A stretch of DNA of 34,801 nt, from assembly GCA_030530315.1 (NCBI GenBank), contig JAUMVG010000036.1, forward strand, positions 1 to 34,801. Direction: 5' to 3'. The position numbers were made by a program, and so were the translations under genes. Below the pieces are notes generated by a model. It saw only the letters and a program-made list of their open reading frames with translations, was not told the DNA's origin and searched no databases. Shown piece after piece: positions 1-34,801 of the stretch. This stretch comes from Clostridia bacterium. GTDB lineage: Bacteria; Bacillota; Clostridia; Christensenellales; Aristaeellaceae. Position 1 is the stretch's first letter. Each line of letters starts with the position of its first letter.

Positions 1-2
1 CC

Positions 3-30
3 CAATTCTCCATTCTCAATTCTCAATTGG
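3..30. repeat. Heptamer array 1
   Basis: Four consecutive degenerate heptamers (AATTCTC, CATTCTC, AATTCTC, then AATT) lie at the window edge upstream of sbcD. They are in the C-rich orientation, which elsewhere in the window marks the right-hand end of a heptamer-bounded element, so a left-hand partner may lie before the window start. The period of 7 is seen directly; the pairing is inferred. Confidence 0.75.
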
Positions 31-97
31 GCGTCAGCCCGACAAATTCCAAGTTGTCATACACCATTACGAAATCAAAGTTACCGGAGGATGAGAC

Positions 98-1243
98 ATG
101 ATATTTCTGCACGCAGCGGATTTGCACATCGGACGGCGCCTGGGCGGCATCGGCCTGGCGGAGGACCAGCGGCACGCGCTGGAGCGGATCGTCGCCCTGG
201 CGGAGGACTGTGACGCGGTGCTGATCGCGGGCGACGTCTACAACCGGGCCCAGCCCTCGGGCGAGGCCGTGCGCATGGCCGGGGATTTCCTGGCGGCGCT
301 GGCGGAGAAGGGCCGGCCGGTGTTCGCCATCTCCGGCAACCACGACGGCGGCGAGCTGGTGGACTACTGCGGCGGGCTGCTGGAGCACAACGGCGTCCAC
401 GTGGCGGGCGTCTACGACGGCACGCTGAAACGGCACGTGCTCCGGGACGAATGGGGCGAGGTGCACGTGTACCTGCTGCCCTTCGTGAAGCCCATCCAGG
501 TCCGCGCCGCATTGCGCCGGCTGGGGGAGGACGCCGACGGCATACAGACCTACGAGGACGCCGTCCGCGCAGCGATCGCCCGCACGCCCCTGGATCCCGA
601 GGCCCGGAACGTGCTGGTGGCCCACCAGTTCGTGCTGGGCGCGGAGACCTCCGATTCCGAGGAGCGGGCCATCGGCGGGCTGGAGCAGGTGCCCGCGGAG
701 GTGTTTGCCGGCTTCGACTACGTGGCCCTGGGCCACTTGCACAGCCCGCAGAGATTCTGCGGCGGTCGGGTGTGCTACAGCGGCTCCCCGCTGAAATACG
801 CCCTGTCCGAGGAGCGGCAGCGCAAGGGCGCCCTGGTGGTGACGCTGGGCGAAAGGGGCAGCCTGAAGGTCGAGACCGAGCCCATCGCGCCGCTGCGGGA
901 CGTGCGCACGGTGACCGGGCCGCTGGCGGAGATCGCCGACCCCACCCTGTACAGCGACGATTTCGTCGGCGCGGTGGTGACGGACGAGCTGCTGCCGCCG
1001 GACCCACTGGGGGCCTTGCGCACCGTGTACCCCAATCTGATCCACATGGCCCTGCGCAACTCCCGCACCAACATCGAAATGGATGTCGGGGAGTTGGAGA
1101 TCGCGGAGAACAAGGGGCCGCTGGAGCACTTCGTGGACTTCTACACCCTGCAGAATAACCAGGTGCCGCCGGACGCGCGGCGGCTGGCGGTGATGCGGGA
1201 AATCATCGAACAGGTGGAGGAGGGCAGCCATGAGGCCGATTAA
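98..1243 (+). CDS. sbcD: Exonuclease SbcD (Mre11-like nuclease subunit)
   Basis: Nuclease subunit of the SbcCD (Mre11-Rad50) complex, which cleaves DNA hairpins, palindromes and protein-blocked ends with Mn-dependent phosphodiesterase chemistry. The 381-residue product carries the metallophosphoesterase motifs in order: D8 and H10 (DLH), D46 (GDVYN), N81-H82-D83 (GNHD), then VAHQF and GHLHSPQ further on. The length is normal for the family. The ATG at 98 has GGAGG 7 bases upstream. The end overlaps sbcC by 14 bases, so the two are translationally coupled. No convincing promoter is seen in the 97 bases upstream, which instead hold a heptamer array, so transcription may start before the window. 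An organism rich in inverted repeats, as this one is, has a clear use for a hairpin nuclease. Confidence 0.95.
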   Translation: MIFLHAADLHIGRRLGGIGLAEDQRHALERIVALAEDCDAVLIAGDVYNRAQPSGEAVRMAGDFLAALAEKGRPVFAISGNHDGGELVDYCGGLLEHNGVHVAGVYDGTLKRHVLRDEWGEVHVYLLPFVKPIQVRAALRRLGEDADGIQTYEDAVRAAIARTPLDPEARNVLVAHQFVLGAETSDSEERAIGGLEQVPAEVFAGFDYVALGHLHSPQRFCGGRVCYSGSPLKYALSEERQRKGALVVTLGERGSLKVETEPIAPLRDVRTVTGPLAEIADPTLYSDDFVGAVVTDELLPPDPLGALRTVYPNLIHMALRNSRTNIEMDVGELEIAENKGPLEHFVDFYTLQNNQVPPDARRLAVMREIIEQVEEGSHEAD

Positions 1244-3836
1244 GCTGACGATGCGGGCCTTCGGGCCCTATGCCGGGGAGGAGACGCTGGACTTCGCGCC
1301 GCTGGGCGGGCGGGGGCTGTTCCTGATCACCGGCGACACCGGCGCGGGCAAGACCACGCTGTTCGACGCCATGTGCTTTGCACTCTACGGCCAGGCCAGC
1401 GGCGGCAGCCGCCGGCGCAGCAGCAAGTCCTTCCGAAGCGACTTCGCCGCGCCCGAGGACAAGACCTGGGTGGAGTTCACCTTCGAGCACCGGGGCGGGC
1501 GCTACCGCATCCGAAGGAGCCCGGAGTACACCAAGCCCGGCCGCAAGAGCGCGGTGCAGGCGGAGGCGGAGATGGAGTGCTTGGACGACGGGCGCACCTG
1601 GAACAACATCCGCGAGGTGGAGCGGAAGGTCACGGAGCTGATTGGGCTGACGGAGAGCCAGTTCGGCCAGGTGGCGATGATCGCCCAGGGGGATTTTCTG
1701 AAGATCCTCCACGCCTCCAGCGAGGAGCGCCAGCGCATCTTCCGGCAGATCTTCGATACCCAGGTCTACAAGGACATCATGGAGGCGGTGAAGGAGCGCT
1801 GCAGCGCTGCCCGACAGGAGAGCGAGGCCGCCACGGCGGAGTATGCCCGGCTGACGGCGCAGGTCGAGGCCCCCGGGGAGGAGGACGCCCTGGCGGCGCT
1901 GACGGGCTCGCCCGCCCACGCCCGGCAGCTGACGGAATGGCTGGCCGCGCGGCTGGAGCGGGAGGAGGCGGCGCTGGCGTCCCTGAGAAAGGATCGGGAG
2001 CGCAGCGCCGACGCGCTGCGGGGCGTCTCCGTGCAGCTGGCGCTGGCTCAGGCTCAGAACCAGGGCGTCGCCCAGCTGGCGGACTGCCGGGCCCGATGGA
2101 CGGCGCTGGAGAAGCGTCGGGAAGAAATGGATGCCCTGGAGGCGCGGGTGGAGCAGGCTCGCAGGGCCGCAACCATCGCGCCGCTGAGGGAAGCTGCCCA
2201 AAAGGAGGCGGCGCGGCGGGACCGCACCGTCGCGGCGCTGGCCGACGCCGAGGCAGGTCTGGCCGCCGCAGCCGGAGACTTGGAGAGGGCGACCGCGGCC
2301 CGGGCGGCCGCGGAGGCGGCCCTCTCGGTGAAGCCAGGACTGGAGCAGCGCCTGGAGGCGCTGCGCAGGGCGCTGCCGCTGTTCGGGCAGCTGAGGGCGG
2401 CGCGGGAAGCCCTGGAGGCGGACGCCGCCGCGCTGGAGGCGGCGCAGAGGGCCCGGGACGAGGCCGCGGTCGCCCATGCCCGCGCCTTCGACAGCTACAT
2501 CCGGGACCAGGCGGGCATCCTCGCCGACCGGCTGGCTCCGGGCACGCCCTGCCCGGTGTGCGGCTCGCTGGAGCACCCGGCTCCCGCGGCGCACATGGAC
2601 GCCGCGCCGACGCTGGAGCAGGTGAAGCGCGCGGAGGCCGCCCGAGACCGGGCGGACAAGCAGGCGCTGCGGGCCGCCGAGGCGGTCAGCCGCAGCGGGC
2701 AGAAGACGGAATCGCTGCAAAAGCAGCTGGAGGCCGCGGCGGGCGCCGGCGACCCCGCCGGGGAAGCCGCCTGCGCGGCGGAGATCGCGGCGCTACAGGC
2801 GCGGTTGAACGGCCTCGCGCGGGACTTCTACGGGGCGGACAGGACCCTGCGCCGGGCGGAGCAGGCCCAGGCCGCGGCCCGCACCCTCCGGGAAAACTGC
2901 GCGACCCAGCTGGCCGATCAGCGGGAGCACGCGGCGCGGGCCGGAGAGGACTGGAAGAACGCCCTGTCGGACAACGGCTTTGAGGACGAGGCGGGCTTTG
3001 AGTCCGCGCGGCTGCCGGACAGCGCCCTTCGGGCAAAGGCCGCCGAGCTGGACCGCTACCGGGGCGACTGCCGCGCCGTCCGGGCGGAGCTGGACAGCCT
3101 GGCCGCCCAGTGGGCGGACAAAGAAGCGATCGACACCGCTGCGCTGAACGGCCAGCTGGAATCGCTGAAGGCCCGGGACGCCGGGCTCTCCCGGCAGGAG
3201 GGCGAGCTCAGCCGCCTCGCGGTGCGGAACCGGGAGGCGCTGGAGGGCCTGAAGCGCTGCGCCAGGCGGGTGGAGGCGGCCAACGAGGCCCATCAGGTGC
3301 TGGACGACCTGCGCCTGACGGTGATCGGCCGCGTGCCCGGCGCGCGGAAGATCCCCTTCGAAAATTACATCCTGCAATACTACTTCAAGCGGGTGATCGC
3401 CGAGGCCAATCGCCGCCTGGACCGCATGAGCGAGGGCCGGTACCGGCTGTGCTGGAAAGACGACGGCGAGGGCACGGGCATGGCCGGCCTCGGCCTGAAT
3501 GTGCTGGACAGCTATACCCGCCGCGTGCGGGACGTGCAGACCCTCTCCGGCGGCGAATCCTTCGTGGCATCGCTGGCGCTGGCGCTGGGCTTTGCCGACG
3601 TGGTGCAGGCCCGCAGCGGCGGCGTGCAGCTGGACACGATGTTCATCGACGAGGGCTTCGGCACGCTGGACGAGGAGACCCTGGAGCGGGCCCTGGCGGT
3701 GCTGGACGGCCTGGCCGAGGGCAGCCGCCTGGTGGGCGTCATCAGCCACGTGGAGCTGCTGAAGCAGCGCATTGACCGCCGGGTGGTGGTCACCCGCAGC
3801 GCCCGGGGCGACAGCCACGCGCGGCTGGAGGTCTGA
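1230..3836 (+). CDS. sbcC: Exonuclease SbcC (Rad50-like ATPase)
   Basis: SMC-like ATPase partner of SbcD. Seen in the 868 residues: an N-terminal P-loop GDTGAGKTT near residues 34-42, two long Ala/Glu/Arg-rich coiled-coil stretches, a zinc hook CPVC at 441-444 that would dimerise two coils through zinc, the ABC signature LSGGES near 772 and Walker B followed by DEGFGTLDEE near 805-815. The order and spacing are those of an intact SbcC, somewhat shorter than the E. coli protein because the coils are shorter. The start ATG lies inside the end of sbcD with GGAGG upstream. The coding region is very GC rich, which opens long false reading frames on the other strand. Confidence 0.95.
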   Translation: MRPIKLTMRAFGPYAGEETLDFAPLGGRGLFLITGDTGAGKTTLFDAMCFALYGQASGGSRRRSSKSFRSDFAAPEDKTWVEFTFEHRGGRYRIRRSPEYTKPGRKSAVQAEAEMECLDDGRTWNNIREVERKVTELIGLTESQFGQVAMIAQGDFLKILHASSEERQRIFRQIFDTQVYKDIMEAVKERCSAARQESEAATAEYARLTAQVEAPGEEDALAALTGSPAHARQLTEWLAARLEREEAALASLRKDRERSADALRGVSVQLALAQAQNQGVAQLADCRARWTALEKRREEMDALEARVEQARRAATIAPLREAAQKEAARRDRTVAALADAEAGLAAAAGDLERATAARAAAEAALSVKPGLEQRLEALRRALPLFGQLRAAREALEADAAALEAAQRARDEAAVAHARAFDSYIRDQAGILADRLAPGTPCPVCGSLEHPAPAAHMDAAPTLEQVKRAEAARDRADKQALRAAEAVSRSGQKTESLQKQLEAAAGAGDPAGEAACAAEIAALQARLNGLARDFYGADRTLRRAEQAQAAARTLRENCATQLADQREHAARAGEDWKNALSDNGFEDEAGFESARLPDSALRAKAAELDRYRGDCRAVRAELDSLAAQWADKEAIDTAALNGQLESLKARDAGLSRQEGELSRLAVRNREALEGLKRCARRVEAANEAHQVLDDLRLTVIGRVPGARKIPFENYILQYYFKRVIAEANRRLDRMSEGRYRLCWKDDGEGTGMAGLGLNVLDSYTRRVRDVQTLSGGESFVASLALALGFADVVQARSGGVQLDTMFIDEGFGTLDEETLERALAVLDGLAEGSRLVGVISHVELLKQRIDRRVVVTRSARGDSHARLEV

Positions 3837-3887
3837 CGCGGGCAAGCGCGGCCACGGTCTTGCGCGCGCGGGCATGGAGAAGGCCAA

Positions 3888-3933
3888 GACAAACCGCCTC
3901 GGAGCATTTCAGCATGCCCCGAGGCGGTTTGTC
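3888..3933. terminator. Long hairpin between convergent sbcC and glnN
   Basis: A perfect 15-bp inverted repeat (3888-3902 with 3919-3933) lies between the converging sbcC and glnN genes. It has no clean U-tract; GTTTGTC follows on both strands. A bidirectional terminator is the likely role given its place, but this is inferred. Confidence 0.55.
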
Positions 3934-3971
3934 GGAATTGTGTATAATCAGGAAAACGGAACGTTTTCCAG

Positions 3972-4000
3972 GTCGGCGGGTTCTGGAAGAACACGCCGAC
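3972..4000. terminator. Second hairpin between sbcC and glnN
   Basis: Inverted repeat with outer arms GTCGGCG/CGCCGAC and inner arms GTTCT/AGAAC, just past the glnN stop codon. On the + strand it is followed by AATCATTTTG, a weak U-rich tail. It probably helps to separate the two converging transcripts. Confidence 0.4.
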
Positions 4001-4042
4001 AATCATTTTGGGTCAGGCGAAGGGGAAGGACCCTTGGCGATC

Positions 4043-6130
4043 TCACTTCACGCTGAACAGTATGTCGGTGTAGCTGGGGTAGGGCCAGACGCCCTTGGGC
4101 GTCATGGCCTCGCAGGCGTCGCAGGCATCCCGCAGGGCCTGCATGGCCCGGACCACGTCGTCCTTGTAGCGCATGGCGCGCTCCAGGGTGTCCTCGGCGG
4201 CGTCCGCGTGATGGATGGCCTCGCCCAGGGTGCAGCAGATGGCGTAGATCTGGTCCGTCATGCAGGAAATCTCCCGGCAGCAGGACTTCTCGTAGCCGCA
4301 GGCCACGCCCGCGACGGCGGCCTTGGCCTCGGCGTTGCGGCACAGCTGGGCCGAGAAGGTGGACACGGCGGGCAGCACGTCCCGGCGGACCATGTCGATC
4401 ATGGTCTGGGCCTCGATGCGGATGACCTTGACGTAGCTCTCCAGCAGGATCTCATAGCGGGAGCGCAGCTCGGCGGCGCTGAACACGCCGTGGCGCTCGA
4501 ACAGAGCCACGTTCTTGGCGTCCAGCAGGTGGGCTAGGGCTTCGGGCGTGGTGCGCAGGTTCATCAGTCCCCGGCGCTCGGCCTCGGTCACCCAGCTCGC
4601 GTCGTAGCCGTTGCCGTTGAACAGGATGCGCTTGTGGGCCACGATGGTGTCGCGGATCAGGTCGTGCAACGTCTGCTGGAAGTCCTCCGCGCCTTCCAGG
4701 GCGTCGGCGAACTGGCGCAGGCTCTCCGCCACGGCGGTGTTCAGCACGATGTTTGGCTTGGCGATGGACTGGCTGGAGCCCGGGCTGCGGAACTCAAACT
4801 TGTTGCCGGTGAAGGCGAAGGGGGAGGTGCGGTTGCGGTCGGTGCTGTCCTTGGGGAAGCGCGGCAGCACGTGCACGCCGATCTTCATCTGCTCCTTGTC
4901 GCGCCCGCCGTAGGCGGCTTCGTGCTCGATGGCCTCCAGCACCTCGGTCAGCTCGTCGCCCAGGAACATGGAGATGATAGCCGGCGGGGCTTCGTTGCCG
5001 CCCAGGCGGTGGTCGTTGCCCGCGGTGGCCACGGAGATGCGCAGCAGGTCCTGATAGTCGTCCACGGCCTGGATGACCGCGCAGAGGAACAGCAGGAACT
5101 GGGCGTTTTCAAAGGGCGTGGTGCCCGGATCCAGCAGGTTGACGCCTGTGCTGGTGGCGATGGACCAGTTGTTGTGCTTGCCCGAGCCGTTGACGCCCTC
5201 GAAGGGCTTTTCGTGCAGCAGGCACACCATGCCGTGGCGGTGGGCCACCTTCTGCATCAGCTCCATGGTCAGCTGGTTGTGGTCCACGGAGATGTTGGCG
5301 GTGGTGAAGATGGGGGCCAGCTCGTGCTGGGCGGGGGCGGCCTCGTTGTGCTCGGTCTTGGCCAGAATGCCCAGCTGCCACAGCTCGTCGTTCAGCTCCT
5401 GCATGAAGGCCTGTACCCGGGGCTTGATGACGCCGTAGTAGTGGTCGTCCAGCTCCTGGCCCTTGGGGGGCTTCGCGCCCAGCAGCGTGCGGCCGCACAG
5501 CAGCAGGTCCTCCCGGGCGTTGACGACGCTCTGGTCGATCAGGAAATACTCCTGCTCGGAGCCCACGGTGGTGACGGGGGTGACGTTTTCGTGGCCGAAC
5601 AGCGTCAGCACCCGGCGGGCCTGGCGCTCGATGGCCTCCATGCTGCGCAGCAGCGGGGTCTTCATGTCCAGGGCCTCGCCGCCGTAGCTGCAAAAGGCCG
5701 TGGGGATGTAGAGCACGGTGTCCTTGATGAAGGCGAAGGAGGTGGGGTCCCAGGCGGTGTAGCCCCGGGCCTCGAAGGTGCTCCGCAGGCCGCCGGAGGG
5801 GAAGGAGGAGGCGTCGGACTCGCCCCGCACCAGCTCCTTGCCGGAGAACTCCATGATCACGCCGCCGTCGCCGCTGGGGGAGATGAAGCCGTCGTGCTTC
5901 TCGGCGGTGATGCCGGTCATCGGCTGGAACCAGTGGGTGAAGTGGGTCGCACCCTGCTCGATGGCCCAGTCCTTCATGGCGTTGGCCACGATGTTGGCCA
6001 CGGACAGGTCCAGGCGCTTGCCCTCGTTGATGCAGCGCAGCATCTCCCGGTAGGTGTCCTTCGGAAGGCGCTGGCGCATGGTGGAAAGGTTGAATACCTT
6101 GCTGGCAAAGCGGTTGGCGATGTCGTTCAC
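4043..6130 (-). CDS. glnN: Type III glutamine synthetase GlnN
   Basis: ATP-dependent ligation of ammonia to glutamate, as the large GSIII type found in Bacteroidota, cyanobacteria and many clostridia. The product of 695 residues has the length of this family, far longer than GSI (about 450). Visible motifs: [10 protein letters not shown] near residue 190 (metal-binding glutamates), [13 protein letters not shown] near 265 and [10 protein letters not shown] near 315, the ATP and glutamate site. The start is a GTG at 6130, chosen because GGAGG lies 7 bases upstream and the next ATG would cut the N-terminus. It is monocistronic, with its own promoter at 6206-6234, and convergent with sbcDC. A GGCGAATG/CATTCGCC inverted repeat lies in its leader near 6145-6180. 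Confidence 0.95.
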
Positions 6131-6205
6131 GCTGATTCCTCCTCACCGGGCGAATGCCTGTCCAAAGGCGAACATTCGCCGGATATATATGCGCTGTTAT
6201 CGATC

Positions 6206-6234
6206 ATTTTATGCCAATTACGCCGCTTTTTCAA
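6206..6234 (-). promoter_or_regulatory. glnN promoter
   Basis: On the minus strand TTGAAA (6229-6234) and TAAAAT (6206-6211) are separated by 17 bases, about 75 bases before the glnN GTG. The -35 box falls inside the inverted repeat 6220-6241. Confidence 0.6.
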
Positions 6235-6241
6235 GCGGCGT
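6220..6241. terminator. Inverted repeat after the aromatic operon
   Basis: A perfect 9-bp inverted repeat, ACGCCGCTT/AAGCGGCGT with a 4-base loop, 20 bases after the aroQ stop. It is the only candidate end signal for the aromatic operon, but the downstream sequence TAATTGG is a poor U-tract and the element also overlaps the glnN -35 box. Confidence 0.4.
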
Positions 6242-6260
6242 AGGGGGAAAGTATGTAAAA

Positions 6261-6689
6261 TTATAATTTGCACAGGTATTCCATCGCCCGGGCATAGCCC
6301 TCGAAGCCCAGCCCGATGAAGTGGGCCTCGCAGGCCATGCCGGCATAGGAGAGCCGGCGGAATTCCTCCCGGGCGTTGACGTCGGAGAGGTGCACCTCCA
6401 CCGCGGGCAGCTGGACGGCCTTCAGCGCGTCCAGTATGGCCACCGAGGTGTGGGTGTAGGCGGCGGGGTTGATCACGATGCCCTCGGTGCCGTCGAAGTA
6501 GGACTGCTGGATGCGGTCGACGATGGCCCCCTCGTGGTTGGACTGGAACAGCTCCACCTCGCAGCCCAGCCGCTCCGCCTCCGCGCGGATGTAGCGGCAC
6601 AGGGCGTCGTAATCCCTGTCCCCGTAGATGTGCTTTTCCCGGATGCCCAGCAGGTTCAGGTTGGGCCCGTTAACGATCAACAGCTTCAT
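6261..6689 (-). CDS. aroQ: 3-dehydroquinate dehydratase, type II
   Basis: Converts 3-dehydroquinate to 3-dehydroshikimate, step 3 of the shikimate pathway, by the type II trans-dehydration mechanism. The 142-residue protein has the normal length and the family landmarks NGPNLNLLG (7-15), the flexible-loop Tyr22, NPAAYTHTS (75-82) and the catalytic His100 in VEVHLS. The ATG at 6689 overlaps the end of aroE-aroK by 20 bases and has GGAGG 7 bases upstream. It is the last gene of the aromatic operon. Confidence 0.95.
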   Translation of the reverse strand: MKLLIVNGPNLNLLGIREKHIYGDRDYDALCRYIRAEAERLGCEVELFQSNHEGAIVDRIQQSYFDGTEGIVINPAAYTHTSVAILDALKAVQLPAVEVHLSDVNAREEFRRLSYAGMACEAHFIGLGFEGYARAMEYLCKL

Positions 6690-7911
6690 GGTATGCCTCC
6701 TCTGTCCGCGCGACGGTTTCCTCCGGCGCGCCGTTGTTGTTCACGGCGGCGTCCGCGGCGGCGCGGTACTTCTCCTTCCGCGCCTGCCACATGGCCTCCA
6801 GGGCCTCCGGCGACTTCGACAGCGGCCGCCCGTCCATGCTCAGCGCGTCCAGGCGGCGCTCCAGCAGGATGAGCCTGCCGTTCTGCCGCATGGCCCGCAC
6901 GTTGTCCTCCCGCAGGATCGCCCCTCCGCCGGTGGCGACGACCCGGCCCTTCTCCCGGCAGACCTCGGCGACGACCTGTGCCTCCAGGGCCCGGAAGCCG
7001 GCTTCCCCGTCCCGGGCGAAGATCTCCGGAATGGACATGCCCGCGCGGCGGACGATCTCCTCGTCCAGGTCCACGAAGGTCCGGCCCATGCGATTCGCCA
7101 GCGCCTGTCCCACGCGGCTCTTGCCGCAGCCGGGCATGCCGATCAGGATCAAATTGAGGGCCTCGTCCCGCAGCCGCCGGTGGATGCGTTCGGTCTCAGA
7201 TTCCGGGATGGAGCGCCCCAGGAACAGCTCGGCGGCCTCCCTGGCCTGTCCCACCAGCATGTACAGCCCGCCGCAGCAGGGCAGGCCCCTGGCCTCGGCG
7301 TCCAGGACCAGGGCGGTCTTGTCCGGGTTGTAGATCACATCCAGCACGCCGGTCAGCGCCGGCAGGCGGGAGAGGTCCGCGGCGGAGGCGCCGTTCTTCG
7401 GGTACATGCCCACCGGCGTGGTGTTGATGAGCACCTGGGCGTCGGCGTGGTCCCGGTACAGGGCGTCGTAGTCCACGGGGCCGCTGCGGGAGACGACGAC
7501 GATCTCCCGGGCCCCGAGCCGGCGGCAGGCCGCCCGGGCAGTCAGCGAGGTGCCGCCGCTGCCCAGTATGACCGCCTTTTTCCCGGCGATTTCGACGCCA
7601 GCCCGCCGGGCCATGGCGATGAAGCCGCCGATGTCGGTGTTGTGACCGTAAAGGCTGCCGTCCGCCCGGACGACGAGGGTGTTGACGCAGCCCACCTCCC
7701 GGGCGGTGTCCGACAGGGCGTCGCAGAGGCTGTACGCCAGCTTCTTATAGGGAATGGTGACGTTCAGCCCCTTGAAGTCGCGCCGCGCCAGCAGCTCGGT
7801 GAACTCCCGCTCCGACTGCTCCACCAGCCGGTAGTCGTAGTCGCCCAGCTGGGCGTGGATGGCGGGGGAATAGCTGTGGCCCAGCTTCGCGCCGATCAGG
7901 CCGTAGTCCAT
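6670..7911 (-). CDS. Shikimate dehydrogenase-shikimate kinase fusion
   Basis: One 413-residue chain covers two steps. Residues 1 to about 245 are AroE (3-dehydroshikimate to shikimate, NADPH): GHSYSP (11-16) binds shikimate, NVTIPYK ends at catalytic Lys56, NTD has Asp93, and GSGGTS (117-122) is the nucleotide-binding loop. Residues about 250-413 are AroK/AroL (shikimate to shikimate 3-phosphate, ATP): P-loop GMPGCGKS (258-265), DLDEEI (281-286), GGG (328-330) and GRPL with Arg361/362. Each half keeps its catalytic residues and the frame between them is open, so this is a true fusion, not two overlapping genes. GGAGG lies 10 bases before the ATG. It sits after pheA across a 329-base gap filled with repeats and overlaps aroQ. 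Confidence 0.93.
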   Translation of the reverse strand: MDYGLIGAKLGHSYSPAIHAQLGDYDYRLVEQSEREFTELLARRDFKGLNVTIPYKKLAYSLCDALSDTAREVGCVNTLVVRADGSLYGHNTDIGGFIAMARRAGVEIAGKKAVILGSGGTSLTARAACRRLGAREIVVVSRSGPVDYDALYRDHADAQVLINTTPVGMYPKNGASAADLSRLPALTGVLDVIYNPDKTALVLDAEARGLPCCGGLYMLVGQAREAAELFLGRSIPESETERIHRRLRDEALNLILIGMPGCGKSRVGQALANRMGRTFVDLDEEIVRRAGMSIPEIFARDGEAGFRALEAQVVAEVCREKGRVVATGGGAILREDNVRAMRQNGRLILLERRLDALSMDGRPLSKSPEALEAMWQARKEKYRAAADAAVNNNGAPEETVARTEEAYHEAVDR

Positions 7912-7964
7912 AGTGTGCCGACCTCCCTCCGTAGGGCAAATTGAAAGCTATTGGGCTAAACACG

Positions 7965-8208
7965 AGAGTTAAGAGTTTGGAGTTAAGAGTTTAGAGTGTG
8001 TTTCTAAATGCTGGGAAATGCAGCCTAATACGCCGAAAATGCGCTTCAGGCATTTTAGAAACAGACTCTAGATCAAGAATGCCGAAGAACGAAGCTATGC
8101 TGCCCGCCAAGCAATTCAGGTATCTTCGCGGGAACAGTTGCCTTGTTAAGACATGATTTGTGCGCGGCTGATTGTATCTCAACTCTCAACTCTAAACTCT
8201 CCACTCTC
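7965..8208. repeat. Heptamer-bounded element in the pheA / aroE-aroK gap
   Basis: This occupies the 329-base gap 7912-8240, which holds no gene. The left array (7965-8001) reads on the minus strand as AACTCTT/AACTCCA-type heptamers; the right array (8174-8208) reads on the plus strand GTATCTC, AACTCTC, AACTCTA, AACTCTC, CACTCTC. The two are therefore in opposite orientation. The 170 bases between them include an imperfect inverted repeat, TTTCTAAATGC near 8002 against GCATTTTAGAAAC near 8051. A 63-codon open frame here has no ribosome binding site and looks spurious. Confidence 0.75.
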
Positions 8209-8240
8209 AGTGACTTAAAATTTGCTCCGCAAATCCCAGG

Positions 8241-9383
8241 TCACTGTTCGTCATAGCATCCCAGGAACGTGAACTTATCGCAGTGGGCCTCAAGCTCGCC
8301 CAGCAGCCGCACGGTATCCGGTTCGGAAGCTGAGGCGGCCATGTCGAAGAAGAAGCGGAACTCGAACTCCCGCCCCGGCAGCGGGCGGCTCTCCAGCTTC
8401 AGCAGGTTGATGCCCGCGATGGCCAGCCGGGACACCACGGCGTTCAGCGCGCCGGGCTCGTGGGCCAGGTTCAGCATCAGCGAAATCTTCCGGGCGTGGG
8501 GATAGATCTCCAGCTTCCGGGAGATGCAGATGAACCGGGTGTAGTTGTTGGGGCTGTTGCTGATGTCCTCCTTCACGATGTCCAGGCCGTACAGGTCGGC
8601 GCAGGCGCGGGAGGCGATGACCGCCAGGTCGTCCCGGTCGCTTTTGGCCACGTATTCGGCGGCGACGGCGGTGTTCTCCATCACCGTCGCCTTGATCTGG
8701 GGCTGGGACGCGAGGAAGTTGCCGCACTGGCGCAAGGCCTGCTCGTGGGAGACGACCTCCCGGATGGGAGTATTTGACGCGCCGTTCTTGCGCATCAGGC
8801 GGTGGTCGATGCGCAGCCGCTGGGCGCCCACGATGTAGAAGTGGTACTTCTCCATCAGGTCGTACACCTGGGTGACGGAACCCGCGGTGCTGTTTTCGAT
8901 GGGCAGTATGCCGTACTGGCACATGCCGCTCTCCACGGCGCGGAACACGCCGTCAAAGCTGTCGAAGTACAGGATGTCGGGGTAGGGGAACAGGCGCTCG
9001 CAGGCCTGCTGGGCATAGGCGCCCTCGGTGCCCTGGCAGGCCACCAGCGCGTGCTCGGGCAGGCGCTTCCCCTCGGTTTCAGACAGGGCCCGGGCGATCT
9101 TGTCCGTCAGCGGGCTCTTGCGTTCCCACAGCGCGGACTGGTAGCTGCGGCTCAGGTCGAAGATGTGGGAATAGAGGGCGTCGACATAGGGAGCCAGCTC
9201 CGACCCGGCCCTGGCGGTGAGCCGGTTGACGATCTCACGCTCCCGGGCGTGGTCGCGGATGGGGCGGCCCGTCTGCTGCTTGGCCTCGGCGACGGCGGCG
9301 GAGCAGGCCATGCGTTTGGCGAACAGCTCGGAGAGCTGGTCGTCGATGGCGTCGATGTTCTGGCGGATCTCATTCAGTTCCAT
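8241..9383 (-). CDS. pheA: Bifunctional chorismate mutase / prephenate dehydratase
   Basis: Makes prephenate from chorismate and then phenylpyruvate, the committed phenylalanine branch. Three domains are seen in 380 residues: an AroQ-type chorismate mutase helix bundle (1-85, with ELNEIRQNIDAIDDQL and later KQQTGRPIRDHAREREI), prephenate dehydratase (about 110-290, from GTEGAYAQQA through GILPIENSTAGSV to the catalytic NYTRF), and a C-terminal ACT domain (about 300-375) with the ESRP phenylalanine-binding motif, so feedback inhibition by Phe is expected. AAGGAG precedes the ATG. The gene starts 20 bases after aroC. Confidence 0.95.
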   Translation of the reverse strand: MELNEIRQNIDAIDDQLSELFAKRMACSAAVAEAKQQTGRPIRDHAREREIVNRLTARAGSELAPYVDALYSHIFDLSRSYQSALWERKSPLTDKIARALSETEGKRLPEHALVACQGTEGAYAQQACERLFPYPDILYFDSFDGVFRAVESGMCQYGILPIENSTAGSVTQVYDLMEKYHFYIVGAQRLRIDHRLMRKNGASNTPIREVVSHEQALRQCGNFLASQPQIKATVMENTAVAAEYVAKSDRDDLAVIASRACADLYGLDIVKEDISNSPNNYTRFICISRKLEIYPHARKISLMLNLAHEPGALNAVVSRLAIAGINLLKLESRPLPGREFEFRFFFDMAASASEPDTVRLLGELEAHCDKFTFLGCYDEQ

Positions 9384-9403
9384 GGTGACACTCCTTTTCG
9401 CGG

Positions 9404-10474
9404 TCAGTCGTTCAGCAGCAGGTCGTACAGCACGCAGGCCACGGCGGCCTCCACGACGGGCACGGCCCGGGGGACGATGCAGGGATCGTGGCGGCCGGAG
9501 ACGGCGAGCGGCGCGGCCTCGCCCCGGCTGAGGGATACCGAGCGCTGCTCCAGAGCGATGGAGGGCGTGGGCTTGAAGGCCACCCGCACCACCAGGGGCA
9601 TGCCGCTGGTGATGCCGCCCAGGACGCCGCCGTGGCGGTTGGTCTCGGTGACCACGCGCCCGCCGCTTACAATGAAGGCGTCGTTGTGGGCGCTGCCCCG
9701 CAGCTCCGCGGCGGCGAAGCCCAGGCCGAACTCCACGCCCCGCACTGCGGGGATGCCGAACAGCGCCTGGGCGACGCGGTTTTCCACGCCGTCAAACATC
9801 GGGTCGCCCAGCCCGGCGGGTAGGCCGTCGGCGAAGCATTCCACCACGCCGCCGACGGAATCGCCCCCGGCGCGGGCCTGCTCGATGGCCTCCGCCATGC
9901 GGCGGGTGGCCTCCGGGTCCACGCAGGGCAGCGCGCCTGCGCACAGCCCGTCCATCGGGGGGTGGGCCGGGTCGACGTCCGCGTCCCGTATGCCGGCGAC
10001 GCTGAGCACCCGGGCGCGGACGCGGATGCCCGCCCGCTCCAGCTGCTTCAGCGCCAGGGCCCCGGCGAAGCACAGCGGCGCGGTGAGGCGGCCGGAAAAC
10101 TGGCCGCCGCCCCGGATGTCGTTGTGGCGGCCGAACTTCACGGCGGCGGTGTAGTCCGCGTGCCCGGGCCGGGGCACGTCCCGCAGGCTGTCGTAGTCCC
10201 GGCTGCGGGCGTCGCCGTTTTCGATGACGGCGCACAGCGGCGCGCCGCAGGTCTCGCCCCGGTCGTTGAGGCCGGAGATGATCCGGGGGATGTCCGCCTC
10301 CCGGCGGGCGGTGGACAGGGTCCCGCCCGGAGCGCGGCGGGCCATGAAGGCCCGGATGAAATCCATGTCCGGCACGATGCCGGCGGGGAGCCCCTCGATG
10401 ACCGCGCCGATCATCGGCGAGTGGCTCTGCCCGAAGATCTGCACCACGTACTTACTGCCCAGGCGATTCGACAT
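9404..10474 (-). CDS. aroC: Chorismate synthase
   Basis: Reduced-FMN-dependent elimination of phosphate from EPSP to give chorismate, the last common step. The 356-residue chain shows GQSHSP (15-20) with the conserved active-site His, RRAPGG, and GRHNDIRGGGQFSGR, the FMN/EPSP-binding signature. The length is normal. The start ATG lies within the end of aroA (23-base overlap in another frame), so translation is coupled. No separate flavin reductase domain is present, so FMN must be reduced elsewhere. Confidence 0.95.
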   Translation of the reverse strand: MSNRLGSKYVVQIFGQSHSPMIGAVIEGLPAGIVPDMDFIRAFMARRAPGGTLSTARREADIPRIISGLNDRGETCGAPLCAVIENGDARSRDYDSLRDVPRPGHADYTAAVKFGRHNDIRGGGQFSGRLTAPLCFAGALALKQLERAGIRVRARVLSVAGIRDADVDPAHPPMDGLCAGALPCVDPEATRRMAEAIEQARAGGDSVGGVVECFADGLPAGLGDPMFDGVENRVAQALFGIPAVRGVEFGLGFAAAELRGSAHNDAFIVSGGRVVTETNRHGGVLGGITSGMPLVVRVAFKPTPSIALEQRSVSLSRGEAAPLAVSGRHDPCIVPRAVPVVEAAVACVLYDLLLND

Positions 10475-11660
10475 GCGCGCGCCCTCCCAACTGATTGAAG
10501 TCCCGGAAGAAGTCCGGGTAGGATTTTTCCACGGCCTCCGCGCCGGTGATGCGCGTCGGTCCCTGCGCCGCGGCGGCGAGTATGGCCGCGGCCATGACGA
10601 TGCGGTGGTCGTTGGCGCCGTCCACGGTGCCGCCGGCCAGCGGGAGCCCCCCGTCGACGACGAGTCCGTCCGGCTCGGCCTCCGCCCGTCCGCCCATGGC
10701 GTTGATCATGGCGGCGGTGGTGGCGAGGCGGTCGCTCTCCTTCAGCCGCAGCCGTGCCGCGCCGGTGAGGCGCGTCCTTTGCGGCGCGAGGGCCGCCGCG
10801 GCCGCCAGCGCGGGCACCAGGTCGGGCACATCGCGGACGTCGATCGTCTCGCGACCAGCCAGTTCGGGAAAGGCGCGGTCGCCCTGGGGACTGTCCGGCC
10901 GAAGCCCCTCCAGGCGCACGTCGGAGCCGAGGGCGTTGGCCGCCAGCCAGAAGGCCGCCGCGGACCAGTCGCCGTCCACCTCCACTCGTCCCGGGGAGCG
11001 ATAGGCCTGTCCGCCGGGAACGCGCCAGCCGCCGGGGACGGGGAGGACCTCGATGCCGAACTGCCTCAGGGCGTCCAGCGTCATATCCACGTAGCCCGAG
11101 GACTCCAGCGGCGTGGTCAGGGCGATCTCGCTGTCCTGCGGCAGCAGGGGCAGGGCGAACAGCAGGCCGGTGACGTACTGGCTGGAGACGTTCCCGGGGA
11201 GCGTCCACCGCCCGCCGGAAACGGGCCCCTGCACAGCCATCGGCAGCGTGTCGGAATCGACGCCGGCCCCGTGGGCGCGGAGCGCGCCGGCCAGCGCGGC
11301 GTTGGGGCGCTCCGGGAGCCGACCGTGCCCGGTGAAGCGGACGGGGATGTCCAGGGCGGCGGCCACCGGCAGCAGGAAGCGCAGCGTGGAGCCGCTCTCG
11401 CCGCAGTCCAGAAGCGCCCTTTGCGGGCGAACGGTCCCCGGCGTCACGCGGAGACCGCCCTCGACGGGGCGGATGTCCGTCCCCAGCAGCGCGGCCAGGC
11501 AATGGATCGTTGCCTCGATGTCCCGGTTCGCGGCGCTCAGGCGAATCTCTGTGGGCGCGTCCGCCAGCGCGGCACAGATCAGCGCCCGGTGGGCGGCGGA
11601 CTTGGAGGCGGGGACGCGGACCGTCCCGGCCAGCCTGCCCGGCTCAATGACGATGTTCAT
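10452..11660 (-). CDS. aroA: EPSP synthase (3-phosphoshikimate 1-carboxyvinyltransferase)
   Basis: Transfers enolpyruvate from PEP to shikimate 3-phosphate; the glyphosate target enzyme. The open frame runs on upstream into aroB, but the real start is the ATG at 11660 (MNIVIEPG), which overlaps the aroB stop in an ATGA arrangement and gives 402 residues. Motifs: SKS near 18-20, DCGESGSTLRF in place of the class I GNAGTAMR, VSSQYVTGLL, GDWSAAAFW, LRLKESDRL and NDHRIVMA near the end. The GESGST loop differs from the glyphosate-sensitive class I consensus, so reduced sensitivity is possible, but that is inference. Confidence 0.95.
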   Translation of the reverse strand: MNIVIEPGRLAGTVRVPASKSAAHRALICAALADAPTEIRLSAANRDIEATIHCLAALLGTDIRPVEGGLRVTPGTVRPQRALLDCGESGSTLRFLLPVAAALDIPVRFTGHGRLPERPNAALAGALRAHGAGVDSDTLPMAVQGPVSGGRWTLPGNVSSQYVTGLLFALPLLPQDSEIALTTPLESSGYVDMTLDALRQFGIEVLPVPGGWRVPGGQAYRSPGRVEVDGDWSAAAFWLAANALGSDVRLEGLRPDSPQGDRAFPELAGRETIDVRDVPDLVPALAAAAALAPQRTRLTGAARLRLKESDRLATTAAMINAMGGRAEAEPDGLVVDGGLPLAGGTVDGANDHRIVMAAAILAAAAQGPTRITGAEAVEKSYPDFFRDFNQLGGRAHVESPGQ

Positions 11661-12721
11661 AGGCCCAGCGCCTCCTGCGCCGCCAGCGCCCGCTCGAAAC
11701 GCGCGGGCAGCTCGGCGACGGGTATCTTTTTCAACACGCACCGCCCGATGTCCTCCGGCAGCACCAGCGTCACCGTGCCGCCGGAGCGCTTCTTGTCGGA
11801 CAGGGCCGCCTCCGCCAGCCTTGCCGCCGGGTAGGCGCAGTGGGTGGGCAGGCCGTTGGCCCGCAGGGCGTTCGCCAGCCGCAGGATCAGCGCGTCGGAA
11901 CAGCTCGCGGCGACCGCGGCCATCCACAGGCCGATGCCCACCGCCTGGCCGTGGAGCATCCCCAGGCCGGAGCAGACCTCGATGGCGTGGCCGAAGGTGT
12001 GGCCCAGGTTCAGGAAGGCGCGGTTGCCGGTGTCGAACTCGTCTTCGGCCACCACGTCCCGCTTGTAGGCGACGCAGCGCTCCACCACCTCGTCGATGGT
12101 GTCCCGCCAGTCGCCGCCCTCCAGCAGCGCGAACAGCGCCGGATCGTTCAGCACGCTGCACTTGAGGGCTTCCGCCGCGCCGTTGGAGAGCTGCTCCGGC
12201 GGCAGGTCCCGGAGGATGTCGGTGTCGGTGACCACCAGGCTGGGCTGGTGGAACGCGCCCACCATGTTCTTGCCGAAGGGCATGTCTACGGCGGTCTTGC
12301 CGCCCACGGAGGAGTCCACGGCGGCCAGCAGCGTGGTGGGCAGCTGAACGAAGCGGATGCCCCGGCAGTAGATGGCGGCGGCGAACCCGGCCAGGTCGCC
12401 CACGACCCCGCCGCCCAGCGCCACCACCAGGTCGCCGCGGGACAGCTTTGCCTTGCCCATGGCGTTCAGCAGCTCCGTCAGGGTGTCCAGGTTCTTGCTG
12501 GCCTCCCCGGCGGGGAAGGCGAAGCGAACGACCTCGAAGCCCGCGTAGCTGAAGCTGATCTGCACCCGGTCGCCGTAGAGCTCCTCCACGGTGTCGTCGG
12601 TGACGAGCACGCACTTGCAGGGCCGGATCACCTTCGCGGTCAGCTCGCCGGAACGGTCGATGAGCCCTTCGCCGATCAGGACGTCGTAGGCGGTGGAGGC
12701 GTTGACGTGTACGGTGCGCAT
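11657..12721 (-). CDS. aroB: 3-dehydroquinate synthase
   Basis: NAD- and metal-dependent cyclisation of DAHP to 3-dehydroquinate, step 2. The frame is open to 12787, but the first residues there are translated from a heptamer repeat; the ATG at 12721 (MRTVHVNAS) with GGAAGGGG upstream gives a normal 354-residue protein. Seen: GGGVVGDLAGFAAA near residue 103, RGIRFVQLPTTLLAAVDSSVGGKTAVD following it, and NLGHTFGHAIE near 240 with the metal-binding histidines. Stop and aroA start overlap by 4 bases. Confidence 0.95.
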   Translation of the reverse strand: MRTVHVNASTAYDVLIGEGLIDRSGELTAKVIRPCKCVLVTDDTVEELYGDRVQISFSYAGFEVVRFAFPAGEASKNLDTLTELLNAMGKAKLSRGDLVVALGGGVVGDLAGFAAAIYCRGIRFVQLPTTLLAAVDSSVGGKTAVDMPFGKNMVGAFHQPSLVVTDTDILRDLPPEQLSNGAAEALKCSVLNDPALFALLEGGDWRDTIDEVVERCVAYKRDVVAEDEFDTGNRAFLNLGHTFGHAIEVCSGLGMLHGQAVGIGLWMAAVAASCSDALILRLANALRANGLPTHCAYPAARLAEAALSDKKRSGGTVTLVLPEDIGRCVLKKIPVAELPARFERALAAQEALGL

Positions 12722-12737
12722 GGGAAAACCCCTTCCG

Positions 12738-12774
12738 TTAATTGAAAATTGTGAATTGGGAATTGAGAATTGAG
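12738..12774. repeat. Heptamer array upstream of aroB
   Basis: Five heptamers on the minus strand (AATTCTC, AATTCCC, AATTCAC, AATTTTC, AATTAA) lie directly before the aroB ribosome binding site, in the 124-base gap to the acetyltransferase gene. This is a left-type (G-rich on +) array with no evident right partner before the acetyltransferase stop. Confidence 0.75.
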
Positions 12775-12845
12775 GAAACCGGGGCATTACAGGTTCGCTT
12801 CCAAAGGATAGAAGGAGGCCCTGGAACCGGACGGGATGCGGCTGT

Positions 12846-13319
12846 TCACAAATTCAGCTCCATGTAGCGGCGGTAGGTTTGAAAGCCCACGGCCTCGTAG
12901 AAGGCGAGGGCGTCGTCGTTGAAGGCCCACACGTCCAAATCGAGGCGGTTGAAGCCGCGCTCACGGGCGTCCCGCTTCATGTACTCCACCAGCGCCGTGG
13001 CCACGCCCCTTCTGCGAAAGGCCGCGTCCACGCCGAACTCCTCCACGTGGTAGAAGTCCAGCGGCAGCGTGTAGGGCCCCTCGGGGCGGCGGACGAACTG
13101 CACCGTGGCAAAGCCGGCGATCTCGCCGTCTGCCAGGGCCACGAGGACGTCGAAGCGGTCGGATTCCAGCTGATCGTAGACGTGGGCCTGCAATTCAGGC
13201 CCGAAGCCGGGCTTGAAGTGCCGGGGACGGCCTTCGACGTGCAGGTCGTTCACCTGCCTGCGCAGTTCGTTGACGCGCGCCAGCTCCTCCCGCCGCGCGG
13301 GGCGGACGACGATGCTCAT
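12846..13319 (-). CDS. GNAT family N-acetyltransferase
   Basis: Acetyl-CoA dependent acetyltransferase fold of unknown substrate. The start at 13319 (MSIVVRPAR) is chosen because AAGGAG lies 9 bases upstream; the longer frame to 13430 runs into repeat sequence. The 157 residues show the GNAT pattern: an N-terminal RPARREELARVNELR helix, the acetyl-CoA pyrophosphate loop FRRRGVATAL (101-110) and the C-terminal DDALAFYEAVGF (135-146). It stands between tyrA and aroB inside the aromatic operon, with repeat arrays on both sides. Co-transcription is likely, yet no step of the pathway needs an acetyltransferase, so its job is open. Confidence 0.85.
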   Translation of the reverse strand: MSIVVRPARREELARVNELRRQVNDLHVEGRPRHFKPGFGPELQAHVYDQLESDRFDVLVALADGEIAGFATVQFVRRPEGPYTLPLDFYHVEEFGVDAAFRRRGVATALVEYMKRDARERGFNRLDLDVWAFNDDALAFYEAVGFQTYRRYMELNL

Positions 13320-13348
13320 ATAGACAATCTCCTTTATACTTTGTTTGA

Positions 13349-13456
13349 AGAGTTCAGAGTTAAGAGTTTGGAGTTCAGATAGAGTCAGCCTGGGAAGCGT
13401 GGAAGCGGCGCCCATGCATTTTAATCTCAACTCTTAACGCTGAACGCTCAACTCTT
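13349..13456. repeat. Heptamer-bounded element in the tyrA / GNAT gap
   Basis: The left array (13349-13379) reads on the minus strand GAACTCC, AAACTCT, TAACTCT, GAACTCT; the right array (13422-13456) reads on the plus strand TAATCTC, AACTCTT, AACGCTG, AACGCTC, AACTCTT. The arrays are in opposite orientation and nearly complementary over AGAGTTAAGAGTT, so the transcript could fold into a long stem. The 42-base core carries GCCTGGGAA and GCCCATGCA, both of which recur in the element at 23276-23366. Confidence 0.8.
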
Positions 13457-13460
13457 TTCA

Positions 13461-14291
13461 CTAATCCAGCGCTTCCTTGGCGATTCGGCCCTCCCGCAGC
13501 ACGGGCAGCACCTCGTCCGGGTCGGCGGAGGCCAGGGCGTCCCGGTACTGGTTCAGGCGCAGGATCAGGTCGTCCAGCGCGGGCAGCAGCAGGTCGTTGT
13601 TCTCCAGGAACAGCTCCGTCCACATGGTCTCGTTCATGCGGGCCACGCGGGTCATGTCCAGGAAGCTGCCGGCGGAGAAGCCCTTGTGGTCGGCGGCCAG
13701 CGGGTTTTTCACGTAGGCGCCGGACACCACATGGGCCAGCTGGCTGGTGTAGGCGATCATCTGGTCGTGGGCCTCCGGGGTGCAGAAGCGCACCATCTTG
13801 AAGCCGGACTCCAGGAAGAACGCCTTGGCGGCCTCCCGGGCCTCGATGGGCACCTCCGCCGAGGGGCAGAGGATCATGGAGGCGTTTTCAAACAGGTTGG
13901 CCCGGGCGTAGGCGAAGCCGGAGAACTCCCGGCCCGCCATGGGGTGGCCGCCGATGTAGGTCCAGGGATGGGCGGCGGCGACGGGCTCCACCTGGCGGCA
14001 GACGTGCCGCTTCACCCCGGCGCAGTCGATCACCAGGGCATGGGGACCGAAGGCGTCCGCGTGGGACGCGATCCAGTCCGCGCAGAGCTGGGGGAACAGG
14101 CTGACCAGCACCACGTCGCAGGCGGGCAGCATGTCCTCCGTCAGTTCGTCGTGGATGGCCTCCACGGCCTTCGCCCGAAGGACCACCTCCGGGTCGATGT
14201 CACAGCCGAACACCGCGTGGTCGGTGTGCTTGCGTATGCTCATGGCCAGCGAGCCGCCGATCAGGCCCAGGCCGATAATGCCGATCTTCAT
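13461..14291 (-). CDS. tyrA: Prephenate dehydrogenase
   Basis: Oxidative decarboxylation of prephenate to 4-hydroxyphenylpyruvate, the tyrosine branch. The 276-residue protein has the N-terminal dinucleotide fold GLGLIGGS (7-14); Asp31 at the end of the second strand suggests NAD rather than NADP. DCAGVKRHV (89-97) and GGHPMAGRE (114-122, catalytic His116) follow, then TSQLAHVVSGAY in the helical dimer domain. There is no C-terminal ACT domain, so tyrosine feedback at this enzyme is less likely than control at aroF. It lies 190 bases after aroF, with a repeat element between. Confidence 0.93.
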   Translation of the reverse strand: MKIGIIGLGLIGGSLAMSIRKHTDHAVFGCDIDPEVVLRAKAVEAIHDELTEDMLPACDVVLVSLFPQLCADWIASHADAFGPHALVIDCAGVKRHVCRQVEPVAAAHPWTYIGGHPMAGREFSGFAYARANLFENASMILCPSAEVPIEAREAAKAFFLESGFKMVRFCTPEAHDQMIAYTSQLAHVVSGAYVKNPLAADHKGFSAGSFLDMTRVARMNETMWTELFLENNDLLLPALDDLILRLNQYRDALASADPDEVLPVLREGRIAKEALD

Positions 14292-14312
14292 TGCGTTTCA
14301 CCTTCAGGATCA

Positions 14313-14479
14313 GGGATTGGGGATTAGGGAAAAGGGAATAGGGAACAGGGGAAGCAGGGAACAGGAATGGCTGCTGCCGCGACCACTGCAGGGGCGGTCA
14401 ATGGCCGCCTGCTTACGGTGTAGGATTGCGCGCCCCAGGCGTCGCATCCTTTATTCTCAATTCCCAATTCTCAATTTCC
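14313..14479. repeat. Heptamer-bounded element in the aroF / tyrA gap
   Basis: The left array (14313-14363) is GGGATTG, GGGATTA, GGGAAAA, GGGAATA, GGGAACA, a 9-base unit GGGGAAGCA, then GGGAACA. The right array (14452-14479) is TATTCTC, AATTCCC, AATTCTC, AATTTCC, in opposite orientation. The 88-base core holds an inverted repeat (AGGATTGCG near 14422 against CGCATCCT near 14444). The longest and most regular array of the window. Confidence 0.8.
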
Positions 14480-14481
14480 TT

Positions 14482-15486
14482 CTATCTCACCGCGTATTCC
14501 TTCACGGCCATGATGCGCCGGGCCAGGTCGTCGAACTGTTCGGGGGTGAGGGACTGCTTGCCGTCGCACAGGGCGTGGGGCGGGTCGTTGTGCACTTCGA
14601 TGATCAGGCCGTCGGCTCCGGCGACGGTGGCGGCCATGGCCATGGAAGGCACCAGGTAGGCGTGGCCGGTGCCGTGGCTGGGATCCACCACCACGGGCAG
14701 GTGGGTCAGCCGCCGCAGCACGGGCACCGCGGACAGGTCCAGGGTGTTGCGGGTGTAGGTCTCAAAGGTGCGGATGCCGCGCTCGCAGAGTATGACGTTC
14801 TCGTTGCCGCCCGCCATGATGTACTCCGCGCTCATCAGCAGCTCCTCCAGCGTGTTGGCGAGGCCCCGCTTGAGCAAAATGGTCTTGCGGGTCTGGCCCA
14901 GCTCCTTGAGCAGCTCGAAGTTCTGCATGTTGCGCGCGCCGACCTGGATCACGTCCACGTCCTCGAACAGGGGCAGGTGGGCGGCCTCCATGATCTCCGT
15001 CACGATGGGCAGCCCGGTGGCCCGCTTGGCCTCGCTGAGCAGTTCCAGGCCCTTTTCATGCAGCCCCTGGAAGGCGTAGGGAGAGGTACGGGGTTTGAAC
15101 GCACCGCCCCGCAGCATGCCCGCGCCGCTGGCCTTCACGCTCTGGGCCACGGCGATGATCTGCTCCCGGGTCTCCACCGAGCAGGGCCCAGCGATGATCT
15201 GGAAGTGGCCGCCGCCGATCTTCACGCCCCCGCAGTCCACCACGGAGTCCTCCTCGTGGAACTTGCGGTTGGCGCTCTTGAAGGGCTCCTGGATGCGCTT
15301 GACGCTCTCCACGATGTCCAGCGAGCTGATCAGGTCCATGTCCACCCGGCTGGTGTCGCCGATCAGGCCGATGATGGTCTGGTTCTGGCCCTTGGAGATG
15401 TGCAGGTCAAAGCCGATGCCCTCCAGCCAGTTGGTCAGGTTCTTCACCTGCTTTTCGTTGACCTTGTCCTTCAACAGAATGATCAT
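14482..15486 (-). CDS. aroF: DAHP synthase, type I beta
   Basis: Condenses PEP and erythrose 4-phosphate to DAHP, the first step and main control point. In 334 residues: an N-terminal ferredoxin-like regulatory domain (1 to about 70), known in this subtype to bind Tyr or Phe for feedback, then the barrel with AGPCSVE (99-105), [34 protein letters not shown] and DPSHGTG, which hold the metal- and PEP-binding residues. It is the first enzyme gene of the aromatic operon, behind the attenuator at 15536-15736. The symbol aroF is used for function; this subtype is also called aroG or aroA(f) in some genomes. Confidence 0.95.
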
Positions 15487-15535
15487 GCCGTGCCTTCCTT
15501 TCTGCGCGCCGTGGCGTCGCGCCGGAGGTTGCCCT

Positions 15536-15574
15536 CAATAAAATCGGCCCCGCAGTGAGTTTTACTGCAGGGCC
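15536..15574 (-). terminator. Attenuator terminator of the aromatic operon
   Basis: On the minus strand an 11-bp stem (15564-15574 with 15546-15556, one G-U wobble) with a 7-base loop is followed by GATTTTATT. It lies between the leader peptide gene and aroF, so it can only act inside the leader transcript. It is the terminator arm of a transcription attenuator. Confidence 0.88.
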
Positions 15575-15612
15575 GTTGCAAGTCTGGCTTGAATCCGCGG
15601 TACAGCAAAGCT

Positions 15613-15636
15613 CTTTATCTGCCAAAGCCGATAAAG
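15613..15636 (-). promoter_or_regulatory. Candidate 1:2 (pause) hairpin of the attenuator
   Basis: CTTTATC and GATAAAG (7 bp, 10-base loop) pair across the last codons and the stop codon of the leader peptide. A ribosome translating the leader would melt this stem. Its role as the early pause/protector hairpin is inferred from its position. Confidence 0.5.
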
Positions 15637-15671
15637 TAAAAGTAGTAAAAGCTGTAAGCGGTGCGGACCAT
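15615..15671 (-). CDS. Phe/Tyr-rich attenuator leader peptide
   Basis: An 18-codon gene encoding MVRTAYSFYYFYFIGFGR, with four Phe and four Tyr and no Trp. GGAGG lies 6 bases before the ATG, better than for many enzyme genes here. It begins about 30 bases after the predicted transcription start and stops 41 bases before the terminator stem. The design matches leader peptides of enteric amino acid operons: charged Phe/Tyr tRNA shortage would stall the ribosome in the SFYYFYF run and shift RNA folding away from the terminator. Phe and Tyr are the products of pheA and tyrA in this operon. No known homologue is recalled; the identification rests on composition and position. Confidence 0.9.
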   Translation of the reverse strand: MVRTAYSFYYFYFIGFGR

Positions 15672-15707
15672 GGGGTACCTCCGAAGTTTCATACTTTAGT
15701 TGGGTAA

Positions 15708-15736
15708 ATTATAGACGGGTGAAGTAGGTTTGTCAA
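15708..15736 (-). promoter_or_regulatory. Promoter of the aromatic operon
   Basis: On the minus strand consensus TTGACA (15731-15736) and consensus TATAAT (15708-15713) are separated by exactly 17 bases. Such a strong promoter fits an operon controlled after initiation, by attenuation. Confidence 0.92.
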
Positions 15737-15761
15737 TGGGTGTTGCCAATTCTTAACCTGG

Positions 15762-15799
15762 CGCGGCGCGCCCGCAGGTCTTCCTGGAGGCGCGCCGCG
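15762..15799 (-). terminator. Hairpin after the lipoprotein gene
   Basis: Perfect 11-bp arms CGCGGCGCGCC/GGCGCGCCGCG with a nested CAGG/CCTG stem, 40 bases past the lipoprotein stop and just before the aromatic promoter. There is no U-tract; probably a transcript end or insulating hairpin. Confidence 0.5.
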
Positions 15800-15838
15800 T
15801 CGATCAGGCCTTGTGTACGGGCTCACGGTCCCTGGCGA

Positions 15839-16396
15839 TCACCACTCCGGCCGCGTCATGGCAATCCCCGTGGGCTCGGACCAACCGGACGCGAGGGAGA
15901 ACTTGCAGCCCCGGCTGATGTCCCACCACCGGCCTTCCCTGTAGCCCGTGAAGGCGACGCCGACGGTGGTCTCGCCGAAGACGGTGTTCACGACGGTGAC
16001 ATCGGTGTAGCCCTCGTCGATCACGCTCTGCATGAGTTCCTCCTCGGTGGGGTAGGTGTTCGGCGTCACCGTGTAATCCGCGCGGTCGCAGTCCTCCAGC
16101 TTCCAGCCGTCGTTGTACAGCACATACAGCAGCTCGTAGCTGGCTTCGTAGGCGCCGTACTGGTTTTCCGCCCGCAGGGTGACCCACACCCGGTCCTCCA
16201 TGTCCCGCTCTCGGGTCTGGCGCTGGGTGATCTCAAAGGAGGTCACCTTCAGCCCGCTGCCGTTGAAGTGGGAGTCGTTCGCCATGATGTCGTCGATGAT
16301 CCGGTTCTTTCCGGGAACGGGCTTGCCGCATGCGGTCATGGACAGGCATACCGCCAGCGAAAGAAATACCAGCAGAATGGTTTTGATGCGCTTCAT
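15839..16396 (-). CDS. Small lipoprotein of unknown function
   Basis: The 185-residue product starts with a lipoprotein signal: MKRIK, a hydrophobic stretch (7-20) and the lipobox SMTAC with Cys23, which would anchor it to the outer face of the membrane. The mature part is acidic, rich in aromatic residues and strand-like (SFEITQRQTRERDMEDRVWVTLRAEN, YELLYVLYNDGWKLEDC), a pattern seen in small beta-sandwich extracellular domains, but no family is recognised. A TATAAT -10 box (16492-16497) lies about 100 bases upstream. It has no functional link to the aromatic operon downstream, which has its own promoter. Confidence 0.8.
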   Translation of the reverse strand: MKRIKTILLVFLSLAVCLSMTACGKPVPGKNRIIDDIMANDSHFNGSGLKVTSFEITQRQTRERDMEDRVWVTLRAENQYGAYEASYELLYVLYNDGWKLEDCDRADYTVTPNTYPTEEELMQSVIDEGYTDVTVVNTVFGETTVGVAFTGYREGRWWDISRGCKFSLASGWSEPTGIAMTRPEW

Positions 16397-16491
16397 GATG
16401 GTCGCCTCCTGTCTTGCCTCCCGTTTGGGGAGACTTGCAGTGTCTCGGTTTCCACACCCGTCTGCGGTCCGGAAACCCTTGACCTGTCTGT

Positions 16492-16520
16492 ATTATAGCG
16501 CTAAAGACAGAGGCAGCCGC
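16492..16520 (-). promoter_or_regulatory. Possible promoter of the lipoprotein gene
   Basis: A perfect TATAAT on the minus strand (16492-16497) without a convincing -35 box 17 bases upstream. The rest of the 16397-16644 gap shows no other gene or clear signal. Confidence 0.4.
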
Positions 16521-16644
16521 TTTGAGGTTTTTCCTCCGGGCATGGCCGTGTTCGCAAAGCGGGGAGTCCGTTTGCGGTCGAGGCACTGCTTTGCGGACCT
16601 GTGGTTGGAGGGGCGGTTCGCCGGCGGCGGAGGCGCATAGGGGT

Positions 16645-17787
16645 TCATGACATGTTTGTTTTGCCTGCGGAAACCGCGCTGATGGCGGCGTCCAGCCATT
16701 CGAGGGAGGCTCGCCTGTAATCCTCCCGCAAGGCGTCTATGCGCGCCCAGTCGATGGGCGCGGCCTCCTTGAAGGCATCCTTGTGGATGAAGCGGTCAGC
16801 AAGCCCGAACTTTTCGCACAGGTCCCGGTACTTGTGTCCGCTGTTGCCGTGCTGCAGGGCGTAGAACTCCTTGTGGTAGAGCAGTGACAGGCAGGTGGCA
16901 TGGAGCGAGTTGGAGAATATGACCGCGGCGTTGCGCACCAGAGACAGGAATTCCTCGATCCCGGCGGCGTTGTAGGTCTTGTGGTTCAGCTTATGGTGGG
17001 TGAAGATGGACACCTCCACCACCTTCAGTCCCCTGGCCCTGGCAAAGCGGTTCACGCAACGCACCATATATGGGTCCGGATTGACGGTGTAATAGACCAG
17101 GAGATAGCTGCCATGTACGATCGGCGGGGCCGTGATGGCGTCGAAGTCGCCGGGATCGGCCAGCAGCACCGGGTCGAGCACATCCGCGACGGGCTTGTCG
17201 GTCAGGCCGCGGACGATCTCAGAGGCGTAGCGCTCGCGCATGGAGATGTGGTCCGGCAGTTTCAGGAGCTCGCGCAGCGCGTCCAGGTCCTTACCGTTGA
17301 ACTTCGCCTCGCCCATGCTGACGGAATAGGCGATCTTCGGGATCCCGCGCAGGCCCTCCGACGCGCCGAAGAACACCGGGTCGAACCTGCCGTTGAAGTA
17401 GCGCTTGGACCAGATCACGTCGCTTTCGAAGAACACGCAGTCATAGGGCGGCACTTCGGAATCCAGGATCTCGCGGGTGTATCGGCGCTCCGATACCTGC
17501 AGGTGTTCGCCGAAAAAGCGCTGGAAGCGCTTGTACCGGCAGACGAAACCGGGAGTGAGCAGCAACGAACCCAACAGCTTGTGCAGCTTCTGCCCCCTGT
17601 GACGTATGAAGTGGGTATACGGGCTGAAATCACGCTTGGCGTCGGGCAGGTAATCCAGAATCTCACAGACTTCAATGTCTCCACGGCGCAGCATGAGCTG
17701 TTGGAAGATCCAACTGTGCAGCACTGCGCCATAGTTCAGACGGCCGGTATGCAAGTTGATGCTGACGATTCCCGCTTTCAAGGCCAT
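16645..17787 (-). CDS. Polysaccharide pyruvyl transferase family protein
   Basis: Members move pyruvate from PEP onto sugars of cell-surface polymers. In 380 residues: the N-terminal GIVSINLHTGRLNYGAVLHSW (family pattern: glycine-rich loop followed by NYGA-L), ESDVIWSKRYF, matching the GSDQVWN region, and near the C-terminus FSNSLHATCLSLLYHKEFYAL, matching the conserved DSFHGT-FSI-Y-KPF block. The ATG at 17787 (MALKAG) is preferred over an upstream one because the family begins here and GGAGG is adjacent, though only 3 bases away, so the start is less certain. It is divergent from the acyltransferase and transferase genes, which also modify surface glycans. The acceptor sugar is unknown. Confidence 0.85.
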   Translation of the reverse strand: MALKAGIVSINLHTGRLNYGAVLHSWIFQQLMLRRGDIEVCEILDYLPDAKRDFSPYTHFIRHRGQKLHKLLGSLLLTPGFVCRYKRFQRFFGEHLQVSERRYTREILDSEVPPYDCVFFESDVIWSKRYFNGRFDPVFFGASEGLRGIPKIAYSVSMGEAKFNGKDLDALRELLKLPDHISMRERYASEIVRGLTDKPVADVLDPVLLADPGDFDAITAPPIVHGSYLLVYYTVNPDPYMVRCVNRFARARGLKVVEVSIFTHHKLNHKTYNAAGIEEFLSLVRNAAVIFSNSLHATCLSLLYHKEFYALQHGNSGHKYRDLCEKFGLADRFIHKDAFKEAAPIDWARIDALREDYRRASLEWLDAAISAVSAGKTNMS

Positions 17788-17963
17788 ATACCTCCAAGTA
17801 AGCAAATAAAGTCGATTGTATTCATAATAATACACGATATTTGTGGCGCTTTCCGGTATCTGCGCGGATATTGAAATGAAAGGATTGTGGCGCGCGTGTG
17901 TCTGCAGGCGTCGTCAACGCGGAATTCCCATGCGCGGTCAGGACGCTCTTTGTCGCTGGGCAG

Positions 17964-17992
17964 TTGACAGGCCGCCGGGAAAGGGATATGAT
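17964..17992 (+). promoter_or_regulatory. Promoter of the acyltransferase-CDP-glycerol transferase pair
   Basis: TTGACA (17964-17969), 17 bases, TATGAT (17987-17992), about 60 bases before the ATG at 18056. The rest of the 17788-18055 divergent gap is AT richer near the pyruvyl transferase start but shows no clear minus-strand promoter. Confidence 0.75.
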
Positions 17993-18055
17993 CTATAAAG
18001 AGAATTATGCGTGTCCGGGCGCTGCTGCGGCCCGGAGACGAAGGGAGGGCGCGGC

Positions 18056-19030
18056 ATGGCGGAGAGCAGGCGGGTGGCGTTCGTGGACTGTGCGCGGGCG
18101 CTGAGCATGCTGTACATCATCGGCATCCACCACATGCAGAGCTTCGTGAGGCCGGGCACGGTGATCGACGCGCTGGCGAACCACGCCGCGCCGGCGCTGT
18201 GCGCCTTCACCGCGATCTCGGCCCTCTTCCTGGGTCGTAAGCGCTTCGAGGTCCCCGGCGACGCGGCTTCCTTTTACAAGAGCCGCTTGGTGCGGGCATA
18301 CCCGCTGTTCCTGCTGGGCTGCCTTTCGCTGTTCGTGGTGTCGCTGGTGGTGGGAAAGTACTTCAGCGGCATCCGCCAGCTGCTGCTGACGCTGACGGGC
18401 CTGGTCATGGTCTTTGGCCCCGCGCCCAGGACCATGTGGTACATGAGCATGCTGCTGCTGTTCTGGCTGCTGACGCCGCTTTTCTGCTGGAAGCGGCGAC
18501 GCGGCGCGGGGGACATGCTGCTGCGCTTTGCCGGGCTGGCCCTGCTGCTGGCCGCCTTCCGGGGCGCCGCCCTGCTGGGCGCACCGGTGGATTCCCGGCT
18601 GTACGGCTATACCGCGGTCTACTTCGGCACGTTGATCCTGGCGGATCGCGTGAAGCTGGACGACGCCCTGCGGGCCGCGCCGCCGCTGGCTGCCGCCGCG
18701 GTGATCGCGCTGCTGAGCTTTACGCCGGTGCGCGGGTGGGTGCCCGCCTATCCCCGGGAGGTCGCGGTGGGCGTCGCCGGCGCGGTGCTGATCCTGACCG
18801 TCGGCAAGCTGTGCGCCAGGGTCCGCCCCCTGTCCACGGCGCTGGCCTGGATCAGCTACGGCAGCATGGCGGCCTACCTGTTCCACCGCCAGTGGCTCGG
18901 GCTGTGCTACTACCTGCTGGGGCCCTTCGGCCTGCCCCTCGCCGCGCTGCTGATGGCGGCGCTGCTGGTGGGATCCTACTGGGTCCAGCGGTTCTACGAC
19001 CGGAAGGTCGTTCCGAGGCTGCGCTTCTGA
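18056..19030 (+). CDS. Membrane acyltransferase family 3 protein
   Basis: Integral membrane O-acyltransferase of the type that acetylates or otherwise acylates exported glycans. The ATG at 18056 (MAESRRVAF) has GGGAGG upstream and gives 324 residues; an upstream in-frame ATG lacks a site. Seen: FVDCARALSMLYIIGIHHMQSF with the conserved His after the first helix, KSRLVRAYPLFLLG, matching the conserved Arg-rich loop before helix 3, then about eight further hydrophobic helices and a basic C-terminus. It is followed 60 bases later by the CDP-glycerol transferase gene, so a role in decorating a teichoic-acid-like polymer is likely but inferred. Confidence 0.85.
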   Translation: MAESRRVAFVDCARALSMLYIIGIHHMQSFVRPGTVIDALANHAAPALCAFTAISALFLGRKRFEVPGDAASFYKSRLVRAYPLFLLGCLSLFVVSLVVGKYFSGIRQLLLTLTGLVMVFGPAPRTMWYMSMLLLFWLLTPLFCWKRRRGAGDMLLRFAGLALLLAAFRGAALLGAPVDSRLYGYTAVYFGTLILADRVKLDDALRAAPPLAAAAVIALLSFTPVRGWVPAYPREVAVGVAGAVLILTVGKLCARVRPLSTALAWISYGSMAAYLFHRQWLGLCYYLLGPFGLPLAALLMAALLVGSYWVQRFYDRKVVPRLRF

Positions 19031-19090
19031 GAAGCCCCGGCCCTTGATTACAGCTGCTGCGCAGGGCAAGTCCTGCGACGGGAGGCACGA

Positions 19091-20266
19091 ATGTCAGTCA
19101 AATCGATGATCAAGAAGAGCAAAGCCGTCTACCGCGCCGTGAAGGCGGCGGGGGAGGCGCCCCATGCCCTCGCCCGGGCCCTGATGCGCGCGTTTCACGG
19201 TCGGTGCGGCATCTCGGCGGACACGGTGTACTTTTCCAGCTTCAACGGCATGCAGTACAATGACAACCCCCGATATGTGGCGGAGGCCCTCCATGAATTG
19301 CGTCCCTCCGCAAAGCTCGTCTTCCGCCTGAACGGGAAGGCGATGAGGGATCCCCGGGTGCCGGACTACATCGAGAAGGTGCCCAGGTACTCGCTGAGAG
19401 CCCTGAAGGTCATGGCAACGGCCAGGGTGCTGGTAAAGAACGCGGGCATGCTGCCCTGGATGGCGAAGTTCCCGGATCAGTTCTATGTGCAGACCTGGCA
19501 CGGCGACCGGGGCTTCAAGCGCATCCGACTGGACAGAAAGAAGAGCCGCCAGTTCGAGCGGGAGGCGGAATGGCTCGATTTGATGACCTCCGGCTCCGAT
19601 TTCGGCAGCCGGGTCAACCGCAGCGCCTTCGGCTACAGGGGGGAGAACCTGGAGTGCGGTTGTCCCCGGAACGACCTTCTGGTGAGGGGCGATCCCTATA
19701 TCGCGGCGCGGGTCCGGGAAGAGCTTGGCATTCCGAAGGGGACGCGGGTGCTTCTGTACGCGCCCACCTTCCGCAGCAAGCAGACCGGCGACAGCCAGGA
19801 GGCCGGGGCGGACCTGGAGAAGGTGCGGGCGCGGCTGGAGCAGACCACCGGCCAAAAGTGGCTGTGCGTGACCCGCAGCCACGAGTTGAACAGCGGCGTG
19901 CGCTCCAACGCGGCCATGGACGCGAGCGATTACCCCGAGACCTCGGAGCTGCTGCTGGCCACGGATATGCTGATCACCGATTATTCCTCGATCGGCGGCG
20001 ACTTCATGCTGCTGAATCGGCCCGTGATCTACTTTCAGCCGGACCGGGGGGACTACGACGCGGAGCGGGGGCTCTACTTCGATCCCGACCAGTCGCCGCT
20101 GATCGTGGCCCACGACGAGCAGGAACTGCTGGATATCCTGTCGAAGCCCATCGACGCCGCGGCGAACTGCCGGGCGGTGCTGGACTTCTTCGGCGTCCAC
20201 GAGTCGGGCCGGGCCGCCCGAACCGTGGCCGAGCGTATCGCAAAGGTGTTGGACGAAAAGCGTTGA
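19091..20266 (+). CDS. CDP-glycerol glycerophosphotransferase family protein
   Basis: TagB/TagF-like enzymes transfer glycerol phosphate (or ribitol phosphate) from CDP-glycerol to build teichoic acids at the inner face of the membrane. In 391 residues: TVYFSSFNGMQYNDNPRYV, YVQTWHGDRGFKRI, matching the conserved TWHGTPLK region, YAPTFRSK, and TDYSSIGGDFMLLNRPVIYF, matching the family's TDYSS-DF--L-RP--F block; the His and Asp/Ser residues there are catalytic or CDP-binding. There is no transmembrane helix; basic residues at the N-terminus could bind the membrane. GGGAGG lies before the ATG and a strong terminator follows. Confidence 0.9.
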   Translation: MSVKSMIKKSKAVYRAVKAAGEAPHALARALMRAFHGRCGISADTVYFSSFNGMQYNDNPRYVAEALHELRPSAKLVFRLNGKAMRDPRVPDYIEKVPRYSLRALKVMATARVLVKNAGMLPWMAKFPDQFYVQTWHGDRGFKRIRLDRKKSRQFEREAEWLDLMTSGSDFGSRVNRSAFGYRGENLECGCPRNDLLVRGDPYIAARVREELGIPKGTRVLLYAPTFRSKQTGDSQEAGADLEKVRARLEQTTGQKWLCVTRSHELNSGVRSNAAMDASDYPETSELLLATDMLITDYSSIGGDFMLLNRPVIYFQPDRGDYDAERGLYFDPDQSPLIVAHDEQELLDILSKPIDAAANCRAVLDFFGVHESGRAARTVAERIAKVLDEKR

Positions 20267-20284
20267 TACGTGTGATGAATAGAA

Positions 20285-20314
20285 CGGCGTGTGCCAATGG
20301 CGCACGCCGCTTTT
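20285..20314 (+). terminator. Terminator after the CDP-glycerol transferase gene
   Basis: An 11-bp stem with one G-U pair (20285-20295 with 20299-20309) and a 3-base loop, followed by CTTTTG. It separates the surface-polymer genes from the fatty-acid operon. Confidence 0.85.
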
Positions 20315-20358
20315 GCGCCCATTGAAAAGGGCCGGTTAAATGCGAGCCAACCTTTAAC

Positions 20359-20386
20359 TTGACTTCTGTGCTCATTGGTATATAAT
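20359..20386 (+). promoter_or_regulatory. Promoter of the fatty-acid operon
   Basis: TTGACT (20359-20364) and perfect TATAAT (20381-20386) with a 16-base spacer, about 60 bases before marR/fabT. Confidence 0.8.
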
Positions 20387-20398
20387 TAGCTTGTCTAA
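20386..20398 (+). promoter_or_regulatory. Candidate operator for the MarR/FabT regulator
   Basis: The interrupted palindrome TTAG-5-CTAA directly follows the -10 box and covers the expected transcription start, with AACTAACTA after it. The position suits autorepression by the first gene of the operon. It is inferred; the sequence does not clearly match the FabT box of streptococci. Confidence 0.4.
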
Positions 20399-20450
20399 CT
20401 AACTATCGACGGAAATGTGACATCCGGAAAAAAAGGGGGAGGCGCGTAGG

Positions 20451-20909
20451 ATGGATGCGCTGGGCAACGAGCTGAACCGCCTGCTGGTGGACACCTACCG
20501 CGCCGCCGGCAAGATCGAGCAGATCATGCTGGAGGATTTGAGTGACGGGAAGCTGAGCATGTCGGAGATGCGCGCCATCGAATGCGTGGGGAGCGGCCGG
20601 CAGCGGGGGAGGACCGTCACGGAGATCTCCCAGGAGCTGGACATCACGCTGCCCTCGGTGACGGCGATGATGAAGCGCCTGGAGACCAAGGGCTATGTCA
20701 CCCGCCAGCGCAGCCTCGAGGACGGCCGGCAGGTGCGCGTGCGCCTGACCGAGGCGGGCACCCACGCCTACATCGGCTACCTGTTCGCGCAGCGCAAGAT
20801 GATTAACGCCGTGCGCAGGAGCTTCGAGGACGATGACGCCGAGGTGCTGGTCCGGTCGCTGAAGAGCCTGAACGAATTCTTCCGCCAGAAGATGGATGAA
20901 CTGAAATAG
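20451..20909 (+). CDS. MarR-family regulator of fatty-acid synthesis (FabT-like)
   Basis: A winged-helix dimeric repressor of 152 residues: helices in 1-55, recognition helix in EISQELDITLPSVTAMMKRLETKGYVTRQRSLEDG (about 63-97), the wing with its DGRQVRVRLTEAG motif, and C-terminal dimer helices ending in FRQKMDELK. It heads a fab operon in the position held by fabT in streptococci, where the repressor senses long-chain acyl-ACP. The same role is proposed here from position and family. GGGGGAGG lies upstream of the ATG. Confidence 0.85.
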   Translation: MDALGNELNRLLVDTYRAAGKIEQIMLEDLSDGKLSMSEMRAIECVGSGRQRGRTVTEISQELDITLPSVTAMMKRLETKGYVTRQRSLEDGRQVRVRLTEAGTHAYIGYLFAQRKMINAVRRSFEDDDAEVLVRSLKSLNEFFRQKMDELK

Positions 20910-20983
20910 TCTTCAGGCAGAGGGCATCGGCGGGATCCATTTGCGTACAGTCTGAATACAATCTTCACAAGGGGGGCTTTCCT

Positions 20984-21931
20984 TTGAAAATACTTGGAAC
21001 CGGCAGCGCTCTGCCGGAAAAGGTCGTGACCAACGACGACCTGACGGCGTTCCTGGACACCAACGACGAGTGGATATCCACCCGCACCGGCATCCGGGAG
21101 CGCAGGGTACTCTCCCACGAGACGCTGCAATCGCTGGCGGAGCGGGCCGGGCAGGCCGCGCTGGAGAACGCCGGCGTCGCCCCGGAGGAGATCGACTTTG
21201 TGCTGGTGAGCACCGTGCAGGCGGAGACGCTCAGCCCCGCCCTGGCCTGCGACGTCCAGCCTGCCCTGGGCCTGAAGTGCATGGGCATGGACCTCAACGG
21301 CGGCTGTACCGGCTTCATCGCGGCGCTGTCCGTGGCCGAGGGCCTGCTGGCCTCCGGCCGGGCCCACAAGCTGCTGGTGATCAGCGCCGAGGCGCTGTCC
21401 CGATTCGCGGACTGGACCGACCGCAGCACCTGCGTGCTGTTCGGCGACGCGGCGGGGGCCGTGGTGGTCGGCGAGGGCGAGGGCCTTGAGGACATCCGCT
21501 TCAAGAGCGAGCCGCGCCGGGATGTGCTGTGCGCCAGCACCCCGCCGGGAAACAGCCCGTTTGCCATCGACCCCAAGCCCGCCCAGTACCTGAAGATGCA
21601 GGGCCAGGAGGTCTACAAGTTCGCGGTCTCCCACTCCTTCCGGGACATCCGGGAGATGCTGGAGGCCCACGGGCTCGCGGCGGAGGACGTGGACTTCTAC
21701 GTGCTGCACCAGGCCAACATGCGCATCCTCGAGGCGGTGCGCACCCGCCTGAAGGTGGATGAGACCCGCTTCCCCCACAACATCGAGCGCACGGGCAATA
21801 CGTCCTCGGCCACCGTTCCGGTGCTGCTGGACGAGCTGAACCGCTCCGGAAAACTGAAACCGGGCTGCCGCGTGATCCTGAACGCCTTCGGCGCGGGATT
21901 GTGCACGGGTACGGCGCTGCTTACCTGGTAA
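20984..21931 (+). CDS. fabH: 3-oxoacyl-ACP synthase III
   Basis: Starts fatty-acid synthesis by condensing an acyl-CoA primer with malonyl-ACP. The 315-residue protein has the Cys-His-Asn triad: Cys108, His242 in LHQANMRI and Asn272 in GNTSSA. The surroundings of the Cys read NGGCTG, where most FabH enzymes have NAACAG or NAACSG. The start is a TTG at 20984 with AAGGGGGG upstream; no ATG is available near it. A 74-base gap separates it from the regulator gene, and a 169-base gap with a repeat follows. Confidence 0.94.
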   Translation: MKILGTGSALPEKVVTNDDLTAFLDTNDEWISTRTGIRERRVLSHETLQSLAERAGQAALENAGVAPEEIDFVLVSTVQAETLSPALACDVQPALGLKCMGMDLNGGCTGFIAALSVAEGLLASGRAHKLLVISAEALSRFADWTDRSTCVLFGDAAGAVVVGEGEGLEDIRFKSEPRRDVLCASTPPGNSPFAIDPKPAQYLKMQGQEVYKFAVSHSFRDIREMLEAHGLAAEDVDFYVLHQANMRILEAVRTRLKVDETRFPHNIERTGNTSSATVPVLLDELNRSGKLKPGCRVILNAFGAGLCTGTALLTW

Positions 21932-21962
21932 GGTCGTCCTGGGGATCCTCTCCGCCTCCACT

Positions 21963-22015
21963 CTGAATGACGGCGCAACGAAACGCCCGTCATCCTGAGC
22001 GAAGCGAAGGATCTG
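21963..22015. repeat. Dispersed intergenic repeat (GTCATCCTGAGCGAAGCG type)
   Basis: The fabH-acpP gap carries GTCATCCTGAGCGAAGCG followed by AAGGATCT (core 21989-22014), preceded by the inverted partner GAATGACGG (21966-21973). This sequence type is known as a widespread intergenic repeat in many bacteria and is often mistranslated as peptides with FASLRMT. No gene is present in 21932-22100. Confidence 0.75.
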
Positions 22016-22100
22016 ACCACAGGCACGACCGCACGGTGAACCGCGCCCGCGGCATTGACATATCACCCATCACGAACAAAACAGTCAGGAGGAATTGACA

Positions 22101-22328
22101 ATGAACAACGTTTTTCAGAAGATCGTGGACACCATCGTGGACGCCAAGGGCATCGACGCCGCTTCCATCACTCCCGAGAGCAGCTTCAAGGACCTGAACG
22201 TGGACTCCCTGGACATCGCTGAGATGGTCATGACCCTGGAGGACGAGTTCGGCATCACCATCGAGCTGGAAGAGGGCGTCACCACCGTGCAGGACCTGGT
22301 GAACCTGATCGAGAGGATCAAGGGCTGA
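22101..22328 (+). CDS. acpP: Acyl carrier protein
   Basis: Carries growing acyl chains on a phosphopantetheine arm. The 75-residue acidic four-helix protein has the attachment Ser36 in NVDSLDIAEMVM. The ATG at 22101 is chosen over a TTG two codons earlier because AGGAGG is 7 bases away. Its TGA overlaps the fabK ATG by one base, so the two are coupled. Confidence 0.96.
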   Translation: MNNVFQKIVDTIVDAKGIDAASITPESSFKDLNVDSLDIAEMVMTLEDEFGITIELEEGVTTVQDLVNLIERIKG

Positions 22329-23275
22329 TGCTGCGCTCCAGAATTTGCGAAGCCATCGGCATTCGCTATCCGATTTTCCAGGGCGGCATGGCCTGGGTTT
22401 CCGACGCGAAGCTGGCGGCGGCCGTCTCCAACGCGGGCGGACTGGGCATCATCTCCGCGATGAACGCGGATGAGAACTACGTCCGCGACCAGATCCACCT
22501 GTGCCGCGAGCTGACCGACAAGCCCTTCGGCGTGAACATCATGCTGATGAGCCCCCATGTGGAGGCCGTGGCGAAGCTGGTGGCCGAGGAAAAGGTGCCG
22601 GTGGTCACCACCGGCGCGGGCCTGCCCGGCAAGTACATGCCGGCGTGGATCGAGGCTGGCATCAAGGTGGTGCCCGTGGTTCCCTCCGTGGCCATCGCCC
22701 GGCGCGTGGAGCGCAGCGGCGCCACCGCCGTGATCGCCGAGGGCACCGAGTCCGGCGGCCACGTGGGCGAGCTGACCACCATGGCCCTGGTGCCCCAGGT
22801 GGTGGACGCGGTGAAGATCCCCGTGCTGGCGGCAGGCGGCATCGCCGATGGCCGCGGCATGGCGGCGGCGTTCATGCTGGGCGCCGAGGGCGTGCAGTGC
22901 GGCACCCGCTTCCTGTCCGCCTACGAGTGCGGCATCCATGAGAACTATAAGAAGAAGGTCATCGATGCCCGGGATATCGACACCCAGGTGACCGGCCGCA
23001 GGCTGGGCCATCCGGTGCGCGCCCTGCGCAATCCCTTCGTCAATAAGTTCGCCGAGCTCGAGCGCAGCCCCGAGGTCTCCGACGAGGAGCTTTCCGCCTT
23101 CGGTACCGGCGCCGTGCGCAAGGCCGCCGTGGACGGCAACCTCCAGGAGGGCAGCTTCCTGGCCGGCCAGATCGCCGCGCTGGTGAAGCAGGAGCAGAGC
23201 GCGAAGGACATCGTCGAGGACCTGATGCAGGGCTGCGAGGCGCTGCTGAACAGGGCCGCGGAGAGGGTACTGTAA
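22328..23275 (+). CDS. fabK: Enoyl-ACP reductase II (FMN-dependent)
   Basis: Reduces enoyl-ACP with NAD(P)H through FMN; a flavoprotein of the nitronate monooxygenase-like TIM-barrel family and not related to the triclosan target FabI. Seen in 315 residues: YPIFQGGMAWVSDAKLAAAVSNAGGLGII at the N-terminus, FGVNIMLMSP, VPVVTTGAG, then AEGTESGGHVGE with the conserved catalytic His, VLAAGGIADGRGMAAAFMLGAEGVQCGTRF for FMN phosphate binding. No FabI-like gene is in the window, so this is the predicted enoyl reductase and low triclosan sensitivity would follow from the family. Confidence 0.95.
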   Translation: MLRSRICEAIGIRYPIFQGGMAWVSDAKLAAAVSNAGGLGIISAMNADENYVRDQIHLCRELTDKPFGVNIMLMSPHVEAVAKLVAEEKVPVVTTGAGLPGKYMPAWIEAGIKVVPVVPSVAIARRVERSGATAVIAEGTESGGHVGELTTMALVPQVVDAVKIPVLAAGGIADGRGMAAAFMLGAEGVQCGTRFLSAYECGIHENYKKKVIDARDIDTQVTGRRLGHPVRALRNPFVNKFAELERSPEVSDEELSAFGTGAVRKAAVDGNLQEGSFLAGQIAALVKQEQSAKDIVEDLMQGCEALLNRAAERVL

Positions 23276-23366
23276 GAATTAGGAATTGGGAATTAAAGTG
23301 TGCCTGGGAATGCCCATGCAGGGAAATTAAAACGGCAGCTATTCCTGTTCCCTGTTCCCTAATCTC
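23276..23366. repeat. Heptamer-bounded element in the fabK / fabG gap
   Basis: The left array (23276-23296) is GAATTAG, GAATTGG, GAATTAA; the right array (23340-23366) is TATTCC, TGTTCCC, TGTTCCC, TAATCTC in opposite orientation. The 43-base core has GCCTGGGAA and GCCCATGCA, as in the tyrA/GNAT element. It begins one base after the fabK stop codon and fills the place where fabD lies in related operons. Confidence 0.8.
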
Positions 23367-23428
23367 CGGGTTGTTTTCCCGGTGATTGGCGTTCCTGATT
23401 CTCAATATCACAAACCGGAGGAACAATT

Positions 23429-24172
23429 ATGCTGAACGGTAAAATTGCGCTCGTCACCGGCGGCGCGCGCGGCATCGGCCGCGCTATCGCGCTGAAGCTG
23501 GCAAGCCAGGGCGCGGATATCGCCATATTGGACGCGGGCAGCCTGGAGCTGTCTGAGCAGACCGCCGAGGAGATTCGCGGCCTGGGCGTGCGGGCCTTTG
23601 CCGCGCGGTGCGACATCACCGACTACGATCAGGTGACCGCCGCCGTAGCCCAGGTGAAGGAAGCGCTGGGCGGCGTGGACATCCTGGTGAACAACGCGGG
23701 CATCACCCGCGACAAGCTGGCCCTGCGCATGACCCCGGAGGACTTCGACGCGGTGCTCTCCGTGAACCTGAAGGGCACGTTCCTGATGATCAAGGCCCTG
23801 TACGCGGATTTCATGCGCCGACGCAGCGGCAGGATCATCAACATCGCCTCCATCTCCGGCCTGATGGGCAACGCGGGCCAGGCGAACTATTCCGCCTCCA
23901 AGGCGGGCGTGGTGGGCCTGACCAAGACCATCGCCCGGGAGCTGGCCAGCCGCAACATCACCTGCAACGCCATCGCGCCGGGCTTCATCGAGACGCCTAT
24001 GACCGCGAGCATGAACCAGGACGCGCTGGAGGAGGCCTGCAAGAGCATCCCCCTGCGCCGGATGGGCAAGCCTGAGGACGTGGCCAACCTGGCCGCCTTC
24101 CTGGCCAGCGACGACGCGGGCTACATCACCGGCAGCGTGATCAACGTGGACGGCGGATTCTTTATGCGGTGA
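23429..24172 (+). CDS. fabG: 3-oxoacyl-ACP reductase
   Basis: NADPH-dependent reduction of 3-oxoacyl-ACP, a short-chain dehydrogenase of 247 residues. TGGARGIGRA (10-19) binds the cofactor, NNAG stabilises the core, and the catalytic set is Ser near 141 (NIASISG), Tyr154 and Lys158 (YSASK), with the C-terminal VINVDGG block. GGAGGAACAATT precedes the ATG. Transcription presumably reads through the preceding repeat element from the promoter at 20359. Confidence 0.95.
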   Translation: MLNGKIALVTGGARGIGRAIALKLASQGADIAILDAGSLELSEQTAEEIRGLGVRAFAARCDITDYDQVTAAVAQVKEALGGVDILVNNAGITRDKLALRMTPEDFDAVLSVNLKGTFLMIKALYADFMRRRSGRIINIASISGLMGNAGQANYSASKAGVVGLTKTIARELASRNITCNAIAPGFIETPMTASMNQDALEEACKSIPLRRMGKPEDVANLAAFLASDDAGYITGSVINVDGGFFMR

Positions 24173-24177
24173 TTGTG

Positions 24178-24313
24178 GGCGGGGGAGCAAGCTCCCCCGC
24201 CACACGACCACCCCTCCAGATTTGCCTGAAATCCCGGGTGATTTCGGGGCGGCAAATCTGCAAGGAGGCCATTTTTCATTCGGGTAAATGGGATTTCCCT
24301 CCTGAAAAATGGC
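24178..24313. repeat. Hairpin cluster between fabG and fabF
   Basis: Three inverted repeats in a row within the 251-base gap: 24178-24188 with 24191-24201 (11 bp, 2-base gap), 24217-24226 with 24251-24260 (10 bp, plus an inner GAAAT/ATTTC stem), and 24268-24278 with 24303-24313 (11 bp). GGGATTTCC-like words recur between and after them up to 24370. No open frame with a ribosome binding site is present. It may be a palindromic mobile repeat or a structured part of the mRNA. Confidence 0.7.
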
Positions 24314-24423
24314 TCCGAACGCGGCGCACATGCCGCCGAGCTCGATTGGAAGCCGAGGGGATTTCCGCCCTTGGCGCTCCCTGGAAATTGGTTTGAACGA
24401 TTCGGATGATACGAGGACTTCTT

Positions 24424-25653
24424 ATGAAACGAGTAGTGATCACCGGCGTGGGCGTCATTTCCCCGGTGGGCAACGACGCGAACCGCTTTTTTGAAAACCT
24501 GACCGCGGGCGTGTGCGGCATCGGCCCGATCACCCGCTTTGACACCGAGGGCTACAAGGCCAAGGTGGCGGCGGAGGTGAAGGACTTCGATCCCGAGGCC
24601 TTCGGCATCGATCGCGCCCAGGCCAAGCGCATGGACCTGTTCGCCCAGTACGCCATGGCGGCGGCCATCCAGGCCGTGGCCGACAGCGGCATCGAGGGCG
24701 GCGTGGCCCCGGAGCGCTTCGGCGTGTACGTGGGCAGCGGCATCGGCGGCATGCAGACCTTCGTGGCCGAGACCGAGAAGCTGCTCAACCGCGGCCCCGG
24801 GCGGGTGTCCCCGTTCTTCGTGCCGATGATGATCGGCAACATGGCAGCGGGCAACATCGCCATCCGCTTCAACGCCCAGGGTCCCTGCCTGCCCGTGGTG
24901 ACGGCCTGCGCCACCAGCAGCCACGCCATCGGCGAGGCCTTCCGGGCCGTGAAGTACGGCCACGCGGACGCCATCATCGCCGGCGGTGCGGAGGCCACGA
25001 TCATTCCCCTGGCCGTGGCGGGCTTCTCCAACATGAAGGCGCTGAGCGAGAGCACGGACCCCGACGCGGCGTCCCTGCCCTTCGACGCCCGGCGCTCCGG
25101 CTTCGTGATGGGCGAGGGCTCCGGCATACTGGTGCTGGAGGAGTATGAGCACGCCCTGGCCCGCGGCGCGAAGATCTACGCCGAGGTGGTCGGCTACGGC
25201 AACACCTGCGACGCCTACCACATCACCGCGCCCCACGCCGAAGCCGTCGGCGCGGCCAATGCCTTCAAGCTGGCGCTGGAGGAGGCCGGCTGGCAGGGCG
25301 AGAAGCTGTACATCAACGCCCACGGCACCGGCACGCCGATGAACGACAAGGTGGAGACCCTGGCCATCAAGAAGGCCCTGGGCGAGGACGCCGCCCGCGC
25401 GGCGCTGATCAGCTCCACCAAGTCCATGACCGGCCACATGCTGGGCGCGGCGGGCGCGGTGGAGGCCATTGCCTCCGCGCTGGCGCTGAAGAACGGCGTC
25501 GTGCCGCCCACCATCCACCTGACCGAGCCGGACCCCGAGTGCGACCTGAACTACGTGCCCGGCGCCGCCGTCAAGGCGGACGTGGAGCTGGCCCTGTCCT
25601 CTTCGCTGGGATTCGGCGGACACAACGCCGTGGTGGCGTTGAGGAAATACTGA
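24424..25653 (+). CDS. fabF: 3-oxoacyl-ACP synthase II
   Basis: Elongating condensing enzyme of 409 residues. Catalytic Cys162 in TACATSSHA, His300 in NAHGTGTP and His338 in TGHMLGAAG form the Cys-His-His set of KAS II. The start ATG at 24424 (MKRVVITG) is used instead of one six codons upstream because GAGGA lies at the right distance and the family begins MKRVVVTG. Its stop codon lies inside an 11-bp perfect hairpin. Confidence 0.96.
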   Translation: MKRVVITGVGVISPVGNDANRFFENLTAGVCGIGPITRFDTEGYKAKVAAEVKDFDPEAFGIDRAQAKRMDLFAQYAMAAAIQAVADSGIEGGVAPERFGVYVGSGIGGMQTFVAETEKLLNRGPGRVSPFFVPMMIGNMAAGNIAIRFNAQGPCLPVVTACATSSHAIGEAFRAVKYGHADAIIAGGAEATIIPLAVAGFSNMKALSESTDPDAASLPFDARRSGFVMGEGSGILVLEEYEHALARGAKIYAEVVGYGNTCDAYHITAPHAEAVGAANAFKLALEEAGWQGEKLYINAHGTGTPMNDKVETLAIKKALGEDAARAALISSTKSMTGHMLGAAGAVEAIASALALKNGVVPPTIHLTEPDPECDLNYVPGAAVKADVELALSSSLGFGGHNAVVALRKY

Positions 25654-25672
25654 TTTTCGTAGAAAATCAGTA
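25648..25672 (+). terminator. Hairpin over the fabF stop codon
   Basis: Perfect 11-bp arms TACTGATTTTC/GAAAATCAGTA with loop GTA; the TGA of fabF is within the first arm. No U-tract follows (TTCAGGG), so it is more likely an RNA-stabilising hairpin than a terminator. Confidence 0.4.
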
Positions 25673-25676
25673 TTCA

Positions 25677-25699
25677 GGGAATAGGGAACAGGGAACAGG
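25677..25699. repeat. Heptamer array after fabF
   Basis: GGGAATA, GGGAACA, GGGAACA, GG: a left-type array in the fabF-fabZ gap with no evident right partner before fabZ. GGAAGCGAACC at 25709-25719 recurs as its complement beside the aroB array near 12793. Confidence 0.75.
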
Positions 25700-25761
25700 A
25701 AATGCCGGGGAAGCGAACCGGCGGTCAAGCCTGCCCTTTACTTCAATCGGAGGGAAACGAT

Positions 25762-26190
25762 ATGGCAACCGAACGACTCAACCGCGAACAGATCAAGGAA
25801 ATCCTGCCCCATCGGGACGACATGGCCCTGCTGGACGAGGCCGCCCTGCTGGAGGACGGCACCGCCGAGGGCATCTACCACGTGCGGGGCGACGAGTTCT
25901 TCCTGCGCGGCCACTTCCCGGGCAACCCGGTGGTACCGGGCGTCATCCAGTGCGAGATCATCGCCCAGGCCTCCTGCATGCTGATGAAGGACGCCATTCC
26001 CGGCGCGACGCCCTACTATGCGGGCATCAACAGCGTGCGGTTCCGCCGCCCGGTGCGCCCGGGGGACACCCTCACGGTGCACTCCCAGCTGGTTCGGAGC
26101 AAGGGACCGCTCTTCGTCGTCAAGGGCGAGGCCCGCGTCGGCGACGAGCTCTGCGCGTCCGGCGAGTTCATGTTCATGATCGCGAAATAA
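25762..26190 (+). CDS. fabZ: 3-hydroxyacyl-ACP dehydratase
   Basis: Dehydrates 3-hydroxyacyl-ACP to trans-2-enoyl-ACP with a hot-dog fold. The 142 residues show LPHRDDMALLD near the N-terminus and the active-site His51 (GHFPGNPVVPG) and Glu65 (QCEIIAQ). The start at 25762 follows GGAGGG. It ends the operon; in related operons accB would precede it and accCDA follow, but neither is present. Confidence 0.94.
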   Translation: MATERLNREQIKEILPHRDDMALLDEAALLEDGTAEGIYHVRGDEFFLRGHFPGNPVVPGVIQCEIIAQASCMLMKDAIPGATPYYAGINSVRFRRPVRPGDTLTVHSQLVRSKGPLFVVKGEARVGDELCASGEFMFMIAK

Positions 26191-26217
26191 AGGATATAAC
26201 AGCACACCGTGAAACAA

Positions 26218-26249
26218 GGCGAGGCCGGGGCAAATGCCCCGGCCTCGCC
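26218..26249. terminator. Bidirectional terminator between fabZ and the DUF4250 gene
   Basis: A perfect 14-bp stem (26218-26231 with 26236-26249) and a 4-base loop AAAT between converging genes. The U-tract is weak on both sides (minus strand TTGTTTC), but stem strength and position support termination. Confidence 0.75.
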
Positions 26250-26260
26250 GGTCTATATGG

Positions 26261-26440
26261 TCATACAAACGCGTTCCTGTCCGCGTCGTAGCGGAAGCCC
26301 GCGGCGGCCATGGTGTCGAGCAGCTGCTGCTTGTCCTCGTCCATGTCGTCGCACAGGGCGTCCAGGGAGCCGTAGAAGTCCCGCAGCTTCATGTTCAGCA
26401 CGCTGAACAGTATGATCGGGTCCTTGGGCAGTCCGGCCAT
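26261..26440 (-). CDS. DUF4250 family small protein
   Basis: A 59-residue acidic protein of a small family common in Bacillota. It shows the family pattern LPKDPIILFSVLNMKLRDFYGSLD followed by CDDMDEDKQQLLDTMAAAGFRYDADRNAF, resembling a short helix-turn-helix-like unit. Function is unknown. The start at 26440 (MAGLPKD) is favoured because GGAGG lies 8 bases upstream; a second ATG two codons earlier is too close to it. It has its own promoter (26464-26492). Confidence 0.85.
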   Translation of the reverse strand: MAGLPKDPIILFSVLNMKLRDFYGSLDALCDDMDEDKQQLLDTMAAAGFRYDADRNAFV

Positions 26441-26463
26441 GCGCATCACCTCCAAGCGGTTCC

Positions 26464-26492
26464 ATTATGCCGCAAAGCGGCGAAAAACGCAA
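26464..26492 (-). promoter_or_regulatory. Promoter of the DUF4250 gene
   Basis: Minus strand TTGCGT (26487-26492), 17 bases, CATAAT (26464-26469). The MITE-like copy A starts only 11 bases upstream. Confidence 0.55.
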
Positions 26493-26502
26493 GAACCGAA
26501 TG

Positions 26503-26665
26503 TTATACTAATCCCTGACTAAAACAAGACATCTCAGCGGTTCTTTTCCACGTTGGCGTTGTTGAAGCCCCTTGACTTGCCACCAGCAAGCCTGCGGGAC
26601 TTCGCCTTGCCAACGCAAAAAAGCCCTCGCTGATTTAGTCTCATTTTAATCAGGTCTTAGTATTA
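26503..26665. mobile_element. MITE-like element, copy A (internally deleted)
   Basis: About 163 bp, nearly identical at both ends to copy B (28362-28632) and in the same orientation, but lacking about 110 bp of the middle. The ends form imperfect terminal inverted repeats: TACTAATCCCTGACTAAAAC on the left matches TACTAAGACCTGATTAAAAT read inward from the right. TTA lies on both outer sides, a possible 3-bp target duplication. It has no coding capacity, so it must be moved in trans if active. Confidence 0.8.
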
Positions 26666-26716
26666 AACGTGGCGTTTGCAAGGAATCGTTTCCCTGCTCG
26701 GGATATCCTGCGCCGC

Positions 26717-27485
<769 letters not shown>

Positions 27486-27493
<8 letters not shown>

Positions 27494-28277
27494 GCTTCTC
27501 GCCTCCCTTCAGCATCAGTTCCACGTCCGGCACGGTCTGGGAGCCGTGCATGACGTAGTTCTCCGGGCCGTCCATCTTCTTTTCCAGCCACCGCAGCAGC
27601 CGGGTGACCGTGAAAGTCATCACGAAGTAGACGCAGGAGGTGATGAAGAACACCTCGAAGTACTTGAAGTAGGTGCCCGCCGCGGACTTCGACACGAAGA
27701 ACAACTCCGTCACGGAGATGACGTTCAGCACGGAGGTGTCCTTGATGTTGACCACGAACTCGTTGCCCAGGGCGGGAAGGATGTTGCGGATGGCCTGGGG
27801 CAGCACCACGTTCAGCATGGACTGGCCGTAAGTCATGCCGATGGCCAGCGCGGCCTCCTGCTGGCCGGGGTCCACGCTCTGGATGCCGCCGCGGACGATC
27901 TCCGACAGGTACGCGCCGGTGTTGATCGACACGATCACGAAGCCCGCCAGCAGGTGGGGCAGGTTGATGTGCAGCACCGAGGCCATGCCGTAGAAGATGA
28001 CCATGGCCTGCACGATCATGGGCGTGGAGCGGAAGACCTCGATGTAGACGCCCAGCAGCGTGCGGGCGATCTTCAGCAGCCAGTAGCGCGCAAGGCCGTT
28101 CTCCTTTTCACAGGGCATGGCGCGCACGTAGCCCACGCCCAGGCCGATGATGAAGCCCACGACGGTGCCCGTCAGCGAGATCAGCAGCGTGGTGCCCGCG
28201 CCCTGCAGAAACAGCGGGCCGTAGGTCTTTATGAAGAAGAAAACCCATTCAAAGAAGCCGGATTGCGCGGTCGGCAA
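27486..28277 (-). CDS. Amino-acid ABC transporter permease (probably lysine)
   Basis: Inner-membrane subunit of the HisM/GlnP type, 263 residues with about five helices. It has the conserved [11 protein letters not shown] segment and the EAA loop region [36 protein letters not shown] that contacts the ATPase. The start is probably the TTG at 28277, with AAAGG about 10 bases upstream; this is a weak site and no nearby ATG exists. The gene is separated from the binding-protein gene by 392 bases that hold two heptamer arrays and MITE copy B, so translation may now be poorly linked to that of the binding protein. Confidence 0.9.
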
Positions 28278-28319
28278 GGGAATCAGACCTTTCGTGGTAA
28301 AGTGAAACCCGCAAAAAGC

Positions 28320-28340
28320 GGGGAAAGGGAACGGGGAACG
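28320..28340. repeat. Heptamer array left of MITE copy B
   Basis: GGGGAAA, GGGAACG, GGGAACG; a left-type array that pairs in orientation with 28634-28660 and so bounds an element of about 340 bp containing MITE copy B. Confidence 0.6.
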
Positions 28341-28361
28341 AGCGGCAGCTGTTCGGCTTGC

Positions 28362-28632
28362 TTATACTAATCCCTGACTAAAATAAGACATTTCAGCGGT
28401 TCTTTTCCGCGTTGGCGGCGTTGAAGCCCCTTGACTTTTACGCACCGCCGCTGTTCCGCTCTGCGGAAGCGGCGGCAGCGCCGCGTGAATCCTTCGGATT
28501 CCGACGCGGGCTGGTCGCGCCTGCCTCTGGCAGTGGCGCGACTGCTATGCGCCAGCAAGCCTGCGGGACTTCGCCTTGCCAACGCAAAAAAGCCCTCGCT
28601 GATTCAGTCTCATTTTAATCAGGTCTTAGTAT
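28362..28632. mobile_element. MITE-like element, copy B (longer form)
   Basis: 271 bp with the same imperfect terminal inverted repeats as copy A. The extra middle part (about 28436-28550) holds further hairpins: CCGCCGC/GCGGCGG with TTCCGC/GCGGAA, GAATCC/GGATTC and a GCGCC/GGCGC pair. It stands inside the lysine transporter operon between the binding-protein and permease genes. No gene is encoded. Confidence 0.8.
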
Positions 28633-28633
28633 C

Positions 28634-28660
28634 AATTCCCAATTCTCAATTCTCAATTCA
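28634..28660. repeat. Heptamer array right of MITE copy B
   Basis: AATTCCC, AATTCTC, AATTCTC, AATTCA, directly after the right end of MITE copy B and 10 bases before the binding-protein stop codon. Confidence 0.78.
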
Positions 28661-28669
28661 AAACGCAGT

Positions 28670-29467
28670 TTATTCGGCGGTCACCGGCTGGTTCAGCACG
28701 GCGTTGTCCATCAGGGCGTTGCGGTCGTCGGCGCTGATCTCGGCGAGGGCGGCGTTGATCTGCTCGATCAGCTCCGGCTGGCCCTGCTTGAGCGCTACGG
28801 CGATGGAGGTGTCCTCCTCGGAGGCCTCGAAGCCCGGGGTGACGAAGGTCAGGTCGGCGTTGGCGGCGCAGGCGGAGACCGCGCCGGGACGCTCGGAGAT
28901 GTAGCCGTCGATGGCGCCGGAGGTCAGGGCCGTGATCATGGCCGGGAAGGTCTCCATGGCGGGCATCTGGTTCACGCCCTCCAGCTGGGGAATCACGGTG
29001 TAGTGGAAGGTGTTCAGCTGGGCGGTGATCTTCGCGCCGGCGAAGTCGGCCAGGGTCTGGGCGTCGGCGTAGCCGCCGTCGGCCCGGACGACCACCACCA
29101 GGTCGCTGTTGTAGTAGGCGTCGGTGAAGTCCACGGTGATCTTGCGCTCGGCGGTGGGGGACATGCCCGCGATGACGGCGTCGATCATGCCGGAGTTCAG
29201 GGCGGGGATCAGGCCGTCCCACTCGATCTTGACCACGACCAGCTCCCTGTCCAGGGCCTCGGCGATGCGCTTGGCGATCTCGACGTCGTAGCCGCCGGCA
29301 TAGCCCATGCCGCCGTCGATGGGCACGCTGTTGTCATCGGCCTCCACCTGGGTCCAGTTGAAGGGGGGATAGTCGCATTCCATGCCCACGCGGAACTGGC
29401 CCTCGGCAAAGGCGCAGGCGCTGAGCAGCATCAGGGCGGCCAACAGGATGGTGACGATTCTCTTCAT
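28670..29467 (-). CDS. Lysine-type ABC transporter substrate-binding lipoprotein
   Basis: Extracellular solute-binding protein family 3. The start at 29467 (MKRIVTIL) with GGAGG 7 bases upstream gives 265 residues; a longer frame reads back into the riboswitch leader. The signal peptide ends in the lipobox LSAC (Cys18). The mature protein has FRVGMECDYPPFNW, GYDVEIAKRIAEAL, DAVIAGMSPTAERK and DFTDAYYNSDLVVVV, the typical ligand-contact segments of the family. A lysine riboswitch in the leader indicates lysine as ligand. It is the first gene of the operon. Confidence 0.93.
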   Translation of the reverse strand: MKRIVTILLAALMLLSACAFAEGQFRVGMECDYPPFNWTQVEADDNSVPIDGGMGYAGGYDVEIAKRIAEALDRELVVVKIEWDGLIPALNSGMIDAVIAGMSPTAERKITVDFTDAYYNSDLVVVVRADGGYADAQTLADFAGAKITAQLNTFHYTVIPQLEGVNQMPAMETFPAMITALTSGAIDGYISERPGAVSACAANADLTFVTPGFEASEEDTSIAVALKQGQPELIEQINAALAEISADDRNALMDNAVLNQPVTAE

Positions 29468-29489
29468 GGTGATTGCCTCCTCAAAAGGT

Positions 29490-29529
29490 TGAAATAGAAA
29501 ATGTGGCCGAAGTTCTATACTCCGGTCAC
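29490..29529 (-). terminator. Terminator / expression platform of the lysine riboswitch
   Basis: On the minus strand GTGACCGGAGT and ACTTCGGCCAC form an 11-bp stem with one mismatch, followed by ATTTTCTATTTC. It lies between the aptamer and the start codon, so lysine-dependent termination is expected. Confidence 0.7.
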
Positions 29530-29570
29530 ACGACAACCGCCCTGAAGGGGCAATTCACATTGAGATCAGA

Positions 29571-29735
29571 GATAGCGCTCCACAACGATCGTTGTGACAG
29601 TGAACCGCATGTTCTGCGATTCCCCAACCCGCCGGGCCTCCAGCCCCGACGGATTTCGGCGAAATCCCCTTTCCCGCCGCGTCAGCGCCCCTGGAGGGGC
29701 TCCGCGGCGCTACTGATGAATCCCGCGCCTCTATC
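29571..29735 (-). promoter_or_regulatory. Lysine riboswitch (L-box aptamer)
   Basis: The 165-nt minus-strand leader has the L-box landmarks in order: GATAGAGGCGC (5' strand of P1), ATTCATCAGTAG, GGGAAAGG, GATTTCGCCGAAATCC, GGGGCTGG, a distal hairpin, CACTGTCACAACGATCG and GGAGCGCTATC closing P1. These are the conserved core positions of the family. When lysine is bound, expression of the downstream gene should fall. Confidence 0.93.
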
Positions 29736-29753
29736 GACCATGCATTTTACTTT

Positions 29754-29781
29754 ATTATAGTAACACTGCAATGAAAGTCAA
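29754..29781 (-). promoter_or_regulatory. Promoter of the lysine transporter operon
   Basis: Minus strand TTGACT (29776-29781), 16 bases, TATAAT (29754-29759). Transcription would start about 10 bases before the P1 helix of the riboswitch. Confidence 0.85.
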
Positions 29782-29833
29782 GGGTTTGACGTCATAATTA
29801 ACCCACACTTTGCATCAAGCGACGACCGAAGAT

Positions 29834-29876
29834 GCAAAAAGCCCCGCCGCATACCATTGGATGGGCGGGGCTTTGC
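29834..29876 (-). terminator. Terminator after the DUF362 gene
   Basis: A perfect 10-bp stem (29839-29848 with 29864-29873) followed on the minus strand by TTTTTGC. It ends the DUF362 transcript just before the lysine operon promoter. Confidence 0.88.
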
Positions 29877-29893
29877 AAGGTCGGGGTGGGGCG

Positions 29894-30979
29894 TTATTCA
29901 GCGGACGGGGCCTCGGCGGCAGCCTGCGCCGCGGCCATGGCTGCCAGCGCGCGCATGCGGCGCTCGGCGTTCTTGGGATCCTCCACGAAGGGCACCACGC
30001 CCTCCACCGCATCGGCGGGCTGGATGCGCGCGTCCGCGTGGTCGGTGTCCAGCAGCAGGTAGCGGCGGTTGCCCATGCCCAGCTCCTGCATATAGGAGAG
30101 CTGGCGGTGGCCGTGGCGGGTCTCGATGCGCTCCCGCAGGGCGGCGCCGTCCTCGTCCTTCAGGGCGTAGACCAGGTCGATGCAGGCCTGGTCCAGGGCC
30201 AGGATGTCGGTGGAGGCCAGTATGCCGATGTTCGGGGTGACCACCTGCTCCGCCAGGCAGCCTGCGCAGTCGCAGTCCACGGACATGTTCCGCATGACGT
30301 TGACATAGGTGATGTGCTTGCCGAAGTGGTCCACGGTGGCCTTGGTGGATTCGCTGATGCGCTCCATCAGCTCCTCCATGTCCACGCTCCAGGCCAGCTC
30401 CGGGTCCTCACTGTCGCGGGCGTGGATCATCCGCTTGCCGATCTTGCCGTCGGCGCAGCCGATGCCGATGTTCTTGTTGCTGCCGCCGAAACCGCCCATG
30501 GTGTGGCCCTTGAAGTGGGTCAGCACCACCAGGGAGTCGTAGTTCGGCAGCGTCTTGCCCACGGTCATGTGGTCGAACCACTTGCCGCCGGTCACGGGCA
30601 GGTCCACGGTACCCTCGGCGTCGGTGATGTCCACCGGACAGAAGGTCCAGCCGTTGATCTTCAGCGTCTGCAGGTGCTTTTCGGTGGTGTCCCGGTCGCC
30701 CTCGTAGAAGGTGTTGGTCTCCACGATGGTCGCCTCGGGCAGGTCCTCCCTCACCAGCGCCTCCACCCACTGGTGGGGGATGATGTTCGGGCCGTACTGC
30801 TCACCGGTGTGCAGCTTGATGGCCACCTTGCCGCAGATCTGGCCGTTCACGCGGGCATAGAGCTTGCGCAGGCCCTCGGCGGAGAGGTCGCGGGTGAAGT
30901 AGACGATGGATTCGTTGCCGGTGCGCTCCTCATAGGGGACGTAGCGCTCGCCGCCGGCGCCGGGCATGATCTCAGGCAT
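29894..30979 (-). CDS. DUF362 domain protein
   Basis: A 361-residue member of the DUF362 family, often annotated as an iron-sulfur or uncharacterised protein. Seen: VAIKLHTGEQYGPN near residue 52, THFKGHTMGGFGGSNKNIGIGCADGKIGKRMIH near 153-185, and NMSVDCDCAGCLAEQV near 232-247, with a cysteine cluster that could bind a metal. The C-terminal tail is rich in Ala and Glu. No separate ferredoxin motif is present. It is 30 bases after the PPOX gene and likely in one operon with it. Biochemical role is not known. Confidence 0.85.
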   Translation of the reverse strand: MPEIMPGAGGERYVPYEERTGNESIVYFTRDLSAEGLRKLYARVNGQICGKVAIKLHTGEQYGPNIIPHQWVEALVREDLPEATIVETNTFYEGDRDTTEKHLQTLKINGWTFCPVDITDAEGTVDLPVTGGKWFDHMTVGKTLPNYDSLVVLTHFKGHTMGGFGGSNKNIGIGCADGKIGKRMIHARDSEDPELAWSVDMEELMERISESTKATVDHFGKHITYVNVMRNMSVDCDCAGCLAEQVVTPNIGILASTDILALDQACIDLVYALKDEDGAALRERIETRHGHRQLSYMQELGMGNRRYLLLDTDHADARIQPADAVEGVVPFVEDPKNAERRMRALAAMAAAQAAAEAPSAE

Positions 30980-31009
30980 TTTAGGTTTCTCCTTTCGGCT
31001 CCTGTTTTT

Positions 31010-31402
31010 TCAGAATTCGATGGTCCTGGGGGCTTCGGTGAAGCTGGAGAAGGTGGCGACGGCATCCTTGAAGTAGAGCACCTCGGTGTTGTCGTCCTCG
31101 GCGGAATACATGTTCTTCAGCGACGGATAGCTGTCCAGCATGTGGGCCTTGGCTTCCACGCGGTCGTCCCGCACCAGCGTGCCCGCCACGCGCAGCCACT
31201 TGCCGCCGGCGAAGGCGCACAGCTCCACCTTGCCGTTGGCCTGGATCTGCCGGGAGACGGCCTTCGACTTGCCGGTCTGGATGTAGAGCCTGCCCTCAAA
31301 CAGGTCCACGGTGCCGAAGGGGCGCACGCGGGGCTGATCGCCCTCCACCGTCGCCAGGTAGTAGGTGCCGCATTTTTTCAGAAATTCATAGACTTCCTGC
31401 AT
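31010..31402 (-). CDS. Pyridoxamine 5'-phosphate oxidase-like flavoprotein
   Basis: A small split-barrel FMN- (or F420-) binding protein of 130 residues. EFLKKCGTYYLATVEGDQPRVRPFGTVDLFEGRLYIQTGKSKAVSRQI is the typical N-terminal half, with RPFG and the TGKSKAV phosphate-binding turn. Such proteins often reduce or bind flavin and are not true PNP oxidases. The start at 31402 has GGAGG upstream. A good promoter lies at 31445-31473. Confidence 0.88.
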   Translation of the reverse strand: MQEVYEFLKKCGTYYLATVEGDQPRVRPFGTVDLFEGRLYIQTGKSKAVSRQIQANGKVELCAFAGGKWLRVAGTLVRDDRVEAKAHMLDSYPSLKNMYSAEDDNTEVLYFKDAVATFSSFTEAPRTIEF

Positions 31403-31444
31403 GGTCGCTTCCTCCTTGTAGTATAAAATGAAATGTTCAACTGC

Positions 31445-31473
31445 ATTATATCAGTTTTCCTGACAGGTGTAAA
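31445..31473 (-). promoter_or_regulatory. Promoter of the PPOX-DUF362 operon
   Basis: Minus strand TTTACA (31468-31473), 17 bases, TATAAT (31445-31450), about 40 bases before the ATG. Confidence 0.75.
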
Positions 31474-31494
31474 GGTTTTTTCGGAAGGAAAGGG

Positions 31495-32022
31495 CTATGC
31501 TTTCTCCAGCGCCCGGTAGCTTTCCCTGGCGCGGGCGAAGGCCGCCCACGCGGCGGCGGCGGCGATAGCGGCGAGCAGCGGCTCGTGCCAGGCGGGCGCC
31601 CACAGGCCGTGGATGGACAGGTACACGGCGCATCCGGCGGCCCCTATGGCGCTGAAGATGCCGCAGCCCAGGGCGGCGCGGGTCAGGCGGCCCGGGCCGT
31701 TCTCCTTCTGGACGATGGTCAGCCGTTCCGGCGCGCCCAGCATGGACGCCAGGCCCAGCACCAGGTACACCCCGGGCAGCAGCCCGATCATCATCGGCAC
31801 CGCCGCGTAAAGGCACCGCGACGTGGCCCGGGCCGTGCGCAGGTAGGCCAGCGAGGCGATCCAGTACGCGCCGGCAGAGGCGGCGGGGAAGCGGGCCCGG
31901 TCCCGGGAGGAGGGGCCGCCCGCCAGGTAGCGGAAGTATTCGCCGACGTACTCCACCCGGCGCTTTCCGCCGCCTTCACCGGGTACGACCCGGAAATTCT
32001 TCCTGTATCTGCGCTCCTTCAT
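31495..32022 (-). CDS. Hypothetical membrane protein
   Basis: 175 residues, no family recognised. The N-terminal 60 residues are basic and hydrophilic (KERRYRKNFRVVPG, then GEYFRYLAGG), followed by about four hydrophobic segments: SLAYLRTARATSRCLYAAVPMM (part), IGLLPGVYLVLGLASML, CGIFSAIGAAGCAVYLSI and LLAAIAAAAAWAAFA. The start at 32022 (MKERR) has GGAGG 8 bases upstream; a GTG three codons earlier is less likely. It points away from the binding-protein gene at 32241 and shares the divergent gap with it. Confidence 0.7.
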   Translation of the reverse strand: MKERRYRKNFRVVPGEGGGKRRVEYVGEYFRYLAGGPSSRDRARFPAASAGAYWIASLAYLRTARATSRCLYAAVPMMIGLLPGVYLVLGLASMLGAPERLTIVQKENGPGRLTRAALGCGIFSAIGAAGCAVYLSIHGLWAPAWHEPLLAAIAAAAAWAAFARARESYRALEKA

Positions 32023-32157
32023 GGGGGACACCTCCGATGCGCGTATTTGCTCATCTCAGTATAACATATTCCGAACAAAATGGAAAGAACCGGGGAAATA
32101 ATGCGGTTTCCTGAAAAAAATGTGGCAATCTGGCAGGGATTAATCCTCAACTGAACA

Positions 32158-32185
32158 TTGACATTTAATAAAACTGTGGTATAGT
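32158..32185 (+). promoter_or_regulatory. Promoter of the family 5 binding-protein gene
   Basis: TTGACA (32158-32163), 16 bases, TATAGT (32180-32185). A small hairpin (CTTCTGCGC/GCGCGAAG, 32197-32216) follows near the 5' end of the transcript and may protect it. The 32023-32157 part of the gap shows no further signal. Confidence 0.78.
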
Positions 32186-32240
32186 TAAACAGAATACTTC
32201 TGCGCAATGCGCGAAGTGAATACAAGGAGGTTGACCCAAC

Positions 32241-34610
32241 ATGAAGAAGCTTTTGGCGATGCTGCTGGCCGCCGTCATGCTCCTGAGCGTGATCGGCGCG
32301 GTGGCAGAAGAAACCGCGGAGCAGGGCACTCCCCTGGTCGTGGCGACTTCCACCCTGTCCGAGAAGTTCTCCCCCTATTTTGCCGACACGGCCTATGACC
32401 AGGACGTCGTCAACATGACCCAGGCGTCCATGATGACCACCGACCGCACCGGCGGCATCATCTACAACGGCATTGAGGGTGAGACCCACTCCTACAATGG
32501 CACCGACTACACCTACTATGGCACCGGCGACCTGGCCGTCAACTACGACGAGGAAGCCGACATCACCACCTACACCTACAAGATGCGCGACGATCTGAAG
32601 TTCTCCGATGGAGAGCCCATGACCATCGACGACGTCATCTTCAACTATTATGTGTTCCTGGATCCCGCCTACAACGGCTCCACCACGCTGAACAGCTATG
32701 ACATCGTGGGCCTGCAGGCGTACCGCACCCAGATCCCCGAGGCCTCCGTCGAGGAGACCAGCGCCACGGCGGCTGCCGTCCGCGAGGCCTATGCGGCCAA
32801 CGGCGAGGGCTACACCGTGACCGAGTCCGATCCCTTCACCCAGGAAGCCTATGACAGCTATGCCGCCGCCGCGACCCAGCTGTGGAAGGAAGACCTGCAG
32901 GGCATCGTGGACTATGTCTATGAGAACTACGCTGCCGATTATGCCGAGAGCATCATGGGCATGACCGCTGAAGAAGTCGGCGCTTCCGACGGCGCGAAGG
33001 TCGCCTTCGGCGCTGCCATGTGGGGCTTCACCGTCGAGGGCGACGAGCCCACCATCGACGACCTGTTCGCCTCCGTGTTCGCCCAGTATGCCGGCGATCT
33101 GGACTCCTACCTGTCCGTCGAGTCCGCCACCGGCGCGACCGCCGATGAGATCAACGGCGCCCTGATGGTCAAGGTCGCTGAGGACGCGGGCGTCGATATG
33201 TCCGCTGGCGTTCCCAACATCTCCGGTATCGTGCGCGTGGACGACTACACCGTGGAAGTGAAGGTGAAGGGCTTCTCCGCCCCCGCCGTGTACAGCATCC
33301 TCGGCCTGTCCATCGCTCCTCTGCACTACTACGGCGATCCCGCCCAGTACGACTATGAGAACAACCAGTTCGGCCATCCCTTCGGCGACCTGAGCCTGAT
33401 CCAGGCCAAGAACGCCGAGCCCATGGGCGCCGGCCCCTACAAGTTCGTCAAGTACGAGAACCGCGTCGTGTACTACGAGGCGAATGAGAACTACTATCTG
33501 GGTGCTCCCGAGATCAAGAGCTTCCAGTACAAGGAGACCCAGGCGACTGAGGTTGCCACCGCTGTGCAGACCGGCACCGCCGACGGCGGCGAGATGACCG
33601 GCTCCAAGTCCAACTTCGAGATGCTGCGCTCCTTCAACAGCAACGGCGAGGTGACCGGCGACGTCGTGACCACCTACTCCGTGGCGAACCTGGGCTATGG
33701 CTACATCGGCATGAACGCCGACACCATGAACGTGGCGGGCGAGCCTGGCAGCGAGGCTTCCAAGAACCTGCGCAAGGCCTTCGCCACCATCCTGAGCGTG
33801 TACCGCGATACCGCCATCGACAGCTACTACGGCGACGCCGCGGCGGTCATCAACTATCCCATCTCCACTACCTCCTGGGCGGCCCCGCAGGCCACCGACG
33901 AGGGCTACAAGGTGGCCTTCTCCGTGGACGTGGACGGCAACGACATCTACACCGCCGACATGGATCAGGAAGCCAAGTACGAGGCCGCTCTGCAGGCCGC
34001 CATCGGCTATCTGAAGGCCGCCGGCTACACCTTCGACGAGGCCACCGGCAAGTTCACCGAGGCTCCCGAAGGCGCTTCCCTGTCCTATGAGGCCATCATC
34101 CCCGGCGACGGCACCGGTGACCACCCGGCCTTTGCCGTGCTGACCGACGCCAAGAACGCCCTGGACAAGATCGGCATCGAGCTGAAGATCAATGACCCCG
34201 CTGACAGCAATGTGCTGTGGGATGCTCTGGACGCCGGCACTCAGAACATGTGGTGCGCGGCCTGGGGTGCCACCATCGATCCCGACATGTATCAGGTGTA
34301 CCACTCCTCCGGCATCGTGGGCCGCGGCGGCTCCGATTCCAACCACTATCACATCCAGTCTGACGCTCTGGATCAGCTGATCGTGGATGCCCGTCAGTCC
34401 GATGACCAGGATTACCGCAAGCAGGTCTACAAGGCCGCGCTGGACGAGATCATCGACTGGGCGGTTGAGGTTCCCACCTATCAGCGCCAGAACATCGTCA
34501 TCGCCAGCTCCGAGCGCGTGGACATCCCCACCGTCACCGGCGATGTCACCACCTTCTGGGGATGGCTGTCCGAGGTCCAGACCATGAAGATGGTCGAGGC
34601 CGCCAAGTAA
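32241..34610 (+). CDS. Family 5 (OppA/DppA-like) extracellular solute-binding protein
   Basis: Binds peptides or similar solutes outside the cell for an ABC importer. 789 residues, longer than the usual 500-600. Signal peptide MKKLLAMLLAAVMLLSVIGAVA with cleavage near residue 22; there is no lipobox Cys, unlike most Gram-positive binding proteins. Family segments: KFSPYFADTAYDQDVVNMTQASMM near the N-terminus, TYTYKMRDDLKFSDGEPMTIDDVIF near 110-135, GAGPYKFVKYE near 395 and NLRKAFATILSVYRD near 510. Extra acidic, Ala-rich sequence (about 165-295) is inserted before VDDYTVEVKVKGF. AAGGAGG precedes the ATG. Codon choice (AAC, TAC, AAG nearly always) suggests strong expression. No permease follows within the window. 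Confidence 0.9.
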   Translation: MKKLLAMLLAAVMLLSVIGAVAEETAEQGTPLVVATSTLSEKFSPYFADTAYDQDVVNMTQASMMTTDRTGGIIYNGIEGETHSYNGTDYTYYGTGDLAVNYDEEADITTYTYKMRDDLKFSDGEPMTIDDVIFNYYVFLDPAYNGSTTLNSYDIVGLQAYRTQIPEASVEETSATAAAVREAYAANGEGYTVTESDPFTQEAYDSYAAAATQLWKEDLQGIVDYVYENYAADYAESIMGMTAEEVGASDGAKVAFGAAMWGFTVEGDEPTIDDLFASVFAQYAGDLDSYLSVESATGATADEINGALMVKVAEDAGVDMSAGVPNISGIVRVDDYTVEVKVKGFSAPAVYSILGLSIAPLHYYGDPAQYDYENNQFGHPFGDLSLIQAKNAEPMGAGPYKFVKYENRVVYYEANENYYLGAPEIKSFQYKETQATEVATAVQTGTADGGEMTGSKSNFEMLRSFNSNGEVTGDVVTTYSVANLGYGYIGMNADTMNVAGEPGSEASKNLRKAFATILSVYRDTAIDSYYGDAAAVINYPISTTSWAAPQATDEGYKVAFSVDVDGNDIYTADMDQEAKYEAALQAAIGYLKAAGYTFDEATGKFTEAPEGASLSYEAIIPGDGTGDHPAFAVLTDAKNALDKIGIELKINDPADSNVLWDALDAGTQNMWCAAWGATIDPDMYQVYHSSGIVGRGGSDSNHYHIQSDALDQLIVDARQSDDQDYRKQVYKAALDEIIDWAVEVPTYQRQNIVIASSERVDIPTVTGDVTTFWGWLSEVQTMKMVEAAK

Positions 34611-34645
34611 TTCCTCTCCGAATTATGGTTTAAGCCCATGTCCCT

Positions 34646-34678
34646 GCCGCCCCCTCCCCTCCGGGAGGGAGCGGCTTT
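34646..34678 (+). terminator. Terminator after the binding-protein gene
   Basis: GCCGC and CTCCC pair with GGGAG and GCGGC to form a two-part stem, followed by TTTGGG. The U-tract is short, so the call is moderate. Confidence 0.6.
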
Positions 34679-34743
34679 GGGACTTTCCGGGCAGATATTC
34701 CACGATTTTCCGGTTTGTTGTTCGCGGGAGAATCCGTAGGGGC

Positions 34744-34801
34744 GGCGTTGCGCCGCCCGCCGGAAACCGGCAACTTCTTTTTGGGCGGGCGGCGCAACGC
34801 C
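34744..34801. repeat. Long inverted repeat at the window end
   Basis: Perfect 18-bp arms (34744-34761 with 34784-34801) separated by 22 bases, with a nested GCCGG/CCGGC hairpin at the left arm. It is cut by the window edge, so the full element may be longer. Confidence 0.75.

Follow-up and report, generated by a model that had tools for sequence, protein, structure and literature searches.

A putative Phe/Tyr leader-peptide attenuator upstream of aroF in Clostridia

The DNA upstream of aroF in a draft genome of a Clostridia bacterium most likely encodes a trp-type, ribosome-mediated transcription attenuator that senses Phe-tRNA together with Tyr-tRNA and controls transcription into aroF and probably into the downstream genes. 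Judged from the sequence, we give this reading a probability of about 0.9. The window, that is, the whole stretch of DNA analyzed, is 34,801 nucleotides long (a 34.8-kb contig of a 3.58-Mb draft genome in 144 contigs), and the leader locus lies on its minus strand.

Leader locus and competing helices

The locus comprises a promoter, a short gene with its own ribosome-binding site, and a terminator, as follows.

15708..15736, minus strand: sigma-70-type promoter, TTGACA-17-TATAAT, with 12/12 consensus matches
15678..15682, minus strand: ribosome-binding site GGAGG of the leader, 6 nt 5' of the ATG
15615..15671, minus strand: leader peptide gene, MVRTAYSFYYFYFIGFGR, conserved in 21/21 genus loci, own included
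15545..15575, minus strand: intrinsic terminator (helix 3:4) of 12 pairs
15537..15544, minus strand: T-rich tract of the terminator, ATTTTATT, following the hairpin

The leader frame has 18 codons, 8 of them for Phe or Tyr, and runs from an ATG at 15671 to a TAA stop at 15617-15615. Its combination of a short frame, a ribosome-binding site and a run of codons for products of the pathway is that of a trp-type attenuator, and so is the placement of an intrinsic terminator with a T-tract before the structural gene. The preliminary description had proposed a consensus promoter, a GGAGG site, an 18-codon Phe/Tyr-rich frame, and a stem over the last leader codons, and each of these is present (at 15736-15708, 15682-15678, 15671-15615 and 15636-15630 with 15619-15613, respectively). 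Its terminator with a U-rich tail was also found, but we count 12 pairs where it gave 11 bp, and the T-tract ATTTTATT is interrupted in the window. These elements are confirmed as a non-chance arrangement that recurs in all 21 genus loci, one of which has no promoter consensus. Two promoter-like sites occur in the 2.3-kb region compared to a mean of 0.5 in shuffles, and the leader stretch folds at -50.4 kcal/mol compared to -37.9 kcal/mol for dinucleotide shuffles (z -3.0; 1 of 200 shuffles as good).

Strands of the leader RNA can form competing helices.

15651..15656, minus strand: strand 1a, UACAGC (Tyr-Ser codons), pairs with GCUGUA at 15606-15601
15630..15636, minus strand: strand 1b, CUUUAUC (overlaps Phe-Ile codons), pairs with GAUAAAG at 15619-15613
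15601..15619, minus strand: strand 2, GAUAAAGAGCUUUGCUGUA, pairs with strand 1 or (15613-15601) with strand 3
15557..15569, minus strand: strand 3 of the antiterminator, the top of the terminator 5' arm plus the loop

No clean antiterminator had been recognized by eye in the preliminary description. One does exist: GAGCUUUGCUGUA (15613-15601) pairs with UGCAGUAAAACUC (15569-15557) over 12 pairs with one mismatch, and the CTG/CAG pairing that had been half seen is its core. Because antiterminator 2:3 and hairpin 1:2 both need strand 2, they are mutually exclusive, and on paper the three helices 1:2, 2:3 and 3:4 exclude one another in the manner of a trp-type attenuator. Strand 1, taken as 1a plus 1b, brackets the Phe/Tyr run. 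The helix energies in the window are -9.9 kcal/mol for 1:2, -10.3 kcal/mol for 2:3 and -23.8 kcal/mol for 3:4, so that 2:3 is barely stronger than 1:2, and the 2:3 duplex of the window is equalled by 13 of 100 shuffles. The terminator loop TRAAACTC is kept in all 21 genus loci even though the terminator does not need it, since the loop belongs to strand 3. An alternative anti-antiterminator, CAGAUAAA with UUUGCUG, was dropped after the folding and strand-swap tests favored UACAGC/GCUGUA plus CUUUAUC/GAUAAAG.

In the proposed mechanism, when Phe and Tyr are sufficient, the leading ribosome would reach the stop codon at 15617-15615 and cover strand 2, which would block 2:3 and leave terminator 3:4 to stop transcription. 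Under a shortage of Phe or Tyr, it would instead stall on the Phe/Tyr run between strands 1a and 1b and keep 1:2 open, whereupon 2:3 would form and RNA polymerase would read into aroF. If the leader is not translated at all, 1:2 is predicted to favor termination. We infer the stalling, the decision of RNA polymerase, the untranslated state and the response to starvation from the arrangement of the strands. The enteric-type attenuator layout recognized in the preliminary description is supported by the conserved Phe/Tyr codons and terminator and by the 12-pair antiterminator.

Conservation and co-variation of the leader

We searched 60 genomes, made up of the own genome, 27 congeners and 32 more distant genomes. 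Leader DNA is present in the own genome and in 22 of the 27 congeners; in the five remaining congeners, aroF is either without a match (three) or truncated by the end of its contig (two). All 21 full-length genus loci, own included, share the layout, with GGAGG in 21/21 and the promoter consensus in 20/21. The Phe/Tyr run itself varies (YSFYYFYF, YSYFYFYF and YSYYYFYF, among others), with Phe and Tyr exchanged at several positions and the richness kept. Conservation of the Phe/Tyr codons and of the terminator, which the preliminary description had made one half of the test of its proposal, thus holds in the genus and beyond it. One congener (G025) has two leader copies (C5 and C197), each near an aroF match, which may represent a duplicate gene or a strain mixture.

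Several leader residues other than Phe and Tyr are also conserved in the genus, namely S after the first Tyr and IG after the run. Such residues are what would be expected of an arrest peptide, in which free Phe/Tyr or the nascent chain, and not low charged tRNA, stalls the ribosome; TnaC is of this type. We consider an arrest peptide improbable here, as the conservation largely coincides with the paired strands UACAGC and CUUUAUC, Phe and Tyr interchange within the genus, and the peptides of the class are alike mainly in their Phe/Tyr richness. A peptide-level sensor would also not need the skew among Phe codons, which are TTT:TTC 56:1 in the 21 leaders (TACAGC to stop) compared to 47:289 in 24 window genes, although strand pairing could explain this skew and the needs of pairing may contribute to it.

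Within the genus, the helices hardly change. Across 20 distinct rows, 100% of cells form the 1:2 pairs, compared to 98.8% for 2:3 and likewise 98.8% for 3:4, and no two-sided pair changes were found in the three helices, with almost nothing varying. The genus counts alone therefore prove little, and the case for co-variation rests on comparison between genera. From the genus alignment, RNAalifold recovered hairpin 1b:2 together with the terminator, and did not recover 1a:2. The high conservation and structure of the RNA in the genus would also suit a metabolite riboswitch or a leader bound by a protein, with the small frame playing no part. However, the leader stretch has no match in Rfam 15 even at E <= 1, the Phe/Tyr richness is kept where the RNA sequence diverges, and strand 1 is made of the codons themselves, so we regard this explanation as very unlikely. 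An Rfam search of the window and 51 loci (11, 20 and 20; own locus included) likewise returned no leader family and no T-box; it did find tRNAs and, elsewhere in the window, a lysine riboswitch.

By a loose criterion, every one of the 87 loci whose leader scores 5 or more, 21 of them from the genus, has a terminator-like hairpin between the leader and aroF. A terminator score of <=-16 was reached by 65/67 first-set loci compared to 6/134 shuffled stretches, the shuffled control being counted by score and not by the loose criterion. In the separate class survey, 59/59 leaders have a terminator-like hairpin, 54/59 at a score of <=-16. To compare strands between loci, we used a strand-swap test, in which the pairing of a locus's own strands is set against strands from other loci with row and column effects removed. 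In the first set (n = 66), own strands pair better for both 2:3 (z -10.7) and 1:2 (z -12.2), with 0/5,000 permutations as low; in the survey (n = 48, near-copies dropped), the values are z -11.9 for 2:3 and z -9.3 for 1:2. The control pair 1:3, run on the survey set only, gave z -1.1, with 693/5,000 permutations as low. Thus, 1:2 and 2:3 co-vary between loci and 1:3 does not. The strands of 2:3 have changed and the pairing has been kept, for example, in L008 (UCGUUUUGCUG with CAGUGAAAUGA), L067 (GGUAUCGCUGUG with CGCAGCGAUACC) and L042 (GAGUUU-g-GCUGUG with CGCAGCAAACUC). Tests of the 2:3 duplex in single loci are modest (mean z of -1.7 for 67 loci; 28/67 within the best 5 of 100 shuffles). 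Leader translation might instead act only via coupling or Rho access, with no antitermination by 2:3; yet terminator-like hairpins occur in all leader loci examined and 2:3 co-varies, which makes this route highly improbable.

Folding with and without the leader codons occupied had been suggested as a check on the attenuator. We folded the part of the RNA left free by the ribosome, ending the sequence at the last base of strand 3. A ribosome was assumed to mask 13 nt, counted from the A-site codon's first base, and a stalled one was placed at the last Phe/Tyr codon of the run. Across 67 loci, the mean number of strand 3 nucleotides paired upstream is 12.4 with the ribosome stalled, falling to 8.5 without a ribosome and to 5.2 for a ribosome at the stop, while shuffled leaders gave 8.0, 8.7 and 5.5, respectively. 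The upstream pairing of strand 3 is therefore highest with a stalled ribosome and above that in shuffles, as the attenuator predicts. Compared to the state with no ribosome, stalling adds more than 1 nt of pairing in 72% of real leaders versus 24% of shuffled ones. The stalled state exceeds the stop state in 90% versus 57%, and part of this second effect is trivial given that more than half of the shuffles show it. In a related analysis, stalled was lower than stop in 4/67 loci and lower than no ribosome in 2/67, the latter rising to 7% with another way of choosing the codon. In short frames such as those of L081 and L011, a ribosome at the stop sits too far 5' to cover strand 2, so that 1:2 would have to form again after ribosome release for transcription to terminate.

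Phe/Tyr leaders across Clostridia

Each locus was scored by the Phe/Tyr count in 10 residues of a short frame within 400 nt before aroF. The threshold of 6 in 10 was chosen after a first look at the data, and the class survey used the same threshold unchanged. The first set outside the genus comprises 85 loci (77 named genome contigs and 8 genomes) and omits L003, L049, L057 and L112, which are duplicate, truncated or too short upstream. A leader scoring at least 6 was found in 62/85 of these loci, or 63/85 after one gene start was corrected. The same threshold was reached by 14/1,070 shuffles, 4/107 reverse strands and 14/928 other genes of the same loci; of 13 relisted rows from the other-gene control, 7 read as aroF leaders via another start or an upstream gene.

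The class survey, kept separate from the first set, covered 291 genomes, 212 of them with an aroF match. From these, 29 new loci and 80 further genomes taken in rank order gave 109 loci (G242 was skipped as too near the contig start), a sample biased to closer AroF relatives, and 107 of the 109 have enough upstream sequence. Leaders scoring at least 6 were found in 59/107 loci, and 71/107 reach a score of 5, over 28 family codes (transcribed by hand). None of the survey leaders scoring 5 or more has its first or last 14 residues in common with a first-set leader. The search of relatives for short Phe/Tyr-rich frames upstream of aroF thus returned many, and the leader is not the oddity in a Gram-positive genome that it had been taken for: with frequencies of 63/85 and 59/107, such leaders are common before aroF in Clostridia.

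A score of at least 6 is absent from 22/85 first-set loci (corrected) and 48/107 survey loci. Of the 20 first-set loci scoring below 5, 16 remain once one locus with a wrong start and three with a more distant upstream frame are set aside. A different reading frame, 80 codons or longer, terminates no more than 120 nt ahead of aroF in 9 of the 16, where aroF may not be the first gene.

Across the class, the leader peptides have little in common beyond Phe/Tyr richness. A second flavor, with Ser/Gly-interrupted runs like ...SFYFSFGYF, occurs in L190-L192, L198-L200, L206, L215 and L216 (family code f42), and the style recurs in other family codes. In L071, a Phe/Tyr leader precedes a gene that resembles, by eye, chorismate mutase/prephenate dehydratase and that is itself upstream of aroF; the element is therefore able to head a differently ordered operon. 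Carriers among named strains include Anaerotignum neopropionicum DSM 3847 (L015), Sporobacter termitidis DSM 10068 (L052) and Angelakisella massiliensis (L031).

On an AroF tree of 112 rows, 88 of them with a leader, presence of the leader requires 18 gains or losses, whereas shuffled labels require 22.1 (as few as 18 in 5 of 500 shuffles). This clustering is weak, and one origin with losses and repeated gains both fit it. Leaders also occur in records labelled Treponemataceae (L033), Lentisphaerae (L040), Victivallales (L067) and Thermoguttaceae (L019). The AroF proteins of these four branch among clostridial rows, with good support for the first and weaker support for the others, which fits either gene transfer or mis-binning. 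Tentatively, and at somewhat less than even odds, the leaders may form an old, vertically kept and fast-diverging Phe/Tyr attenuator family that serves as the main switch of the committed aromatic step across the class Clostridia, beside synthetase T-boxes, and copies of it may have accompanied aroF into Spirochaetota, Lentisphaerota and Planctomycetota.

Downstream operon, T-boxes and known systems

Behind the leader lie co-directional genes, aroF to aroQ, for the shared pathway and for the Phe and Tyr branches.

14482..15486, minus strand: aroF, 3-deoxy-7-phosphoheptulonate synthase (NF006421, TIGR01361)
13461..14291, minus strand: tyrA, prephenate dehydrogenase (best match below its curated cut-off)
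12846..13430, minus strand: GNAT acetyltransferase-like gene between tyrA and aroB (matches below curated cut-offs; start not fixed)
11657..12787, minus strand: aroB, 3-dehydroquinate synthase
10452..11660, minus strand: aroA, 3-phosphoshikimate 1-carboxyvinyltransferase (start approximate)
9404..10474, minus strand: aroC, chorismate synthase
8241..9383, minus strand: pheA, chorismate mutase plus prephenate dehydratase (matches below curated cut-offs)
6670..7911, minus strand: aroE-aroK fusion, shikimate dehydrogenase plus shikimate kinase (matches below curated cut-offs)
6261..6689, minus strand: aroQ, type II 3-dehydroquinate dehydratase

As in other trp-type attenuators, the downstream genes make the amino acids that would be sensed, here Phe and Tyr, and no trp gene is found among the operon proteins examined. 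No minus-strand terminator-like site was found between 6000 and 14600, which makes control of the whole operon by the leader plausible, although a gap of 330 nt after pheA holds a weak promoter-like match (9/12). Three gaps between operon genes (7980-8206, 13349-13448 and 14300-14480, minus strand) contain short inverted-repeat inserts with GAGTTAAGAGTT-like arms, together with GAATTG or CCCTATTCCC-like simple repeats, and these inserts look like small mobile or palindromic intergenic repeats. Elsewhere in the window, the lysine riboswitch (RF00168, 116 bits; 29565-29741, minus strand) lies upstream of an ABC transporter operon at 26717-29536 (SBP_bac_3, permease and ATPase), which suggests a transporter of the lysine type.

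The 66 leaders from the own genome and from outside the genus contain 331 Phe, 270 Tyr and 5 Trp codons, with at least two Phe and at least two Tyr in 63/66; the 59 survey leaders contain 328 Phe, 280 Tyr and 13 Trp codons, with at least two of each of Phe and Tyr in 58/59.

Accounts of how Firmicutes regulate their aromatic amino acid genes usually center on T-boxes and repressors, and the own genome has 17 T-box matches, 4 of them over the Rfam family cut-off and one of these 4 before pheS. For 10 of the 12 T-box loci returned, the downstream genes look pheS-, valS-, cysS-, ileS-, alaS-, leuS-, leuA-, trpX-, TrpB- and aminotransferase-like, several of these identities being partial matches or below curated cut-offs. 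Three T-boxes (L114, L119 and L122) precede pheS, a TrpX-like transporter gene and a TrpB-like gene. Given this company, aroF itself could be under T-box control by uncharged tRNA. We found none at the aroF leader, however, with either the core motif or the Rfam model RF00230, and the core motif occurs upstream of aroF in only 1/109 first-set loci (L070, a short motif) and 1/107 survey loci (L213, with no Rfam match at gathering score). A T-box at this site is accordingly scarcely credible. The organism probably uses a T-box at pheS and seems to use leader translation at aroF, so that a single cell probably monitors Phe charging through two RNA mechanisms.

These results suggest that leader translation, in place of T-boxes, controls DAHP synthase in a large part of the class Clostridia, many gut and rumen lineages among them, and that one peptide would sense two products in a genome that keeps T-boxes on pheS and Trp-related genes. 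The clostridial leader is simple to annotate and offers a tractable case of transcription-translation coupling in Clostridia. No Rfam 15 family was found for this widespread set of putative attenuators. A full-text literature search turned up no description of a Phe/Tyr attenuator ahead of clostridial aroF genes, which is weak evidence of absence, as most subscription journals lay outside the search.

The enteric trp and pheA/pheST leaders are attenuators with codons for the end product. The aroF leader resembles them in having such codons, strand 1 over the codons, mutually exclusive helices 1:2, 2:3 and 3:4, and an intrinsic terminator. Unlike them, it is predicted to sense Phe and Tyr together and stands before DAHP synthase and the shared shikimate steps, in Clostridia; in many clostridial relatives, moreover, strand 2 lies inside the reading frame. 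T-boxes (RF00230), which are used elsewhere in this genome, also sense tRNA charging upstream of amino acid genes, but they bind tRNA directly, have no reading frame and were not found at the aroF leader.

The nearest printed relative that we found is uORFC-13-1, with 24 representatives upstream of aroF in Acholeplasma and environmental sequences, for which Phe-dependent attenuation has been proposed (PMC8632094). Like the leader in the window, it combines a uORF and an adjacent terminator upstream of aroF, and it is described with a possible promoter and ribosome-binding site and a U run coding for at least one Phe (PMC8632094). The parts of that description available to us mention neither an antiterminator nor Tyr codons, and it is by this description that we compare uORFC-13-1 with the clostridial leaders (PMC8632094). 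Leader-peptide attenuation is also described elsewhere in Firmicutes, a group in which T-boxes are common, as His leader peptides of Bacillus hisS*/hisZ (PMC2965389) and a Leu-rich attenuator of branched-chain synthesis in S. aureus (PMC5794164), which concern other amino acids, genes and lineages. As far as the available excerpts go, no conserved RNA structures were seen upstream of Phe or Tyr operons in Actinobacteria (PMC1262725), and T-boxes are reported for Tyr synthesis in the B. cereus group (PMC2494555). Set beside these systems, the leader described here belongs to a known class of attenuator mechanism, and what is new is its breadth, its predicted double sensing before DAHP synthase and its coexistence with T-boxes.
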